The notes below the pieces were generated by a model, which had not been told where the DNA came from, did not search any database, and saw only the letters and a program-made list of their open reading frames with translations. The translations under genes were made by a program, and so were the position numbers. Below are positions 1 through 64,000 of a stretch of 64,000 bases of DNA, piece after piece. The stretch spans positions 124,001-188,000 of the forward strand of contig JAJQFD010000040.1 in assembly GCA_021201335.1 (NCBI GenBank), given 5' to 3'. The DNA is from Bacteroides sp. Its GTDB lineage: Bacteria; Bacteroidota; Bacteroidia; Bacteroidales; Bacteroidaceae. How positions within the stretch are numbered: position 1 is the first letter of the stretch; each line of letters begins with the position of its first letter.

Positions 1-116
1 ATAACACTAGATAACACTACATAAGTTTGAGATAACTTACTTTGTCCGATTTTATGCACTACTTTGCAATATCCAAGTTTGGGTGAAATGAAATTTACAA
101 TATAAAAACTCATAGT

Positions 117-2199
117 ATGACACGAATTATTATCTTGGCTATTACGCTACTACTTGCATTGACTGGTTCTGCACAAGTTCAGGTAAATGATACCATGTTT
201 CTTTTTCTGGACAGTATATATGCGGAACTTCCCGAAGTTATGATATCAGGTGAACGTCCTATAGTTAAAGCTGAAGAAGGCAAACTGATATACGACCTTC
301 CACGACTGGTAAATGCACTTCCGGTAGACAATGCTTATGATGCGCTCAAAGAATTACCGGGTGTGATTGAACAAAACGAAACATTAACACTCGCAGGAGG
401 TGGAGTTAATGTAATCATCGATGGAAAAGTTTCTACACTTACCCAAGGCCAGTTAACCACCTTATTAAAAACAATCCCCGTATCACAGATTCAAAATGCG
501 GAAGTGATGTATTCTGCTCCCGCACGTTATCAGGTACGTGGTCCGATGATTAACCTCGTGTTAAAAAAAGGAGATGGAGCGACTACGAAATTACAGGGTG
601 AAGTCTACTCCCTGTGGCAGCAAAAGCATTACGAAAAGTTAACGGAGCGTGCGAGCTTACTTTATTATTCCGCTAAATTCTCTACGGATTTACTTTACTC
701 TTACACTCATGGCCGTACTTGGTTCGGAATAGATAAAGAAGCATTGCACACCGTTAATGGAACTGTATATCCTATGAATCTGAGGGATAGAACCCGTTCT
801 CAGGGAAATACCCATAACATCCACTGGGGTATGGATTATAGCTTCACACCCCAGGATGTTTTGAGCTTTGTCTATACTTCGGAAATCAGTAACACGCATA
901 GTCATGCTAAGACATCCGGTACGGGAGTCTCTTCAAGCAGAAAGAAATCTGATAATTATCTGCATAACTTCAAACTCGATTATCGCACAGCTTTTGGTTT
1001 GAGTACTGGTGCTGAATTTACTTTTTACAAAGCCCCTGCCAACCAGAATCTGCTAAGTACATTAAATGATGAAACCGTAAATGCACGTTATGAAGATGAA
1101 CAACGTATTAATAACTGGAGATTCTATGCCATACAAGAACATTCCTTAAAAAACAATTGGGGATTAAATTATGGTGCCCATTATACAACAGCGGTGGATA
1201 ATAGCTACCAGTTCTATTATGATGGCGAAACAGATATTTTTGATCCTGATAAATCTATGAAATCACGTAAAAAAGAATATACCATCAATGGATTTGCAGG
1301 TTTCAATAAAACATTTGGTGATAAGCTTTCTATGGATGCATCGTTAGCGGCCGAGTTATATCATACCAATATTTGGGATGAATGGATGTTTTATCCCACT
1401 TTGAATCTTAATTATACACCGGCTCCCGGACATATTTTACAATTGGCTTTCTCCAGTGACAAAACTTATCCTTCTTACTGGGAGATGAATAATTCCGTTT
1501 CTTATATGAGTGCTTATACGGAAATCCATGGAAATCCGGATTTGAAACCCACTCAAGAGTATGAAACGAGTTTTACCTATATCCTGAAAGGAAAATATGT
1601 ACTGACAGCTTATTTCAATCATGACAAAGATTATTCAGTACAAACACTTTACCAGCGTCCTGATCGGTTAGTAGAAATTTATAAAACCTTCAATTTTGAC
1701 TATCGCCAACAGTTTGGCCTACGTGCCAGTATTCCACTTAAAATTGGTAACTGGTTGAATACCCGATTAACGTTAGTAGGTTGTCAGACCCGTGAAAAGG
1801 ACAGCGATTTCTGGGATACCTCATTCAATCGCGATAAATATTCCTTTATCGGTGTGATGAATAATACGCTTACTCTTTCTACTAAACCGGATTTACGATT
1901 GAATATCAATGGTTTTTATCAGAGTGGAGCTATCCAGGGTATTTTATGACTTGAGTCCTTCTTTCAATCTGGATGCTTCTTTACGATGGACATTTGCCGA
2001 TGAAAAGGCACAACTGACATTGAGAGGACTGGATTTATTTGAAACTTCATCCATAAAACCGAAGATTCGGTTTGAGAATCAAAACGTTACTAATAAATTT
2101 ACGCATCCAACCCGTGGATTTGAATTGTCATTTAGTTACAAGTTTGGTAATTATAAAGAGAAGAAGAGGGAAGATGTGGATACGTCGAGGTTTAAATAA
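117..2199 (+). pseudogene. TonB-dependent receptor-like outer-membrane beta-barrel protein, frameshifted
   Basis: This encodes an outer-membrane beta-barrel protein of the OMP_b-brl_3 / TonB-receptor type. It has a signal peptide (about residues 1-19, ending in GSAQ), a short plug-like region (LKELPGVIEQNETLTLAGGG, then VIIDGK near residue 100) and a long run of barrel strands. There is no carboxypeptidase-like N-terminal domain. The reading frame stops at 1947-1949, but the barrel continues in another frame from about 1944 to 2199. Removing one T from the T4 run at 1942-1945 restores ...GIYDLSPSF... and gives 693 residues, the full barrel with its C-terminal strand. No SusD partner is adjacent. 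Substrate unknown. The break is either real or a homopolymer sequencing error. Confidence 0.85.
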
Positions 2200-2225
2200 G
2201 GGATAAATTACTTTCATTACAATTT

Positions 2226-2256
2226 TTGCTTTATCCATTATTTAGCTCTAATTTTG
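2226..2256 (+). promoter_or_regulatory. Bacteroidetes-type promoter for the MFS gene
   Basis: TTG at 2226-2228, a 20-base spacer, then TAATTTTG at 2249-2256 (consensus TAnnTTTG). The predicted transcription start near 2263 falls on the ATG at 2262, so the mRNA would be nearly leaderless from that codon, or translation starts at the in-frame ATG at 2292. Confidence 0.6.
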
Positions 2257-2261
2257 CGCCC

Positions 2262-3482
2262 ATGAAAAAGAATCAAGCTTCAGGGCGCACTATGCACCCC
2301 TCTTCACCAAGCACTTTAGGAATTTTATTTTCACTTAGTCTGGCTCATCTATTTAATGATATGTTTCAATCAGTTGTATCGGCCAGCTACCCGGTTATTA
2401 AAGATAATCTGGCTCTTACTTTTAGTCAGATTGGGATGATTGCATTTATTTATCAGCTTTTTGCTTCGGTATTTCAGCCGGTATTGGGAATCGTGTTTGA
2501 TAAGCATCCTAAGCCCTGGTATTTGAGTATGGGTACTACTTCTACTATGATTGGGTTAATCATTATGGCTTATGCCGGATCGGTATATATGGTGGCAATT
2601 GCCGTTTCTTTCATTGGATTGGGATCGTCTATAATTCATCCGGAAGCTTCCCGATTGACACATTACGCCTCGGATGGCAAGCATGGGTTGGGACAATCTA
2701 TCTTTCAGGTGGGTGGAAATTTTGGGAGTGCCATTGGTCCCTTACTGGCTGCTTTGATTATAGCTCCGTACGGACAAAAATATATGTTGATCTTTGCCGG
2801 GATTGCCATTATCTCATTGGCAACCAAACGTCCCATTACCCGATGGTATAAAGATCGGATGAACCGGATCAGTATACCGGGAGTCAAAAAAGATGTAATT
2901 CATCGGGTAAGACTTACCAAACATCAGATTTATTATTCGCTGATTATTTTGCTGGTACTTATTTTCTCTAAGTATGTATATACGGCCAGTTTGAGTAATT
3001 TTTATACGTTTTATTTGATAGAGAAATTCAATGTGACCACTCAGCAATCCCAGTTCTTTTTGTTTGCTTTCTTGTTTGCTTCAGCGGTTGGAACTTTATT
3101 GGGAGGTCCTATTGGTGATAGGTTCGGCCGTAAATACGTGATTTGGTTTTCAATTCTGGGTACGGCTCCGTTTTCATTGTTAATGCCTCATGCTAATCTT
3201 TTCTGGACTTGTATATTAAGTATCCTGATTGGCTTAATCCTTTCGTCTGCTTTTTCTGCCATTCTGGTATATGCACAAGAGCTACTTCCTACGAAAGTCG
3301 GACTGATATCGGGACTTTTCTTTGGATTAGCATTTGGTATTGCTGGAGTAGCTGCGGCTATATTGGGAAATATAGCAGATAAAGAGGGAATAGAATATGT
3401 CTACAAATTCTGTGCTTATATGCCTCTGTTAGGATTTGTAGCTATCTTTTTGCCGAATGTAAAACCGCAAAGGAAAAGATAA
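2262..3482 (+). CDS. MFS transporter, fosmidomycin-resistance (Fsr) type
   Basis: A twelve-helix major facilitator protein of about 406 residues. The opening, LAHLFNDMFQSVVSASYPVI, is typical of the Fsr group of proton-driven exporters, as is the pattern of a D-x-H/K-P-K-P loop after helix 2 and GGPIGDRFGRK between helices 8 and 9. It would sit in the inner membrane. The open frame reaches a TTG at 2226, but that codon lies inside the promoter, so the ATG at 2262 (or 2292) is preferred. A bidirectional terminator follows the stop. Family membership is clear; the true substrate is not shown by sequence. Confidence 0.85.
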   Translation: MKKNQASGRTMHPSSPSTLGILFSLSLAHLFNDMFQSVVSASYPVIKDNLALTFSQIGMIAFIYQLFASVFQPVLGIVFDKHPKPWYLSMGTTSTMIGLIIMAYAGSVYMVAIAVSFIGLGSSIIHPEASRLTHYASDGKHGLGQSIFQVGGNFGSAIGPLLAALIIAPYGQKYMLIFAGIAIISLATKRPITRWYKDRMNRISIPGVKKDVIHRVRLTKHQIYYSLIILLVLIFSKYVYTASLSNFYTFYLIEKFNVTTQQSQFFLFAFLFASAVGTLLGGPIGDRFGRKYVIWFSILGTAPFSLLMPHANLFWTCILSILIGLILSSAFSAILVYAQELLPTKVGLISGLFFGLAFGIAGVAAAILGNIADKEGIEYVYKFCAYMPLLGFVAIFLPNVKPQRKR

Positions 3483-3490
3483 ATAAAAAG

Positions 3491-3525
3491 AAAAGCGAAT
3501 CCTTCGTTACTGGATTCGCTTTTTC
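3491..3525. terminator. Bidirectional rho-independent terminator
   Basis: A 12-bp stem (AAAAGCGAATCC, 3491-3502) pairs with 3512-3523 across a 9-base loop and has T-rich flanks on both strands. It lies between the convergent MFS and uxaC genes and can serve both. Confidence 0.85.
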
Positions 3526-3543
3526 ATTTAGTGGGTAGTATGA

Positions 3544-4950
3544 TTAAAATTCAAAGAATTTTTTAGCATTGTAATAGCTAATGTCTTCAATCATCTGATT
3601 GATTCTTTCCATTTCAGAGGCAGGAAGCTCACCGTTTTCTACATCACGTCCAACCAGGTTACACAGCGTACGACGGAAATATTCATGACGTGGATATGAG
3701 AGGAATGAACGGGAATCAGTCAACATACCTACGAAGCGACTCAGTAAGCCAAGTACTGAAAGTGCATTCATTTGTTTTTCCATACCATCTTTCTGATCCA
3801 GGAACCACCAGCCGGAACCAAACTGTATTTTACCAGCTACTGTTCCATCCTGGAAGTTACCTAGCATCGTAGCAATTACTTCATTTGCACATGGATTCAG
3901 GTTGTAAAGAATGGTTTTAGTTAGTTTACCTTTGGAATTCAGACGATCGAGGAATTTTGATAAGGCTTTCGCAGTATTGAATTCACCAATTGAATCGAAA
4001 CCGGTATCTGCACCCAGCAGCTTGAACATCTTGCTGTTGTTGTTACGAATAGCACCGTAATGGAACTGTTGTGTCCAACCCTTTTCGTAGTCCATTTCAC
4101 CAAATACAACCAACATGGCTGATTTGAATTTCAAGACTTCTTCTTTACTTAATTCAGTGCCACCGTATACTTTATTGAAAATAGCTTTGATTTCAGCTTC
4201 CGTGTAATCTTCTGCATAGAATTCTTCAATACCATGGTCAGAAAGTTTACATCCCTGTTCCGCAAAGAAATCATGGCGTTTGCGAAGCGCGGTAATCATA
4301 TCGTCAAAGGTAGAAATGGTTACACCACTTACCTCAGCTAATTTTTCTACATAAGCACGGAAGTCGGCAGATACTTCTACAGCCATCGCTTTGTCAGGAC
4401 GCCAGGTAGGAAGCATCTTAATTTCGAATCCGCTTTCACGGGTTTTAATATGATATTCCAGTGAATCGATTGGATCATCTGTGGTACATACCACTTCTAC
4501 TTTGTAGCGACGCATCATTCCACGTGCCGAGTACTCCGGTTGAGTCAGCTTCTCATTACATTCGTCAAAGATTTCACGGGCAGTTTCCGGCTTTAGAATT
4601 TTTTCAATCCCAAAAGCTGTCTTAAGTTCCAGATGTGTCCAGTGATACAAAGGATTTCTCATGGTGTAAGGTACAGTCTCAGCCCATTTCTCAAATTTTT
4701 CCCAGTCGGAAGTATCCTTACCAGTACAGTAACGTTCATCAATACCGTTGGTACGCATAGCGCGCCATTTATAATGGTCACCCCCAAGCCATATTTCTGT
4801 TAATGATTGGAACTTATGGTCGTCAGCAACCATTTGAGGGATCAGGTGACAGTGATAGTCGATAATTGGCATTTTTGCCGCATGTTCATGATATAACTTT
4901 TGTGCAGTTTCGGTTTGCAGCAAAAAGTTCTCATCCATAAATTTTTTCAT
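3544..4950 (-). CDS. uxaC: Glucuronate (uronate) isomerase
   Basis: UxaC interconverts D-glucuronate with D-fructuronate and D-galacturonate with D-tagaturonate, the entry step of the cytoplasmic hexuronate pathway. The 468-residue length is normal for the family. The N-terminal IIDYHCHLIP carries the metal-binding His pair (H33, H35) of this amidohydrolase-fold enzyme, and the characteristic LGGDHYKWRAMRTNG follows. The start at 4950 (MKKFMDENFLL) fits the family. It is transcribed away from a LacI-type regulator and uxaB, so the intergenic region 4951-5146 is the likely control region of the locus. A consensus promoter lies at 5070-5099 on this strand, giving a leader of roughly 110 bases. 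Confidence 0.97.
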   Translation of the reverse strand: MKKFMDENFLLQTETAQKLYHEHAAKMPIIDYHCHLIPQMVADDHKFQSLTEIWLGGDHYKWRAMRTNGIDERYCTGKDTSDWEKFEKWAETVPYTMRNPLYHWTHLELKTAFGIEKILKPETAREIFDECNEKLTQPEYSARGMMRRYKVEVVCTTDDPIDSLEYHIKTRESGFEIKMLPTWRPDKAMAVEVSADFRAYVEKLAEVSGVTISTFDDMITALRKRHDFFAEQGCKLSDHGIEEFYAEDYTEAEIKAIFNKVYGGTELSKEEVLKFKSAMLVVFGEMDYEKGWTQQFHYGAIRNNNSKMFKLLGADTGFDSIGEFNTAKALSKFLDRLNSKGKLTKTILYNLNPCANEVIATMLGNFQDGTVAGKIQFGSGWWFLDQKDGMEKQMNALSVLGLLSRFVGMLTDSRSFLSYPRHEYFRRTLCNLVGRDVENGELPASEMERINQMIEDISYYNAKKFFEF

Positions 4951-5069
4951 TCTTCTGTGTTTTTGGTATATAATTAAAAATTACTTTCTGTTTGCCTTAT
5001 TATATAATGTTGATTATTAGCGGAATAGGGTTAGGTTGATATTTTAGTTTTATTAACCGTTATCGAACA

Positions 5070-5099
5070 CAAAAATAAATCTTTTACTTGTTGCACCAA
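5070..5099 (-). promoter_or_regulatory. uxaC promoter
   Basis: On the minus strand: TTG (5099-5097), a 19-base spacer, then TATTTTTG (5077-5070), matching TTG-N19-21-TAnnTTTG. It overlaps the divergent promoter of the LacI-type gene, so one bound repressor could affect both. Confidence 0.6.
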
Positions 5100-5116
5100 A
5101 ATTATTCGTATATTTG
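5088..5116 (+). promoter_or_regulatory. Promoter of LacI-type regulator and uxaB
   Basis: TTG at 5088-5090, an 18-base spacer, then TATATTTG at 5109-5116. The predicted start near 5123 leaves a leader of about 24 bases before the ATG at 5147, and this rules out the open-frame TTG at 5114 as the start codon. Confidence 0.6.
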
Positions 5117-5146
5117 CCGCAAACATTTATGATATTTAACGCTTCC

Positions 5147-6208
5147 ATGGAAAACAAGAACTACACGATTAAAGATATTGCCCGCATGGCAGGTGTGTCT
5201 GTCGGAACAGTTGATCGTGTATTGCATAACCGGGGAGCCGTTTCCAAAACCAGCCTGGAAAAAGTTAGGAAAGTAATCGAATCCATTGACTATCGTCCAA
5301 ATATGTTTGCCATTGGTCTGGCAGCTAAAAAGAAATATACTTTTTTTTGTGCCCTTCCTTACTACTCGGAAGGAGATTACTGGCATACTATCGCACAGGG
5401 TATTAATCGTGCGGCGCGCGAATTGCAACCTTTCAATATAAGTATCCAATTCGCTCATTACAAACACAGTGATGAAACGTCTTATAAGGAGGTTTGTGAA
5501 GAGTTGTCTCAAACACAGGCTGATGCTGTATTGCTCGCGCCGATAGTTAGAGGTATAACCCGAAACTTGGCTAGGACACTGGACGAACGGAATATATTTT
5601 ATGCATTTATCGATCATAACATCCATGATACTCAGGCACTAGTATATATCGGACAGGATTCTTACATGAGCGGCTATATCGCCGGTAAAATCCTGATGAA
5701 TGATTTTGAAGAAGGTCAGGAAGTCGCTCTCTTTTTAAATAATAACAAAGATAATCCTGCGGAAATACAAATGCAGCGAAGAATCGAAGGCTTTACTCAT
5801 TATATATCAGAGGAATACAAAGGAGTAACCACCCATGAAGTCGTTTTAAACAAGGAGCATACCGATGAAAACAAAGGGATATTAGATCGCTTTTTTCAGA
5901 ATCATCCGAATGTACAGTTAGGGGTTGTCTTTAATTCCCGTGTACATCATATCGGCGATTATCTACAAGCATCCGGCAGAAGACTAAAAAGCTTGGTGGG
6001 GTATGACTTACTGCAGAGGAATGTTGAATTATTGAAGTGCAATCATGTAAAATATTTGATTGGGCAACGACCTGCGTTACAAGGTTACTATGGAGTAATG
6101 GCTTTATGTGATAAAGTCGTATTTAAACGGGAAATATCACCTATTAAATACATGCCGATTGATATTTTAATGAAAGAAAACATCGACTACTATTTTGAAT
6201 TCGAATAA
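5147..6208 (+). CDS. LacI-family transcriptional regulator of the uxa locus
   Basis: A DNA-binding regulator with an N-terminal LacI helix-turn-helix (YTIKDIARMAGVSVGTVDRV, about residues 6-25, then the hinge-helix region ending DYRPN) followed by a periplasmic-binding-protein-like sensor domain of about 300 residues. It begins at the ATG at 5147; upstream in-frame codons fall in the promoter. It lies 27 bases ahead of uxaB and is divergent from uxaC, which makes it the probable hexuronate-responsive regulator of both (inference). The ligand, perhaps tagaturonate or fructuronate, cannot be read from the sequence. Confidence 0.93.
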   Translation: MENKNYTIKDIARMAGVSVGTVDRVLHNRGAVSKTSLEKVRKVIESIDYRPNMFAIGLAAKKKYTFFCALPYYSEGDYWHTIAQGINRAARELQPFNISIQFAHYKHSDETSYKEVCEELSQTQADAVLLAPIVRGITRNLARTLDERNIFYAFIDHNIHDTQALVYIGQDSYMSGYIAGKILMNDFEEGQEVALFLNNNKDNPAEIQMQRRIEGFTHYISEEYKGVTTHEVVLNKEHTDENKGILDRFFQNHPNVQLGVVFNSRVHHIGDYLQASGRRLKSLVGYDLLQRNVELLKCNHVKYLIGQRPALQGYYGVMALCDKVVFKREISPIKYMPIDILMKENIDYYFEFE

Positions 6209-6235
6209 CACATATATCATTAACAAAGAATAAAA

Positions 6236-7675
6236 ATGAAAGAATTAAACAGAAAAACTGCTCAGGTTAACACGTACCCTGAACGTGTCATTCAATTTGG
6301 TGAAGGTAACTTCTTACGTGCATTTGTAGACTGGATTATCTACAACATGAATGAAAAAGCAAACTTTAATAGTAGTGTAGTGGTGGTTCAGCCCATTGAA
6401 AAAGGAATGGTAGACATGCTGAATGCCCAGGATAATCTGTATCATGTTAACCTTCAGGGATTGGACAAGGGTAAAGTTGTCAATGATTTAACCCTGATTG
6501 ATGTGATCAGCCGTTCTTTAAATCCTTATACACAGAATGCTGAGTTCATGAAACTGGCCGAACAACCCGAAATGCGTTTTGTTATCTCGAATACAACTGA
6601 AGCCGGTATCGCTTTTGATCCTTCCTGCAAATTGGATGATGCTCCGGCTTCTTCCTATCCAGGTAAGTTAACTCAATTATTATATCATCGTTTTAAAACT
6701 TTTAATGGAGATAAAAGCAAAGGTTTGATCATTTTCCCTTGCGAATTGATCTTCCTGAACGGACATAAACTCAAAGAAACAATCTATCAATATATCGATC
6801 TCTGGAATCTAGGCCAGGAATTTAAGACTTGGTTTGAAGAAGCTTGTGCAGTATATGCTACATTAGTAGACCGTATTGTACCTGGATTCCCCCGCAAAGA
6901 CATTGCAGGAATCAAAGAAAAACTTCAATACGATGATAACCTGGTTGTTCAGGCTGAGATTTTCCACTTGTGGGTTATTGAAGCACCGCAGGAAGTTGCC
7001 AAAGAATTCCCTGCAGATAAAGCTGGACTAAATGTGCTGTTCGTACCATCGGAAGCTCCTTATCACGAACGTAAGGTTACTTTGCTGAATGGCCCTCACA
7101 CCGTATTGTCTCCGGTTGCTTTCCTTTCCGGTATTAACATTGTGCGCGACGCCTGTCAACATCCGGTCGTTGGTAAATACATCAGCATGGTTATGTTCGA
7201 AGAATTGATGGAAACATTGAACCTCCCGAAAGATGAACTTCAGAAGTTTGGAGAAGATGTGCTGGAACGTTTCAACAATCCGTTTGTTGACCATGCGGTT
7301 ACTAGCATCATGCTGAATTCATTCCCTAAATATGAAACCCGTGATCTTCCGGGATTGAAAACTTACCTCGAGCGCAAAGGTAAACTTCCCAAAGGCTTGG
7401 TGTTGGGTCTGGCTGCAATTATTACTTATTATAAAGGCGGTGTACGTGAAGATGGTACTGAAATAGTTCCCAATGATGCTCCTGAAATCATGAATCTGTT
7501 GAAAGATCTTTGGGCTACCGGTGATACACGGAAAGTCGCTGAAGGTGTCTTGGGAGCTAAATTCATCTGGAATGAAGATCTGAATCAGATTCCGGGCTTA
7601 ACAGATGCAGTTGTTGCTGATCTGAATTCAATCCAGGAAAAAGGAATGCTGGAAACTGTAAAAGCAATTGTTTAA
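6236..7675 (+). CDS. uxaB: Tagaturonate reductase (altronate oxidoreductase)
   Basis: UxaB reduces D-tagaturonate to D-altronate with NADH in the galacturonate branch. The 479-residue protein belongs to the long-chain mannitol dehydrogenase family. Its N-terminal nucleotide-binding stretch is VIQFGEGNFLRAFVDW (residues 18-33), and NGPHTVLSPVAFLSG around residue 285 is in the substrate-binding helical domain. It is cotranscribed with the LacI-type gene just upstream and followed by a structured region and a strong terminator. The next step, altronate dehydratase (UxaA), is not in the window. UxuB-type fructuronate reductases are close relatives, but the neighbours and N-terminus favour UxaB. 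Confidence 0.93.
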   Translation: MKELNRKTAQVNTYPERVIQFGEGNFLRAFVDWIIYNMNEKANFNSSVVVVQPIEKGMVDMLNAQDNLYHVNLQGLDKGKVVNDLTLIDVISRSLNPYTQNAEFMKLAEQPEMRFVISNTTEAGIAFDPSCKLDDAPASSYPGKLTQLLYHRFKTFNGDKSKGLIIFPCELIFLNGHKLKETIYQYIDLWNLGQEFKTWFEEACAVYATLVDRIVPGFPRKDIAGIKEKLQYDDNLVVQAEIFHLWVIEAPQEVAKEFPADKAGLNVLFVPSEAPYHERKVTLLNGPHTVLSPVAFLSGINIVRDACQHPVVGKYISMVMFEELMETLNLPKDELQKFGEDVLERFNNPFVDHAVTSIMLNSFPKYETRDLPGLKTYLERKGKLPKGLVLGLAAIITYYKGGVREDGTEIVPNDAPEIMNLLKDLWATGDTRKVAEGVLGAKFIWNEDLNQIPGLTDAVVADLNSIQEKGMLETVKAIV

Positions 7676-7682
7676 TATGGCA

Positions 7683-7810
7683 GTGGATTAAGTATCGGAA
7701 AGGCGATTGCTTAACTAATAAATGCCGGTTGCATTTACATCAAATTCCGATAGTATTAACCTTAACTTCCGGTTGCAATTTTTGAGAACTTAATCCGTAC
7801 TATTGATATA
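7683..7810 (+). other. Structured 3' region downstream of uxaB (candidate RNA)
   Basis: Between the uxaB stop and its terminator are three nested inverted repeats: GGATTAAGT (7685-7693) with ACTTAATCC (7798-7806), TATCGGAA (7693-7700) with TTCCGATA (7745-7752), and the hairpin TAAATGC/GCATTTA (7719-7725/7731-7737). The outer two stems share base 7693, so one base pair is lost in the joint fold. CCGGTTGCA also occurs twice. No open frame explains it. It could be a 3'-UTR-derived RNA, an mRNA-stabilising structure, or a decayed mobile repeat. Confidence 0.45.
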
Positions 7811-7848
7811 AAAAAGCTGTTCGTAACCCATTCGAACAGCTTTTTTTT
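7811..7848 (+). terminator. Rho-independent terminator of the uxaB unit
   Basis: A 13-bp stem (AAAAAGCTGTTCG at 7811-7823, partner 7833-7845) with a 9-base loop and an eight-T run at 7841-7848. Confidence 0.9.
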
Positions 7849-7891
7849 GCAAAACACTTGATCAACTATTTTGCGTTAATATTTTAGGGTA

Positions 7892-8566
7892 TTACCTCTC
7901 TGATCCTAAGTATTTCCAAACGACAGCACTACATATAGCACCCACAAACGGAGCTACAATAAACAACCATAGCTGACTAAGTGCTGCACCTTTTTCGAAA
8001 ATAGCCGGACCTATACTACGAGCAGGATTTACGGATGTTCCTGTGATGGGGATGCAAACAATATGGATTAATACCAGAGTTAAACCGATAGCAAGACCAG
8101 CCATTGCCGAATTGCCTTTTTTATTATCAGTTACTCCCAGTACTACCAATACAAAAATGAAGGTGAAGATAGCTTCGGCAAGGAAAGCTGTTAAAGTAGA
8201 TGTTGATTCACCGTATCCGTTTGCTCCGGTGAACGTACCGCCAGGATCAACAGCATAACCGGATATCAGTAAATAAATGATTGTAGAGCCAATAATGGCA
8301 CCAATCACCTGGAACATCATATACATAAGAGCGTCTTTTGCATTCATTCGTCCGCTAATAAGGCAGCCTAATGTAATGGCCGGATTGATATGGCAACCGG
8401 AAACTCCTCCGATAGCATAAGCCATAGCTACCACTGATAAACCAAATGCAAATGCGACTGTAAGGACTTGGGCTGTGGTACCAACACCGCCGTTAAATAC
8501 GGCGCTACCACAACCGAGTAAAACCAGAACCATTGTTCCGATCATTTCAGCAATGTACTTTTTCAT
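7892..8566 (-). CDS. aqpZ: Aquaporin Z, MIP-family water channel
   Basis: An inner-membrane water channel of 224 residues with six transmembrane helices. Both half-helix NPA boxes are intact: CHINPAITLG (N61-A63) and SVNPARSIGP (N180-A182). The Cys three residues before the first NPA and the ARS after the second resemble AqpZ-type water channels rather than glycerol facilitators, which have bulkier insertions. It appears to be a single-gene unit; the YqgE gene upstream on the same strand is 73 bases away. Confidence 0.93.
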   Translation of the reverse strand: MKKYIAEMIGTMVLVLLGCGSAVFNGGVGTTAQVLTVAFAFGLSVVAMAYAIGGVSGCHINPAITLGCLISGRMNAKDALMYMMFQVIGAIIGSTIIYLLISGYAVDPGGTFTGANGYGESTSTLTAFLAEAIFTFIFVLVVLGVTDNKKGNSAMAGLAIGLTLVLIHIVCIPITGTSVNPARSIGPAIFEKGAALSQLWLFIVAPFVGAICSAVVWKYLGSER

Positions 8567-8639
8567 GTGTTTTTTAATTCATTAATAATAGTAGTTGATC
8601 GTTTTTGTGTTTTTTGCTAAGATAATATATTTTATTAAA

Positions 8640-9227
8640 TCAGTTCAGTGTTGGAATCTGTGGAAAACGAGACCATGTTTCGTATTTACTTCCCAGGTTT
8701 TTCAATGATTTCTTCCATAAAGTATCGGTCTTTTTCGACATAAGCATAGGAGTTTCCTCTTTACTGATAATCCACGTGTTTTCTTTAATCTCCTGGTCGA
8801 GTTGTTCAAGATCCCATCCTGAGTACCCTAAAAAGAATTTCAGGATACCTTCCACTTTGTTTCCTTGTAATATATAATCTTTGACTACAGAAAAATCTCC
8901 ATTTAAATATAACCCTTGCGATACAGGTAATGCACCCGGAATACCAGATAATGTATGCAAATAAAATAAGGTATCAGTCCCAATCGGTCCACCCTTGTAC
9001 AAGGGAATATCATCCAAATATTTAAAATCTTTAATAACTTCATTTAATAATAAAGGAAGTCGTTTGTTCATAATAAGGCCCATGCTTCCTTCCCGGGTAT
9101 GATCGATCAGCAAAACGACTGATCTCCCGAAGGTAGCATCCCTTAAGAAAGGTTCCGAAATAAGAATCTTACCTCTTGAAGGGAGTATATCATTTGACTT
9201 GATTTCAAAAATATTTGCATGATCCAT
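8640..9227 (-). CDS. YqgE/AlgH family protein
   Basis: A 195-residue cytoplasmic protein of the YqgE/AlgH (DUF179) family. Motifs are [20 protein letters not shown] near the start, then GSMGLIMNK and [16 protein letters not shown] in the first half. The family is widespread and its biochemical role is unresolved. No mukB- or yqgF-type partner is adjacent. The aminotransferase gene ends upstream 42 bases away on the same strand, so the two may share a transcript. Confidence 0.9.
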
Positions 9228-9269
9228 ACATCGAATATAGAAAATATTTTATTACGAGCCAAACTTATT

Positions 9270-10586
9270 CTATTTTTTAGAATTATTTTTTTCAAACAGG
9301 GTCATTCTTTCCTCCAGCTGATCATACTGATGATCTTGTATAAAGGAGGTGCAGGCACGCAATCCTTCTTGGCTGCTACCGGTTGTTACCAGTGATATGG
9401 CACTCACACCGTAGTACATTAGTTCTTTTGCCAATTCTCCACTGGTCATTCCCGGATATCCGATAGTAAAATAGAACCCATCAGCAACTGGATTGTCCAG
9501 GTCTTTATCGTACACCAGATAAAAGCCATGACGGAGGAAAATATCTTTTAACCTTCGGGCCCGGTCTCCATAAACTTTTACCTCCTTCAGGAAATTATAT
9601 TCTCCGGCGTTTGCAGCTTTCAGCATGGCAGCCATAGCATACTGGGCGGAATGGCTTGTTCCAGATGAAAGTGCATACAATACACGGTGGATAAATACAG
9701 TTCCGAATGTGCCTCCGCCATATCGTTTGGTTAAACCAGGATAAGTACGATGGTATAATTTATCTGAAATACAGGAAACCCCGATACGCTGACCCGCATA
9801 ACTAAAAGCTTTCGAGCCAGAAATCAGTAACACATAATTATCTGTATAATGAGCCACACTGGGTTGATAAGGAGGTTGATAAGGAGAACTTAGATCGGTA
9901 CGGAAATCCATGGCAAAATAAGCCAGGTCTTCCAAAACAATTACATCGTATTTTGTGGCTAGCTGGCCAATGATTTGCAATTCTTCATCGTTCAGGCATA
10001 TCCAACTTGGATTGTTAGGATTGGAATAAATGATGGCGGAAATATTTCCTTTTTGCAAATAACTTTCGAGTTTATCTTTCAGTTTCTCTCCCCGGTAATC
10101 GTATACATCAAAAGTTTCATATTTCTGGCCCATTACCACTAGTTGTTGTTTTTGTACAGGAAATCCAGGGTCGATAAATAAGATGGTATCTTTTTGCTCA
10201 TCACATTGACTACAAGTCAGGAATGAGGCATATGTACCTTGCATTGATCCGGTTACCGGAACACAGCCTTCGTAACTAATATCTATATTCATGAAAGCTT
10301 TAATAAATTTAGAAGCTTCCTCTTTCAGGGCAGGTAATCCGTTAATGTCCGGGTATAGACTGGCAATTCCTTTTTGTAAAGCTTCGACTTCCGCTTTTAC
10401 ACCTACAGCACAAGGAGGAAGTCCGGGAACTCCCATTTCCATTTTTATAAATTCAACACCGGATTGTGCTTCTGCTTTCGATGCAATTGCTTTTACTTCA
10501 CGTATAGTTGCTTTTGAAAAATCTGTAATTTGAAACTCTTGGATTGTTTGGTCAATCAATTCACAGTTAATGGGCGTATGTTTCAT
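9270..10586 (-). CDS. Fold-type I PLP-dependent aminotransferase
   Basis: A class I/II aminotransferase of about 438 residues. The pyridoxal-phosphate lysine lies in SGSKAFSYAGQRIG (K259 counting from the ATG at 10586). NPNNPSW is the substrate/PLP-binding loop and the Asp of VVLEDLAY-like VLEDLAYFAMD holds the pyridine nitrogen. The frame is open 11 codons further to 10619, but MKHTPINCELI is the better start. Specificity is not evident; aspartate/alanine-type or aromatic transaminases are possible. No amino acid biosynthetic genes are adjacent. Confidence 0.88.
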   Translation of the reverse strand: MKHTPINCELIDQTIQEFQITDFSKATIREVKAIASKAEAQSGVEFIKMEMGVPGLPPCAVGVKAEVEALQKGIASLYPDINGLPALKEEASKFIKAFMNIDISYEGCVPVTGSMQGTYASFLTCSQCDEQKDTILFIDPGFPVQKQQLVVMGQKYETFDVYDYRGEKLKDKLESYLQKGNISAIIYSNPNNPSWICLNDEELQIIGQLATKYDVIVLEDLAYFAMDFRTDLSSPYQPPYQPSVAHYTDNYVLLISGSKAFSYAGQRIGVSCISDKLYHRTYPGLTKRYGGGTFGTVFIHRVLYALSSGTSHSAQYAMAAMLKAANAGEYNFLKEVKVYGDRARRLKDIFLRHGFYLVYDKDLDNPVADGFYFTIGYPGMTSGELAKELMYYGVSAISLVTTGSSQEGLRACTSFIQDHQYDQLEERMTLFEKNNSKK

Positions 10587-10778
10587 ATCAATTGTGTTTC
10601 TAAATTTATTTTGCGACACAAAGATAGATCATTAATTCTAAAAAATATCATTAAAAGAAAAATGGATGTAGGTTTCCCGAAACGGACATTTTATTAGAGG
10701 AAAGGGGGTAAACAAAAAAAGAATAAAACTTGCATTAAATTTAATCTGGCTTTCATTTTAAATATGTTTATCTGTTTC

Positions 10779-10809
10779 TTGTTTTTTTTAGACAAAACCA
10801 ATACTTTTG
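10779..10809 (+). promoter_or_regulatory. Promoter of the UDP-glucuronate decarboxylase operon
   Basis: TTG at 10779-10781, a 20-base spacer, then TACTTTTG at 10802-10809: a full match to TTG-N19-21-TAnnTTTG. The leader to the ATG at 10871 would be about 55 bases. Confidence 0.7.
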
Positions 10810-10870
10810 CTTCTCGCTTTCGGGCCGAACAAGTTAAGACTGTGTTCAATTCCCTTATATAATAATCATA

Positions 10871-11806
10871 ATGAAAACAATTTTAGTTACCGGCGGTGCC
10901 GGATTTATTGGATCTCATTTGTGTACTAGATTAGTAAATGAAGGGCATGATGTTATCTGCTTAGATAATTTTTTTACTGGTTCTAAGAATAACGTAGCAC
11001 ATCTGGCAGGAAAATATAATTTTGAACTTGTTCGTCATGATGTTGTATTTCCTTATTTTGCTGAGGTCGATGAGATTTATAACCTGGCATGTCCGGCATC
11101 TCCCATTCAGTATCAGATAGATCCTATTCAAACAGTGAAGACTTCCGTAATGGGAGCCATTAACATGCTAGGATTGGCAAATAGAGTAAAAGCGAAAATA
11201 TTACAGGCATCAACCAGCGAGATATATGGAGACCCGGTAATACATCCCCAGCCGGAAAGTTATTGGGGAAATGTTAATCCGGTTGGATTCCGCTCCTGTT
11301 ATGACGAAGGAAAGCGCTGCGCTGAGACTTTATTTATGGATTATCATCGCCAAAACCATGTACGCATAAAAATTATTCGTATCTTTAACACCTACGGGCC
11401 TCGAATGCTGCCTAATGATGGAAGAGTCGTTTCTAACTTTATCCTTCAGGCACTTAAAAATGAAGATATAACAATCTATGGCTCAGGAAATCAGACGCGT
11501 AGTTTTCAATATGTGGATGATCTGATTGAAGGCATGATCCGGGTAATGAATACAGACGATGGTTTTACCGGACCCATAAATATTGGTAACCCGAATGAAT
11601 TTTCCATTTCGGAACTGGCTGAAAAGATTGTTGAGATAACAGGCTCCAGATCAAAGATTGTATATAAACCTTTACCGCATGATGATCCGAAACAACGGCA
11701 ACCGGATATAACATTTGCAAAAGATGTTTTGGGGTGGGAACCAAAAGTGCAACTTCAGGAAGGTTTGATACAAATGGTCGATTATTTTAAGAAATACGTA
11801 GTATAG
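10871..11806 (+). CDS. UDP-glucuronate decarboxylase (UDP-xylose synthase)
   Basis: An extended short-chain dehydrogenase/reductase that oxidises and decarboxylates UDP-glucuronate to UDP-xylose with bound NAD. The 311-residue protein has the dinucleotide-binding TGGAGFIGS (residues 7-15), catalytic S/T in [10 protein letters not shown], and the Y-x3-K pair in SCYDEGKR (Y144, K148). [12 protein letters not shown] and the [10 protein letters not shown] stretch are characteristic of the UXS group. It would feed xylose into surface polysaccharide. It is followed after 20 bases by a hybrid kinase, an unusual partner. Confidence 0.93.
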
Positions 11807-11826
11807 TCAAAGTTTAAAAGAGGAAA

Positions 11827-12954
11827 ATGAGTATGGAAATCAATCCTTCTGAGTATAAAATTCTCATTGTGGACGATGTTATGTCCAATGTTTTATTACT
11901 AAAAGTGCTTTTAACCAATGAGAAATATCAGATTATAACTTCAAATAACGGAAAACAGGCTATTGAACTGGTAAAGACTGAAAGACCTGATTTGATTTTG
12001 TTGGATGTAATGATGCCTGAGATGGATGGGTTTGAAGTTGCTAAATGTCTGAAGAACGATGAATCTACCCGTGAAATTCCGATTATTTTCCTTACAGCTT
12101 TAAATAGCACGGCAGATGCAGTAAAGGGTTTCCAGGTGGGAGCCAATGACTTCATCTCAAAACCTTTCAATAAAGAAGAACTAATCATCCGTGTTTCCCA
12201 TCAAATATCTTTAATAGCAGCCAAGCGCATTATTCTTTCTCAGACAGAAGAACTGAAAAGAACGATTATGGGGCGCGATAAGTTATATTCCGTTATAGCT
12301 CATGATCTTCGTTCGCCGATGGGTTCCATAAAGATGGTGCTCAATATGTTGATGCTGAATCTTCCCAGTAATACCATTGGGGAAGAGATGTATGAACTTC
12401 TAACTGTGGCAAACCAAACCACGGAAGATGTTTTTGCTTTACTGGATAATCTGCTGAAATGGACCAAAAGTCAAATTGGCAAGCTGAAAGTGGTTTATCA
12501 GGATATTAATATGGGCGAATTGGTTGAAAGTGTCATTGAAATCTTCTCTGTAGTGGCCGGCATAAAATCCATTAAAATTCAATTAAATACTACTCCTGAT
12601 CTGATTGTTCATGCGGATATTGATATGCTGAAAACAATCGTCCGGAATTTATTAAGTAATGCTGTTAAATTCAGTAACCAGGGATCTGAAATATCAGTTA
12701 CTTTGGAAGAGAGGGACGGAATGGCAGTTGTAAGTGTGCAGGATTATGGCTGTGGCATTGATGAAGAAAGCCAGAAGAAGCTATTGCACACAGATACCCA
12801 TTTCAGTACTTTCGGAACGAATAATGAAGAGGGTTCCGGTCTGGGTCTGTTGCTTTGCAAAGATTTCGTTCAGAAAAACGAAGGAGAACTTTGGTTTACG
12901 TCGGTAAAAGGTGAAGGGTCTACCTTTAGCTTTTCTATTCCTTTAAAGAAATAG
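11827..12954 (+). CDS. Response regulator-histidine kinase hybrid
   Basis: A soluble 375-residue signalling protein with an N-terminal receiver domain (phosphoacceptor D60 in LILLDVMMPEMDG; K in ISKPFNKEE) joined to a HisKA domain (H159 in VIAHDLRSPMG) and an HATPase_c domain with N box (RNLLSNAVKF), G1 (DYGCGID) and G2 (EGSGLGLLL). No transmembrane helix, so it acts in the cytoplasm, probably taking phosphate from another kinase. The start may be Met1 or Met3. It lies 20 bases after the UDP-xylose synthase gene and is very likely cotranscribed. The response it controls is unknown. Confidence 0.93.
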   Translation: MSMEINPSEYKILIVDDVMSNVLLLKVLLTNEKYQIITSNNGKQAIELVKTERPDLILLDVMMPEMDGFEVAKCLKNDESTREIPIIFLTALNSTADAVKGFQVGANDFISKPFNKEELIIRVSHQISLIAAKRIILSQTEELKRTIMGRDKLYSVIAHDLRSPMGSIKMVLNMLMLNLPSNTIGEEMYELLTVANQTTEDVFALLDNLLKWTKSQIGKLKVVYQDINMGELVESVIEIFSVVAGIKSIKIQLNTTPDLIVHADIDMLKTIVRNLLSNAVKFSNQGSEISVTLEERDGMAVVSVQDYGCGIDEESQKKLLHTDTHFSTFGTNNEEGSGLGLLLCKDFVQKNEGELWFTSVKGEGSTFSFSIPLKK

Positions 12955-12980
12955 TTTCCTTTTTATTTATCATCTTGAAG

Positions 12981-13030
12981 AATAAGGATCTTTTCCATTG
13001 TTTTCTAAAGCGGGAGAAGATCCTTATTTT
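12981..13030. terminator. Terminator between convergent units
   Basis: AATAAGGATCTT (12981-12992) pairs with AAGATCCTTATT (13017-13028), with T-rich sequence following. It can end the hybrid-kinase operon on + and addB on -. Confidence 0.7.
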
Positions 13031-13042
13031 CTGTTTGGATGT

Positions 13043-15901
13043 TTATCTTTTACAAATGCCTTTGTAATCACAGTAACCACAAAACTTTCGGTGTTCTGTT
13101 TGAGTAAATCCGATTTCTTCATTATACATCTCCTGTAGTAGAATATGCAGATTCTCTCTGAATTCATCTTCAAGAAAAGCAAAGTTATTAATGGGTGTTT
13201 TCTCTTTCCGGGGTTCACCCATTTCAATGACCGGTGAATAAGACTCAGAAGCAGCTTTATGGATATAGAGGAGGGAAGGGGCAACTTTTAGAGGCTGTTT
13301 CTTGCACATAATAGCTGCATACAGGAACGTCTGAAAGATATAACTGGGTCGATCTTCTGCTGGGGTAAACAATTGTTGTATACTGGATGGAATCTTTGGA
13401 TTTCCCCCTGTTTTGTAATCTACAATTCGCAATGTATCTTCTTTACAATCAATACGGTCTATCTGACCGCCGATTCTGATTTTAGTTTTTCCTCGCGATG
13501 TTTCAATTTCCACTATTTCTCTTACGTTCTTTTCCATACCTACCATCTCAAACGGGGTATATTGTTGGTCGATTCGTAACAATTGTTTTATATACGTGGC
13601 TATTACTTTGGAATTGATAAGTTGGGTGCCATTGTATTCAGCGAGTTCTTCAAAAGGAATATGGAAGAACAGCTTCTTGAATGCCATATCAACGTATGAC
13701 TGGATAAGAGTATCATTTTTGAGTAACTTCTCCAGATCATTTTTTCGGATAACTTCGCTGTCCTGAGTAAGTTTCTTATAAATTAACTCGACAGCATAGT
13801 GGAAGATACTTCCGAAGGTAGCAGAATCTATTTCTGTATTTAATTCATCTTTTATCTTTATCCGGGCAATGTATCGGAAGTAAAATTTTAGTGTACAATC
13901 CAGATAAGCATTTAAGGCCGAAGGAGACAGGGTACTTTCCGGATTATCTCCACAAAATGACTGATGCAGTTTATCAATAATATCCGATGTTTTCGGAAGG
14001 CTAATTTCATGGGTGGATAGAGGAGATTGTCCGGCTTCCAGAAACTCGTGGGAAATTGAGTGTGGCCACTCAATCATAAACTGAAGTAGAAAACGGGAAG
14101 CTTCTCCCTGATTAAGCCCATCAGAGGAAGTATTATATAAAAAGCTAACATTTTCTGCCCGTTGAATCAATCGGTAGAAATAGTATGCGTAAATGGCATC
14201 CTGATGTTCAATGGTAGTCATCTCGAAGGCTTTCCGAAGAGAGTAAGGAATAAAAGACGATTCTCCTCCTGTTTTGGGTAACAAACCTTCATTGAGGGAG
14301 AGGATAACCACATTCTTAAAATCCAGGTTACGGGTTTCTAATACTCCCATGATCTGCATTCCGATAGCCGGTTCTCCGTGAAAAGGGATGTTGGTTGATC
14401 CCATCAGTCGATGGATCAATCGTTTAAATGTATCTGTCCTTACTTTCAGGTTACCGGAAGAAACTAAATTCAGCATGCGGTTACAGATAGTGTAACATTT
14501 GAATAAAGATTCCTGATAAAGCTGGTTAAATACATCTTTGTCAGTTGTTTCTTCCCGGTAAATAGAAGCTACTTCTTTTAATAATTCTGTTAAATAGTTA
14601 CATAGCTCCGTAAGTGTGAAACATGGGGTAAAGAGTTTACTTAAAAACGGATCCAGTTTTAGCTCCGAAGGCAGTGGATAGAAGCGATTATTGGAAGTAA
14701 TATCATGTTCGAGGATATCTGCATGAGAAGATAAGACACGGGTATAAGGATGTTTTAATACTTTTTGTACGGCGCCATATGTGTATCTACCTGTATCCTG
14801 GCTATATCCGGTGGTTTGCAATTCCAGGACGGCGTCTACAAATGTATACGCAGGTGTCTGAGACAAAGGAAATCCCATGGTAATATTGACGTTTTTTACT
14901 TCATCCGGAATGGCGTGTAAACCAGGAAGCAAAAGTGCCTCATTACATAAAACAATAGCAGTTTCTTTCTCTCTTTCCGAAATAGTTTGACGGATCCAAG
15001 AAGGAAGGAATCTTACTTGTGCATTTTCCGTTGAAGCGGAAATAAACTGCACGTTCTTAGGATTCCGCAGATTATCAAATAGATCTTCCGGTAGTTCAGA
15101 CGGAAAGTCTTTCAGGTTTTTGGTAATATAAATACCAGCTTCATGACGCGTATTTACCATTTGTGTATAAAAAACGTCATAATCCCAGTAAAACATAGCT
15201 TTGCCCGAATTCTTCAATTTGGTAAAGAGCGTTCTCTCTACCTTATTTAAAACATTAAATCCGACGAAAACATATTTTTCATAAGGGAGTACCTCTGTGT
15301 TGAGCTGATTAATGGAATCACGATATAGCATCCCTTCATAAGCAATTCCGAGGGATGTCAAACGTTCCTTATAGTTATTGTAGATAGCACCCAGTTTATC
15401 CCAGATAGAGATAAATCGTTCTTTTAATTCTGTTTGCTTTTCAATGGAAAAATTCTGGAAAAACTGTTGGATAGCTTCTTCCTGCTCTTCATTCAGATAA
15501 CCAAATCCTTCCATGATTTCCTTCAGGTTTTGCAGGTTATTAAAAAGCTGGTCGGCATCCACCATGTTTTTATCTACATCATCAAAATCGCTAAGTAATA
15601 GTTCTCCCCAGAAGTAGAATTCATCCAATGGTTCTTCCCGTTCAGTTTCCTGCAGGAATATATTGTATAGTTCACAGATCAATCGAATGGAGTCTCCCAA
15701 CCGTAGTGAAGAGAGGCTTTGTAATAGTTCAGTGATACTTAAATAAGCCGGTGACCAGATCGGTATATCAGATTCTTCTGCCAGGTATTCATTGAAAAAC
15801 AGTCCAGCGCGTTTGTTCGGAAATACCACAGCGATACGGGAAAGGCCGTTTCCTGATTTTTTATAAAGATCTTTGGCTACTAGTTGCAAAAATGTTTCCA
15901 T
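13043..15901 (-). CDS. addB: AddB-like PD-(D/E)XK nuclease/helicase subunit
   Basis: The partner of the adjacent AddA-like helicase in double-strand break end processing before RecA loading. The 952-residue protein has an N-terminal region like an inactivated UvrD helicase: VVFPNKRAGLFFNEYLAEE stands where a Walker A motif would be, so ATP binding at this site is doubtful. It has a C-terminal RecB-type nuclease (GGQIDRID then VDYKTGG). A Cys in CTLKFYFR plus the C-terminal cluster FCGYCDYKGICK provide the four cysteines expected for the AddB 4Fe-4S cluster. It follows addA with a 25-base gap and shares its transcript. Confidence 0.88.
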   Translation of the reverse strand: METFLQLVAKDLYKKSGNGLSRIAVVFPNKRAGLFFNEYLAEESDIPIWSPAYLSITELLQSLSSLRLGDSIRLICELYNIFLQETEREEPLDEFYFWGELLLSDFDDVDKNMVDADQLFNNLQNLKEIMEGFGYLNEEQEEAIQQFFQNFSIEKQTELKERFISIWDKLGAIYNNYKERLTSLGIAYEGMLYRDSINQLNTEVLPYEKYVFVGFNVLNKVERTLFTKLKNSGKAMFYWDYDVFYTQMVNTRHEAGIYITKNLKDFPSELPEDLFDNLRNPKNVQFISASTENAQVRFLPSWIRQTISEREKETAIVLCNEALLLPGLHAIPDEVKNVNITMGFPLSQTPAYTFVDAVLELQTTGYSQDTGRYTYGAVQKVLKHPYTRVLSSHADILEHDITSNNRFYPLPSELKLDPFLSKLFTPCFTLTELCNYLTELLKEVASIYREETTDKDVFNQLYQESLFKCYTICNRMLNLVSSGNLKVRTDTFKRLIHRLMGSTNIPFHGEPAIGMQIMGVLETRNLDFKNVVILSLNEGLLPKTGGESSFIPYSLRKAFEMTTIEHQDAIYAYYFYRLIQRAENVSFLYNTSSDGLNQGEASRFLLQFMIEWPHSISHEFLEAGQSPLSTHEISLPKTSDIIDKLHQSFCGDNPESTLSPSALNAYLDCTLKFYFRYIARIKIKDELNTEIDSATFGSIFHYAVELIYKKLTQDSEVIRKNDLEKLLKNDTLIQSYVDMAFKKLFFHIPFEELAEYNGTQLINSKVIATYIKQLLRIDQQYTPFEMVGMEKNVREIVEIETSRGKTKIRIGGQIDRIDCKEDTLRIVDYKTGGNPKIPSSIQQLFTPAEDRPSYIFQTFLYAAIMCKKQPLKVAPSLLYIHKAASESYSPVIEMGEPRKEKTPINNFAFLEDEFRENLHILLQEMYNEEIGFTQTEHRKFCGYCDYKGICKR

Positions 15902-15926
15902 GTTTCTTTTTAATTTTTACCGTAGT

Positions 15927-18900
15927 TTAGCGGAAGGACACTGGTTCAATTAGGCTTTGCTCCACATACCATAGGAAACCTTCAATGTTTTTATATCCCA
16001 TTCGGGTAAGCAACTGCATATATTCCCTGACTTGCTTATTGTATTTCTTTTGGGGTTTTCCGAATTTGAGGTCAACAATTACCACTTCTCCTGGTTTCAT
16101 CATGACACGGTCCGGTCGACGAATTTGAAGAACACCTTTATCTTTATACAAGATGGCACATTCATTAAATAGTTGCCATTGACCGGAATACCAATCGAAA
16201 GCTTGTGGATCGTCGAAAGCATGTTGTAATATAAGCCGGATTTCTTCTTCCGTATCCGTATCGCCTATGATGCCTTCAAATACAAGTTTCTGAAGGGCAG
16301 GCTCAACATCTTCTACTGTCTGGATATCAGAGAATAAGGCATGCAGCAATTTGCCTCTGTCAATAAAACGGCTACTGGATTCTTCTGCCTCAATTCCCTG
16401 TATAAAGTCAGAGGAACGATTGGATTGTCTGAATTCAACCTGATGATGTAGGGCCTCCATCTTAACAGGCCGTTTCAGTGGTGTTTGCAGCAGCTTATTA
16501 CTATTTGTATCGGAATCCTTTTTTTCTGACGGGCATAATTCTCCCCATTCATAAGGGTTTTCTTCATCCCAGATCATTATTTGTTGCGCAGCTACACTAC
16601 TTAATGAATTGAACAATACTTCCGATATTGTATTTTTCTGCTTCTTATGACTCCATACAATCAAATTTTTACTGGCACGGGTAAATGCTACGTACAGTAA
16701 ATTCAGATTATCCACCCATAGCTGTAATCGCTCCTGTAGATAATCTTTTCTGTAAACAGATTCAGCCATAATTCCGGAATAATTAACGGGAACAAAATCT
16801 ATTTCATTATAAGGAACTTCCTGCGGAGCACACCAGATTAACTGATTGTAAGTCTCATTTTCCAGCTTCCAGTCGCAGAATGGTACCAATACTGTATGAA
16901 ATTCCAGTCCTTTGGATTTATGTATGGAGAAAATACGAATACCTTCTATTTCGCCTCCGGGAATTGTCTTTTCGCAAAGTTTCTTCTCCCAATATTCAAT
17001 AAAACTCTCCAGATCAGAGGAATGATCTTCCAGGTAATTGATAACTGCATCAAAGAAAGCAAACAGGTAAGCATCCTGATCTTCGATACGTTCCATTTGG
17101 AATATTACGAAGAGTTCTTCAAGTAACTCATACAGAGGCATCAAACGTAGGGAACTTATGTTGTCGATGAATGCTTTTGGAAGGAATCGAGTTGTATCCT
17201 CCAGTAATAATTCATTTAAATTATACGAACGGCGAAGTACCTCATTCTGGTAACTGACCATAAGTTGGGCGTATGCTACCTGGTTGGAAGGATCAGACAG
17301 GAAACGGAGTGCATCCATTAGCATGTTCACAGCCACAGAGGCATTCATTTGAAAAGCTTCATCTGAAACGATTCTCCATTGCATCTCTTTATCAAAATAA
17401 TCGGCAATGAGGAGGATATTTTTATTTTTGCGTACAAGGATTGCTATATCATTCAACTGTACGCCGTTGGCTGATAATTTTTTAATTTCTTCACCCAGTT
17501 CAGTCAGCGTTTGTTCTGGGTAATCATGCTCCTCATTTTTATCCAGAAAGGATATTTTTACATAGCCTTTCTTCTCTTCCCGGGGAGATTCCTGTACAAT
17601 ATCCTGATAAGCTTTTTTCAGCGGATAACATTCTTCGTTCAAAAGGTTTCGATGAATAGAATTAAGGAAATCCACCGCTTCCTGGAAAAATAGATTATTG
17701 AAACTGATGATATTGCTTTCGCTTCTCCGATTAGTATTCAGAGTTTTAGCATTAATAGGAAAATTACCTATCCGGTCATTCAGATTGTTTAAGATGCTCC
17801 AGTCTCCGTTTCTCCAACGGTAAATGGACTGTTTTACATCTCCCACAATCAAGCTATAGGCTCCCTGGGCAAGTCCCTCCATCAATAGCATGCGGAAATT
17901 ACTCCATTGTATACGGCTGGTGTCCTGGAACTCGTCAATCATTACATTTCGGATGCTGGCACCAATCTTTTCGAACACAAATGAAGGATCGTCATCTTGT
18001 ATAAGGCGATGTAATAACGTATTAGTATCGGATAATAAAAAGCGATTATTTTCCCGATTTAGGATACGTACCTCTTCATCAATGTTGGTTAGTAGTTGTA
18101 GTTTATTTAGATGTTGCAATGAAAGCCGGCAACTACTAACAATATAATTGTTTTTTTCCCGGGCTCTTTCTGCTCTTTCCAGTAAAGGAATAAGCGAGGA
18201 GGTAGCCAGTGATAGTATTTGTTGATAGTGAGGGGATGTTTTAGAACCCCATTCTTTCTCATCCACCAGGCATTTTTCCATGGTTTTATTTCGGATACTG
18301 TTATTCAGTTCGCCTTTTTTGAGTTTTATGAAATAACCTGCTATCCCTTTAGTATTGTTTTTCAGGTTTACAACAGTTAATCCATGTCCGGCCAGTTCCT
18401 CCTCAAATTGATCGGCAAAAGATTCCATCTCTTTTAAGGCACTCGTCATTAGGGCATGTAACTTCTGTCGGTAGTTTTTTATGTTATCCGGATTTTTCAG
18501 TAATTCGCGCAATACAGTACCCTTTTCAATATATCCTTCATCAAAGATATTTTTCCCAAACTTCTTAATTTCGTCCGACACATTCCAACGTTTGTCATTG
18601 GCTATTTTTTCATTGATATAATCAAGCAGCCAGGCCAGAACCGGAGATGTGGGTTGTAACTTTTCAATCATGGAGTCAACAGCCTCGCTTAATATTTCAT
18701 CGTTATTAAGTTCCACATTCAGGTTAGGACTTAACTCCAACTCCCTAGCCAGGTTTCGCATCACCGATTGAAAGAAGGAGTCGATAGTCTCTACCCGGAA
18801 CTGACTGTAATCATGGATGATGCTTCGTAAAGCTGCTCCTGCTGCCTGGCATATTTGCTCTTCTTTCCATCCGATACTTTTGCATACCTGTTCTAAATAA

Positions 18901-19109
18901 GGCTTCGAACCAGCATCACCCGTCCAGATACCATATAATTGGCTCAAGATTCTTTCTTTCATTTCGGCTGTTGCCTTGTTTGTAAAGGTTACTGCCAATA
19001 TGCGGCGATAGGCTCTGGGGTTCAGTATAAGTAGTTTGATATATTCCACTGCCAGTGTGAACGTTTTTCCTGATCCGGCAGAGGCTTTATATATGAGTAA
19101 TTCTCCCAT
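15927..19109 (-). CDS. addA: AddA-like UvrD-family helicase-nuclease
   Basis: A superfamily 1A helicase with C-terminal nuclease, 1060 residues. Walker A is ASAGSGKT (residues 9-16), motif Ia AVTFTNKATAEMKERI, motif II MIDEFQDTS, motif III VGDVKQSIYRWR, motif V SIHKSKGLEF and motif VI YVAFTRASKNL. The C-terminus has DRVMMK...VDLKFG, a RecB-family nuclease core. It initiates the addAB unit. A TACATTTG -7 element lies at 19132-19139 on the minus strand about 23 bases before the start. Confidence 0.92.
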   Translation of the reverse strand: MGELLIYKASAGSGKTFTLAVEYIKLLILNPRAYRRILAVTFTNKATAEMKERILSQLYGIWTGDAGSKPYLEQVCKSIGWKEEQICQAAGAALRSIIHDYSQFRVETIDSFFQSVMRNLARELELSPNLNVELNNDEILSEAVDSMIEKLQPTSPVLAWLLDYINEKIANDKRWNVSDEIKKFGKNIFDEGYIEKGTVLRELLKNPDNIKNYRQKLHALMTSALKEMESFADQFEEELAGHGLTVVNLKNNTKGIAGYFIKLKKGELNNSIRNKTMEKCLVDEKEWGSKTSPHYQQILSLATSSLIPLLERAERAREKNNYIVSSCRLSLQHLNKLQLLTNIDEEVRILNRENNRFLLSDTNTLLHRLIQDDDPSFVFEKIGASIRNVMIDEFQDTSRIQWSNFRMLLMEGLAQGAYSLIVGDVKQSIYRWRNGDWSILNNLNDRIGNFPINAKTLNTNRRSESNIISFNNLFFQEAVDFLNSIHRNLLNEECYPLKKAYQDIVQESPREEKKGYVKISFLDKNEEHDYPEQTLTELGEEIKKLSANGVQLNDIAILVRKNKNILLIADYFDKEMQWRIVSDEAFQMNASVAVNMLMDALRFLSDPSNQVAYAQLMVSYQNEVLRRSYNLNELLLEDTTRFLPKAFIDNISSLRLMPLYELLEELFVIFQMERIEDQDAYLFAFFDAVINYLEDHSSDLESFIEYWEKKLCEKTIPGGEIEGIRIFSIHKSKGLEFHTVLVPFCDWKLENETYNQLIWCAPQEVPYNEIDFVPVNYSGIMAESVYRKDYLQERLQLWVDNLNLLYVAFTRASKNLIVWSHKKQKNTISEVLFNSLSSVAAQQIMIWDEENPYEWGELCPSEKKDSDTNSNKLLQTPLKRPVKMEALHHQVEFRQSNRSSDFIQGIEAEESSSRFIDRGKLLHALFSDIQTVEDVEPALQKLVFEGIIGDTDTEEEIRLILQHAFDDPQAFDWYSGQWQLFNECAILYKDKGVLQIRRPDRVMMKPGEVVIVDLKFGKPQKKYNKQVREYMQLLTRMGYKNIEGFLWYVEQSLIEPVSFR

Positions 19110-19131
19110 TTCTTTTTTCGAATATCTTTAG

Positions 19132-19139
19132 CAAATGTA
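19132..19139 (-). promoter_or_regulatory. Possible -7 element for addAB
   Basis: TACATTTG on the minus strand (TAnnTTTG). No TTG is seen at the expected upstream distance, so this is weaker than the other promoters. Confidence 0.4.
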
Positions 19140-19197
19140 CACATAATTACTTTATCAGGAAAAGGATTATTTTTATCTTTAGCCAAAAATACTGCTT

Positions 19198-20046
19198 ATG
19201 AAAAGATTATTTATTATTCCATTTTTTCTGATAATTATTTGTATGATGAGTTGTGGACAACAAAATACGAACGTATTTACCTATAAAGTAGGTGATTGTG
19301 AAGTGATTCTTCTTTCGGAGAATCAAGGACAGGGAGATACAAAAATATTGATTGGTGCTACTCCTGAAATGATTAGTGAGACTTTACCGGAAGGTACTTT
19401 CAGTAATGCGGTAAATGCTTTCCTGGTAAAAACACCACAAGGAAACTACTTGATAGACACCGGATTTGGCCGGAACTTATTCGAAAATCTTTCTTCTGTA
19501 GGTGTTACTCCTGATGATGTACAGCAGGTAATTATTACGCACATGCATGGTGACCATATCAGTGGTTTGTTGAAAGATGGGGAAGTAATGTTTCCAAAAT
19601 CAAAACTTGTACTTTCAAAAGTGGAACATACTTATTGGAGTGAAATAAAATCTAATCAGAAAGCACTCGATGTTTTAAAAATGTATGAAAAGAATATCTC
19701 TCTGATTGAGCCTCTAAAAGTAGGTGAGAAAACGGAAGATATGATTTCGTTTATTGATGCTCCCGGTCATACACCCGGTCAAATTCTTTGTTTAGTACAA
19801 TCAAAAGGAGAACAATTACTCATCTGGGCAGATTTGGCCCATGCCATGGCTATTCAAATGCCTTACCCGGAAGTTGCAGTAACATACGACGTGGATCCGG
19901 AATTGGCCGTGAAAAGTAGGAAAGAGGTTTTAAAATATGTTACACAGAATAACATTCCGGTAGCAGGAATGCATATTGCTTATCCGGGTATGGGTAAGGT
20001 GGAAGCTATTTCAGCAGGAAGTTATCGATTTATTTCAGCGGAATGA
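19198..20046 (+). CDS. MBL-fold metallo-hydrolase lipoprotein
   Basis: A 282-residue metallo-beta-lactamase-fold hydrolase exported as a lipoprotein: the signal region ends in MMSCGQQ. The first metal motif is HMHGDH (H115, H117, D119, H120), with further ligands likely in DAPGHTPGQ and the Asp of WADLAH. The sequence resembles the quorum-quenching lactonase / N-acyl hydrolase branch rather than true beta-lactamases, but the substrate cannot be assigned. It is divergent from addA and followed by its own terminator. Confidence 0.88.
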   Translation: MKRLFIIPFFLIIICMMSCGQQNTNVFTYKVGDCEVILLSENQGQGDTKILIGATPEMISETLPEGTFSNAVNAFLVKTPQGNYLIDTGFGRNLFENLSSVGVTPDDVQQVIITHMHGDHISGLLKDGEVMFPKSKLVLSKVEHTYWSEIKSNQKALDVLKMYEKNISLIEPLKVGEKTEDMISFIDAPGHTPGQILCLVQSKGEQLLIWADLAHAMAIQMPYPEVAVTYDVDPELAVKSRKEVLKYVTQNNIPVAGMHIAYPGMGKVEAISAGSYRFISAE

Positions 20047-20087
20047 TATTTTAATTTATAGCTTAGGTTACAATGACTTATGGTCAT

Positions 20088-20122
20088 GTCCGGTTTTTTA
20101 TTTGGGGGAGACCGGACTTTTT
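20088..20122 (+). terminator. Terminator of the MBL-fold gene
   Basis: GTCCGGT (20088-20094) pairs with ACCGGAC (20111-20117), followed by five T. A second inverted repeat, CCCTCACAG/CTGTGAGGG (20144-20152/20170-20178), lies just beyond without a T run. Confidence 0.65.
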
Positions 20123-20420
20123 AATACCCCATCAACAAGAAAACCCTCACAGCCGAATATAAAATACAACTGTGAGGGCGTGTTAGAGAATTTGTAAAGT
20201 TAAGAGTAGAGAGATTTTCTAAAAGTCTAATATTCCTATTAGTTGTTACTAGCTGATTAAAATCACAGATTGCCTTTATTTTTTTAATAAAAAGATAGGT
20301 GATATACAGAAAAGGATTCGCTGATAACATATTATACAGGAATATACGGTCAGAATCTCTGTGCTTTTTAACAAAAAAGCCTATAAAGTGAACTAATTCC
20401 ACCTTCATAGTGTTAATATA

Positions 20421-20440
20421 TATACTTGATACTAAGTATA
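20421..20440. promoter_or_regulatory. Palindrome upstream of the ferritin-like gene, possible operator
   Basis: TATACTT-GATACT-AAGTATA is a 20-base inverted repeat 21 bases before the ATG at 20461. Its position suits a repressor or activator site. The rest of 20179-20420 holds no gene or repeat that I can support. Confidence 0.3.
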
Positions 20441-20460
20441 AACCTAATGTACAATAAATT

Positions 20461-20865
20461 ATGGAAACTAAAATGAAAGAAAACAAGCAAACAATGGAAT
20501 CTACTAACGAAATGGGTGATTTTTTCGGCAAGATGTATGCTTTCAACAACAGTCTTAAGTTATATCACTGGCATGTAAGTGGCAAAGGAAGTTATGCACA
20601 ACATATTGCATTAGACCAAACTTTGGAAGATCTTCCTGATGCGTTAGATCGTATTGTAGAAACTACTTATTCATTGAAAGGTGATATTAAAGTGGTAATT
20701 CCTGAAACAAACGTTCCTACAGAAATAGTGGATCATTGCCAGAAATTCTTTGAATATGTGGATTATCAGAGAGAATTATTCAAAGAAAATTTCACAGCTG
20801 CTATTTTGGATGATTATCAGGAAGCAATTCAGCAGTTGTTATATCGATTGAGAAGATTGGAGTAA
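20461..20865 (+). CDS. Ferritin-like/Dps-like protein (DUF5856 type)
   Basis: A 134-residue, mostly helical acidic protein. The segment KLYHWHVSGKGSYAQHIALD resembles the metal-site helix of Dps/ferritin-like four-helix bundles, and similar short proteins in Bacteroidales are grouped as DUF5856. It lacks a signal peptide. The family assignment is from memory and the iron-storage or DNA-protection role is inference. The start could be Met1 (20461), Met5 or Met12. A strong terminator follows, so it is a single-gene unit. Confidence 0.75.
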   Translation: METKMKENKQTMESTNEMGDFFGKMYAFNNSLKLYHWHVSGKGSYAQHIALDQTLEDLPDALDRIVETTYSLKGDIKVVIPETNVPTEIVDHCQKFFEYVDYQRELFKENFTAAILDDYQEAIQQLLYRLRRLE

Positions 20866-20919
20866 AAGTAATTAAATAGATAGACTCCTCCATAGAAGGC
20901 GGTGCTCTAAGAGTTATAG

Positions 20920-20952
20920 TAGTCGGAAGAAAAGTCTTCTGACTATTTTTTT
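20920..20952 (+). terminator. Terminator of the ferritin-like gene
   Basis: TAGTCGGAAGA (20920-20930) pairs with TCTTCTGACTA (20935-20945) around a 4-base loop, then seven T. Confidence 0.85.
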
Positions 20953-21074
20953 GTCTTTTTATTTAAGTCTTTTTTTTCTCTTTATCAAGAAAATTTAGTT
21001 GTAGGCTTGAATTGTGATTCAAGCAATAGCATTATCCTAGATTAAGCAGAAAAAAAGCTGTAAGCCTGACAGAT

Positions 21075-21165
21075 TTAACCTAGAGTAGCCGAGCTCACCG
21101 AGCGCAACCCTTGGTTGGGGTGATATATAAAATAAGGAGTTCTGTAGGAACGAAATGCAATATGG
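21075..21165. repeat. Possible degenerate intergenic repeat
   Basis: This non-coding stretch has the paired words CCGAGCTCACCGAGCGCAA and CAACCCTTGGTTGGGG and the phrase GTAGGAACGAAATGCAAT, which looks like short intergenic repeats common in Bacteroides-group genomes. That resemblance is from memory and no second copy is seen in the window. The remainder of 20953-21315 shows nothing else. Confidence 0.25.
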
Positions 21166-21315
21166 ATATGTTGTATACCGTTCATTACGCACACTTTACC
21201 TGTGGGATAAATCCGTCAGACTTTCAGCCTTCTTTTACTCAAATTTCCTCTTGAAACTAGTAAACAGCGGAAATATATTACTTCATATCTTTCAAATTTT
21301 CTTTTTCATTTCAAA

Positions 21316-21773
21316 TTATTTTCCTTTTATGTGTATTCCCATATATTTTAGGAAGGCAATAAGGGAACATTCACGGGTTGTTTCAAATCCGAGTTTTCTG
21401 GATACAGAAACTGCGTTGGTATTATGCTGTAATACTTCTAACAAATATTGCTTAATACCCATTTCCTTTAAATAGGGAATAGAATATTGAAAGATCGGAA
21501 TAGCCAAAATTTTCCCCTGTATTTTTTCAGGGTTCAGGTTCCAGTATCATATCCTGTCGGTGCTCCATTAAAACTTCCGGTTCTGTTCAGGGTAAAAGAA
21601 ACTATTGCATTTCCATCAAATGCGGCATAAGATAAATCTGGATTATAACCACGTCTTACCAACATGGATTGAAATTATTCCTTGTTTGTTGAATTTTCAT
21701 AATCGGTAAAAGATTGGTTAAATGCTTCAAATATAGTATCAAAGTCTATTTTAGCAAGAGATTTTATTTCCAT
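21316..21773 (-). pseudogene. GNAT-family acetyltransferase, decayed
   Basis: Reading the minus strand from the ATG at 21773 gives a GNAT-like protein: MEIKSLAKIDFDTIFEAFNQ, then SYAAFDGNAIVSFTLNRTG, and at the end YLLEVLQHNTNAVSVSRKLG, the typical GNAT C-terminus. The frame is broken by TAA at 21677-21675, by TGA at 21536-21534, and by one missing base near 21508-21516 (A4T4 runs), after which the last 63 codons are open. One added base makes 153 codons. The two nonsense codons look like transitions from CAA and TGG. This is a genuine wreck, unlike the single-base frameshifts elsewhere in the window. Confidence 0.85.
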
Positions 21774-21882
21774 TTGTTGTTCTGCTTTTTTTTAAAATTG
21801 GGAATGCGGAGACTAAAGAATAATAAAAAAACCGGCCATTTTGAATGTTAGCCGGCTCCATTGTATTTGAATCTACTATTTT

Positions 21883-23544
21883 TTATCCTTTTGCTTCCTG
21901 ATACAAGAAGCGTTTAATACTTTTTTTCGGTGTTTTTTCAAACTCTTCCGGGTAAACTTTCATTTTAGATAGTTGGCTGTAGACCGGGAGCATGGCATTT
22001 AATGCAACACGGTTTTCTTCCATAATTCGCTCCATGTCTTCGGCTTTGAGGCCATGTGCAAATGCATCGTCAAAATCAGGATAAACCAATCCTACCAGCT
22101 TTTCATTTTGCTGAACGATGATACTTTCGGCCACATAGGGCATATTATTGAGTTTATCTTCTATTTCTTCTGGGTAAATGTTTTGTCCGCTGGCACCCAG
22201 AAGCATATTCTTACTACGACCTTTGATTGTAACATTTCCTTCTACATCCATTATCGCTTGATCTCCTGTACGCAACCATCCATCCTCGTCAAGTACCTCA
22301 CGGGTAGCTTCCTCATTTTTGTAATAACCTAACATAACATTCGGTCCTTTACAAACTATTTCACCGACAATGTTTTCAGGATCCGGAGAAAGTATTTTTA
22401 CTTCCATTCGAGGAACTGCTTTTCCGCAAGAACCGGTTTTGAAACGCTTCCAATCTTCATAACAAATAATAGGGCCACATTCAGTCATACCATATCCCAC
22501 CGTATAAGGGAAATCAATCATCCGTAAGAAGTTTTCAACCTCCTGGTTAAAAGCGGCACCACCCACGATAACCTCTATAAAGTTACCACCAAAAGCATTA
22601 ATAACCTGTTCGCGAACGACGGCTTTTATTTTATCATTAATAATAGGTACTTTTAGTAAAATCTTCATGGTTGGGGTCTGCAGCTTCGGGAGAACATTCT
22701 TCTTGATGATTTTTTCAATAATCAAAGGTACAGCTACAACTAAATCCGGTTTTACCTCTGCAAATGCCTGGAAAATGATTTTAGGACTGGGAGTTCGGGT
22801 AAGGAAAAAGATCTGACAACCGATAGTAAATTCATATAAAAACTCAAAAGCCAAACCGTACATGTGTGCCATTGGTAACATGGATACAATTTTATTGCCG
22901 GGTTTCAGATTCAGCACATCATAGGCAAATTGTGTATTCGACCACAGGCTTCGGTAGGGTAACATCACACCTTTTGAATAACTGGTGGTACCGGATGTAT
23001 AATTAATGACTGCCAATTCCTCCGGTTTGTCTTTATGATAATTTATATGCTCCGTACGGAAGTTTTTTGGATATTTTTTGCCGAACATCTCATTCAGATG
23101 TTCACGCGCATTTGTAAGTTTTTTACTTCTGGAAATCAGAACAGAGAAATCATGCATAGCCATAATTCCTTCTAGTAAAGGCATGGCTGTTTCATTCAGA
23201 TTTTCCCAAACAACATCTCCTACAAATAAGAGTCGTGCTTCGGAATGATTTACTATATTATGTACATTATCCGCTTTAAACTCATGCAATATGGGAACAG
23301 CTACTGCGCCATAAGTAAGTGTGGCAAGGAATGTGACTCCCCAATGTGAACTATTGCGTCCGCAAATTGCTATTTTATCTCCTTTCTTTACACCGCTTTC
23401 CTCAAAAATAATGTGGATTTTTTCGATTTTACGTGCTACGTCTTTGTATTGAAGGGTAGCTCCTTTGTAGTCGGTTAATGCATTCAAGTCCCAGTTTTGC
23501 TTGATGCTGTTCTCAATGAATGAGATAAAACTCTGGTTCATCAT
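21883..23544 (-). CDS. Long-chain acyl-CoA synthetase (AMP-forming)
   Basis: An ANL-superfamily adenylating enzyme of about 553 residues that activates fatty acids (or another carboxylate) to acyl-CoA. The P-loop-like motif is INYTSGTTSYSKGVML. VGYGMTECGP contacts the adenylate, GWLRTGD follows, and the C-terminal lysine region ends TPKKSIKRF, where the conserved catalytic Lys sits. The frame opens at 23610, but MMNQSFISFIENSI at 23544/23541 is the natural start. It probably acts at the membrane face. It stands alone, divergent from the giant kinase gene. Confidence 0.9.
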   Translation of the reverse strand: MMNQSFISFIENSIKQNWDLNALTDYKGATLQYKDVARKIEKIHIIFEESGVKKGDKIAICGRNSSHWGVTFLATLTYGAVAVPILHEFKADNVHNIVNHSEARLLFVGDVVWENLNETAMPLLEGIMAMHDFSVLISRSKKLTNAREHLNEMFGKKYPKNFRTEHINYHKDKPEELAVINYTSGTTSYSKGVMLPYRSLWSNTQFAYDVLNLKPGNKIVSMLPMAHMYGLAFEFLYEFTIGCQIFFLTRTPSPKIIFQAFAEVKPDLVVAVPLIIEKIIKKNVLPKLQTPTMKILLKVPIINDKIKAVVREQVINAFGGNFIEVIVGGAAFNQEVENFLRMIDFPYTVGYGMTECGPIICYEDWKRFKTGSCGKAVPRMEVKILSPDPENIVGEIVCKGPNVMLGYYKNEEATREVLDEDGWLRTGDQAIMDVEGNVTIKGRSKNMLLGASGQNIYPEEIEDKLNNMPYVAESIIVQQNEKLVGLVYPDFDDAFAHGLKAEDMERIMEENRVALNAMLPVYSQLSKMKVYPEEFEKTPKKSIKRFLYQEAKG

Positions 23545-23661
23545 TATTGCACATTTGGTTATAAATTGTGCAAATATATGTTTTATAATCGGTTTTGCAA
23601 ACAAATACAAAAATAAATTGCTTTTCTTAGCTTCCTGTCAGCATTATGATCAAATTGTTGT

Positions 23662-23669
23662 TATATTTG
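23662..23669 (+). promoter_or_regulatory. -7 element for the sensor kinase operon
   Basis: TATATTTG at 23662-23669 predicts a transcript start near 23676. This argues for translation from the ATG at 23698 rather than 23677. No clear TTG -33 box. Confidence 0.45.
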
Positions 23670-23697
23670 CGAGAATATGTATGCTTTTTTAAGATTC

Positions 23698-26600
23698 ATG
23701 AATTCTCGTTTTATATCTATACTATTATTTTTTTGTGTTCTTTCTTCTTTGTTTTCGTGCATAGGAACAGCACCTACCAAAGAAGTAAAGATTATCGATT
23801 CATTGAATCTTGGATCATACAACTACCGTTATAAAAATCTGGATATCTCTTATGAACTGGCAAAAAACGCTTATGACCAGGCGAACCTGTATGGTTCCGG
23901 GAAAGCGGAAGCCTGTAATAACTTGGGTTTTTGCGCGTTTATGCAAATGAATTTTGAACAAGCTGAAGATTTGTATAAAGAGGTTTATACTCTGACCCTG
24001 AACGAACTGGAACTACTTATTGCAGACGTCGGATTGATGAAAATTTATCAGCGCACGGCTATGAATAAGGAGTTCTATGATTGTAGAAACAGGGCTCTTG
24101 CCAGGATGAAACGTATTGACGAGGACAGGAATCTTTTTATAGAAGATCATGAAGTAATCCGCCTGAATTATGCATATTCCGAATTTTATATTGTTTCGTC
24201 GGCTTATTATTATTCATTGCGACAAATACCGGAAGCTTTGTCTTCTCTAAATCAGATTAACCAGGAGGAATTAAAAGGTGATACGAGCCAGTTGTTAGCC
24301 TATTCCTTTATAAAAGGCTCAACGGGTTTATTTGAAAAGATGTCATTGAAAGATAGTCGTTTAAATCAGTTTGATCTCCTTTATAATACTTGGTTAGATG
24401 CTTCTCAAAGTAATCATATCTATTTTGAAGCAAGTAGTTTACAGGCATTAGCCAATCTGATGGCATTTCCGGATAATTATAGATATCTGGTCGATGAACG
24501 GGCGTATAGGCTCAATCAATTCAATTTGCCGCTTGATAAGTATTTACCCTTGCAACTGGCCCGCAAATCCTTAATTAAGTTCCAGGAATACCATGATATA
24601 TACCAGATTGCTGGAGCGTATGTTACGATTGGTAAATGTTTAAACATTCACGGACATTATACGGAAGCCCTCGATTCTTTAGCCAAAGCATTGAATTATG
24701 TGAATTTGTATAATAGACTTTATTATCCTTCGGCCAATGATCAGGAAGATATGTTGGAACTATACGTAGAGAAAGATAGTATTCAAAAGGAGGTTAGCTG
24801 GATTACTGGTCAGGATGTAAAACAGGGGGATGTTCCGAAAATTAAAGCTGTACCAGGATGGATTTCCCGAATCCGGGAACAATTGAGTGTATCGTATGCC
24901 GGATTGGGAAAGAAAGCGCAATCGGATTATAATCGAAATATTTATATGGATATTTTGAATTATACCCGGCAGGATAAAGAATCGGAGAGCCGTTATATTG
25001 CTTTGCAACAAGAGTCTAAACAGCTAAATATGATATTATTCGGTGTAATCATCGGTATTCTGTTAGTTGTATTATTGTTTTGGCTGTTTAATAAACGTAC
25101 ACATAAGCGCAATCAAGCCTATATTGAACGCTTGAAACTCACCTTAGATATTTGTCAGAAAATAACATCGGCTATTCCGACGGATATCAATGATGAAAAA
25201 GATATCATTCAGGCTATTATCAATGCGGTATATCCTGATATGAAAAAGCTATTTCATATTACGGATATGAATATTTATCTTTCATCAGCCTATAAAATTG
25301 AAGAAGGATATTCCTTGTATTATTTAATGGTTCCTGATAAAAGAGAACCTGTGGGATTATTGGTTGTTCACATGTTGAAAAATCCCACGAAGGATGATCA
25401 GGCATTGTTACAGGTAATAGCTCCTTATATTGCCTGGACTGTGGATAACGGAATGACTTTTCTTAAACTGGGTAATGAACGGGAAAATCTGGAGAAACAG
25501 AAATTCGTCTTCGAAAAGCATATAGCTCGTAATAAACGTGAAAATTTAATTAAGAAAGCATGCCTGGCTATAGTGAATGGCATTATCCCATATATGGATC
25601 GAATCATTAATGAAGTATATAAACTGAAAAAAAAGGGTTTCATTCATAATAACCAGATTAAAAAGGAGAAATACCAATACATTGATGAATTAGTAACTAC
25701 CATTAATGAATATAATGATATCTTGGCGCTGTGGATTAAAATGAAGCAGGGATCGTTGAGCTTGAATATTGAGAATTTTGCTCTCAATGAATTATTTTCT
25801 CTTGTTTTGAAAGGCAGAAAAACATTTGAAATGAAAAAACAAAACTTTCTGGTTACTTCCACCGATAGTATCGTAAAAGCGGATAGGGCTCTTACTCTTT
25901 TCATGATTAATACTTTAACTGAGAATGCCCGAAAATATACACCGGAAGAAGGTACCATTAAAATATATGCAGAGGCCACGGAAGAATATGTGGAAATCTC
26001 GATTGAGGATAACGGTCGTGGACTTTCTGAGGAGGATGTAGCTCTTATCGAAGGAGAAAAGATTTATAATTCACAGATGATCGGCTTAAAGAACGAGGAG
26101 AATGAAGGAGAGCTCAAAAGTTTGAAAGGCAGTGGATTTGGTTTGATGAATTGTAAAGGAATTATTGAAAAATATAAGAAAACGAACCAGATATTTAAAG
26201 TTTGTACTTTCGGTGTACAGAGTGAATTGGGAAAAGGAAGCCGGTTTTTTTTCCGGTTGCCGTTAGGTATACGTAAAACGCTGACTTGTCTCATTTGTTT
26301 GCTTATACCTTTAGGTTCCGTGTATTCACAACGCACGACGGCATACGAGAGATTATTAGATGAATCTTCGGCTTTTGCAGATACGGCTCATTACTGCAAT
26401 GTGATAGCTGATTATTCGTTGGCATTACAATACGTCGATTCTGCTATTCATCGTTTGAATATACATCATAAAGAATACTATCCTTCCGATACTAACTTTA
26501 TGGAACTGATAGGTGATGGAACTCCTGCCGAAGTTATCTGGTGGAATAAAATGTATGAATCCGAGTTTACCGTCATACTGGACATCCGGAAAGAAGCAGC

Positions 26601-28080
26601 AATTTCCTTTCTGGCTTTAAAACGATTGGAAGGTTATACATATAATAATAGTGCATACGAATCCTTATATAAACTCAACAGCGAAGATTCTTCCTGGGAA
26701 ATCTATAGTCTGGAGTTGGAACGTTCCACCATGAATAAAAAGGTGGGATTGGGTTTATGTGTTCTTTTATTAATATCCTCTTTAATCGGTTATTACTTTT
26801 TGTATATGCGGAAAAGGTTAACCAACAGATGGAATCTGGAACAAGTATTGGAAATTAATAAAAAGATATTCACTTCTTCACATATACGTTCAGAAGAAAA
26901 TATGGAAGCATTGCAACGGGAAGAGAATACTTTAAAAGAGATTCCCCGAAAAATTGTGAATGAAGCCTTCAAATCAGTGAATGAACTTATTGAAATAGAT
27001 CGGTTAGGTATAGCTATATATAATGAAAGTACACATCGTTTGGAGATTGCCAGCAAACCGGAGTTGAGTGCAGTTCCGGAACTGGTAAAGAAAAGTTTTA
27101 AGCAAAGAGAAATATTAAATGATTATAACCTGCAGGCATTTCCTTTGAATGTGGAGGTAGGAGAAAATAATCGTTGTGTAGGGGTTCTCTACCTGGAACG
27201 TCAGGAAGGAAGAGGGAGAGAGGTTGATAGTTTGCTCCTGGAATTAGTAGCACGGTATATTGCTGTTGTTATATTTAATGTTGTGATTAAACTTGCTACG
27301 CGTTACCGGGATATTGAATCGGCTTATGAAGAAACTCATCGTGCTTCTAGAGAAGATAGTATGTTGCACGTGCAAAATATGGTGCTGGATAATTGTCTAT
27401 CAACAATTAAGCATGAAACAATTTATTATCCGAATAAGATCAAGCAGATTATCCGGAAACTAAATTCCGGAACTCTTTCCTCAGAAGAAGAAAATAATAG
27501 TATTGATGATATTTCGGAATTGATTGAATATTACAAGGGAATCTTTACTATTCTCAGTTCCTGTGCATCCCGTCAGTTGGAAGAAGTTACTTTCAGACGA
27601 ACAACGATTAAGATCTCTGATTTAATGCAATATGCATTAAGGTATTTCAGGAAAGTTCAGAAAACCCACAGAGATGATTTGATCCTTGTAGTTGATACTG
27701 AACGATCGGATTTAAGGGTATTAGGGGATATCAATCAATTATATTTTCTGCTGGAGAACCTGATCGAAGAAGCTTTGTCGGTACAATTACCCGGAGTAAT
27801 TCATTTACAGGCAGTTATTGACGGAGATTTTATTCGTTTTCTTTTTACAGATGAACGAAGGGAGAAAAAAATAGAGGAACTGAATCAGTTGTTTTATCCG
27901 AACCTGGCACACATGATTTCCGGAGGAGATAAAGGAGAACTGAAAGGTACTGAATATTTGATTTGCAAACAAATCATTCGGGATCATGATGAATTTGCCG
28001 GACGGAGAGGGTGCAGGATTAATGCTGAGCCTGCTTCTGACGGAGGTTTTACTGTGTATTTTACCATACCAAAGCGATAA
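23698..28080 (+). CDS. Giant membrane sensor kinase, DUF5112/DUF5113-type
   Basis: A 1460-residue sensor with two membrane modules. Numbering from the ATG at 23698, module 1 has a signal region with lipobox-like SSLFSC, a TPR-like helical sensor to about residue 435, a transmembrane helix (about 442-464), a GAF-like linker and an HATPase domain with N box NTLTENARKY (about 732), EDNGRGLS and KGSGFGL (about 810). Module 2 starts with a signal-like hydrophobic stretch (TLTCLICLLIPLGSVYS, about 860-877), then a short sensor part, another transmembrane helix (about 1014-1035), a second GAF-like region and a weakly conserved kinase-like end. No clear H box is visible. The gene lies 33 bases ahead of its response regulator. 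DUF names are recalled, not searched. Confidence 0.85.
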   Translation: MNSRFISILLFFCVLSSLFSCIGTAPTKEVKIIDSLNLGSYNYRYKNLDISYELAKNAYDQANLYGSGKAEACNNLGFCAFMQMNFEQAEDLYKEVYTLTLNELELLIADVGLMKIYQRTAMNKEFYDCRNRALARMKRIDEDRNLFIEDHEVIRLNYAYSEFYIVSSAYYYSLRQIPEALSSLNQINQEELKGDTSQLLAYSFIKGSTGLFEKMSLKDSRLNQFDLLYNTWLDASQSNHIYFEASSLQALANLMAFPDNYRYLVDERAYRLNQFNLPLDKYLPLQLARKSLIKFQEYHDIYQIAGAYVTIGKCLNIHGHYTEALDSLAKALNYVNLYNRLYYPSANDQEDMLELYVEKDSIQKEVSWITGQDVKQGDVPKIKAVPGWISRIREQLSVSYAGLGKKAQSDYNRNIYMDILNYTRQDKESESRYIALQQESKQLNMILFGVIIGILLVVLLFWLFNKRTHKRNQAYIERLKLTLDICQKITSAIPTDINDEKDIIQAIINAVYPDMKKLFHITDMNIYLSSAYKIEEGYSLYYLMVPDKREPVGLLVVHMLKNPTKDDQALLQVIAPYIAWTVDNGMTFLKLGNERENLEKQKFVFEKHIARNKRENLIKKACLAIVNGIIPYMDRIINEVYKLKKKGFIHNNQIKKEKYQYIDELVTTINEYNDILALWIKMKQGSLSLNIENFALNELFSLVLKGRKTFEMKKQNFLVTSTDSIVKADRALTLFMINTLTENARKYTPEEGTIKIYAEATEEYVEISIEDNGRGLSEEDVALIEGEKIYNSQMIGLKNEENEGELKSLKGSGFGLMNCKGIIEKYKKTNQIFKVCTFGVQSELGKGSRFFFRLPLGIRKTLTCLICLLIPLGSVYSQRTTAYERLLDESSAFADTAHYCNVIADYSLALQYVDSAIHRLNIHHKEYYPSDTNFMELIGDGTPAEVIWWNKMYESEFTVILDIRKEAAISFLALKRLEGYTYNNSAYESLYKLNSEDSSWEIYSLELERSTMNKKVGLGLCVLLLISSLIGYYFLYMRKRLTNRWNLEQVLEINKKIFTSSHIRSEENMEALQREENTLKEIPRKIVNEAFKSVNELIEIDRLGIAIYNESTHRLEIASKPELSAVPELVKKSFKQREILNDYNLQAFPLNVEVGENNRCVGVLYLERQEGRGREVDSLLLELVARYIAVVIFNVVIKLATRYRDIESAYEETHRASREDSMLHVQNMVLDNCLSTIKHETIYYPNKIKQIIRKLNSGTLSSEEENNSIDDISELIEYYKGIFTILSSCASRQLEEVTFRRTTIKISDLMQYALRYFRKVQKTHRDDLILVVDTERSDLRVLGDINQLYFLLENLIEEALSVQLPGVIHLQAVIDGDFIRFLFTDERREKKIEELNQLFYPNLAHMISGGDKGELKGTEYLICKQIIRDHDEFAGRRGCRINAEPASDGGFTVYFTIPKR

Positions 28081-28113
28081 TAACTAACTTGAATATTTGA
28101 AAAACTGTATAAT

Positions 28114-28842
28114 ATGGAAGATAAAAAGTTTAAAGTAATCATAGTTGAGGATGTAAAACTGGAGTTGAAAGGGACAGAGGAAATCTTTAGACACGAGATA
28201 CCTAACGCGGAAGTGATAGGAACAGCTATGACTGAGAAAGAATTCTGGGAATTAATGGAAATCCAGAGACCTGATTTGGTACTACTTGATCTTGGATTGG
28301 GTGGTTCAACCACTATTGGAGTAGATATATGCCGTAATATCTTTAAAAAATATAAAGGAGTACATGTACTGATCTTTACGGGTGAAATCCTGAACGAAAA
28401 ACTTTGGGTGGACGTTCTGGATGCCGGGGCGGATGGTATCATCTTGAAAACAGGTGAATTACTTACCAAAACAGATGTCCAGGCAGTAATGGATGGTAAG
28501 AAACTGGTCTTTAATTATCCGATTCTTGAAAAGATAGTAGAGCGTTTTAAGAAATCTGTTGTAAATGATTCAAAACGTCAGGAAGCAATTATTAGCTATG
28601 ATATTGATGAATACGATGAACGTTTCCTACGGCACTTGGCATTAGGATATACCAAGGATATGATTGCCAACCTGAAAGGAATGCCTTTTGGGGTAAAATC
28701 ATTGGAAAAGCGACAAAATGATTTAATCGGACGTCTCTTTGCACCGGGCGAACGGGTAGGTGTAAATGCTACCCGGCTAGTGGTACGTGCATTGGAATTG
28801 CGTATTATTGATATAGATAACCTGGAACCGGATGAAGAATAA
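28114..28842 (+). CDS. Response regulator paired with the giant kinase
   Basis: A 242-residue regulator. The N-terminal receiver has the acidic pair ED near residue 11, phosphoacceptor D59 in LVLLDLGLGGS, T in IFTGE and K in IILKTGE. The C-terminal part (about 150-242; RHLALGYTKDMIANLKGM) is a helix-turn-helix-like output domain related to LuxR-type ends (DUF5932 in my recollection). It overlaps the AbgT-type transporter gene by 11 bases, so translation of the two is coupled and the transporter is a likely member of its regulon. Confidence 0.9.
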   Translation: MEDKKFKVIIVEDVKLELKGTEEIFRHEIPNAEVIGTAMTEKEFWELMEIQRPDLVLLDLGLGGSTTIGVDICRNIFKKYKGVHVLIFTGEILNEKLWVDVLDAGADGIILKTGELLTKTDVQAVMDGKKLVFNYPILEKIVERFKKSVVNDSKRQEAIISYDIDEYDERFLRHLALGYTKDMIANLKGMPFGVKSLEKRQNDLIGRLFAPGERVGVNATRLVVRALELRIIDIDNLEPDEE

Positions 28843-30286
28843 GTGGCATATGCTACATCCGGCTACAATGTTTTTTTTACTAACATTAGTAGTCGTTTTC
28901 TTATCATGGATATTTAATGTCTATGGCCTGAGTGTTATGCATCCACAAACAGGGGCTATCATTAGCGTGGAGAACTTATTGAGTGCTGAAGGAGCCCGTT
29001 GGTTTTTGCGCCATGTAGTTACTAATTTTACTGGATTTGCACCATTGGGCATGGTGCTGGTTGCCATGTTTGGGGTGGGTATAGCTGAGCATTCGGGTTT
29101 TATACATGCGTGTATTCGGAACAGTATTAAGCGGAACCGAAATAAACGCGCCATTATTTTAGGGATTATTTTTCTAGGGATTCTTTCCAATGTTATTGGT
29201 GATTCGGGTTATATTTTTCTAATACCGATTGCTGCGACTTTGTTTCATTCTATCGGTTTGCATCCGATAGCAGGTATAATAACCGCTTATGTCTCCGTGG
29301 CATGCGGATATAGTGCCAATATCATCATTAGTACTCTCGATCCGCTTATGGCCCGAACTACACAGGAAGTATTGTCGGCAGCAGGCTTTACGGGGATTCA
29401 TGTCGGACCTCTTTCCAATTATTTCTTCATGTTGGTTTCAACTTTTCTGGTCGGCGGTATTATTTATTGGATAACAATCAAAAGGCTTATTCCGGTACTG
29501 GGAGAGAATGAAGGTGAAATTTACTCAGAGGAATATAAACCACTTTCCAAGCGTGAAAAAAGAGCTATTCGTATGGCTCTTATTATAGGTGGTATTTTTA
29601 TGTTTATTATCCTATGGTCTACTTTTTCTTCTTCCGGCTTCTTACGGGGGGTAAGTGGTGGATTGATCCGTTCTCCCTTTATTGTGGGAGTTCTTTTCCT
29701 GATTGCTTTGAGTGGAGCAATAATGGGTACTATTTATGGATTTACTTCTGGCCGCTACCGTTCCGATAATGATGTGATTGAAGGCCTGGCTCAACCCATG
29801 AAGATATTGGCTGTCTATATCGTTATCGCTTTTTTTGCTGCTCAGATGTTTGCCTGTCTTGAATATTCAAACCTGGATAAATGTATTACTATTTTAGGAG
29901 CTAATTTTATTGCCTCTATTCAGATTAACGCGATAACTTCCTTGTTACTATTTATACTCTTTACAGCTGTAATAAATCTTATCATGGTATCAGCAACGGC
30001 TAAGTGGGCCTTTATGGCTTTTATTTTTGTACCCTTGTTTGCTACCATGGGAATAGAGCCGGAATTAGCCCAGTGTGCCTTCCGCATTGGTGATAGTGCC
30101 ACAAATGCCATTACTCCGTTTTTGTTTTATATGCCGCTGGTACTTACCTATATGCAACGCTATGATGAACAAAGTACATACGCTACTTTGTTTAAATTTA
30201 CGTGGCGATATACCATTTATATTTTAGTTCTCTGGACTTTATTGTTTATTGTTTGGTATCTGTTGGGATGGCCTGTAGGATTCTGA
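28832..30286 (+). CDS. AbgT-family transporter
   Basis: A 484-residue inner-membrane protein with about ten or more hydrophobic helices. The opening HPATMFFLLTLVVVFLSWI, the motif GMVLVAMFGVGIAEHSGF, and the C-terminal GDSATNAITPFLFYMPLVL (with its Pro-containing re-entrant region) identify the AbgT family, which moves p-aminobenzoyl-glutamate and, in some members, exports sulfonamides. The start codon lies within the response regulator gene, so the kinase, regulator and transporter form one unit. Substrate and direction of transport are not settled by sequence. Confidence 0.92.
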   Translation: MKNKWHMLHPATMFFLLTLVVVFLSWIFNVYGLSVMHPQTGAIISVENLLSAEGARWFLRHVVTNFTGFAPLGMVLVAMFGVGIAEHSGFIHACIRNSIKRNRNKRAIILGIIFLGILSNVIGDSGYIFLIPIAATLFHSIGLHPIAGIITAYVSVACGYSANIIISTLDPLMARTTQEVLSAAGFTGIHVGPLSNYFFMLVSTFLVGGIIYWITIKRLIPVLGENEGEIYSEEYKPLSKREKRAIRMALIIGGIFMFIILWSTFSSSGFLRGVSGGLIRSPFIVGVLFLIALSGAIMGTIYGFTSGRYRSDNDVIEGLAQPMKILAVYIVIAFFAAQMFACLEYSNLDKCITILGANFIASIQINAITSLLLFILFTAVINLIMVSATAKWAFMAFIFVPLFATMGIEPELAQCAFRIGDSATNAITPFLFYMPLVLTYMQRYDEQSTYATLFKFTWRYTIYILVLWTLLFIVWYLLGWPVGF

Positions 30287-30331
30287 TGCTTGAAAGATGT
30301 AATTTTTCAAGTAAAAAAATAGCTATTCTTT

Positions 30332-30360
30332 TTGAAATTCCATAAAAACAGCTACCTTTG
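30332..30360 (+). promoter_or_regulatory. tRNA-Arg promoter
   Basis: TTG at 30332-30334, an 18-base spacer, then TACCTTTG at 30353-30360. The predicted start is about ten bases before the tRNA. Confidence 0.6.
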
Positions 30361-30376
30361 CACCGCAATTGAGGAT

Positions 30377-30450
<74 letters not shown>

Positions 30451-30453
30451 CAG

Positions 30454-30491
30454 AAGAGTCGCTAATGTTGAAAAATATTGGCGACTCTTTT
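30454..30491 (+). terminator. Terminator after tRNA-Arg
   Basis: AAGAGTCGC (30454-30462) pairs with GCGACTCTT (30481-30489), with further weak pairing inside the loop, then T's. Confidence 0.75.
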
Positions 30492-30521
30492 AGTTTATAA
30501 CTAACACAAAAAACACACTGT

Positions 30522-30998
30522 ATGAAAAAGCTATTATTTGCATTTCTGCTTCTATTACCTTTTATTTTAATTTCCTGTTCGGATGACGACGATTATACTT
30601 CTGACGATCTGATAGGTACTTGGAAACTTCAAACAATTACTGCGGTTGAGGTAAAGACCAGCTCACTGGATGTGACTGAATTCGTGGAAGAAGAGATATC
30701 CTTAAACAATAAATATGGGAATAAGGATGTTTATACTTTCAATTCGGATGGAACATTCCGGTATGCTGAAAGTCAAACATCAGCTACATCCATAAGTGGA
30801 AGTTATACGATGAACAATGCTAAATTGACAACTACATCAGGAAGTAAATCTGTGAAAGGAGATATTTCAATTACCCAGAATAATTATATGATTACCATCG
30901 ATGAAACTGATTTTTATCAGGAAGCGGTAAACGATAACTTTGATAATGAGAAAGTCAATAAAGTCCTTGTGAAATATACCTATAAACGTATAGGGTAA
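30522..30998 (+). CDS. Lipocalin-like lipoprotein
   Basis: A 158-residue lipoprotein: a signal peptide ending ILISC (Cys at about residue 19) followed by an acidic DDDD tether. The mature part, with DLIGTWKLQ then YTFNSDGTFRY and SGSYTMNNAKLTTT, is the pattern of small lipocalin-like/META-like beta barrels common in Bacteroidales outer membranes. No partner genes; function unknown. It converges on the ABC ATPase gene. Confidence 0.8.
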   Translation: MKKLLFAFLLLLPFILISCSDDDDYTSDDLIGTWKLQTITAVEVKTSSLDVTEFVEEEISLNNKYGNKDVYTFNSDGTFRYAESQTSATSISGSYTMNNAKLTTTSGSKSVKGDISITQNNYMITIDETDFYQEAVNDNFDNEKVNKVLVKYTYKRIG

Positions 30999-31040
30999 AT
31001 ATGGCACATATAACGTTAATCACCAGTGGAACCAAGCTCT

Positions 31041-32096
31041 TTAGTGATTTTCCAAAAACTTTTCAATCGTATTTTTACCTGTTTCCAGGCAGTTTTCTTT
31101 TACTACATTCAATATCCCTTCAATGCTTGTCTGCGTGATAGGTGGATTGTTACGTATATATATAAGGTATTCTTTATCCTCGATCTTGTTTCCCGTTTCA
31201 ATCCGGATATCTGATTCAACTTCTCTATTGGCCAGAATACCGTTGCGGGCAAGGGCTTTTCGTACCATCGTATATTTACGTCCATGTCCGGAAAGTCTGA
31301 TTTGATGGGTATATTCATTATTTACCCGGAAGAGTCCGGTTTCCATATCAAAGGTAATACCTTTACGGGCAAAGAAGGTGCTCAGATCACCATTGAGGGA
31401 GAGGTCTTCGGGGGTTCCTACAGTCAGTCCCTGGGTCTTATCCATTACCCAAAGTTTGTCTGCAATTTGGAGGGCCAGTTCCAGATCGTGAGTAGAGAGG
31501 AAAATAGTTTTATGCGTATCTCTGCTCAGACGATGGAGTAATTGCATAATCTCAACTTTACTCGGAAAGTCGAGAAAGGCAGTGGGTTCATCCAGGAAAA
31601 TAACGGGTGTTTCCTGAGCCAGAGCTTTGGCAATCATTACTTTTTGCCGTTCTCCATCGCTGAGGGTATGTACCATCCGGTGGGCCAGGTCTTCAATTTT
31701 GATCTGGCCAATAGCTTGTTTTACAATTTCTCTGTCTTCTTTATTAAGTGTTCCCCAAAATCCGGTATAAGGGCTTCGACCCAGACCAATCAGTTCCTCA
31801 GCAGTCATATTGCGAATGTCGAGGCGATCTGTCAGCACTACACCAATGATATGCGAAAGCTCACTATCTGTATATTCTTCCAGATCTTTTCCTTGTATAA
31901 GGATTTCACCGGATAGTTTAGGTTGGAAAGCTGATAAAGTACGGAGTAGGGTTGATTTACCTATTCCATTTGCTCCCAACAGACAGGTAAGTTCACCTTT
32001 ATGGATAGATGCATTGATATTGGTAGCTACTACTTTGGTATCTTTCTTGGCAGGGTAGCCAATGGAGAGTGATTTTATTTCGATGGTTTTATTCAT
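31041..32096 (-). CDS. ABC transporter ATPase, FecE/BtuD type
   Basis: An ATP-binding subunit of an iron-siderophore/cobalamin/heme-type importer, about 351 residues. It has Walker A GANGIGKSTLL, a Q loop, the signature LSDGERQKVMIAKALA, Walker B PVIFLDEP and the switch LSTHD. The domain ends near residue 250; an extra ~100 residues (NNEYTHQIRLSGHGRKYTMV onward) form a C-terminal extension not needed for ATPase function and possibly regulatory. No permease or binding protein is nearby, so it is an orphan here. The start may be 32105 or 32096. It lies downstream of the B12-riboswitch/nrdDG unit on the same strand. Confidence 0.88.
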   Translation of the reverse strand: MNKTIEIKSLSIGYPAKKDTKVVATNINASIHKGELTCLLGANGIGKSTLLRTLSAFQPKLSGEILIQGKDLEEYTDSELSHIIGVVLTDRLDIRNMTAEELIGLGRSPYTGFWGTLNKEDREIVKQAIGQIKIEDLAHRMVHTLSDGERQKVMIAKALAQETPVIFLDEPTAFLDFPSKVEIMQLLHRLSRDTHKTIFLSTHDLELALQIADKLWVMDKTQGLTVGTPEDLSLNGDLSTFFARKGITFDMETGLFRVNNEYTHQIRLSGHGRKYTMVRKALARNGILANREVESDIRIETGNKIEDKEYLIYIRNNPPITQTSIEGILNVVKENCLETGKNTIEKFLENH

Positions 32097-32227
32097 TGAA
32101 TTCATTTTTACGCCCTACGTAAAAGAACCTAACCCAGATGAGGAATAAGTGAAATATCTGCATCAGCTACCCGATGCGGGGGCAAAGATAATGAATAATT
32201 TAATTTATGGATGTGGGTAAGGTATTC

Positions 32228-32692
32228 TTATTGATGAAACCAACTCGTTATGTCCTTCATGTTCCCGTTATCAATGAGATACATACGTTGATTGGTGGAA
32301 GGTGAACTCAATCCTCCCCGGCTTTCGATATAAGGTCCCAACTTAATGTAATCAAAGTTTTGCAGAGAGCAATTATCCGGTAAAACGGGCTTACCGGAAT
32401 ACCAGCCCGTCTTTACATTTATATTTGCTTTTTGCTTTAGGAAGGCGCACAGTTGCTCAACTTCACCGGGTGAAGCATCGCCTCCCATAAAGCAAATACA
32501 AGTAATAGCTTTTCCGTATTTCTCCAGTAATCCCTTCAAAACATCTTCCGTTAATAGATATCCTGTGTCATCCAGTAAGTAAGGACTATGACATCCTTTA
32601 CAACGATTGGGACAGTTGGATAGGTTAATGGCCAGTGTTACTTCGTTGGGTATTTCCTGAAAAACTATGTCATAATTGACGTACCGAAGCAT
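32228..32692 (-). CDS. nrdG: Anaerobic ribonucleotide reductase activating protein
   Basis: A radical-SAM activase that installs the glycyl radical on NrdD. The 154-residue protein, read from MLRYVNYDIVFQE at 32692, has the iron-sulfur motif CPNRCKGC (CxxxCxxC) and the SAM-binding GGDASP. The open frame extends to 32743, but that start would lie deeper in nrdD. With the start at 32692 it overlaps the nrdD end by 23 bases, indicating translational coupling. Confidence 0.93.
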   Translation of the reverse strand: MLRYVNYDIVFQEIPNEVTLAINLSNCPNRCKGCHSPYLLDDTGYLLTEDVLKGLLEKYGKAITCICFMGGDASPGEVEQLCAFLKQKANINVKTGWYSGKPVLPDNCSLQNFDYIKLGPYIESRGGLSSPSTNQRMYLIDNGNMKDITSWFHQ

Positions 32693-34760
32693 AATGACGC
32701 TTGGCAGCCTCCTTTTGTCTGCATTGGGAGAAGTTACTGACACGTTTCATATAGCCGATAATGCGGGTCAGATAATCCAGATTCTGGCTATGGCAGGACG
32801 GGCATTCCTTCAGGTTATGCTTATCAATATGATTACAATCGTTGCAAACTGTATTGGGAATATTGAAGGTAAAGTAGTTGCACCCTTCCTGTGCCGCTAC
32901 CCGGAGTAAATGCCGGTATTGCTCTTTACTCAGATGTTCCTCCAGGTTAAGATGCAAGGCAGATCCACCGGTTAGGTGTTCAATGTATCTGCGTCCATGT
33001 AAACGGAATTTATCTATGATGTTCAGGGAACCATCTTCTACAATATAGAAATAGCTGTTGTAGCAATCCCGATTTACTTTGTATCCATCCCGTTTATCCC
33101 ACTTCGCATGCTTTACGCCTACGTTTTCTGCCGGGATCATTTCGCAATTAAACATGAGCTCCTTCGTGCGATACCTTTTATTATAATCTTCAATCAATCC
33201 CAGTATTTGCTGAACAAATTCTTCATATCGGGGGTTGTCATTGATTTCAATTCCGAGAGACTCGGCGGCTTCTACCAGCCCATTTACCCCAATCGTGAGG
33301 TACTGGCGTCCCATATTGATATAACCCGCATCGAATAAAGGTAGCATTCCTTTCTGCTGCATGTATTTCAGGTTTTCATTGTAGGCCACTTGTACTTTAT
33401 GTACGAGGTCAACTACTTCTTCCAGAAAGAACTGATAGTGATATCCTTTACGCATAGCGTGTTGGATACAACGGTTCAGGTTGATTGTCAGTACACTTTT
33501 CGATCCGGTAGATACTCCTCCGGCTCCCAATGTATAGCTGAACCCGTTATTCTGTATCTCATTACGGAGGCGGCAACAACTACTCAGAGAATCTGCGTTG
33601 TCACTTATATAGGTAAAGAATGAATGTCCTTCGGCGTACATTTCAGCTGTAAAATCACCATATTCTTTGTCTTTAGTATCTCCGTTTTCGGTGAGTAAAG
33701 CCATCGTTTCTACCGGAAAGGTTAATATGCTACGGGTGCGTTCCCGGTTAAACCATTTCATGAAGCGTTTTTGAAGCCAGCTAAGGGATTCCCAATGAGG
33801 TTTGCTTCCATCCGGGAAAACAAAGTCGCCAAACAGGCTTTCGAAATAATATTTATCATAGTAAGAGATATTCCAGAAAACTGCCTGGAAGTTCCGGGCC
33901 CCGGTTGGCTGGTTAATGGAATAAACGATCTGTTCAAAATGATCGGTAATCACTTTATCGAGGGTGCGTTGTTTTCTGGAAAGATCGACTACCTTGTCGG
34001 CATTCACATAATAATCATTGCCATACTCCAAACCGATGAAATAATTCATGTACATCAGGAATTCGGGAGTCGCACATGCCCCACTCAACATACTGGAAAC
34101 CATGAAGACCATATTCACAAAACCCCCGCAGAAGGATTTCAGGTTGGTAGGTGCTTTGGAATTCCCTCCGATAGATGTTGTGCCTCCTATCAACCAGGGA
34201 TACATCGTTACACTGGCACAATAGTTGGCGAGGCTGGTCTCATCGTTCTTATATATATAATGGTTATTCAGAAGTTCAATGTATTTATCGGATAACTCTT
34301 TGCCATACATTTCCTTGATTCGGTCGGTAAGCATTCGGCGGTTAAGGCGTATGAAATTAGATTTAGGCAATTCACCGATCAGGGTTGCCATGTTCTTGTT
34401 TTCCACGTTGGCATTCGAGTCGTATTTACTGCCGGAAGCGGCATTTTGAGCATCACAATAATCAATTAGGAACTGAAGTTTGTCCCTTACCTCCCTGTCT
34501 TCCAGATGTTTTTGCCGGTAAAGCATATAGGCTTTTGCCACCATATAATACCTTTCGGCCATCAGTGCTACTTCAACCTGGTTTTGTATATCTTCCACAG
34601 TTGTATTGTTCGTGATGCTAACTCTACTCAGGATGTTGGTTATTACCTCCTCACTGGCAAAACTGCCCACAGATAAAAATGCTTTGGCGATTGCATTTTT
34701 AATCTTCTCGATAGAGAACGCTTCTCTTTTTCCATCTCTTTTAGTAATGAACAATTCCAT
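32670..34760 (-). CDS. nrdD: Anaerobic (class III) ribonucleoside-triphosphate reductase
   Basis: Makes deoxyribonucleoside triphosphates without oxygen, using a glycyl radical. Read from MELFITKRDGKREAFSIEK at 34760, it has 696 residues: an N-terminal ATP-cone (to about 95), the ten-stranded barrel, a C-terminal zinc site (CNDC...CPSC) and the glycyl radical loop RIIGYM (G669). The longer open frame to 34883 runs into the leader and lacks family resemblance. A cobalamin riboswitch lies about 145 bases upstream in the leader, so expression should respond to B12. nrdG overlaps its end. Confidence 0.96.
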   Translation of the reverse strand: MELFITKRDGKREAFSIEKIKNAIAKAFLSVGSFASEEVITNILSRVSITNNTTVEDIQNQVEVALMAERYYMVAKAYMLYRQKHLEDREVRDKLQFLIDYCDAQNAASGSKYDSNANVENKNMATLIGELPKSNFIRLNRRMLTDRIKEMYGKELSDKYIELLNNHYIYKNDETSLANYCASVTMYPWLIGGTTSIGGNSKAPTNLKSFCGGFVNMVFMVSSMLSGACATPEFLMYMNYFIGLEYGNDYYVNADKVVDLSRKQRTLDKVITDHFEQIVYSINQPTGARNFQAVFWNISYYDKYYFESLFGDFVFPDGSKPHWESLSWLQKRFMKWFNRERTRSILTFPVETMALLTENGDTKDKEYGDFTAEMYAEGHSFFTYISDNADSLSSCCRLRNEIQNNGFSYTLGAGGVSTGSKSVLTINLNRCIQHAMRKGYHYQFFLEEVVDLVHKVQVAYNENLKYMQQKGMLPLFDAGYINMGRQYLTIGVNGLVEAAESLGIEINDNPRYEEFVQQILGLIEDYNKRYRTKELMFNCEMIPAENVGVKHAKWDKRDGYKVNRDCYNSYFYIVEDGSLNIIDKFRLHGRRYIEHLTGGSALHLNLEEHLSKEQYRHLLRVAAQEGCNYFTFNIPNTVCNDCNHIDKHNLKECPSCHSQNLDYLTRIIGYMKRVSNFSQCRQKEAAKRHYASVRQL

Positions 34761-34904
34761 GGTATAATGTATTAGCAATAATGAATCAACAAAGTGAAAG
34801 CTGAGTGATGAAGATAGAAGGAGATAATACTCCCATAGGTTTTTACCAGTTTTGCTTTTAGAACCTATCCTGTTGCTCTTCACCCGAAAGCTTTGGAATT
34901 TGCC

Positions 34905-35067
34905 AGACAGGGCAGGTTTTCTGACTTGTTACAGGTAATACGCCTTCCCGGTTTTCGACCAGTGGCTTTTGTGTGTACACCTTTTATATATAACTTACAG
35001 CTACGGGGATAGTTCCTGACTTTCACAGGATTCCCTTTTTCATCCGAATTTCTCCGGAACCTTGTCT
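34905..35067 (-). promoter_or_regulatory. Cobalamin (B12) riboswitch in the nrdDG leader
   Basis: Reading the minus strand, P1 AGACAAGG (35067-35060) can pair with CCCTGTCT (34912-34905). Conserved core words occur in the right order: AGGGAATCCTGTGAAAGTCA, CCCCGTAGCTGTAAG (the B12-box-like central part), AAGCCACTG, GGGAAGGCG and AAGTCAGAAAACCTGCC. Gene-side expression signals lie in 34761-34904; a GGAG/CTCC hairpin and AGGTT/AACCT pairing there may form the switch. A -7 box at 35071-35078 would start the transcript at P1. When B12 binds, nrdDG should be turned down. Confidence 0.9.
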
Positions 35068-35070
35068 CTA

Positions 35071-35078
35071 CAAAAGTA
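35071..35078 (-). promoter_or_regulatory. -7 element of the nrdDG transcript
   Basis: TACTTTTG on the minus strand (TAnnTTTG), placing the start within a few bases of riboswitch P1. No TTG -33 box is seen. Confidence 0.5.
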
Positions 35079-35424
35079 GCATTTTTTAGCTTTATGATCC
35101 TACTTTCGGATAACTTTTTTATTCGTATATTTAGAAAGTTTTCCATTTTAAAAAATAAACTGTTGATATTCAGTGAAATTGTTGATGATATGTATGAAAA
35201 AGTTATCCAAAATAAAAACTTTATTGATATACCACGTGCTTTCTTGCTGATCTGTAAGCAGAATTAAAACTAAATCTCTTATGTTCTGAATTTCCTATAA
35301 ACCGTGTATTTTGCATCGTGTGTCGCTTGAAGGATAGACATCTGTTCTCCTCTTCCTCATTGACTTGCTGTATTCTGGCTACTTGAACTTCCTCCTTCTT
35401 TTTTCTTGCACGGCGCAACTACCC

Positions 35425-35513
35425 GACAGGATGTACATCCTGTCAAGGATAAGATGTACATCCTGGGATGTATAAGATGCGCATCCTGTCAGTTACAGGA
35501 CGTGCATCCTGTC
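35425..35513. repeat. Four-unit palindrome array, 23-bp period
   Basis: Four palindromes with core GATGTACATC: GACAGGATGTACATCCTGTC (35425-35444, a perfect 20-base palindrome), AGATGTACATCCTG (centre 35457.5), AGATGCGCATCCTG (centre 35480.5) and GGACGTGCATCCTG (centre 35503.5). Centres are exactly 23 bases apart (35434.5, 35457.5, 35480.5, 35503.5). There are no spacers of different sequence, so it is not a CRISPR array. The rest of 35079-35733 has no supportable gene. Confidence 0.8.
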
Positions 35514-35733
35514 GGATAATAGAGTGGCCGTATGAAAAAGGGTTGCTAAGGCTAAGAGTGAGGTGTGGAACAGGATAAGTATAAAGAGTAGAAGTATTAA
35601 CCAGGCGATTGTATTGGAAGAAACACGTGTTGTCGAGCTAAGTAGGGCAGGATGGCGTCTTGAATAGTAGTTATAATTGATGTAAGATATAAATTTATCT
35701 ATATAAACATTTGTACCTTGCATCCTAAAAGCC

Positions 35734-36195
35734 TTATTTCTCTTTTAATTCTATTTCCATTTCTTCTCCTACGCGTGAAACAAGCTTAAATTCAATGGGC
35801 TCATACCTTATCGGATACTTATTAGTTTCTCTTTTATCTTCCAAAGTCCTATCAGGAAATAAATTCAACCCCGTCATGAAATTTAGTATCACGACTGTAT
35901 CAGTCGTGTGAAAATAGGCAAATGTTTGAGCCGTGCTCATACCTTGATAATAGCCTAATGTGTCATTTTGTAAGTCAGTAATGACGCACCAAATTTCTTT
36001 GGGTCTTTTAATAAACGTAAGATCATCTTCATGGTAGCCGTCACCTTTACCTAACGTATCTTTCCAATGAATTGAATACCAATTTCCTCTCTCGTGATTT
36101 ACTTGAAAAGTTAATTTAATTTTTTCTTTGGAATTGCTCTCTTGTCCACAACTAAATAGAATGAGGAGTAATATTATGTAGGGTATGTTTTTCAT
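35734..36195 (-). CDS. Hypothetical lipoprotein
   Basis: I do not recognise the family. Read from MKNIPYIILLLILFSCGQES at 36195 (an ATG two codons earlier is also possible), it is a 153-residue lipoprotein with lipobox LFSC at about residue 16. The mature part is polar and beta-rich, with VNHERGNWYSIHWKD and ILNFMTGLNLFPDRTL, and ends in a charged tail. It is not near any obvious partner; the neighbours are other lipoproteins in an accessory stretch. Confidence 0.65.
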   Translation of the reverse strand: MKNIPYIILLLILFSCGQESNSKEKIKLTFQVNHERGNWYSIHWKDTLGKGDGYHEDDLTFIKRPKEIWCVITDLQNDTLGYYQGMSTAQTFAYFHTTDTVVILNFMTGLNLFPDRTLEDKRETNKYPIRYEPIEFKLVSRVGEEMEIELKEK

Positions 36196-36441
36196 TCTCA
36201 TACTTTTCGAAACAATTATTTTAGACTGCAATAATATGTATTCAATACTGGCATCTAATGTAAGAAAAAAGATTTTTATGGTTGTAGACAAGTTGCTGAT
36301 TTTTAGTTTATTTTTAATGATTGTTTCAATATGTAATGAAAATAATCCAGTTTTGCTTACCTCTCCAAGTAATTATCGGTTATAACTTCCATTGATTCAA
36401 TATTAAAAATAAAACGAACGAACTCTTTCCACGATTTTTTC

Positions 36442-36449
36442 TACTTTTG
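36442..36449 (+). promoter_or_regulatory. -7 element for the LRR lipoprotein
   Basis: TACTTTTG at 36442-36449, about 30 bases before the ATG at 36480. The open-frame TTG at 36447 falls inside it, which supports the later start. Confidence 0.5.
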
Positions 36450-36479
36450 CTTCAGGCTTTAACTAAAATCATACCACAA

Positions 36480-37664
36480 ATGAAACTTAACTCTATTTTA
36501 CGGATTGCATTCACGGCATTTATCGGCCTTTCTTTTGTTGCCTGTGACAAGAACGAGGAAGACCGACTCAATTTTCCTGTACCCGAACTGACAGCTGAAA
36601 ATACCATCAGCTTTACTGTTACAATTCCGGGACACAGATACTTTTCAATAAATAGTTTAGCTGGCGACAAAGTGGCTATTTATTGGGGAGATGGTACCGA
36701 AAACGGTTATCGGGTTTTAGAACCTGAACCTGTCTCTCATGAATTTAAGTCTGCTGGAACTTATCATATACAAATCTGGTCGGAAAATCTTACGGAGCTT
36801 GAGTTGACTGCTCACTCGCAGAGTATTACTGATTTGGAAATAGGTAACTGTCCGAAACTTACTGATCTTATTTTAATGTGCTTTGAGGAGGAAAGTTTTA
36901 AATTATCCGGATGCCCTAAATTGGATAATCTTACTTTCAGAAGTTGGGACAACCTGATTTCGCTCGATTTGACGGAATGTAATTCCATTAAAAGACTTTA
37001 TTGCTCTTCACTCCCAAAAATGACCTCACTTGATGTGTCAAAGAACACTTTGCTTACAGACATTGACATTGAATATACACCTATAAAGGAACTTGATCTT
37101 TCAAGGAATATAATGCTAAATACCTTTCAGTGTGTGGAAAGTGATCTTACCTCTCTCTCCCTTGAGAAGAATAATGCATTGACTGAGCTTTATATTTCTG
37201 ATAACACTCAGTTGACTTCTATAAATGTAGATGCCGAAAATAACATTAAAATGGTATGGTGTCGGAACAATAAAATGGAAAGTCTTGATTTGAAGAACTT
37301 CACGGTTCTTCGTTATTTAGATTGTCGCGAAAGTAATCTGTCTAGTCTTGATCTTTCTTCTTGTTCTGAACTTTTGTCTGTGAACTTTCAATACAATAAC
37401 ATTGCTACGATTACTTTACCTGAAAAGCCTAAAATTCGGAATTTTTTATGCAGTTTCAATCAATTGAATGCTGAGACTCTGAATGGTATTTTTACGGCTC
37501 TACCCGATGCTGCGATTCCCTATCCTGGTACACGTGAGTCACTGACAGAACCTAGTTACAGCGTAATACAGTACAACGGCAATCCGGGAGAAAAGGAATG
37601 CAATGTGGAGATAATAAAAAAGAAAGGTTGGAGAGTCGGTGTCGCGACTGAAAAGAAAGAATAG
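36480..37664 (+). CDS. Leucine-rich-repeat lipoprotein
   Basis: A 394-residue surface or periplasmic lipoprotein. The signal peptide ends GLSFVAC (Cys at about residue 22). A PKD-like region follows (DKVAIYWGDGTENGY, HEFKSAGTYHIQIW), then about eight irregular leucine-rich repeats of about 20-23 residues with the pattern LTSLDVSKNTLL / LKELDLSRNIML / LSSLDLSSCSEL. Such proteins are frequent in Bacteroidales and are thought to bind proteins or matrix. The start at 36480 follows the promoter at 36442. Confidence 0.85.
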   Translation: MKLNSILRIAFTAFIGLSFVACDKNEEDRLNFPVPELTAENTISFTVTIPGHRYFSINSLAGDKVAIYWGDGTENGYRVLEPEPVSHEFKSAGTYHIQIWSENLTELELTAHSQSITDLEIGNCPKLTDLILMCFEEESFKLSGCPKLDNLTFRSWDNLISLDLTECNSIKRLYCSSLPKMTSLDVSKNTLLTDIDIEYTPIKELDLSRNIMLNTFQCVESDLTSLSLEKNNALTELYISDNTQLTSINVDAENNIKMVWCRNNKMESLDLKNFTVLRYLDCRESNLSSLDLSSCSELLSVNFQYNNIATITLPEKPKIRNFLCSFNQLNAETLNGIFTALPDAAIPYPGTRESLTEPSYSVIQYNGNPGEKECNVEIIKKKGWRVGVATEKKE

Positions 37665-37726
37665 TAAATAGAAGTTAATTATTCTTTGGGAAGAACCTTC
37701 CTTTGAATGTTAATATATAAGAATAG

Positions 37727-37757
37727 GGGCTTGTCCGTTTTTTCGGGCAGGCCCTTT
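37727..37757 (+). terminator. Probable terminator of the LRR lipoprotein gene
   Basis: GGGCTTGTCCG (37727-37737) pairs, with mismatch/wobble in the middle, with CGGGCAGGCCC (37744-37754), followed by TTT. The rest of 37665-37993 holds nothing further. Confidence 0.55.
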
Positions 37758-37993
37758 GTGTGTACATTCATGGTGGATAGGCAACCCTTTTATATAAATT
37801 TCTGAAGGTACACTTATTTTCCAATCAGCCATCTAAAAAGATATTCTTATTGAATTTCTGATAGGAAAAATTTAAAATACTTTTTCGCGTCATCAAAAAA
37901 AAACAAATTTAGCTTTAAACAAAAGTTCACTCATGATTGTATTTATTAGTCTGGATAGGAAGTAACTATTAATAAAAAAGAATGAATCTCTTA

Positions 37994-38605
37994 TTAAAAC
38001 ACCTTTTCACCATCACAGGATATAACTTTTATGAGTTTCATTTTTCCATTCTTATAATTATAAGTCCATGAAGATCCAGGCTCACATATTTGATTATCTC
38101 TAATTACGTCTGGAGCAACACATCTGTATTTTAATACTTGATGAGTATCAATAAAAAACTGATTGATAAATGGACCACAGTATACAAATCGATAACCCCG
38201 ATGATAGAAAATAGCATTATAATAAGGATACATTATACACTCAGTCATCATATTTTCAATGTGTATATTTGTCTCATAGAGACCATTTTCCTTTTGAAAA
38301 GTTTGTTCTGTAACAACGAATTCAATTCTTTCTTTCGGGTATTTAGGGCAATTTTCAACCGATTGTACAATTGAATCTAAGAGAATTGTTATTTCGCCTT
38401 TTATTCTAAAAACTTTAAGGTCAGTATATATAGAATCTTCAGGAGGGGCTTGAGTTATACGATCGCTAAATCTATAATAAATAAGAGGTCTTTCTTCCTC
38501 GAAATCTATAGAATCAGCCGTTAAACCAATCTCAGTTTGCTGCTGTGTACTTTTATTTACACAACTAATCATTATAAGAATTAATAAAACCAACAAGTAT
38601 TTCAT
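37994..38605 (-). CDS. Hypothetical lipoprotein
   Basis: A 203-residue lipoprotein of unrecognised family. The signal peptide is MKYLLVLLILIMISC with lipobox IMISC (Cys15), followed by a Gln/Thr-rich linker. The mature part contains several cysteines (CPKYPKERIE, MMTECIMYPYY, YRCVAPD, QICEPGSSW), which may form disulfides in the periplasm. It ends with a lysine-rich YNYKNGKMKLIKV strand. The surroundings are AT-rich and it has no obvious partner. Confidence 0.7.
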   Translation of the reverse strand: MKYLLVLLILIMISCVNKSTQQQTEIGLTADSIDFEEERPLIYYRFSDRITQAPPEDSIYTDLKVFRIKGEITILLDSIVQSVENCPKYPKERIEFVVTEQTFQKENGLYETNIHIENMMTECIMYPYYNAIFYHRGYRFVYCGPFINQFFIDTHQVLKYRCVAPDVIRDNQICEPGSSWTYNYKNGKMKLIKVISCDGEKVF

Positions 38606-39054
38606 ATAAAATTAAGGTCTTGATGATATAATGTATGGATATCAAGCTTCCTTTGCAAGTATCTTGGTAAGTGCTTTCAATGCATATCACGTACCAGATT
38701 CCAGCATCTATCATTTTTAAAACTTTCATCCTATAGTGAATGATATGAATTCTTTATCTTGTATCACAATTTTGATTTTTTATTTACTTTTCCTAAATCA
38801 ATACTGGATGTGTATGGTGTATATTGATATAAATGTTGAGACTCTACTTATCACTTCTAAAGAATTCGGAAATTTATTGTACCATTAATAGTAAGCTGAC
38901 TTGGTAAATATAATAAATTATACGTAATACTACTTAATGTGTTTGAATAAATCTGGCAAGCTTACAGCCTTAAGATATAAGACGGTTACTTTGTTATCCG
39001 GATTAAAATTTGGTATGATAAAGATTTTACACAAAAGTTAACTGTCCATTACGT
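38606..39054. other. AT-rich intergenic stretch, no gene found
   Basis: No open frame, RNA or convincing signal can be supported here. It leads into the palindrome array at 39055. Confidence 0.5.
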
Positions 39055-39132
39055 TAGCGCTATTGAAGCAAGAGAGTAGGCTTACTCTAGCAATAGAGTA
39101 GCGCTATCGTAATAAGAGAGTAGCCCTACTCT
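39055..39132. repeat. Four-unit palindrome array, 22-bp period
   Basis: Alternating palindromes TAGCGCTA (39055-39062), AGAGTAGGCTTACTCT (39073-39088), AGAGTAGCGCTA (TAGCGCTA 39099-39106) and AGAGTAGCCCTACTCT (39117-39132). The centres at 39058.5, 39080.5, 39102.5 and 39124.5 are exactly 22 bases apart. The words differ from the 35.4-kb array but the architecture is the same. Confidence 0.8.
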
Positions 39133-39233
39133 GCAAGGAGGCTTCCTGGTATGGCTACAGATAACTACAGGCCAGGTGAACAGAAGTTAGCGGAAATTGA
39201 AAATTCTTGTCGGCTCGTCATTCTGGCGGAAGA

Positions 39234-39276
39234 GGGTCTTTAGGTTGGATAACGCTTCGGGTCTTTCGTTGGATAA
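39234..39276. repeat. Imperfect direct repeat
   Basis: GGGTCTTTAGGTTGGATAA (39234-39252) recurs as GGGTCTTTCGTTGGATAA (39259-39276), one base shorter. Non-coding; its role is unknown. Confidence 0.55.
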
Positions 39277-39361
39277 TTGAAAGAGATTATTTGCTCTGTG
39301 CGAATAGCAAATTCCTTATTCAAACTAAAAAGAATCAAGTAATACCAGATATTTTTATTCC

Positions 39362-40003
39362 TTACCAAATCAGCCTTTTCTCATATCCCTTCTTCACCAT
39401 TTCGGCGGTATTACGGGCATTGAGCTTGACAAGTAGATTTCTTCGGAAGGTACGTACCGTCTCCACATCGCGGAAGATGATATCGGCAATCTGTTTGGTG
39501 GTGTAGCCTTCGGCAATATAAGCTAACACCTCTTTTTCCCGGTTGGAAAGCCAAATCACTTCCTCATTTCGTTTGGTCTTCAGCAAAAGGTCGATCTCTT
39601 CGCATAAAAACAGTTCTTCCTGGTAGACGGTTTGTATGCCGAGAATCATTTCTTCGCTCTCGGCGTTCTTCAGGATATAACCAAGCGCACCGTTATGTAA
39701 GGCGCGTTTGGCTATGTTGAACTCTTTGTAACTGGTCAGCATAATGATCTTGAGGGCGGGGTACTGTTTTTTAAGCTGGGCGCAGAAGTCTACTCCGTCG
39801 CCATCGGGAAGGCCGATATCGAGAAGCAGAATGTCGGGAAGCTGCTGGGATAATCCGTGCCTACAGGAAGCGATGTCGTAATATACGTGAGTGACGTGCG
39901 CTATTCTGGAGTCGTTAATCAGCCTGCTGAGGCTTTCTACCACCATTTTATGGTCGTCGACAATGTGGATGTTTATCCGGTCTTTTTTATGAATCTTTTC
40001 CAT
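39362..40003 (-). CDS. NarL/LuxR-type response regulator
   Basis: A 213-residue regulator with receiver domain (DD at 16-17, phosphoacceptor D62 in ILLLDIGLPDGDG, K in YILKNAESEE) and a C-terminal LuxR helix-turn-helix (LSNREKEVLAYIAEGYTTKQ, then VETVRTFRRNLLVKLNARN). Its start overlaps the end of the TPR kinase gene by 17 bases, so the pair is translationally coupled and functionally matched. Confidence 0.95.
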   Translation of the reverse strand: MEKIHKKDRINIHIVDDHKMVVESLSRLINDSRIAHVTHVYYDIASCRHGLSQQLPDILLLDIGLPDGDGVDFCAQLKKQYPALKIIMLTSYKEFNIAKRALHNGALGYILKNAESEEMILGIQTVYQEELFLCEEIDLLLKTKRNEEVIWLSNREKEVLAYIAEGYTTKQIADIIFRDVETVRTFRRNLLVKLNARNTAEMVKKGYEKRLIW

Positions 40004-41810
40004 GACTTAACTCGATAATGGTTTCTGTTCCTTTGCCGGGGGAAGAGAAAATATCTATTTTCCCGTTGCAGGAGGCTACCCGGTCGCGGATATTCTTCAA
40101 TCCGATTCCTTTCACGACAGAGCTTTCCTTGAAGCCGCGACCATCGTCCTGAACGGTAAGGGAAACATGACTCTCGCCCTGTATCAATTGTACGTTGATG
40201 TGTTGTGCACCAGAATGACGGATGGAATTGGTTATCAGTTCGTTGGCACAACAATAGAGTGTAAATTCCAACCTCTTGCCAATCCGCTTTTCCTCCCCAA
40301 AGAAATGAAATTGTACGCTGTGGAATTGGGCAATGATGTCTTCCAGCGCTGGTTTGATTCCAAAACGTAAAGACAGGGGCATCAGGTTGTGAGTGATGCG
40401 CCGGACTTCTTCTATGCAATCATCCAGCTTTTGGACAACTGTTGTATCTGCCATTTCGGATTTGAGTGCCGAGAGGGTACCCAGCAAACGATCGTGCAGT
40501 TCGGCGGCTATACGCTCACGCTCTGCCATTTCGCCCTCCTGAACGGCGTTGGAGGCTACCAGTTGCTTTTCTTTTTGTACGCTTTTAATTTTTTGCCACA
40601 ACACTATTCCGAAAGTAATGGCTAATAACACGCCTGCCAGACCCAGCCAAATGTATAGTTGCCGCTCTTTTTCCAGGGAAGCGATACGCATTTCTTTCTT
40701 TTCGGTTTCGTATTTAACCTCTGTTACCATCAGCGTCTCCTGATAGTTTTCGTCAGATACCAGGGCATTCAGTTCCTCGTTTTTCCTCAGGAAATGGGCG
40801 GCTTTCTCAGGATTACCCAAAAAGATATTCGCCATACTGATGTTGAAAGCAAGGGTGGGAGCTAAATGCAGTGTAGTGGAATCCAATTGCCAGGCTCTGA
40901 GAGCTGTTGTTTCACACTCCGAATACCGCTTCTCCCTCAGATAGACGCCTGATAATACCTTCAGTGCGTTGGTAAGTTTGTTGGTATCTCCCAACTTCTC
41001 GGCAGCCGTTAAACCCTCGCGGGCATATTCAAGAGCCTTGTCGTAGTTACCCAGTTTAGAGTGGATAGTAGCCAGCAGGCACAAGCTGGTGGATTCAAAG
41101 TTCAGATTACCGACTTCCCGGCAGAGTTCTACAGATTTTAGTCCATATTGCATTGCTTTCTCGTATTCTTGCTTTTGCTGGTAAACACTAGCCAGGTCGT
41201 TGTATGCCCGAATCTTACCGGTGGGAAAATCTATTTCTTCGGAGATTGCCTCTCCTTGTTCCAGGTAATAGATGGCCCGGGTTGGATTTCTTAACTGAAG
41301 ATGAATGGAACCGATATTGCCGAGTATCATCGACTGAGATTTCTTATCTCCTATCTTTTCACTCATGGGGAGCGCCTGCATGTAACACTCCAGTGCTTTC
41401 ATTGGATTCTCTTGCTGGTAAGATGCCCCCAGATTGATATACAGATAGGTTTGGTGTCTTTCATCCCTGCTTAGTCTAGCTAAGTCAAGAGATTTTTCAA
41501 GATAGATGATGGATGAATCTTTTTGTGTTTTAAGCCCGTGAGCGATACCTAACAGTTCATAGAAGTAGGCTTGAAGGGGGATGTCTTTTTCTTTCCGGGC
41601 GAGGGGTAGGGCGGTATTCATGTACCCGATTACCTGGTCGGGATTGTTAAAGACCAGTCCGGTGCCTATTTGTTCGTAGAGCTTGAGTTGTTCGGCGGTG
41701 GATCGTTTTTGGGTATTTAATACCTGTATCAATGAATCAACCTTCGGCGTTTGGGCGGATATGGATAGAATCGAACTGATAATTAAGCTGATTAGAGTGA
41801 TTCGTTTCAT
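39987..41810 (-). CDS. TPR-containing sensor histidine kinase (NarX-like)
   Basis: A 607-residue membrane kinase. A signal peptide ends SISAQ, then about six to seven tetratricopeptide repeats (about residues 25-360; for example KALEYAREGLTAAEKLGDTN) in the periplasm, a transmembrane helix (LYIWLGLAGVLLAITFGIVL, near 385), a HisKA_3 dimerisation domain (ERERIAAELHDRLLGTLSAL, H-box His) and an HATPase_c domain with TNSIRHSG, DDGRGF and GIGLKNIRDR. It partners with the LuxR-type regulator that overlaps it. Several copies of TATCCCCC lie just upstream of the start. Confidence 0.93.
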   Translation of the reverse strand: MKRITLISLIISSILSISAQTPKVDSLIQVLNTQKRSTAEQLKLYEQIGTGLVFNNPDQVIGYMNTALPLARKEKDIPLQAYFYELLGIAHGLKTQKDSSIIYLEKSLDLARLSRDERHQTYLYINLGASYQQENPMKALECYMQALPMSEKIGDKKSQSMILGNIGSIHLQLRNPTRAIYYLEQGEAISEEIDFPTGKIRAYNDLASVYQQKQEYEKAMQYGLKSVELCREVGNLNFESTSLCLLATIHSKLGNYDKALEYAREGLTAAEKLGDTNKLTNALKVLSGVYLREKRYSECETTALRAWQLDSTTLHLAPTLAFNISMANIFLGNPEKAAHFLRKNEELNALVSDENYQETLMVTEVKYETEKKEMRIASLEKERQLYIWLGLAGVLLAITFGIVLWQKIKSVQKEKQLVASNAVQEGEMAERERIAAELHDRLLGTLSALKSEMADTTVVQKLDDCIEEVRRITHNLMPLSLRFGIKPALEDIIAQFHSVQFHFFGEEKRIGKRLEFTLYCCANELITNSIRHSGAQHINVQLIQGESHVSLTVQDDGRGFKESSVVKGIGLKNIRDRVASCNGKIDIFSSPGKGTETIIELSHGKDS

Positions 41811-41902
41811 AGAGATTTTAGTTTTAAATGGGGTGGAGGAGCGGGTTTGATGCTGTTCTCCTCTTAAACTTCCTAAAAATAGCGTTTTTTATCTTCTTCA
41901 CC

Positions 41903-41996
41903 TATCCCCCAAAAGGGTGAATTTTCAATAGTAATTCAAAATATCCCCCTTTTAGGGGATTGACGGGTATATGTCTGCTCACTACCTTTATCCCCC
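41903..41996. promoter_or_regulatory. Cluster of TATCCCCC sites upstream of the kinase gene
   Basis: TATCCCCC occurs at 41903-41910, 41942-41949 and 41989-41996, and a fourth copy lies at 42465-42472 just upstream of the BspA-type lipoprotein gene. The first two are followed by AAAAGGG and TTTTAGGGG, forming inverted C/G blocks. They may be operator sites of the neighbouring response regulator (inference). Confidence 0.4.
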
Positions 41997-42075
41997 AATG
42001 TAGTAAACTTAATGAAATCAGCCTGTTGGTGAGTTTTAGAGTTAATCTTTTACCCAGAACGGGTAGCATGTGCCT

Positions 42076-42410
42076 AACCACGGGATACATATCCAGTCGT
42101 GGTCGGAAGATTTTAAGACGTTAAACTCTTTAAGAAATCCCGCAGGGATTATATATGCATAACCGTGGGTGGATATCCTACGGGACAGGATATAGAACTA
42201 TCTCCGTGAGCCACGAAATGGGTCAATTATAGATTCTTTACCCCCTTATCGGGGCTGTGTGGATAGAGTCGGGGGTAGTTATTCCACAGGATTACATCCT
42301 GTGGTTATGCACAGAAAATCCTTTCAGGATTCTTAGCTGAACTTAAGTCTTAGCTGGGTTTACCAAGGAATGTTATCTTCCGACCACGACTGGATATACA
42401 TCCCGCGGTT
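42076..42410 (+). mobile_element. MITE/REP-like element, copy 1
   Basis: An about 335-base non-coding element with long terminal inverted repeats: ATCCAGTCGTGGTCGGAAGAT at 42091-42111 is the exact reverse complement of 42375-42395, and the match continues outward (42076-42090 against 42396-42410) with few mismatches. Inside are small hairpins such as CCACAGGATTACATCCTGTGG. It encodes nothing. Copy 2, in opposite orientation, is at 44783-45137. No target-site duplication is obvious. Confidence 0.75.
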
Positions 42411-42509
42411 ATTTACATATCCCTCCGGGATAGGAAGTTAGTTCTTAAATTGAGACAAAACTTTTATCCCCCGACATCTAAATCTGAACAACTAAAAAAA
42501 TATGTAATT

Positions 42510-43907
42510 ATGAAAAAAATCAAATTAATTGCCTTCCTGAGCATTTTACTGGGCATCACCGCCTGCTCTAAAAATGATGATAAAGAAACAACCGTATATA
42601 CCATAACCTTCGATACCGACGGAGGCACTCCCGTACCCCCTGCGCAACGGGTGGAAGCTGGACAAACGGCTGTTTCCCCCACAACTAACCCCGGGAAAGC
42701 GGGATATGTGTTCGTCTTCTGGTATTTGAATGATGCTGATCGGGCATATAACTTTCAGACGCCCGTTAATAACGACCTCACTCTTTTGGCCAAATGGCAG
42801 GAAGAAGCCACAGTGGAATACTGGCAGGTGAACTGGAACCTCAATGGCGGCTCCTGGACTTCGGAAGATAACCATGCTAGCCAGGTAGTAAAGAGAGGAA
42901 CGCTTGCCGAACCTAACGCTCCGGTGAGGTCTGCCTATACTTTCGGCGGATGGTACCAGGATGCAGCTTTGTCGAACCCTGTTTCTTTCCCTTATGATGT
43001 GAGTAGCGTGACGAATCATATTATACTCCACGCCAAATGGATTCCCGATGAAGGAGAAGAAGATCACTTTGCATCTGTTGCTGGCTTTTCCACCTGGTTG
43101 CAGAGCCAACCTGAGAATACACCGGAAACCGCCTACAGAGTCAATCTGAAAGATATAAACCTCGACAGTGGGAACAACTGGGGCGATTTGGGGATTGTCA
43201 TTGGCAAAACCAACCGAACAAAGTATATCGACCTCGACTTGGGTATGTGCTACGGCTCCGCAATTCCGGATGGATACCGAAGTGGAAATACTACCTACGG
43301 AGCATTTGTAGATTGCGACAATCTGGTTGCTATTAAGTTGCCTCCCCATCTCATTTCCATTGGCGCATACGCATTCTACAACTGCGATGGTTTGACTGTG
43401 CTGAACTTTCCGCAAGGACTTGAGTATATAGGCGATTATGCCTATTGCAGTTCCAACAAACTAACATCGATTCATCTTCCCGAAGGACTTAAGTTCATTG
43501 GCGAATCAACTTTCAGAGAGTGCCGTTCACTTACCACCGTCACTATGCATGATTATGTGGAAACCATCGGAACCATGGCCTTTTACGGAGATACGAAGCT
43601 TGAAAGTATCAACCTGTCTAAAAGACTCAAATCGATAGAGAAGGAAACATTTGCTTACTGCGATAAAGGACTTAAATCCATCACCATTCCCGAGAGTGTA
43701 GCCACCATTAAAACCTGGGCGTTTTACGATTGCGAAGCATTGGCTGAGGTGATTATGGAATCGGCATTCCCCCCATATATTCCCAACAGCGTTTTTTTGT
43801 ATACGTCTCCTTCGCTTCAGATCAAAGTGCCTCCTAGCAGTGTGGAAGTTTATCAGGCGGCGGAAGGCTGGAACGAATATGCCAATAAGATTGTACCGAT
43901 TGGGTAA
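42510..43907 (+). CDS. InlB-repeat / BspA-type leucine-rich lipoprotein
   Basis: A 465-residue lipoprotein starting MKKIKLIAFLSILLGITAC (lipobox ITAC). Two InlB B-type (Listeria-Bacteroides) repeats come first: YTITFDTDGGTPVPPAQRVE...LLAKW and WNLNGGSW...YTFGGWYQD...LHAKW. BspA-type leucine-rich repeats follow (LISIGAYAFYNCDGLTVLNF, LKFIGESTFRECRSLTTVTM, VETIGTMAFYGDTKLESINL). It probably is a cell-surface adhesin-like protein. The open frame extends to 42450, but that part is promoter/leader. The gene sits between two inverted copies of a ~350-bp repeat. Confidence 0.9.
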   Translation: MKKIKLIAFLSILLGITACSKNDDKETTVYTITFDTDGGTPVPPAQRVEAGQTAVSPTTNPGKAGYVFVFWYLNDADRAYNFQTPVNNDLTLLAKWQEEATVEYWQVNWNLNGGSWTSEDNHASQVVKRGTLAEPNAPVRSAYTFGGWYQDAALSNPVSFPYDVSSVTNHIILHAKWIPDEGEEDHFASVAGFSTWLQSQPENTPETAYRVNLKDINLDSGNNWGDLGIVIGKTNRTKYIDLDLGMCYGSAIPDGYRSGNTTYGAFVDCDNLVAIKLPPHLISIGAYAFYNCDGLTVLNFPQGLEYIGDYAYCSSNKLTSIHLPEGLKFIGESTFRECRSLTTVTMHDYVETIGTMAFYGDTKLESINLSKRLKSIEKETFAYCDKGLKSITIPESVATIKTWAFYDCEALAEVIMESAFPPYIPNSVFLYTSPSLQIKVPPSSVEVYQAAEGWNEYANKIVPIG

Positions 43908-44015
43908 GAATAACTCTTTGTTGTTTAAATCTACAAAAGTCAGCGCTCACACCCTTTCCCTGTGAGGGGGTATGGGGGAGAGTATTTCTTTTCTTTCTTA
44001 TCTTTCTTATTATTT

Positions 44016-44145
44016 GCGTGAGTAACGCGTGAGTTACCCGGTGGTTGACGCGATAAATTTGGATGTAATACACTGGTATCCTGTTGGTTGCTTACGTTGT
44101 TCTCTACGTTGTTCTCCACGTCGTTCTTTGCACAGTTCTCTGCGC
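44016..44145. repeat. Degenerate short tandem repeats, 11- and 12-bp periods
   Basis: GCGTGAGTAAC, GCGTGAGTTAC and CCGGTGGTTGAC follow one another at 44016-44049. Then ACGTTGTTCTCT, ACGTTGTTCTCC, ACGTCGTTCTTT and GCACAGTTCTCT follow in tandem at 44094-44141. No coding frame explains them, and 43908-44362 has no gene. Confidence 0.6.
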
Positions 44146-44362
44146 CGTTTTACATTGTATTTTTTCTCAATTGCAAAGGGTAATTTATGAGTACTTATTG
44201 ATTCGTTTGGGCAATATATTTAAGCTGTTATCTTAAATTCTAGTTTTAACTTATATACAATATTCGCTAAATTTATAGATATATACAAACATTTGGTGCG
44301 GGAATAACTTCAAATATTGAATCTTCGTATTATATTTGAAGTCAGATATAAAATTTAAAGCA

Positions 44363-44770
44363 ATGAAGGGGTTGAATAAAATTAAATGGATAGCAGGTTT
44401 TCTGCTTTCTCTCATCCTGCTAGCTGGCTGTAAGGATGATGGGATAGATGGAGGTGGAGATATTACAGACGCCTTGTGCGAATATATATGGACTACTGAA
44501 TATACGGATTACGATTATGGACAGGTATATCAGGAGTATTATTTTAACCCGGACGGTACCGGCGGTGAGTATTATTTATATACAAACTATGGACAATCAA
44601 CCGAAGATGAATATTATTTTAACTGGTACTGGGACCCCGGCCCATACCTAACGGTTCGTCTTAATTATGAAAACGGAAGTGTATTGTATTTCGATGATAT
44701 TTATATCGCAGGCAACAGGCTGACGGCTGATATCAATGGGGATACGTATTTGTTTTACGGTACATATTAA
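44363..44770 (+). CDS. Small Tyr-rich lipoprotein
   Basis: A 135-residue lipoprotein read from MKGLNKIKWIAGFLLSLILL at 44363, with lipobox LLAGC. The mature part is rich in Tyr, Asp and Gly (YDYGQVYQEYYFNPDGTGGE, DEYYFNWYWDPGPYLTVRL) and resembles the small lipocalin-like beta proteins of the group, though I do not recognise a named family. Together with the BspA-type gene it is enclosed by the inverted repeat elements. Confidence 0.7.
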   Translation: MKGLNKIKWIAGFLLSLILLAGCKDDGIDGGGDITDALCEYIWTTEYTDYDYGQVYQEYYFNPDGTGGEYYLYTNYGQSTEDEYYFNWYWDPGPYLTVRLNYENGSVLYFDDIYIAGNRLTADINGDTYLFYGTY

Positions 44771-44782
44771 GAAACCATCAGA

Positions 44783-45137
44783 AATCCCGCAAGGATTACA
44801 TATGCATAACCGTAGGATGAATATTCACTCGTGGTCGGAAGATAACATTCCTTAGTAATCAAGCCAAAATCTATGGTCTGCTGAGGAAATCCCGGAGGGA
44901 TTTGATGTGCATAACCACGGGATGTATCCCGTGGAAACAGATAATCCGACTCTAGTCTCACAGCCCCAATAGGGGATGAAGAATATATTATTGATCCACT
45001 TCGGAGCTCACAGGATAGTTATTTCTATTCTGTGGGATATCTATCCCACGGTTATGCACCTGTAATCCCTCCGGGATTCTTCTAGATTTTAACGTCCTTA
45101 AATCTTCCGACCACAACTGGATGGATATCCTACGGGA
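44783..45137 (-). mobile_element. MITE/REP-like element, copy 2 (inverted)
   Basis: The reverse complement of this region aligns along its length with the element at 42076-42410, sharing AAGGAATGTTATCTTCCGAC, GGGGCTGTG, TAGAGTCGG and TGCATAACC. Its ends carry the terminal repeat in diverged form: CACTCGTGGTCGGAAGAT (44826-44843) and ATCTTCCGACCACAACTGGA (45102-45121). Copies differ at many positions, so neither is a recent insertion. The remaining sequence to 45320 has no gene. Confidence 0.7.
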
Positions 45138-45320
45138 TAACTAACACACCCTCTTTTTTATTTCCTTCCCGCGCATTCCACCGCTGTATTTTATCAATTC
45201 GTTCTTTAATTCCTGCACTTCACGCACAATTCCGGATAATCCTCTTCCACCTCTCTTACCTTTGTACCACACAAACAAATAAATCGCCTAAATACAAACG
45301 GTAAAAGCAATCACATCTGT

Positions 45321-46680
45321 ATGAAAAAAACTATTTACATTTATTCTCTTAGCCCTGGCTTTGGAGGCAGGAGCTCAAAAGATTATTGTTGTTAAAGCCA
45401 ATCCTCAAAGAAACATCGTAGAGTCCACCGATAATCCGGCTAAAGCAGAGAACGTGCTTCGCCTTACTCTGGAAGAATGTTTAACTTATGCGTTTGATAA
45501 AAACTACAACCGCGAATCCATGAAACTTACGGAAGAGGCAAGGGGGGACAGCTATCACCAGTCGAAAAAAGAACGCCTGCCGGATCTTTCGGCGTCCATT
45601 GGTGAAACTTTCGGGTATAATAAAACAGACGAAACTTTTATCGATGGTAACTACCAGCTGAATTCCGATCTGGTTGTTTACCAGGGAGGGAATATAACTC
45701 AGACAATTCGTAAAAACAAACTTATGTCTGAACAGGCAGGTTATCAAACCAAACAATATGACAATGACCTGACGATACAAATACTCCAGGCTTTCCTTAC
45801 GGCACTGGGTAACGAAGAATTGCTTAAATATCAGCAGGCACTCCTGAAGACCAGTGAAGAGCAAGTGAAACAGGGTCGGCACCGTTACAGCGTAGGGGAG
45901 ATTCTTGAAAGTGATTTTTTGCTTCTGGAAGCACAGTATGCTACAGATAAAAACAATATAGTGGAAACTACCATCAATCGCGATAATAACTTGCTGGCAC
46001 TTAAAAGTTTGTTGTCAATTGACCCTTTACAGCCCCTGGAAATAATTTACCCGGATGCAGATGTTGCTGATAAGATGAGTAAGTTGCCCGCTGAAGATTA
46101 TGTACTTGAACGCTCCCTCGCTACACTGCCCGATATGCAGATAAGTCGATATAGTGTTGAGATCGCTGAAACGGGTTTACGAATCTCCAAATCGGGCTAT
46201 TATCCCACTGTCAGCTTAAATGGAAACGTAAGTTCAGGACACCTGAATGATTTGTCTGATTATGGAAACCAGCTATCCGATCGCTTTAATGCTCAAATCG
46301 GAGTTTCAGTAAGTATGCCGTTATTCAACAGGGGACGTACAAAAAGCAATGTAACGCAGAGTCGGATAGCACTGGAGCAGGCACAACTTGACCAGAAGCA
46401 AACAGAGTTGAACGTGCGCCAGAATATTTTGCAGGAATATCGCAATGTGGTATCAGCCGAAAGTAAATATGAAGCATCCAAAGTAAAAGAGAAAGCTTAT
46501 TCCAGTTCCTTTGAAGCCTATCGTGCCAAATATGATACCGGCTCCATCACCACTGTGGAACTCCTGCAACAACAAAATAACTACATCAGTGCCATGAACG
46601 ATTTTATACAGAACAAATATGGTTTTATGCTCAAACGTAAGATACTGGACGTTTACATGGGCGAAAGAATAACGATGTAA
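45321..46680 (+). pseudogene. TolC-family outer-membrane efflux protein, frameshifted in signal peptide
   Basis: The outer-membrane channel of a tripartite pump. From 45361 the frame encodes a standard TolC-like protein (LTLEECLTYAFDKNYN, two repeats of coiled helices, VSVSMPLFNRGRTKSNV, YDTGSITTVELLQQQNNYI). Its natural beginning is ATG at 45321. Removing one A from the A7 run at 45324-45330 gives MKKLFTFILLALALEAGAQK, a perfect signal peptide, and a 452-residue protein. As printed, the export signal is out of frame. It begins the operon tolC-hlyD-macB-like ABC-LytS-LytTR. Confidence 0.88.
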
Positions 46681-46701
46681 ATAATAAAATAAAATAACAG
46701 G

Positions 46702-47855
46702 ATGAAAAAGAAAGCAATAAAGATATGGTGCATAGTTTGCCTGATCATTGTTTTTGTGGTAGCAGCGGCTATGTTCATGAACGGAGAAGATGAAGTACAG
46801 TTTAATACAACCGCTGTCACCACCGGAAGTCTGGATATTTCCGTCATGGCCACCGGATATATTCAGCCGGTGGAGGAAATTGAGGTAGGAACCCAGGTGT
46901 CGGGAGTGATTGAAAAGATTTATGTAGACTATAATTCGCAGGTAAAAAAGGTCAGCTGCTGGCTGAACTTGATAAACTTACTTTGCAGGAAAAACTCAAC
47001 CAGGCCAATGCCCAATTGAACAGTGCAAAAAGTGACCTGAATTATGCCCGTCAGAACTATAGCCGGGTGAGGAAACTGCACAATGCGAAAGCTGCAACGG
47101 ATGTTGCTTTGGAAGATGCTGTTAACCGGTTGGCTCAGGCGGAAACAGCTGTGGAAAACGCGACTGCCAATCTCAATCAGGCTCAGGTAAATTTATCCTA
47201 CGCCTATATATATTCACCGATTGACGGTGTTATACTGGAACGGGCAGTAAATACCGGACAAACAGTGGCAGCCTCCTTTAATACGCCCACCCTGTTTACC
47301 ATTGCCGAAGACCTGACCAAGATGCAGGTAGAAGCAGATGTAGACGAAGCGGACATAGGGCAAGTGAGAATAGGACAGAAAGTTAATTTTACAGTGGATG
47401 CCTATGTAGATGATATTTTTGAAGGTACAGTCAGCCAGATACGCATTCAGCCTAAAGTAACGAGTAATGTGGTAACTTATACGGTAATAGTTAATGCTCC
47501 CAATCCGGAGGAAAAACTTTTTCCCGGGATGACAGCCAATATAACCATCGAAATACAAGCCGAAGAAGGAAATCTGGTACCGGTTGAAGCCATTAATTTC
47601 AAAATGAGTACTGAACTGATGGCAAAACTGGGTATCGATGAATCTACTGTTAACGCCAATAACAAAAGTAAACAGTATGTATGGGTGAACAAAGATGGCG
47701 TTGTAGAGCAGCGTGGCTTGAAAACCGGACTGAACGATGGCATTAATTACATTGTTTATTCAGGTGTGCAGGAAGGGGAGGAGGTTGTACTTTCTGCTTC
47801 TATCGGAAAGAAAAAGAATAGCGTTAAAATGGCAGAAACAATCATGTCTAACTAA
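46702..47855 (+). pseudogene. HlyD/MacA-family periplasmic adaptor, frameshifted
   Basis: The membrane-fusion protein linking the MacB-type ABC transporter to the TolC channel. The N-terminal part (MKKKAIKIWCIVCLIIVFVV, a membrane anchor, then lipoyl-type VGTQVSGVIEKIYVDYNSQV) runs to about 46940 and the rest (coiled coil, barrel-sandwich second half YSPIDGVILERAVNTG, beta barrel) continues in another frame from about 46940. Adding one A to the A6 run at 46934-46939 restores VKKGQLLAELDKLTLQE and a 384-residue protein. Confidence 0.9.
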
Positions 47856-47897
47856 TTTGCGTTCTTACGAATTAAAACTTGAAACATAGAATTTTAA

Positions 47898-48641
47898 ATG
47901 ACTTCAATAATAGAAATCCGGGATTTACGTCGTGTTTTTACGGTAGGCAGTGAAACTGTACATGCCTTGAAAGGAATATCATTTAGTGTCAACAAAGGTG
48001 AGTTTGTCAGCATTATGGGTACCAGTGGAAGTGGTAAATCCACTTTACTGAATATCTTGGGTTGCCTCGATCGCCCTACGCAGGGTGAATACCTGATAGA
48101 TGATATTTCCGTGGGCGATCGTTCGGAAGATGAATTATCCACCGTTCGCAACCGGAAGATTGGTTTTATATTCCAGTCGTACAATCTGCTTTCACGTACT
48201 TCAGCACTGGAAAATGTAGAGCTCCCTTTGTTATATAATAACGAAGTCTCCGCTGCCGAACGTCGGGAACGGGCTCTTCATGCGTTAGAGCAGGTGGGTC
48301 TTCAGGAGCGTATGTATCACATGCCAAATCAACTTTCTGGAGGACAACAACAACGGGTTGCTATAGCCCGTGCATTGGTAAACGATCCCGTTATTCTTCT
48401 GGCTGATGAAGCCACCGGAAATTTGGATACCCGAACCTCTTACGAAATTATGACCCTCTTCCAGGAACTGAATGCGAAAGGGAAAACCATCGTATTCGTT
48501 ACCCATGAATCGGATATTGCCACCTTCACCAGTCGCACTATTATGCTTCGGGATGGTTTTATCATCAAAGATGAACACATAAAGACCCAATCCGCCAAGG
48601 CAATGCTCGATGCATTACCCAAGAGTCAGGATTATAATTGA
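47898..48641 (+). CDS. MacB-type ABC transporter ATPase
   Basis: The 247-residue nucleotide-binding subunit of an efflux ABC system of the MacB/LolD class. It has Walker [13 protein letters not shown], the signature [16 protein letters not shown], Walker [11 protein letters not shown] and the switch FVTHE. It is separate from its permease, as is usual in Bacteroidetes. The operon context (tolC, hlyD, permease) points to export of a peptide, lipid or drug; the substrate is unknown. Confidence 0.95.
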
Positions 48642-48677
48642 CCCAGAATTTAATGTTCCATTCTCAACTACGAAAAA

Positions 48678-49898
48678 ATGAAAATAAGAAACCTCATCCT
48701 TATTGCCTGGACAGCATTAATGCGTAATAAGACCCGTGCGTTGCTTACTATGCTCGGAATTATTATCGGAATTTCTTCGGTGATAGCAATGGTTAGTATC
48801 GGAGAAAGTTCCACCCGGGGTATTAACAATGAGATATCTTCGATGGGGACGAATATGATCATGGTAATAAGAAACACCGAACAGCAAGGTGGCGTTAATA
48901 TTGGTTCCGAAAACGTACAGACCATGAAAGTTAGCGATGTGGAGGCTATCAGTAAAGAAGCCAGGTATATCTCCATGGTTACACCTTCGGTTGCTACCAC
49001 CGGACAACTGGTTTATGGCTCCAAAAACTGGCCGGGAACTATACAGGGTGGTAATGAAGACTATCTCAACATCAGTAAGTACACCCTCGCCTCAGGCTCT
49101 AATTTTACACCCATTGATGTGAGGAATGCGGCAAAGGTTTGTCTGGTTGGTCAAACGGTGGTTAGTAATCTATTTCCTGAAGGCGAAAATCCGCTGGGAA
49201 AGATTATACGCTTTGGTAAAATACCGTTTAAAGTAATCGGTATTCTGGAAGGCAAAGGAAAGAATGTAATGGGAAATGACCAGGATGATATTGTGATTGC
49301 TCCTTATACGACGGTGCAACGTCGTCTACTCTCCATTAACTTTATACACATGATTATGGCTTCCGCCCTGTCTGAGGAGGTGACCAGTCTGGCCAGTTCA
49401 GAAATTGAACTTATCATGCGCAAGCAACATAAACTCCGACCCGGACAGGAAAACGATTTCCAGGTACATGCACAACAACAATTACTCGATATGATGGGTA
49501 GTATTACCAGTATGCTTACCATTTTACTTGTAGCGGTAGCTGGGATATCGCTCGTGGTGGGTGGAATCGGGATTATGAACATCATGTATGTAACTGTAAC
49601 TGAACGTACCCGCGAAATTGGTCTGCGCCGCTCGGTAGGTGCCAAGAACAAAGATATTCTTAAACAATTTCTTTATGAAAGCACGATTCTCAGCCTGATA
49701 GGAGGTATTATCGGGATGATTCTGGGGTTGTCACTAGCTTACCTGGTTGCCGCTCTTCTCAACTGGCCTTTTGTTGTTAGTGTTCCTACTGTATGTATAT
49801 CCTTTATTGTATGTGCTGCCATTGGTATGTTTTTTGGATGGTATCCGGCCAAGAAAGCCGCTTCCCTTGATCCGATTATAGCACTACGGTACGAATAA
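48678..49898 (+). CDS. MacB-type ABC transporter permease
   Basis: A 406-residue inner-membrane permease with the MacB topology: one N-terminal helix (TRALLTMLGIIIGISSVIAM), a periplasmic MacB core domain (about residues 45-265) and three C-terminal FtsX-type helices (ILLVAVAGISLVVGGIGIMN, then VTERTREIGLRRSVGAKNKD, ending AKKAASLDPIIALRYE). It pairs with the ATPase gene 36 bases upstream. Confidence 0.95.
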   Translation: MKIRNLILIAWTALMRNKTRALLTMLGIIIGISSVIAMVSIGESSTRGINNEISSMGTNMIMVIRNTEQQGGVNIGSENVQTMKVSDVEAISKEARYISMVTPSVATTGQLVYGSKNWPGTIQGGNEDYLNISKYTLASGSNFTPIDVRNAAKVCLVGQTVVSNLFPEGENPLGKIIRFGKIPFKVIGILEGKGKNVMGNDQDDIVIAPYTTVQRRLLSINFIHMIMASALSEEVTSLASSEIELIMRKQHKLRPGQENDFQVHAQQQLLDMMGSITSMLTILLVAVAGISLVVGGIGIMNIMYVTVTERTREIGLRRSVGAKNKDILKQFLYESTILSLIGGIIGMILGLSLAYLVAALLNWPFVVSVPTVCISFIVCAAIGMFFGWYPAKKAASLDPIIALRYE

Positions 49899-49975
49899 AC
49901 CGGGAATGAAAAAAGAAAGAGATCCTTTGGGGGTTTCTCCTCTTTTGGATAGATTTGCGACCATAAAACATCGAC

Positions 49976-51043
49976 ATGAAACGAAACTTGTTCTCTTACC
50001 GTACAGCTGCTGTATTTGCTTTCATCATTTCCATACTGGTACATTTCTTTTTTGGCGTTTTGCTGTGGTTTGGGCGTACTGTGATGCTTGCAGACGGAGT
50101 CCGTGGTTTGAATGAAAGCTCTCTGCCTCAGTTAAGATGGGAATGGTTTGCACTTAGCCAGGTGTCTGTGTTTGTCTTTTCGTTTCTTTTGTTTCAGGTT
50201 AATTTCTGGATACTGAAAGCAGAGCTCAAAAAGAACCGGACCCTTAGCATCATCATAGCCTCTGTTATCGGAACAGTTATTATGACCTATATTCTATTAC
50301 ATGTGCAGATATACATTTTTGATATCGAACTGGGCGATTATTACTGGCAAGCTGTTTCAGGCAATATGATCCGGGATTTATTCCTGACGGTTATTATCAT
50401 ATTCATTTCACAGATACTTTATCTTTCTAATAAGAAGCAACAGATAGCGATTGAAAACGAGAAGCTACTGGCTGAAAACATGAAGTCACGTTATGAAACG
50501 CTTAAAAGCCAGGTGAATCCGCATTTTCTTTTCAATACGCTCAACACGTTAAGTACCATGATAAAAATAGACCCCGATAAAGCCCAGGAATATGTGCAAA
50601 ACATGTCGTCTGTATTCCGGTATACCTTGCAAAATAAAGAGGAAACTTCGCTGGTGGAAGAACTGAAATTTACATGCGATTACTGTCTGTTGATGAAGAT
50701 ACGCTATGGGGAAAGTCTGGGATTTGAACTAAACATTGATAAACAGTATGAGAATTACCTGATTATTCCTTTGAGTATACAAACGCTAGTGGAAAACGCC
50801 ATTAAGCACAACGTGATATCCAAGCGTCAGCCACTTATTGTGTCCATTTACACAGCAGAGAACGAGAGATTAATTGTCTCAAATCCGCTACAGGAAAAAA
50901 AAGAAGCCGAACCCGGTGAAGGCATCGGCCTGGCCAATCTGGTTGAAAGATACCGTTTGCATTTCCAGACTGAACCGGAAGTGTCCTGTACGGATGGAGT
51001 ATTTATGGTAACCTTACCACTGATTAAACCGCAACAATTATGA
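49976..51043 (+). CDS. LytS-type sensor histidine kinase
   Basis: A 355-residue membrane kinase of the His_kinase (PF06580) group. Four hydrophobic segments fill about residues 10-150, then comes the phosphoacceptor motif LKSQVNPHFLFNTLNTLS (H183), the N box ALVENAIKHN-like QTLVENAIKHNVIS and GEGIGLANLVERYRL. It overlaps the LytTR regulator gene by four bases and lies downstream of the MacB-type transporter, so the pair probably monitors and controls that export system. Confidence 0.93.
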   Translation: MKRNLFSYRTAAVFAFIISILVHFFFGVLLWFGRTVMLADGVRGLNESSLPQLRWEWFALSQVSVFVFSFLLFQVNFWILKAELKKNRTLSIIIASVIGTVIMTYILLHVQIYIFDIELGDYYWQAVSGNMIRDLFLTVIIIFISQILYLSNKKQQIAIENEKLLAENMKSRYETLKSQVNPHFLFNTLNTLSTMIKIDPDKAQEYVQNMSSVFRYTLQNKEETSLVEELKFTCDYCLLMKIRYGESLGFELNIDKQYENYLIIPLSIQTLVENAIKHNVISKRQPLIVSIYTAENERLIVSNPLQEKKEAEPGEGIGLANLVERYRLHFQTEPEVSCTDGVFMVTLPLIKPQQL

Positions 51044-51807
51044 AAGCAATTATTATAGAAGATGAATACCTTGCAGCACAGGCGTTAAGTAACCTGGTGG
51101 AAGAAATTGCACCTGATATGGAAATTCTTGCCGTATTGGAATCTATCGACGAAAGTATAGAGTGGTTTGGTTCGCATCCGATGCCCGATCTGGTGTTTAT
51201 GGATATTCACTTGGCAGACGGTTCGTCTTTTGTTATCTTTGAGAAAATAAATATCACCTGTCCCATTATTTTTACTACTGCTTATGATGAATATGATCTC
51301 AAGGCTTTTGAAGTAAACAGTGTGGATTATCTGCTTAAACCCATTAATCGCAAAGAACTGGAACGCGCGCTGACCAAGTTAAAACGATTGGCTCCACAAA
51401 TGGATCATAGGAATCAGGCAGAACTGCTGAATAACCTGATGCTTTCTCTTCAGCATAAACCGGTTCCTTATAAATCTTCCTTGTTAATATCCGTCAGGGA
51501 TAAACTGATCCCTCTTCAGGTGAAAGAAATTGCTTTTATTTTCATTGATGCTAAAGTCGTAAAAACCGTAACTTTTTCTGAGAAAAACTACTCCCTCGAT
51601 ATAACCATGGAAGAAATTATGCGCCAACTGGACCCGCAACAGTTTTTCCGGGCAAACAGGCAGTATATCATTGCCCGGTCGGCAGTGAAAGATATGGCTG
51701 TCTGGTTTGGCAATAAGCTAGCAGTCAGTCTCAAAGTTACCACCCCCGAGAAAGTAATGATTAGTCGGAATAATGTTAGAGAGTTCAAAGAGTGGGTAAC
51801 GCAGTGA
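51040..51807 (+). CDS. LytTR-family response regulator
   Basis: A 255-residue regulator with receiver domain (acidic EDE at residues 6-8, phosphoacceptor D55 in LVFMDIHLADGS, K in LLKPINRKE) and a C-terminal LytTR DNA-binding domain (FFRANRQYIIARSAV). Its stop lies inside the 3' end of the convergent beta-lactamase gene: the two overlap by 23 bases tail to tail. Confidence 0.95.
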   Translation: MKAIIIEDEYLAAQALSNLVEEIAPDMEILAVLESIDESIEWFGSHPMPDLVFMDIHLADGSSFVIFEKINITCPIIFTTAYDEYDLKAFEVNSVDYLLKPINRKELERALTKLKRLAPQMDHRNQAELLNNLMLSLQHKPVPYKSSLLISVRDKLIPLQVKEIAFIFIDAKVVKTVTFSEKNYSLDITMEEIMRQLDPQQFFRANRQYIIARSAVKDMAVWFGNKLAVSLKVTTPEKVMISRNNVREFKEWVTQ

Positions 51808-52684
51808 GATAATCATACACGGCTTTTGAAATATCCGCTATAATTCTACAATTTGTATCCGAATCCTCTATTGAGTCAGCTACGAAAACAACTAAAGAAT
51901 AATAGTTTCCATTGGGTAATTGGATAATGGCTATATCATTTTCAGCTGCATTCAATCCGTCGGAATTGCGAGCAGAACTACCGGTCTTATGAGCCACTAC
52001 AGTTCCTTCAGGTAAAAAAGCCTTTATTTTATTCAAACCAGTAGTAGTCTCTACCATCGTTTTCCATAGAAATTGATGAAACTCTTCCGGTAATATCTCT
52101 TTGGTTCTGAATATTTCTAAAACACATGCTGCTGTATAAGGTGTTGACCAGTTGGTATATTGAACTTCCCATGGACCATGCATTTCTTCTTCTGTAGCAG
52201 CAATGGCAAATTCATTTACGCCTAAGCTTCTGATGTATTTATCTACTTCCTCAGTTCCGCCCACGAAACGGAAAAGAATATCACAACCGTTGTTATCACT
52301 TTGGGATACAGTGTATTTCAATAAATCTGCCATCGACATTTCGAAATCTCCTTCCGGATGTTCATCTCTGATAGGACTCCATGTGTGGGGAAGTAGTTCT
52401 TCCTGTTTTATGAGTATTTTATATTCAAGGGGGATATTATTTTTATGCATATAATCAAGCACAGCAATGGCTAGAGGAAACTTATAAGTGCTTTGCGTAG
52501 GATAATGAAAATCATTATTGATAGTCAAGGTATCTTTTCCATCTATTATTAGAGCAACTCCTATAGTTGCATTCTTGTCTCTAATAATCTTTGCTATACT
52601 TTTTCTTAACTCTTCGTTTTTACTGGAGGATGTACAAGATACCAGTGAGAGAGCGCACAATAGGAATAAAATATATCTCATCAT
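51785..52684 (-). CDS. Class A (A2-like) beta-lactamase, lipoprotein
   Basis: A 299-residue serine beta-lactamase with a lipobox signal (LSLVSC, Cys17). Catalytic motifs are intact: S65-x-x-K68 in QSTYKF, SDN at 129-131 in SQSDNNG, an omega-loop acid near E165-E167 (TEEEMHG), and KTGS at 233-236 in HKTGSS. The VQYTNWSTP after the loop is shared with the PER/CfxA/CepA/CblA group seen in Bacteroidetes. Hydrolysis of cephalosporins is the expected activity for this group, not proved here. No mobile-element border is seen, so it looks chromosomal. Confidence 0.9.
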   Translation of the reverse strand: MMRYILFLLCALSLVSCTSSSKNEELRKSIAKIIRDKNATIGVALIIDGKDTLTINNDFHYPTQSTYKFPLAIAVLDYMHKNNIPLEYKILIKQEELLPHTWSPIRDEHPEGDFEMSMADLLKYTVSQSDNNGCDILFRFVGGTEEVDKYIRSLGVNEFAIAATEEEMHGPWEVQYTNWSTPYTAACVLEIFRTKEILPEEFHQFLWKTMVETTTGLNKIKAFLPEGTVVAHKTGSSARNSDGLNAAENDIAIIQLPNGNYYSLVVFVADSIEDSDTNCRIIADISKAVYDYLTALPTL

Positions 52685-52806
52685 ATGTTGAATTAATTGT
52701 AATTATTATCCGCAAGGGTAGGAGCATCCCTTGTAGGTATATATCGAAACTGTCTAGGAAAATTTATACAGGCTAAGACTGCGAAATTAAAAATAAAATA
52801 TGGATT

Positions 52807-53664
52807 CTATCCTGTTAACATCATTTTTCTGTATTCCGTCGGTGTGTATCCTGTGTTTTTCTTAAATGTTTTATTAAAGTACGAGATGGTATCAAATCCA
52901 CATTCCAGACTTATTTGTGAGATGTTTATATCGTCTATAAGAAGTAGTTTGCATGCATACCCGATGCGCATTTCCAATATATAATTTTTAAAAGATTTCC
53001 CTGTTTTCCTTTTAAAGAACCGACAAAAAGCTGTACGATTCATGGCAGCAAACGAAGAAATCTCGTATAAATCAATAGGTCGATTATAATTTTTATTGAG
53101 GTAGGATATTATTTTGTCTATTCTTGAAGCATCGTGTATGATGTCAATTATGGCGTCGGAAGTTGAAATAATTTGTCGGGAGGTAATCTCTGACATTTCT
53201 TTCAGCAGTTGCAGGAAAGAAGTTATCTGATCAATTCCTGTTTCCAATGGAATCGTTTTCAGCAGTTTAATAAGCTGGGGAGAGCATCCCGCTGGAAAAT
53301 AAATACCTTGTTTCGATTCGTCTAGTAAATGTTTGATCTTAATAAAATGAGGATAGTAAGCGATGGAGTGGTGCATAAATTCTTTTTCAAATTGAATGAT
53401 GGCACCTTTCACCCGGAGTTGAGCATCCCCGGCATGAAATATCTCATCACTTTTCAGGTAATGCGGCAAATTGGTACCGATCAGAAATACATCTCCCTCT
53501 CTGAATTTCTCTTTGCTATTGCCCACGAACCGGACTCCTGTGCTTTCCTGTATATATATAATTTCATACTCCGGGTGAAAATGCCAGGGATAAGTAAAAT
53601 GTTCATAATCATAAAAACGAGCTTTAAGAGGATACGACTTTGAGATGGAAAGCCGTTCGTTCAT
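52807..53664 (-). CDS. AraC-family regulator of the mannonate locus
   Basis: A regulator of about 285 residues with an N-terminal cupin sensor (FTYPWHFHPEYEIIYIQ; VFLIGTNLPHYL) and a C-terminal AraC double helix-turn-helix (AAMNRTAFCRFFKRKTGKSF, ISQISLECGFDTISYFNKTF). MNERLSISKSYPLKA at 53664 is preferred to the frame start at 53676. It is divergent from the SDR-uxuA genes. Two minus-strand -7 elements lie close upstream. It is probably the hexuronate-responsive activator of the adjacent operon. Confidence 0.92.
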   Translation of the reverse strand: MNERLSISKSYPLKARFYDYEHFTYPWHFHPEYEIIYIQESTGVRFVGNSKEKFREGDVFLIGTNLPHYLKSDEIFHAGDAQLRVKGAIIQFEKEFMHHSIAYYPHFIKIKHLLDESKQGIYFPAGCSPQLIKLLKTIPLETGIDQITSFLQLLKEMSEITSRQIISTSDAIIDIIHDASRIDKIISYLNKNYNRPIDLYEISSFAAMNRTAFCRFFKRKTGKSFKNYILEMRIGYACKLLLIDDINISQISLECGFDTISYFNKTFKKNTGYTPTEYRKMMLTG

Positions 53665-53691
53665 TATATTTTTCATGATCGTTTAAAATAG

Positions 53692-53755
53692 CAAATATAA
53701 AACAATTAACTGCAAATATAGGAAAATCTACTTCACGCTAACGTTACTATATTTG
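53692..53755. promoter_or_regulatory. Divergent promoter region, AraC gene and SDR-uxuA
   Basis: TATATTTG on the plus strand at 53748-53755 serves the SDR gene (ATG 53780). On the minus strand the same word occurs twice, at 53699-53692 and 53720-53713, for the AraC gene. No TTG boxes at the right distance, which fits activator dependence. Confidence 0.5.
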
Positions 53756-53779
53756 TGATTCAATCAATAATAAACAAAT

Positions 53780-54595
53780 ATGAATGAAATGTTTAGCATA
53801 GAAGGAAAAGTGGCCGTCATAACCGGAGCCGGTGGAGTTTTGGGAGGAAGTATTGCCAGGAGTTTTGTCGAAGCAGGAGCCAAAGTAGTTGCTATTGATA
53901 TCCGTCAAGAGAATTTAGATAAACGGGTAGAAGAATTAACTGCACTGGGTGGAGACGTTATGGGTGTTACCGGCAATGTACTTGATATTGAGAGCCTGGA
54001 AAATGTAGCACAAACCATTTTGTCTAAATGGGGTTGTATTGATATTCTGCTGAATATTGCGGGAGGAAATCTTCCGGGTGCGACACTCGCTCCTGACCAG
54101 CCTTTTTTTGATATGAAAATAGCCGATTGGGAAAAGGTTACTAACCTGAATTTAAACGGAACTGTTTATCCGAGTATGGTATTTGGGAAAATTATGTCTG
54201 AGCAAAAGAAGGGCAGTATAATTAATATATCCTCTATGGCTGCGTATTCTGCAATCACACGGGTACCGGGTTATTCGGTGGCAAAAACAGGAATCAGTAA
54301 TTTTACTCAATGGATGGCTACAGAAATGGCGTTGAAATATGGTGATGGCGTACGTGTTAACGCGGTTGCTCCAGGATTCTTTATAGGCGATCAGAATCGT
54401 GCGGTATTAATCAATCCGGATGGATCTCTGACAGACAGAAGTAAAAAGGTATTGGCAAAAACACCAATGGGGCGTTTTGGGGACATTTCGGAGCTAAACG
54501 GAGCCGTACAGTTTTTATGCAGTGAAGCAGCTAGTTTTATTACGGGTGTAGTATTGCCGGTTGATGGTGGTTTCAGTGCATTCAGTGGAGTTTAA
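53780..54595 (+). CDS. SDR-family mannonate (fructuronate) oxidoreductase
   Basis: A 271-residue short-chain dehydrogenase with the nucleotide-binding TGAGGVLGGSIA (residues about 14-25), NIAGG, a catalytic Ser in NISSMAA and YSVAKTG (Tyr/Lys). DNA immediately downstream encodes UxuA, and SDR proteins with the same context reduce D-fructuronate to D-mannonate in place of the long-chain UxuB. The reaction is therefore inferred from context; as an isolated sequence it could reduce other polyols or ketones. Confidence 0.85.
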   Translation: MNEMFSIEGKVAVITGAGGVLGGSIARSFVEAGAKVVAIDIRQENLDKRVEELTALGGDVMGVTGNVLDIESLENVAQTILSKWGCIDILLNIAGGNLPGATLAPDQPFFDMKIADWEKVTNLNLNGTVYPSMVFGKIMSEQKKGSIINISSMAAYSAITRVPGYSVAKTGISNFTQWMATEMALKYGDGVRVNAVAPGFFIGDQNRAVLINPDGSLTDRSKKVLAKTPMGRFGDISELNGAVQFLCSEAASFITGVVLPVDGGFSAFSGV

Positions 54596-54610
54596 TTAAA
54601 AACAAACATT

Positions 54611-55789
54611 ATGGAAAAAACTTGGAGATGGTTTGGTAAAAAAGATAAAATAACCCTATCTATGTTACGCCAGATTGGTGTAGAAGGTATTGTTACTGCT
54701 CTGCATGATATTCCTAATGGTGAGATATGGAAGGAAGAGGCTATCCTGGACCTAAAAGGATATATTGAAGAGGTCGGACTACGATGGTCGGTTGTTGAAA
54801 GCCTTCCGGTCAGTGAAGCGATTAAATACGGTGGCTCTGAAAGAGATAAATTGATAGACAATTACATCGTTAGTCTTGAAAATCTGGGAAAAGCAGGAAT
54901 AAAAACCATTTGTTATAATTTTATGCCTGTGATTGACTGGATACGTACTGACCTTGATTATAAATTGCCGGATGGTACTTCGACTCTGTTCTTTGATAAA
55001 ATTCAATTTGGCTATTTTGATATATTTATCCTTCAAAGAGAAAATGCAGAGAAAGATTATTCACCACAAGAACTGGAGAAAATATATACTTTAGATAAAT
55101 CTATCACAGAGAAGGAAAAAGATCAATTGATTGATACTATTATCGTTAAAACGCAGGGATTTATCAATGGCAATATTAAAGAAGGAGATCAGAATCCAGT
55201 TACTATCTTCAGCCAGCTTTTGTCCTTATACAACGGAATAGGTAAGGATGGGTTGCGTAATAATTTAAGGTATTTCTTAATACGTATCATGCCGGTTTGT
55301 GAAAAGTATGGAATTCACATGTGCATCCATCCTGATGATCCGCCTTGCCAGGTACTTGGATTACCACGTATAGTAACCGACACAGAAGATATTCAATGGA
55401 TACTGGATGCAGTTGATAGTCCGCATAACGGGCTGACCTTTTGTGCTGGTTCATTAAGCTCGGGATTGCAAAATGACGTTCCGGCTATGGCTAGGAAATT
55501 TACCGAGCGAACACGTTTTGTACATTTAAGAAGTACAGATGTACTGCAGGGCGGAAATTTTATTGAAGCTTCTCATCTTGAAGGACGGGGTCATTTAATT
55601 GAACTGGTCACCATTTTTGAAAACGAAAACCCTCAATTGCCTATGCGTGTTGATCATGGACGCATGATGCTTGGAGATGAAGATAAAGGATATAATCCTG
55701 GTTATTCTTTTCATGGCAGGATGTTTGCATTGGCTCAGGTTGGTGGAATAATGGCTACCGTGGAACATTTAACGAAATCTAATTTGTAA
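54611..55789 (+). CDS. uxuA: Mannonate dehydratase
   Basis: UxuA dehydrates D-mannonate to 2-keto-3-deoxy-D-gluconate. The 392-residue length and the opening MEKTWRWFGKKDKITLSMLR are typical, with the TIM-barrel metal site in MCIHPDDPPCQVLGLPRI (His and Cys) and further ligands in HLRST and MRVDHGRMM. It follows the SDR gene by 15 bases. Confidence 0.97.
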   Translation: MEKTWRWFGKKDKITLSMLRQIGVEGIVTALHDIPNGEIWKEEAILDLKGYIEEVGLRWSVVESLPVSEAIKYGGSERDKLIDNYIVSLENLGKAGIKTICYNFMPVIDWIRTDLDYKLPDGTSTLFFDKIQFGYFDIFILQRENAEKDYSPQELEKIYTLDKSITEKEKDQLIDTIIVKTQGFINGNIKEGDQNPVTIFSQLLSLYNGIGKDGLRNNLRYFLIRIMPVCEKYGIHMCIHPDDPPCQVLGLPRIVTDTEDIQWILDAVDSPHNGLTFCAGSLSSGLQNDVPAMARKFTERTRFVHLRSTDVLQGGNFIEASHLEGRGHLIELVTIFENENPQLPMRVDHGRMMLGDEDKGYNPGYSFHGRMFALAQVGGIMATVEHLTKSNL

Positions 55790-55852
55790 CAATATTGCTG
55801 CCTAAAACGCATACACAAAAAAAAGAGTTAATAAAACACAAAAAACAAAGAT

Positions 55853-55916
55853 GCGAAAATGAATAGAAAGTACGTTAGAGTGTATCTTGTGCCTCTTTTT
55901 TCTATTCATTTTGCGC
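55853..55916. terminator. Long hairpin after uxuA
   Basis: GCGAAAATGAATAGAAA (55853-55869) pairs over almost 17 bases with TTTCTATTCATTTTGCGC (55899-55916), leaving one bulged G and a ~29-base loop. It probably ends the uxuA transcript; the T run is weak. Confidence 0.5.
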
Positions 55917-56060
55917 TTTATGACGCTGGCTTAATCGTTTATTTTTCATAATGCTAAGATGAAAGTTTCTATAAAAAGAGAAAAAAGGAACACTGTTTTT
56001 ATTATTTTTGTATCGGAATGCTGAAATTCAGTATTCCTTTTTAATTATAGAGATAATATC

Positions 56061-57032
56061 ATGGCACCTTTACAAAATGATACCTATAAAATTTTGTTAG
56101 ATATTATAAAGCAAAAAGTTCCCCAGAAAACAAAATTGGCCAATCAGCTTGCTGATATACTTTTAATAGAGAAAGAAGCTGTTTACCGACGTTTAAGAGG
56201 GGAAGTTCCGTTTACATTTACTGAAATTGTTAAAATATCCCGGGTGTTTAATATTTCTTTAGACACTATAATCGGGATCAATTCTTCCAGAAGCCATCCT
56301 TTTCAATTAAAATTTACCAGGTATTTTAATCCTATAGAAGTAGACTATGCCATGCATGAAGAGTTTACCGATATTGTTGGCCAAACTAAAAATGATGTGC
56401 ATTCTGAAGCTGGTTTTACAGCGGGTGTTTTACCTCTGCATTTTACCTTGAACTATGAACAAATCCAACGTTTTTATACATTGCGTTGGTTATATCAATT
56501 TGGAGATTCAGGAACTAAACTCACTTTTTCCAAAATTTTCTTTCCTGAAAGATTAAGAGGTTTATTTCAAAGGTATTTAATTGAAGTTGAACATTTTAGA
56601 TATACTTACTTTATATTTGATAAATGCTTTCTAATAAATCTGGTAAACGATATAAATTATTTTCATTCCATACGGCTTATTTCTAAAGATGAGATTATAC
56701 TACTGAAGGATGAAATAAGAAAATTCCTGGATGATTTCGAGAGAATGGCCATTCATGGGAAATTTAAAAATGGCAATAAAATAGATGTTTATATTTCCAG
56801 TTTGAATTTTGAAAATACTTACAGCTATATGCAAACCAATCAATATCGGATTACCATGATTAAGGCCTTTACATATCATGAGTTATCTTCATTGGATGAG
56901 GTAGTATTTGATAAAACAAAAAAATGGTTACAGGCACTTAAAAGAACATCCGTATTAATTTCGGGTAGTAATGAAATGAGTCGGATTCTGTTTTTTGAAG
57001 AACAGCGGAAGATATTAGAGAAAGAATTATAA
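56061..57032 (+). CDS. HTH-domain protein, function unknown
   Basis: A 323-residue cytoplasmic protein. The first 75 residues form a helix-turn-helix-like domain (TKLANQLADILLIEKEAVYR, then FTFTEIVKISRVFNISLDT) of the type common in Bacteroidales one-component regulators. The rest, about 240 residues, is helical and aromatic-rich (LRWLYQFGDSGTKLTF, ERLRGLFQRYL) with no recognised motif. No partner genes; a hairpin terminator follows. Confidence 0.75.
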   Translation: MAPLQNDTYKILLDIIKQKVPQKTKLANQLADILLIEKEAVYRRLRGEVPFTFTEIVKISRVFNISLDTIIGINSSRSHPFQLKFTRYFNPIEVDYAMHEEFTDIVGQTKNDVHSEAGFTAGVLPLHFTLNYEQIQRFYTLRWLYQFGDSGTKLTFSKIFFPERLRGLFQRYLIEVEHFRYTYFIFDKCFLINLVNDINYFHSIRLISKDEIILLKDEIRKFLDDFERMAIHGKFKNGNKIDVYISSLNFENTYSYMQTNQYRITMIKAFTYHELSSLDEVVFDKTKKWLQALKRTSVLISGSNEMSRILFFEEQRKILEKEL

Positions 57033-57040
57033 TATGCAAA

Positions 57041-57069
57041 ACAGGATTCATAATCACTATGAATCCTGT
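57041..57069 (+). terminator. Hairpin after the HTH gene
   Basis: Perfect 12-bp stem ACAGGATTCATA (57041-57052) with TATGAATCCTGT (57058-57069) and a 5-base loop. The T-tract is short (CATTTCATT). Confidence 0.65.
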
Positions 57070-57638
57070 CATTTCATTAAACATTAATAAAGAAGCCTGG
57101 TTTAATGAATCCTAAGTTTGATTAGTGTTCCATTTTCACTGTATTAAGAATTGGCTATTTCGTGCAATAGCCAGATTCTTTGGAGTGTATTGCTTTATTG
57201 ATTTAGGTTATTTACTATCACAAAGGAAGCGAACAAAGATTTTAAAAACAATACTTAAAAAATAAATAAATCTTTTAAATGACACTTTTTTCGTAAATAG
57301 GCTACAAAATATTACGAATATCACAAAATTTATTGCTTCTGATTTTTACGATGAGAAAAATACCTAAAAATTGTTCTTTTTCTCATATTCGAGATGTAAT
57401 GCTAACGATGTATGAGATTGTCCGAGAATATGAAATTGGAATTTTTAAGAATGAACAAATTCCAATTTTGTGGATTATTATCCATGGAAAACTGCCTATT
57501 GTGTTATGTTTATTACTTTTCGATTTGAATATATTATTTTATGTAAAATATCTATGTAACTATATTAGCACCAATAAGATGTGCTGTAACTATCCCAAAT
57601 TTTGTTCCAAATATTATTTATAATAATTATCTTATTTA
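57070..57638. other. AT-rich intergenic stretch
   Basis: No gene can be supported. An open frame at 57333-57623 is low in coding character and without a convincing start or family likeness. Confidence 0.5.
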
Positions 57639-57668
57639 TTGCAAATAAATCGGTATGTTGTATATTTA
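57639..57668 (+). promoter_or_regulatory. Promoter of the serine hydrolase gene
   Basis: TTG at 57639-57641, a 19-base spacer, then TATATTTA at 57661-57668 (one mismatch to TAnnTTTG). The leader would be about 125 bases. Confidence 0.55.
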
Positions 57669-57798
57669 CACGATTTTTTCAACACAAACCTGAAAACACA
57701 ATATTTGATTTTAAAAGTATAAACATAACAATTATGCCTGAGTTGTGTTTTATAACTGAATAACATCACAAAACTATTTAAAGAAACTAGTTGAAATA

Positions 57799-59079
57799 AT
57801 GAAGAAAATTTTGTTCCTAAGTTTATTCCTTTTCGTAGGATTAATTGAAGCCTTTGCACAGAAGCCGACACCACAAAAGTTTGAATATCCTGCAAAAATA
57901 CCACCTTCAGTAAATGTCTCATCTGAGCGTTTGGAATATATCGACCGTTTGTTACTGGAATATGTAGATAAAGGTACAATTCCACATGCTCTTACGTTTG
58001 TAGCAAGGAAAGGTGTAGTGGTTCATCATAAAGCTTTTGGATGGAGTGATATTGGAAAATGGAAGTTATTAAAAAAAAGTGATATTTTCCGTAATTATTC
58101 GCAAACCAAAGCGATTGTAAGTGTTGCGCTGATGACGCTTTTTGAACAAGGTAAGTTTCGGTTGGACGACCCTCTTGCGAAATATATACCTGAATGCACC
58201 GGGCTAGTCCTGGAAAAAATAAATTCCGATAGTACTTATACTACGCGTCCTGTTGTGTCGCCTATAACTATTCGCCACTTATTGAGTCATACATCCGGGA
58301 TTATGGGTAACCGGGATATACTGATATTACATCGGAAACAAAGAAAAGAAGGTGGAGATAAGCCTTATGAAACACTTGCTGAAGAAGTGAAAGATATATT
58401 GAAGCTTCCTCTTGCTTTTGATCCGGGAACACAATGGAACTACCATCCTGCAACCGATGTATGTGGTTATCTGATTGAATATTTTTCCGGCAAATCATTA
58501 CGGGAGTACGTGAAAGAAACGATTCTTATACCATTAGGCATGAAGGATTCCGACTGGTATTATCCGGAAAGTTATCGTTCGCGGATGGTAAAATCTTACA
58601 TAAATAAAAACGGTGTATTAACTGAGCAATACAATGTATGGAGCGGAGCACGCAATCCATTTACGACTGATTTCAGCTATTGCCAAGCGGGGACTGGCTT
58701 GAATGGAACCATTGAGGATTACGCTCGCTTTTGCCAGATGATACTTAACGGGGGTATATTTAATGGTATACGAATTATAGGCAGGCGAACCCTCGAAATG
58801 ATGTGTACCGATCAACTTCCTCATCCGAATAATGGAGGAGAAGATTTTCATTTTGGACTGGGTTTTCAGATTTATCCGGAACGGAAGACGGAAGACGGAA
58901 AAATAACTGCTTCTACCTCCATGGTTTCCCCTGGTTCTCTGCATTGGGGAGGTTTTTATAATACCGATTATTTAATTGACCCTAAAGAAGAATTGGTTAT
59001 TCTTTTATATATGAATGTAATACCTAATCCGCATGTTTGGGAGAAATTCCTGAATACCGTATATCAGGCTTTACAGTAA
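57799..59079 (+). CDS. Serine hydrolase, beta-lactamase class C fold
   Basis: A 426-residue exported enzyme (signal peptide MKKILFLSLFLFVGLIEAFA, cut near AFAQ) of the beta-lactamase/EstB/penicillin-binding-like group. The nucleophile motif is S101-Q-T-K104 in RNYSQTKAIVS, the second motif Y-H-P in WNYHPATDVCGYL, and the third likely the HWGG region (SLHWGGFYNTDYLID). These proteins usually act as esterases or D-aminopeptidase-like enzymes rather than lactamases; specificity is unknown. It is a single-gene unit with its own strong terminator. Confidence 0.88.
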   Translation: MKKILFLSLFLFVGLIEAFAQKPTPQKFEYPAKIPPSVNVSSERLEYIDRLLLEYVDKGTIPHALTFVARKGVVVHHKAFGWSDIGKWKLLKKSDIFRNYSQTKAIVSVALMTLFEQGKFRLDDPLAKYIPECTGLVLEKINSDSTYTTRPVVSPITIRHLLSHTSGIMGNRDILILHRKQRKEGGDKPYETLAEEVKDILKLPLAFDPGTQWNYHPATDVCGYLIEYFSGKSLREYVKETILIPLGMKDSDWYYPESYRSRMVKSYINKNGVLTEQYNVWSGARNPFTTDFSYCQAGTGLNGTIEDYARFCQMILNGGIFNGIRIIGRRTLEMMCTDQLPHPNNGGEDFHFGLGFQIYPERKTEDGKITASTSMVSPGSLHWGGFYNTDYLIDPKEELVILLYMNVIPNPHVWEKFLNTVYQALQ

Positions 59080-59097
59080 TTAATCGTACTGGAAATA

Positions 59098-59145
59098 AAA
59101 AAGAGCTTGCAGAGAAACACCCGTTTGTCTGCAAGCTCTTTTTTA
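59098..59145 (+). terminator. Strong terminator of the serine hydrolase gene
   Basis: AAAAAGAGCTTGCAGA (59098-59113) pairs with TCTGCAAGCTCTTTTT (59128-59143), with T's continuing. Confidence 0.9.
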
Positions 59146-59576
59146 TTTGCTGGATATGGTACTAAATCAGATTTGGTATATGTTATACTGCATTTGCAGT
59201 AGCAATTCTTATGAAGAGTGTGTAGAAGAATATGCTAAACATGTCTCTCGCAGTAATGATAGAAATTCTTCTGATTTCCAATGATTTAGACTTCTGTATT
59301 GAAACGGCAGAAAGACTACAGGTTAAAAATCTGGTTCTTTACCATGCGGAGGATAATAATATATCGCGCAGAAAAGAATTATACAAAAAGGAAGAAGAGT
59401 GTTATTATAGCAGTTGCTTATCCGTTCCAGAGGATTCTGAAGTACTGGATTTGTAATGGTATTTTTGGAGGTTTTGATTGCATTTTCTCTTTTCTTTGGA
59501 CCTTATCACTTGGCTTTTATTACTTAGTTACATTTATTTCTATACGATTTTGAGTTATATTCTCAAATTGTTCTTG
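59146..59576. other. Intergenic stretch with weak open frames
   Basis: Two overlapping open frames (59232-59456 and 59299-59553) are present but neither has family likeness or a good ribosome-binding context. The region may contain the remains of a gene. Confidence 0.35.
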
Positions 59577-59584
59577 TATATTTG
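59577..59584 (+). promoter_or_regulatory. -7 element for the small membrane protein
   Basis: TATATTTG at 59577-59584, 79 bases before the ATG at 59664. No matching TTG -33 box. Confidence 0.4.
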
Positions 59585-59663
59585 GGATAAATTAAATCTA
59601 GTAATACAAAGAGAAACTATTTCTATAGTATGTTACCTATTCTTATTTTTAATACTTGAAGAA

Positions 59664-60056
59664 ATGAACAAAATAATTAAATACATTTTCATCCTCCTCG
59701 GTGGTGCTTTTCTTTTTGTGAGTGGTTGGATTATAAGAGGGTTGTACTTTATGGAAGTTGAAGATTATTATGGTGATTTACAGACTATTTACTGGCAAGC
59801 GAAAAGTAAGGATATAATTGTTTGTCCCCAAAGCCGACAGGTAGGTCAACTTGAAAAGAAAGGTTGTAGAATTTATGTAAGTATGGAAGATGGGCGGGAG
59901 CAGGAACTCAATTCATGGGTATATAAGACTGAAACCTTGGATTCGCTTGTTGTTTATCGTCAGGAAACTAAAACCCCGGTATCTCTAGGCTACAATGCAA
60001 TCATGAATGCGATTGATAAACAAAGCCTGAAAAAAATCATGGTTTACAAAAAATAA
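59664..60056 (+). CDS. Hypothetical single-pass membrane protein
   Basis: Read from MNKIIKYIFILLGGAFLFVS at 59664, it has 130 residues: one N-terminal hydrophobic helix (residues about 7-28), then a polar domain with QTIYWQAKSKDIIVCPQSRQ and a basic end (KKIMVYKK). I do not recognise a family. The frame is open from 59478, but the added N-terminus is unlike a protein start. The DKNYY-repeat gene follows closely and could be cotranscribed. Confidence 0.6.
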   Translation: MNKIIKYIFILLGGAFLFVSGWIIRGLYFMEVEDYYGDLQTIYWQAKSKDIIVCPQSRQVGQLEKKGCRIYVSMEDGREQELNSWVYKTETLDSLVVYRQETKTPVSLGYNAIMNAIDKQSLKKIMVYKK

Positions 60057-60125
60057 AGGAACTCTTCTAACTAAACTCGTTTGTTATGATTGAAGCGGGA
60101 TCAGCAATTAATTTCACACTTACTG

Positions 60126-60722
60126 ATGATGAATAAACTAATCTTAATTGTCTTTACTTTACCTTTAGTAGGGGTAGCAGGCAATTTGGTAAATGTTAAT
60201 ATATCCGGAGAGACGACTTCAGTAAACTTAATGACAGACCCTTCCCAATGGAGTGCTCCGGGATTTACAATTGATTTAACTCAAACAGATCAATTTGACA
60301 GAGTGAAGGTAATAGGTGGGGGATATTCCAAGGATGACTGGGACGTATTTTATAGAGGAGAAAAAGTTAAGGATGCTCATGCATCTTCCTTTCACAATTT
60401 GGATGAAGGCTACGGAAAAGATAATTGGAAGGTCTTTTATCGAGGAAAAGCTGTCGCTGATTCCCACTCTTCTTCTTTTAAAAGTCTGGGTGAGGATTAT
60501 GCAAAGGATAATTGGAAAGTATTTTATCGAGGAAAAGTTGTGGTTGATTCCCATTCCTCTTCTTTTAAAAGCCTGGGCGGAGGTTATGCAAAAGATAATT
60601 GGAAAGTATTTTATAGAGGAGAAGTAATTGAGGGTGCCACTGCCTCCTCTTTTCAATATCTGGAAGATGGATATGCAAAGGATAACTGGAATACCTACTA
60701 CCGAGGAAGAAAAACAAAATAA
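60126..60722 (+). CDS. Exported DKNYY-repeat protein
   Basis: A protein of about 198 residues with a signal peptide (MNKLILIVFTLPLVGVAGN, from 60126 or 60129) and then about five repeats of 29 residues of the form YAKDNWKVFYRGKVV...SHSSSFKSLGG. The Tyr-Lys-Asp core and the Tyr-Arg-Gly turn are those of the DKNYY repeat family. The repeats are close in DNA (87-base period), the third and fourth nearly identical, so copy number may vary by recombination. Function unknown. Confidence 0.8.
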   Translation: MMNKLILIVFTLPLVGVAGNLVNVNISGETTSVNLMTDPSQWSAPGFTIDLTQTDQFDRVKVIGGGYSKDDWDVFYRGEKVKDAHASSFHNLDEGYGKDNWKVFYRGKAVADSHSSSFKSLGEDYAKDNWKVFYRGKVVVDSHSSSFKSLGGGYAKDNWKVFYRGEVIEGATASSFQYLEDGYAKDNWNTYYRGRKTK

Positions 60723-60998
60723 AAAATTTTAGAACCAACTCACGAGAGGAGCCCCTTCATCGATGTGCAACTTCAATGTTTTGTATTAAAATACAGAATG
60801 AGCTTGAAAGTAAATTTATTTGGACCTGACAGAGAAATACTTTACTTTCTTTTTTCCTAATTTGTACTTCCACTAATGATCTGAATAAGCTCTGCACATT
60901 TGCATTTTTAAAGATTAGATAAGTATATCAACCTGCAATCTGAATTCAATCAACTAAGATAGCAAAGTTTTAACTATTAATAGATGGAGATAAAAGCA

Positions 60999-61990
60999 AT
61001 GAAAAAAGCATGGATTATCATTTTAGCACTTATGATACCTTCTTTGTTTGCGATTGGCTGTTCGTCCGGTACGAAAGCAAAAGAGGAAAAAAGGCTCATT
61101 CAACCGAACAGGAAAAAAACAATCTTCCTAAGGTATATATGACACGGGAAGTCACTCCGGAAGCACTTATAAAAATATATGAATCGCTTGGAAGAAAAGC
61201 TACCGGAAAAGTAGCCATCAAACTTAATATGGGTGAGCCCGGCGGACATAACTATCTGAAACCCGAACTGGTGAAAGATTTAGTGCAAAAAGTAAACGGT
61301 ACTTTTATTGATGCCAATACCGCTTATGGTGGCAAGCGTTCAAGTACCGAAGATCATCTTAAAACAGCCCGTGACCATGGTTTCACAGCAGTAGCTCCTG
61401 TCGATATTCTCGATGCCGAGGGAGAAATAGATCTCCCGGTAGCAGGAGGAACACACATTACCCGGGATATCGTCGGTAAGAATTACCCCAATTATGACTT
61501 CACTATTATTCTTTCACATTTCAAAGGTCACGCAATGGGAGGTTTTGGCGGAGCCATTAAGAATATGTCCATCGGTATTGCCTCTGCTAATGGAAAGAGA
61601 TTGATTCATTCCGGAGGAACCAGCACCACTAGCTGGGGAAATCCAACCCAGGAACAATTCCTTGAAACGATGGCGGAAGCGGCCAAGGCCATAGCCGACC
61701 ACTGTGGAGATAATATCATATCCATTAGTGTGATGAACAATCTTTCTGTGGATTGCGATTGCGATTCCAATCCGGCTAATCCTGAAATGGGAGATGTCGG
61801 TATCCTTGCCTCTCTCGATCCCGTTGCACTGGATAAAGCCTGCGTGGACCAGGTTTATGCATCTACCGACCATGGTAAGATCCACCTTATTGAACGGATG
61901 GAATCCAAAAAAGGTCTTCATACCGTAGTACATGCTGAGAAGATAGGAATGGGAAGTCAACAGTATGAAATGGTTTTGTTGGATAATTAA
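60999..61990 (+). pseudogene. DUF362-domain lipoprotein, frameshifted
   Basis: The first 30 codons, from ATG 60999, encode a lipoprotein signal (MKKAWIIILALMIPSLFAIG then CSSGTKAKEE). The main domain continues from about 61093 in another frame. Adding one A to the A6 run at 61087-61092 gives KKAHSTEQEKNNLP and a 330-residue protein. The domain is DUF362: VAIKLNMGEPGGHNYLKPEL, FIDANTAYGGKRSS, ILSHFKGHAMGGFGGAIKNM. The DUF362 family often carries iron-sulfur partners elsewhere; only the cysteines in DCDCDSNPANP are seen here. Confidence 0.88.
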
Positions 61991-62066
61991 CCTAAATATC
62001 TGAAATAAGCTAAACCTTTCTCCACGTGGCTGTATTATAAGTTATATCATTTAAAATGTGAAGCTT

Positions 62067-62711
62067 ATGAAGATTTTAATTTTAGGTGCCGCTGGAGAAT
62101 TGGCCGCAAAGGCAACAGATACTTTATTGAAACATACAGACGCTAATCTTGTCCTTTACGCAAGAGATGCATCCAACCGTGTGAAACTTACGGATAAGAA
62201 CCGGGAACAAGTGATAGATGGTGACTTTAAAGATACCACTAAACTGGAAAAAGCCATGAATGGGGCAGACTGGGTATTTATTGATTCTGTAGAAGACAAA
62301 GAGGGAATGCAATCCATCGTAAAAGCAATGAAAGCTACAGGAGTGAAAAAGTTAATCGCTGCTACCAGTCTCGGTATATATGGTGAAGTTCCGGGTAAAT
62401 TCGGTGAGTGGAACCAACAAATGCTGGGAGATGATATTCTGAATGAAATGGCTGAATCTACCGCCGTACTCGAAAACCCGGACCTGGATTATACACTGTT
62501 GCGTATGGCATGGTTGTATAATGAAGAAGGAAATTCCCGGTATGAACTTACAGAGAGAGATGAGCCTTTCAAAGGAACCCAGGTAACCCGTGAAGCAGTG
62601 GCGCAGCTGGTACTGGAGATCGTTCAATCTACTGATAATCGTTTCGCCCAGAGAAGCCTCGGTGTAAGTGAACCAGATACGGAAGGAGATAAACCTTCTT
62701 TTTATGAATAA
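62067..62711 (+). CDS. NAD(P)-binding SDR-like protein (atypical)
   Basis: A 214-residue Rossmann-fold protein of the atypical SDR/NmrA-like group: MKILILGAAGELAAKATDTL, then DGDFKDTTKLEKAMNGADWV, VKKLIAATSLGIYGEVPGKF and LLRMAWLYNEEG. It starts at the ATG at 62067 rather than the GTG at 62058. Such proteins act as flavin/NADPH reductases or redox sensors; no catalytic Tyr-x3-Lys is evident, so the activity is open. Confidence 0.85.
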   Translation: MKILILGAAGELAAKATDTLLKHTDANLVLYARDASNRVKLTDKNREQVIDGDFKDTTKLEKAMNGADWVFIDSVEDKEGMQSIVKAMKATGVKKLIAATSLGIYGEVPGKFGEWNQQMLGDDILNEMAESTAVLENPDLDYTLLRMAWLYNEEGNSRYELTERDEPFKGTQVTREAVAQLVLEIVQSTDNRFAQRSLGVSEPDTEGDKPSFYE

Positions 62712-62736
62712 TGAAAAGATGCAATAGCATCCAAAT

Positions 62737-62774
62737 AAAAACAGCCGAATGCAGTATAGCTTTCGGCTGTTTTT
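62737..62774. terminator. Bidirectional terminator
   Basis: AAAAACAGCCGAA (62737-62749) with TTTCGGCTGTTTTT (62761-62774), between convergent genes. Confidence 0.85.
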
Positions 62775-62820
62775 GCAAACAATAAATCTAACTTTATATT
62801 TATGGATACTGGGATAATGT

Positions 62821-63783
62821 TTATCCTTTAATTTCAATTTTGTTTATCGATTCTACAGGTTTATCCTGGTGTATTTCGATAATCTTCGTTGTCACAGCAA
62901 ACTCATCCGGGAAAATCTTACTTCCCATCTCATTGGCCCATGCTTCAGTAAACTCCGCACCTATATAGATAATCATGGCAGAATAATAAATCCAGGTGAT
63001 GAGGATGGCCATAAATGCTGCGGCCCCATACACGGTTCCTACATTAGCGATTCCTAAATAAAGGGATATTCCCCATTGTCCAACCAGGAAAAGAAGGGTA
63101 GTTGCCAGCGCTCCTACGGCAACGTCTTTACTCTTTATTTTGGCATCAGGCAACATTTTAAAGAGTAGTATAAAGATGAAAGTCGTAACACCGATGTTCA
63201 GGATCATTCCTACTACTTTTACAATAGATTCAGCTACATCGGGGTAACTGGCCATAAACCTGTCACTAAGATTTCCAATTACATTGGTAATGGTAAATGT
63301 AATCAATAAGATGAAGGCGAATACAAGGATCAGGGAAAAAGAGAGTATCCGGTTCTTGATGTATTTGAGCCAGCCTTTTTTGGGAATAGCTTTGATTCCC
63401 CAAATGGTATTCAAGGAAGTTTGCATTTCTGCGAAAATGGCGGTTGCACCAAAGATCGTTATCCCTAAGGTGACAATGGTAGCTAGTACAGAAGAATCTG
63501 TTTTTTTTGCATTTTCAATGATGTCTCTTAATTGATCAACCACCTCCGTTCCCACAACCGGTTGCAACTGGACATACAACTGATTGGCCAGGTCAGCATG
63601 GAAAAAAGTACCGATAGTAATTAAAAGGGATAGGAAAGGAATAATAGAAAACAGGGTCGCATAAGCCAATGAAGCACTCAACGTCGGAATATTATCATCT
63701 CCAAATCCCTGCATCGTATCTTTTAAGATCTTAAAAAAGACAGAGAAACTAAGCTTTTTCTTCGTAGTAGATTGCTCTTCCAT
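62821..63783 (-). CDS. YihY/BrkB-family membrane protein
   Basis: A 320-residue inner-membrane protein with six hydrophobic helices. The opening region with DDNIPTLSASLAYATLFSII and the later GTVYGAAAFMAILITWIYYS and YIGAEFTEAWANE are family marks of YihY/BrkB proteins, once called RNase BN. They are now thought to be transporters of unclear substrate. An acidic/charged C-terminal tail is present. Confidence 0.92.
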   Translation of the reverse strand: MEEQSTTKKKLSFSVFFKILKDTMQGFGDDNIPTLSASLAYATLFSIIPFLSLLITIGTFFHADLANQLYVQLQPVVGTEVVDQLRDIIENAKKTDSSVLATIVTLGITIFGATAIFAEMQTSLNTIWGIKAIPKKGWLKYIKNRILSFSLILVFAFILLITFTITNVIGNLSDRFMASYPDVAESIVKVVGMILNIGVTTFIFILLFKMLPDAKIKSKDVAVGALATTLLFLVGQWGISLYLGIANVGTVYGAAAFMAILITWIYYSAMIIYIGAEFTEAWANEMGSKIFPDEFAVTTKIIEIHQDKPVESINKIEIKG

Positions 63784-63901
63784 TGATAACTGTTTCTTAT
63801 ATCAACAGAATTTCTTTTTCTTTTGTTCAGGAATAGGGAGCATCTTTTCCTGAGTTACGATTCGTAATCTATGTCAGTCTTTCTTTCTGGGTACAAAACC
63901 G

Positions 63902-64000
63902 TTATTCTCCGATTCTCTTCCTATTCTTATCCTGATATCTTTTCCTGTATTCTTTTGGTGTAATTTCCATTTCCTTGTAAAATGCTTTGGAGAAATGAAA
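63902..64000 (-). CDS. AraC-family regulator, C-terminal end (partial)
   Basis: The last 32 codons of a gene entering from the right edge: FHFSKAFYKEMEITPKEYRK then a basic tail ending RKRIGE. This is the final helix-turn-helix of an AraC protein. The N-terminus is outside the window. Confidence 0.8.
   Translation of the reverse strand, partial: FHFSKAFYKEMEITPKEYRKRYQDKNRKRIGE

Follow-up and report, generated by a model that had tools for sequence, protein, structure and literature searches.

A full-length cobalamin riboswitch ahead of nrdDG in a Bacteroides genome, and its probable link to B12-dependent ribonucleotide reduction

The locus described here raises the question of why genes for an oxygen-independent ribonucleotide reductase should be preceded by an RNA that appears to sense vitamin B12. 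The locus lies in a 64,000-nucleotide stretch of Bacteroides sp. DNA, the whole of which is referred to below as the window. An earlier note, made from the sequence letters, had read the nrdD leader as a B12 riboswitch and had predicted a B12-dependent reductase elsewhere in the genome. The explanation that we prefer, arrived at by sequence comparison, is that a cobalamin riboswitch very probably represses nrdDG when adenosylcobalamin or a related cobamide is plentiful, with the class II enzyme NrdJ taking over. The features on which this explanation is built are as follows.

32670..34760, minus strand: nrdD, encoding a 696-aa ribonucleotide reductase of class III (anaerobic); 969.6 bits to NCBIfam TIGR02827, cut-off 568.3
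32228..32692, minus strand: nrdG, encoding the 154-aa activating protein of NrdD, the gene overlapping the nrdD end; 168.8 bits to NCBIfam TIGR02826, cut-off 151.7
34894..35079, minus strand: aptamer of a cobalamin riboswitch, matched by cmscan over the full length of RF00174 (102.8 bits, E 1.3e-24)
35071..35078, minus strand: Bacteroidetes-type -7 promoter element TACTTTTG, a TAnnTTTG box (sequence and placement in homologues)

The RF00174 match in the 64-kb window covers model positions 1-189 of 189, its score being set against a gathering score of 31.5, and the whole-genome search recovered the same place (35079-34894). Apart from one tRNA it was the only Rfam match above gathering scores in the window. 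The outcome that had been named as fatal to the riboswitch reading, a lack of any RF00174 match in an Infernal search, thus did not come true, and the feature is, as a sequence annotation, a genuine cobalamin riboswitch. It reads into the overlapping nrdD-nrdG pair from the same strand, with a gap of 133 bases between the aptamer and the ATG. The feature is real where it had been placed, although its boundary of 34761 was one base off, the nrdD start codon being 34760-34758. With its score above the curated cut-off and the activase NrdG adjacent, NrdD is assigned to the class III enzymes of the TIGR02827 type.

The proposal of a -7 element placed so that the transcript would begin at P1 also agrees with the sequence. 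The TAnnTTTG box, which we take to be the Bacteroidetes -7 promoter element, occupies 35078-35071, and the pairing part of P1 starts four bases past it (35066-35063 with 34909-34906). Among 89 homologous leaders, not all from independent species, TAnnTTTG was found within 100 bases upstream of P5 in 76, where 50 shuffles averaged 4.8 (sd 2.3, maximum 11); two clusters, at 57-62 and at 41-48 bases upstream of P5, account for 59 of the 79 occurrences. Judging from this conserved box, transcription would start at or just before P1.

The remaining reductases of the genome were then considered. A single class I/II large-subunit gene (PF02867) was identified, and it encodes the predicted class II enzyme, a B12-dependent NrdJ of 845 aa (TIGR02504, 569.5 bits, cut-off 399.95), so that a B12-dependent isozyme of the same reaction is present. 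No class I small subunit (PF00268) was found in the genome and no RF00174 match in the 13 kb around nrdJ (L007). There is also a second complete class III pair of another subtype, nrdD2-nrdG2, on contig C22 of genome G000 (L169, 3638-6360, plus strand), with a 735-aa nrdD2 product carrying ATP-cone and NRDD domains followed by a 170-aa NrdG; this pair has no RF00174 match above the gathering score. Since it lacks a riboswitch, B12 would switch off one of two class III reductases, and the logic of a take-over by NrdJ is blunted for the same reason. By a stricter standard of our own, with every B12-independent isozyme placed under the switch, nrdD2-nrdG2 is the exception.

Under the preferred explanation, the B12-bound leader would lower nrdDG output, as the RNA family and published data on another Bacteroides B12 riboswitch lead us to expect. 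NrdJ, having no riboswitch nearby, would then supply deoxynucleotides, while in a shortage of B12 NrdDG would be made as a B12-free backup under anoxia and nrdD2-nrdG2 would stay outside B12 control. The earlier claim that the oxygen-independent reductase is switched off therefore fits the presence of NrdJ but would apply to one of two class III pairs, with repression itself a predicted step; the interpretation is partly supported, in that its core holds but the assumption of only one class III enzyme was too simple. As regards the source of B12, three RF00174 matches occur in the 5.0-Mb genome, of which one of the other two precedes the gene of a DUF4465 lipoprotein and the second a cluster that encodes a TonB receptor and two DUF5074 proteins; such DUF domains are linked to the B12-uptake proteins BtuH and BtuG. 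The cobalamin-synthesis marker cobB (TIGR00379) is missing from the genome, and this single marker gene suggests that B12 is imported rather than made.

How the aptamer might act on nrdD was examined in the sequence between P1 and the start codon, for which the following features are needed.

34761..34904, minus strand: leader from P1 to the nrdD start codon, putative expression platform (sequence and predicted fold)
35020..35026, minus strand: aptamer loop L5, GUGAAAG including the closing base of P5 (Rfam alignment and sequence)
34794..34800, minus strand: CUUUCAC, exact 7-base complement of L5 and candidate L13 kissing-loop partner, 40 bases upstream of the ATG

The distance from the end of P1 to the ATG is about 145 bases, as the earlier note had it, with a median of about 139 over 92 leaders (56 named leaders minus 2 with poor L5 detection, plus 38 from the order search, the window included and near-duplicates among them). 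A plasmid search with the leader as query gave no match. The window leader shows no excess of structure over shuffled sequence (z -0.54), 60 of 200 shuffles giving an equally good or better fold. Two pairings, AGGTT/AACCT and GGAG/CTCC, had been thought able to alternate. Pairings are indeed present at 34868-34862/34841-34835 and 34834-34830/34823-34819, but alternation is unsupported, as in the predicted fold both form together as neighbouring hairpins, side by side inside one long hairpin.

Intrinsic termination was likewise unsupported, with terminators in 3 of the 92 leaders where 10 shuffles gave 1.3 on average. The window leader (34761..34904) contains no hairpin with a run of five T behind it, and a looser consensus scan gave there a weak-tailed stem of 5 pairs at 34834-34819. 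The last 30 bases upstream of the ATG are A/U-rich, and Shine-Dalgarno signals are little used in Bacteroidetes. A block of translation start, perhaps accompanied by mRNA loss, is favoured over intrinsic termination. According to PMC6143338, the riboswitch-controlled locus-2 transcript of Bacteroides thetaiotaomicron is repressed about 70-fold by B12. The RNA-seq survey of PMC12121620 gives evidence of transcriptional activity for one or more cobalamin riboswitches in ten of 15 Gram-negative taxa, and almost all of these ten also had cobalamin riboswitches that lacked such evidence. A purely translational switch is disfavoured because of this drop in mRNA and this survey. With little use of Shine-Dalgarno signals and no enrichment of terminators in the leaders, the mechanism becomes a question for reporters, and the mode of action is worth testing directly with them.

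An L5-L13 kissing loop joins aptamer and expression platform in many, though not all, RF00174 members, and a platform of this kind is conceivable here, if doubtful: the B12-bound form would engage CUUUCAC and block a start site that has no Shine-Dalgarno signal. The exact 7-base complement of L5 at 34800-34794 is what such a platform would need, and 34802-34797 is paired with 34894-34889 in the predicted fold, five of these six pairs recurring in a second fold; because of this alternative partner, the kissing-loop and folded-leader states would exclude each other. The lack of terminator enrichment in the leaders also agrees with it. However, a complement as long as CUUUCAC arose in 333 of 5000 shuffles of the window leader, and over the 92 leaders L5 complements were not enriched (at least 5 bases, 58 observed and 61.1 in shuffles; at least 6 bases, 14 and 21.7; at least 7 bases, 8 and 4.6, sd 1.8). 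In pairing energy, 38 loops paired no better with their own leaders than did loops of other species (mean rank 0.55). As a general feature identified by sequence complement, L5-L13 pairing is thus unsupported across the 92 leaders.

A separate observation concerns the word AGTTACCATTT, which is common to some leaders (L135, L138, L153 and L155 among them) and starts about 34-37 bases before the nrdD ATG. By eye, a word shared among leaders (AGUUACC) might pair with the aptamer core: AGUUAC/AGUUGC would find a partner in GUAGCU/GCAGCU there, and seems to covary with it in some of the sequences, not in all.

The explanation by NrdJ take-over was then set against a sample of 199 genomes of the order with completeness of 95% or more. 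RF00174 was found in 191 of these, NrdJ in 185 (183 over the cut-off), a class I small subunit in four and class III (PF13597) in 74. Usable class III genomes numbered 69, after G073 (broken nrdD), G111 and G131 (small or weak matches), G140 (partial) and G178 (upstream sequence missing) had been dropped. Of the 69, 37 have a riboswitch ahead of a class III gene, G116 with two riboswitched nrdD genes being counted once, and the arrangement is therefore common in this order. The predicted control would make the enzyme used for DNA precursors depend on how much B12 is available, in an anaerobic order that is itself common and where the arrangement is as frequent as these counts indicate.

NrdJ is present in 36 of the 37 genomes with a riboswitch before nrdD, G029 being the sole exception, and in 19 of the 32 without (Fisher p 1.3e-4). 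Excluding G025, which has a short upstream stretch, gives p 1.1e-4; In G070 and G118 the NrdJ matches are sub-threshold and were scored as absence of NrdJ, and scoring them as presence gives p 7.8e-4. The association was also seen by family states (26/1 vs 12/9, p 0.0013) and was weak within families (permutation p 0.085). Families f5, f9, f61 and f70 each have a member with both riboswitch and NrdJ and a member with neither, the latter in f70 being G070 with its sub-threshold match. Among the 55 genomes with both NrdJ and class III, the riboswitch is absent in 19.

A second sample was drawn from the 80 named nrdD loci, 56 of which have aptamer motifs upstream of nrdD. Fifty were taken and 49 genomes searched for NrdJ, many of them metagenome assemblies for which completeness is not given; here the association was not seen, NrdJ occurring in 26 of 27 riboswitch genomes and in 20 of the 22 others (p 0.58). 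In the named set, riboswitch status was assigned by motif, with Rfam confirming 16 of 16 positives checked; in 14 of 14 negatives checked, the 1 kb ahead of nrdD gave no RF00174 match (in L035 there are matches at a greater distance, and L031 has 682 bases of upstream sequence). In the second sample, the status of 12 of the 27 positives and of 9 of the 22 negatives is by motif or L5 detection alone. Pooling both samples gave NrdJ in 62 of 64 with and 39 of 54 without the riboswitch (p 1.4e-4). Loci L027 and L109 (G029) share an exact 60-base stretch and the same leader and are, by this resemblance, probably one species, so that the exception without NrdJ is counted twice in the pooled table.

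These counts bear on a second alternative, which we regard as unlikely, namely that a real aptamer does control nrdDG, only with a purpose unrelated to take-over by NrdJ, for example with B12 as a signal of the community or of the anaerobic state. The second class III pair, which would stay on, speaks for this, as do the failure of the NrdJ association to reappear in the second sample and the near-universal occurrence of NrdJ in the order (185/199). On the other side, NrdJ was missing from one of 37 riboswitch genomes in the first sample and from 13 of 32 without, and nrdD2-nrdG2 may come to expression in different circumstances. Take-over by NrdJ remains the reading we prefer.

Absence of the riboswitch with NrdJ retained is common and includes the near relatives L008 and L010, with 90% identical NrdD, which have NrdJ and no riboswitch; the switch is therefore dispensable. 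In locus L023, the last 60 bases before nrdD (2756) contain, by our own reading, what appears to be the 5' part of an aptamer (GGGAA, P5 and L5) with the rest gone, and there is no RF00174 match before nrdD; this fits, and looks like, a decayed cobalamin riboswitch. That the window aptamer is itself a chance or decayed match with no function, as the seeming loss of riboswitches within the group (the L023 remnant) might prompt one to ask, is scarcely credible against a full-length match of 102.8 bits (E 1.3e-24) and a promoter placement common to homologues.

Control of this kind has precedents; the earlier note names a B12 riboswitch ahead of nrdAB in Streptomyces. According to PMC545781 (2004), B12 elements precede nrdDG in Desulfovibrio vulgaris and Desulfuromonas, where NrdJ is present, and B12 is proposed, with reference to earlier work, to inhibit the B12-independent isozyme. 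The system resembles ours in having a riboswitch before a class III reductase, NrdJ in the genome and the same proposed logic, and differs in phylum and in that the window genome has a second class III pair without riboswitch. In Propionibacterium acnes, PMC3848588 (2013) places annotated cobalamin riboswitches before nrdAB and nrdDG and not before nrdRJ, and proposes that B12 lowers nrdAB and nrdDG so that nrdJ yields most of the reductase. The likeness is in a riboswitch before nrdDG and not before nrdJ; P. acnes is, however, an actinobacterium which also has a class I reductase, whereas the window genome is without a class I small subunit. Bacteroides thetaiotaomicron, as described in PMC6143338 and PMC8941943, belongs to the same order and has B12 riboswitches and NrdJ (BT_2145), but its loci there are B12-uptake loci, unlike the ribonucleotide reductase genes of the window. 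The arrangement itself is thus already published, and riboswitch control of nrdDG in company with NrdJ is a known idea. Our literature search found no paper stating the arrangement for Bacteroidales, Degnan et al. 2014, the likeliest source, having been outside that search. A more specific proposal for the nrdD riboswitches of Bacteroidales would be the combination of a B12-off and an always-available copy of class III with a platform lacking intrinsic terminator and Shine-Dalgarno, in which B12 would alter the A/U-rich region upstream of the start codon (perhaps through the kissing loop 40 bases upstream) and block Shine-Dalgarno-independent initiation; we put it forward as speculative and rather improbable.

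Several other loci of the order deserve mention. The 1.2-Mb genome G073 (L118) has NrdJ and no RF00174 match, and its nrdD is broken by in-frame stops. Genome G047, of the same genus as the window genome, retains a riboswitched nrdD (L141) and has in addition, on contig C7 at 88826-89053, a frame of 108 aa whose match to the window-type NrdD model is confined to the final 76 positions, and which is probably a remnant of a lost nrdD copy. At L126 (G184) and L053, a cobalamin riboswitch before nrdD stands back to back with a second one, which is on the opposite strand and faces away.

Behind nrdG, by 122 bases, lies a gene for a FecE/BtuD-type ABC ATPase (31041-32105, minus strand). Its membership of the nrdDG operon was unsupported: it has a -7-like box of its own, TATCTTTG, at 32190-32183, and none of the 80 named nrdD loci gave a relative of it in a tblastn search (E up to 1e-8), although some of these loci end shortly after nrdG. 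Read-through from nrdG into this gene is possible. Elsewhere in the genome, contig C58 (G000, 91753, L172) carries a periplasmic binding protein and a FecCD permease with no ATPase within the 3.9 kb examined. The next best match to the ATPase in the genome has 34% identity (83 bits), and because it has no close paralogue there, it may be the missing BtuD.
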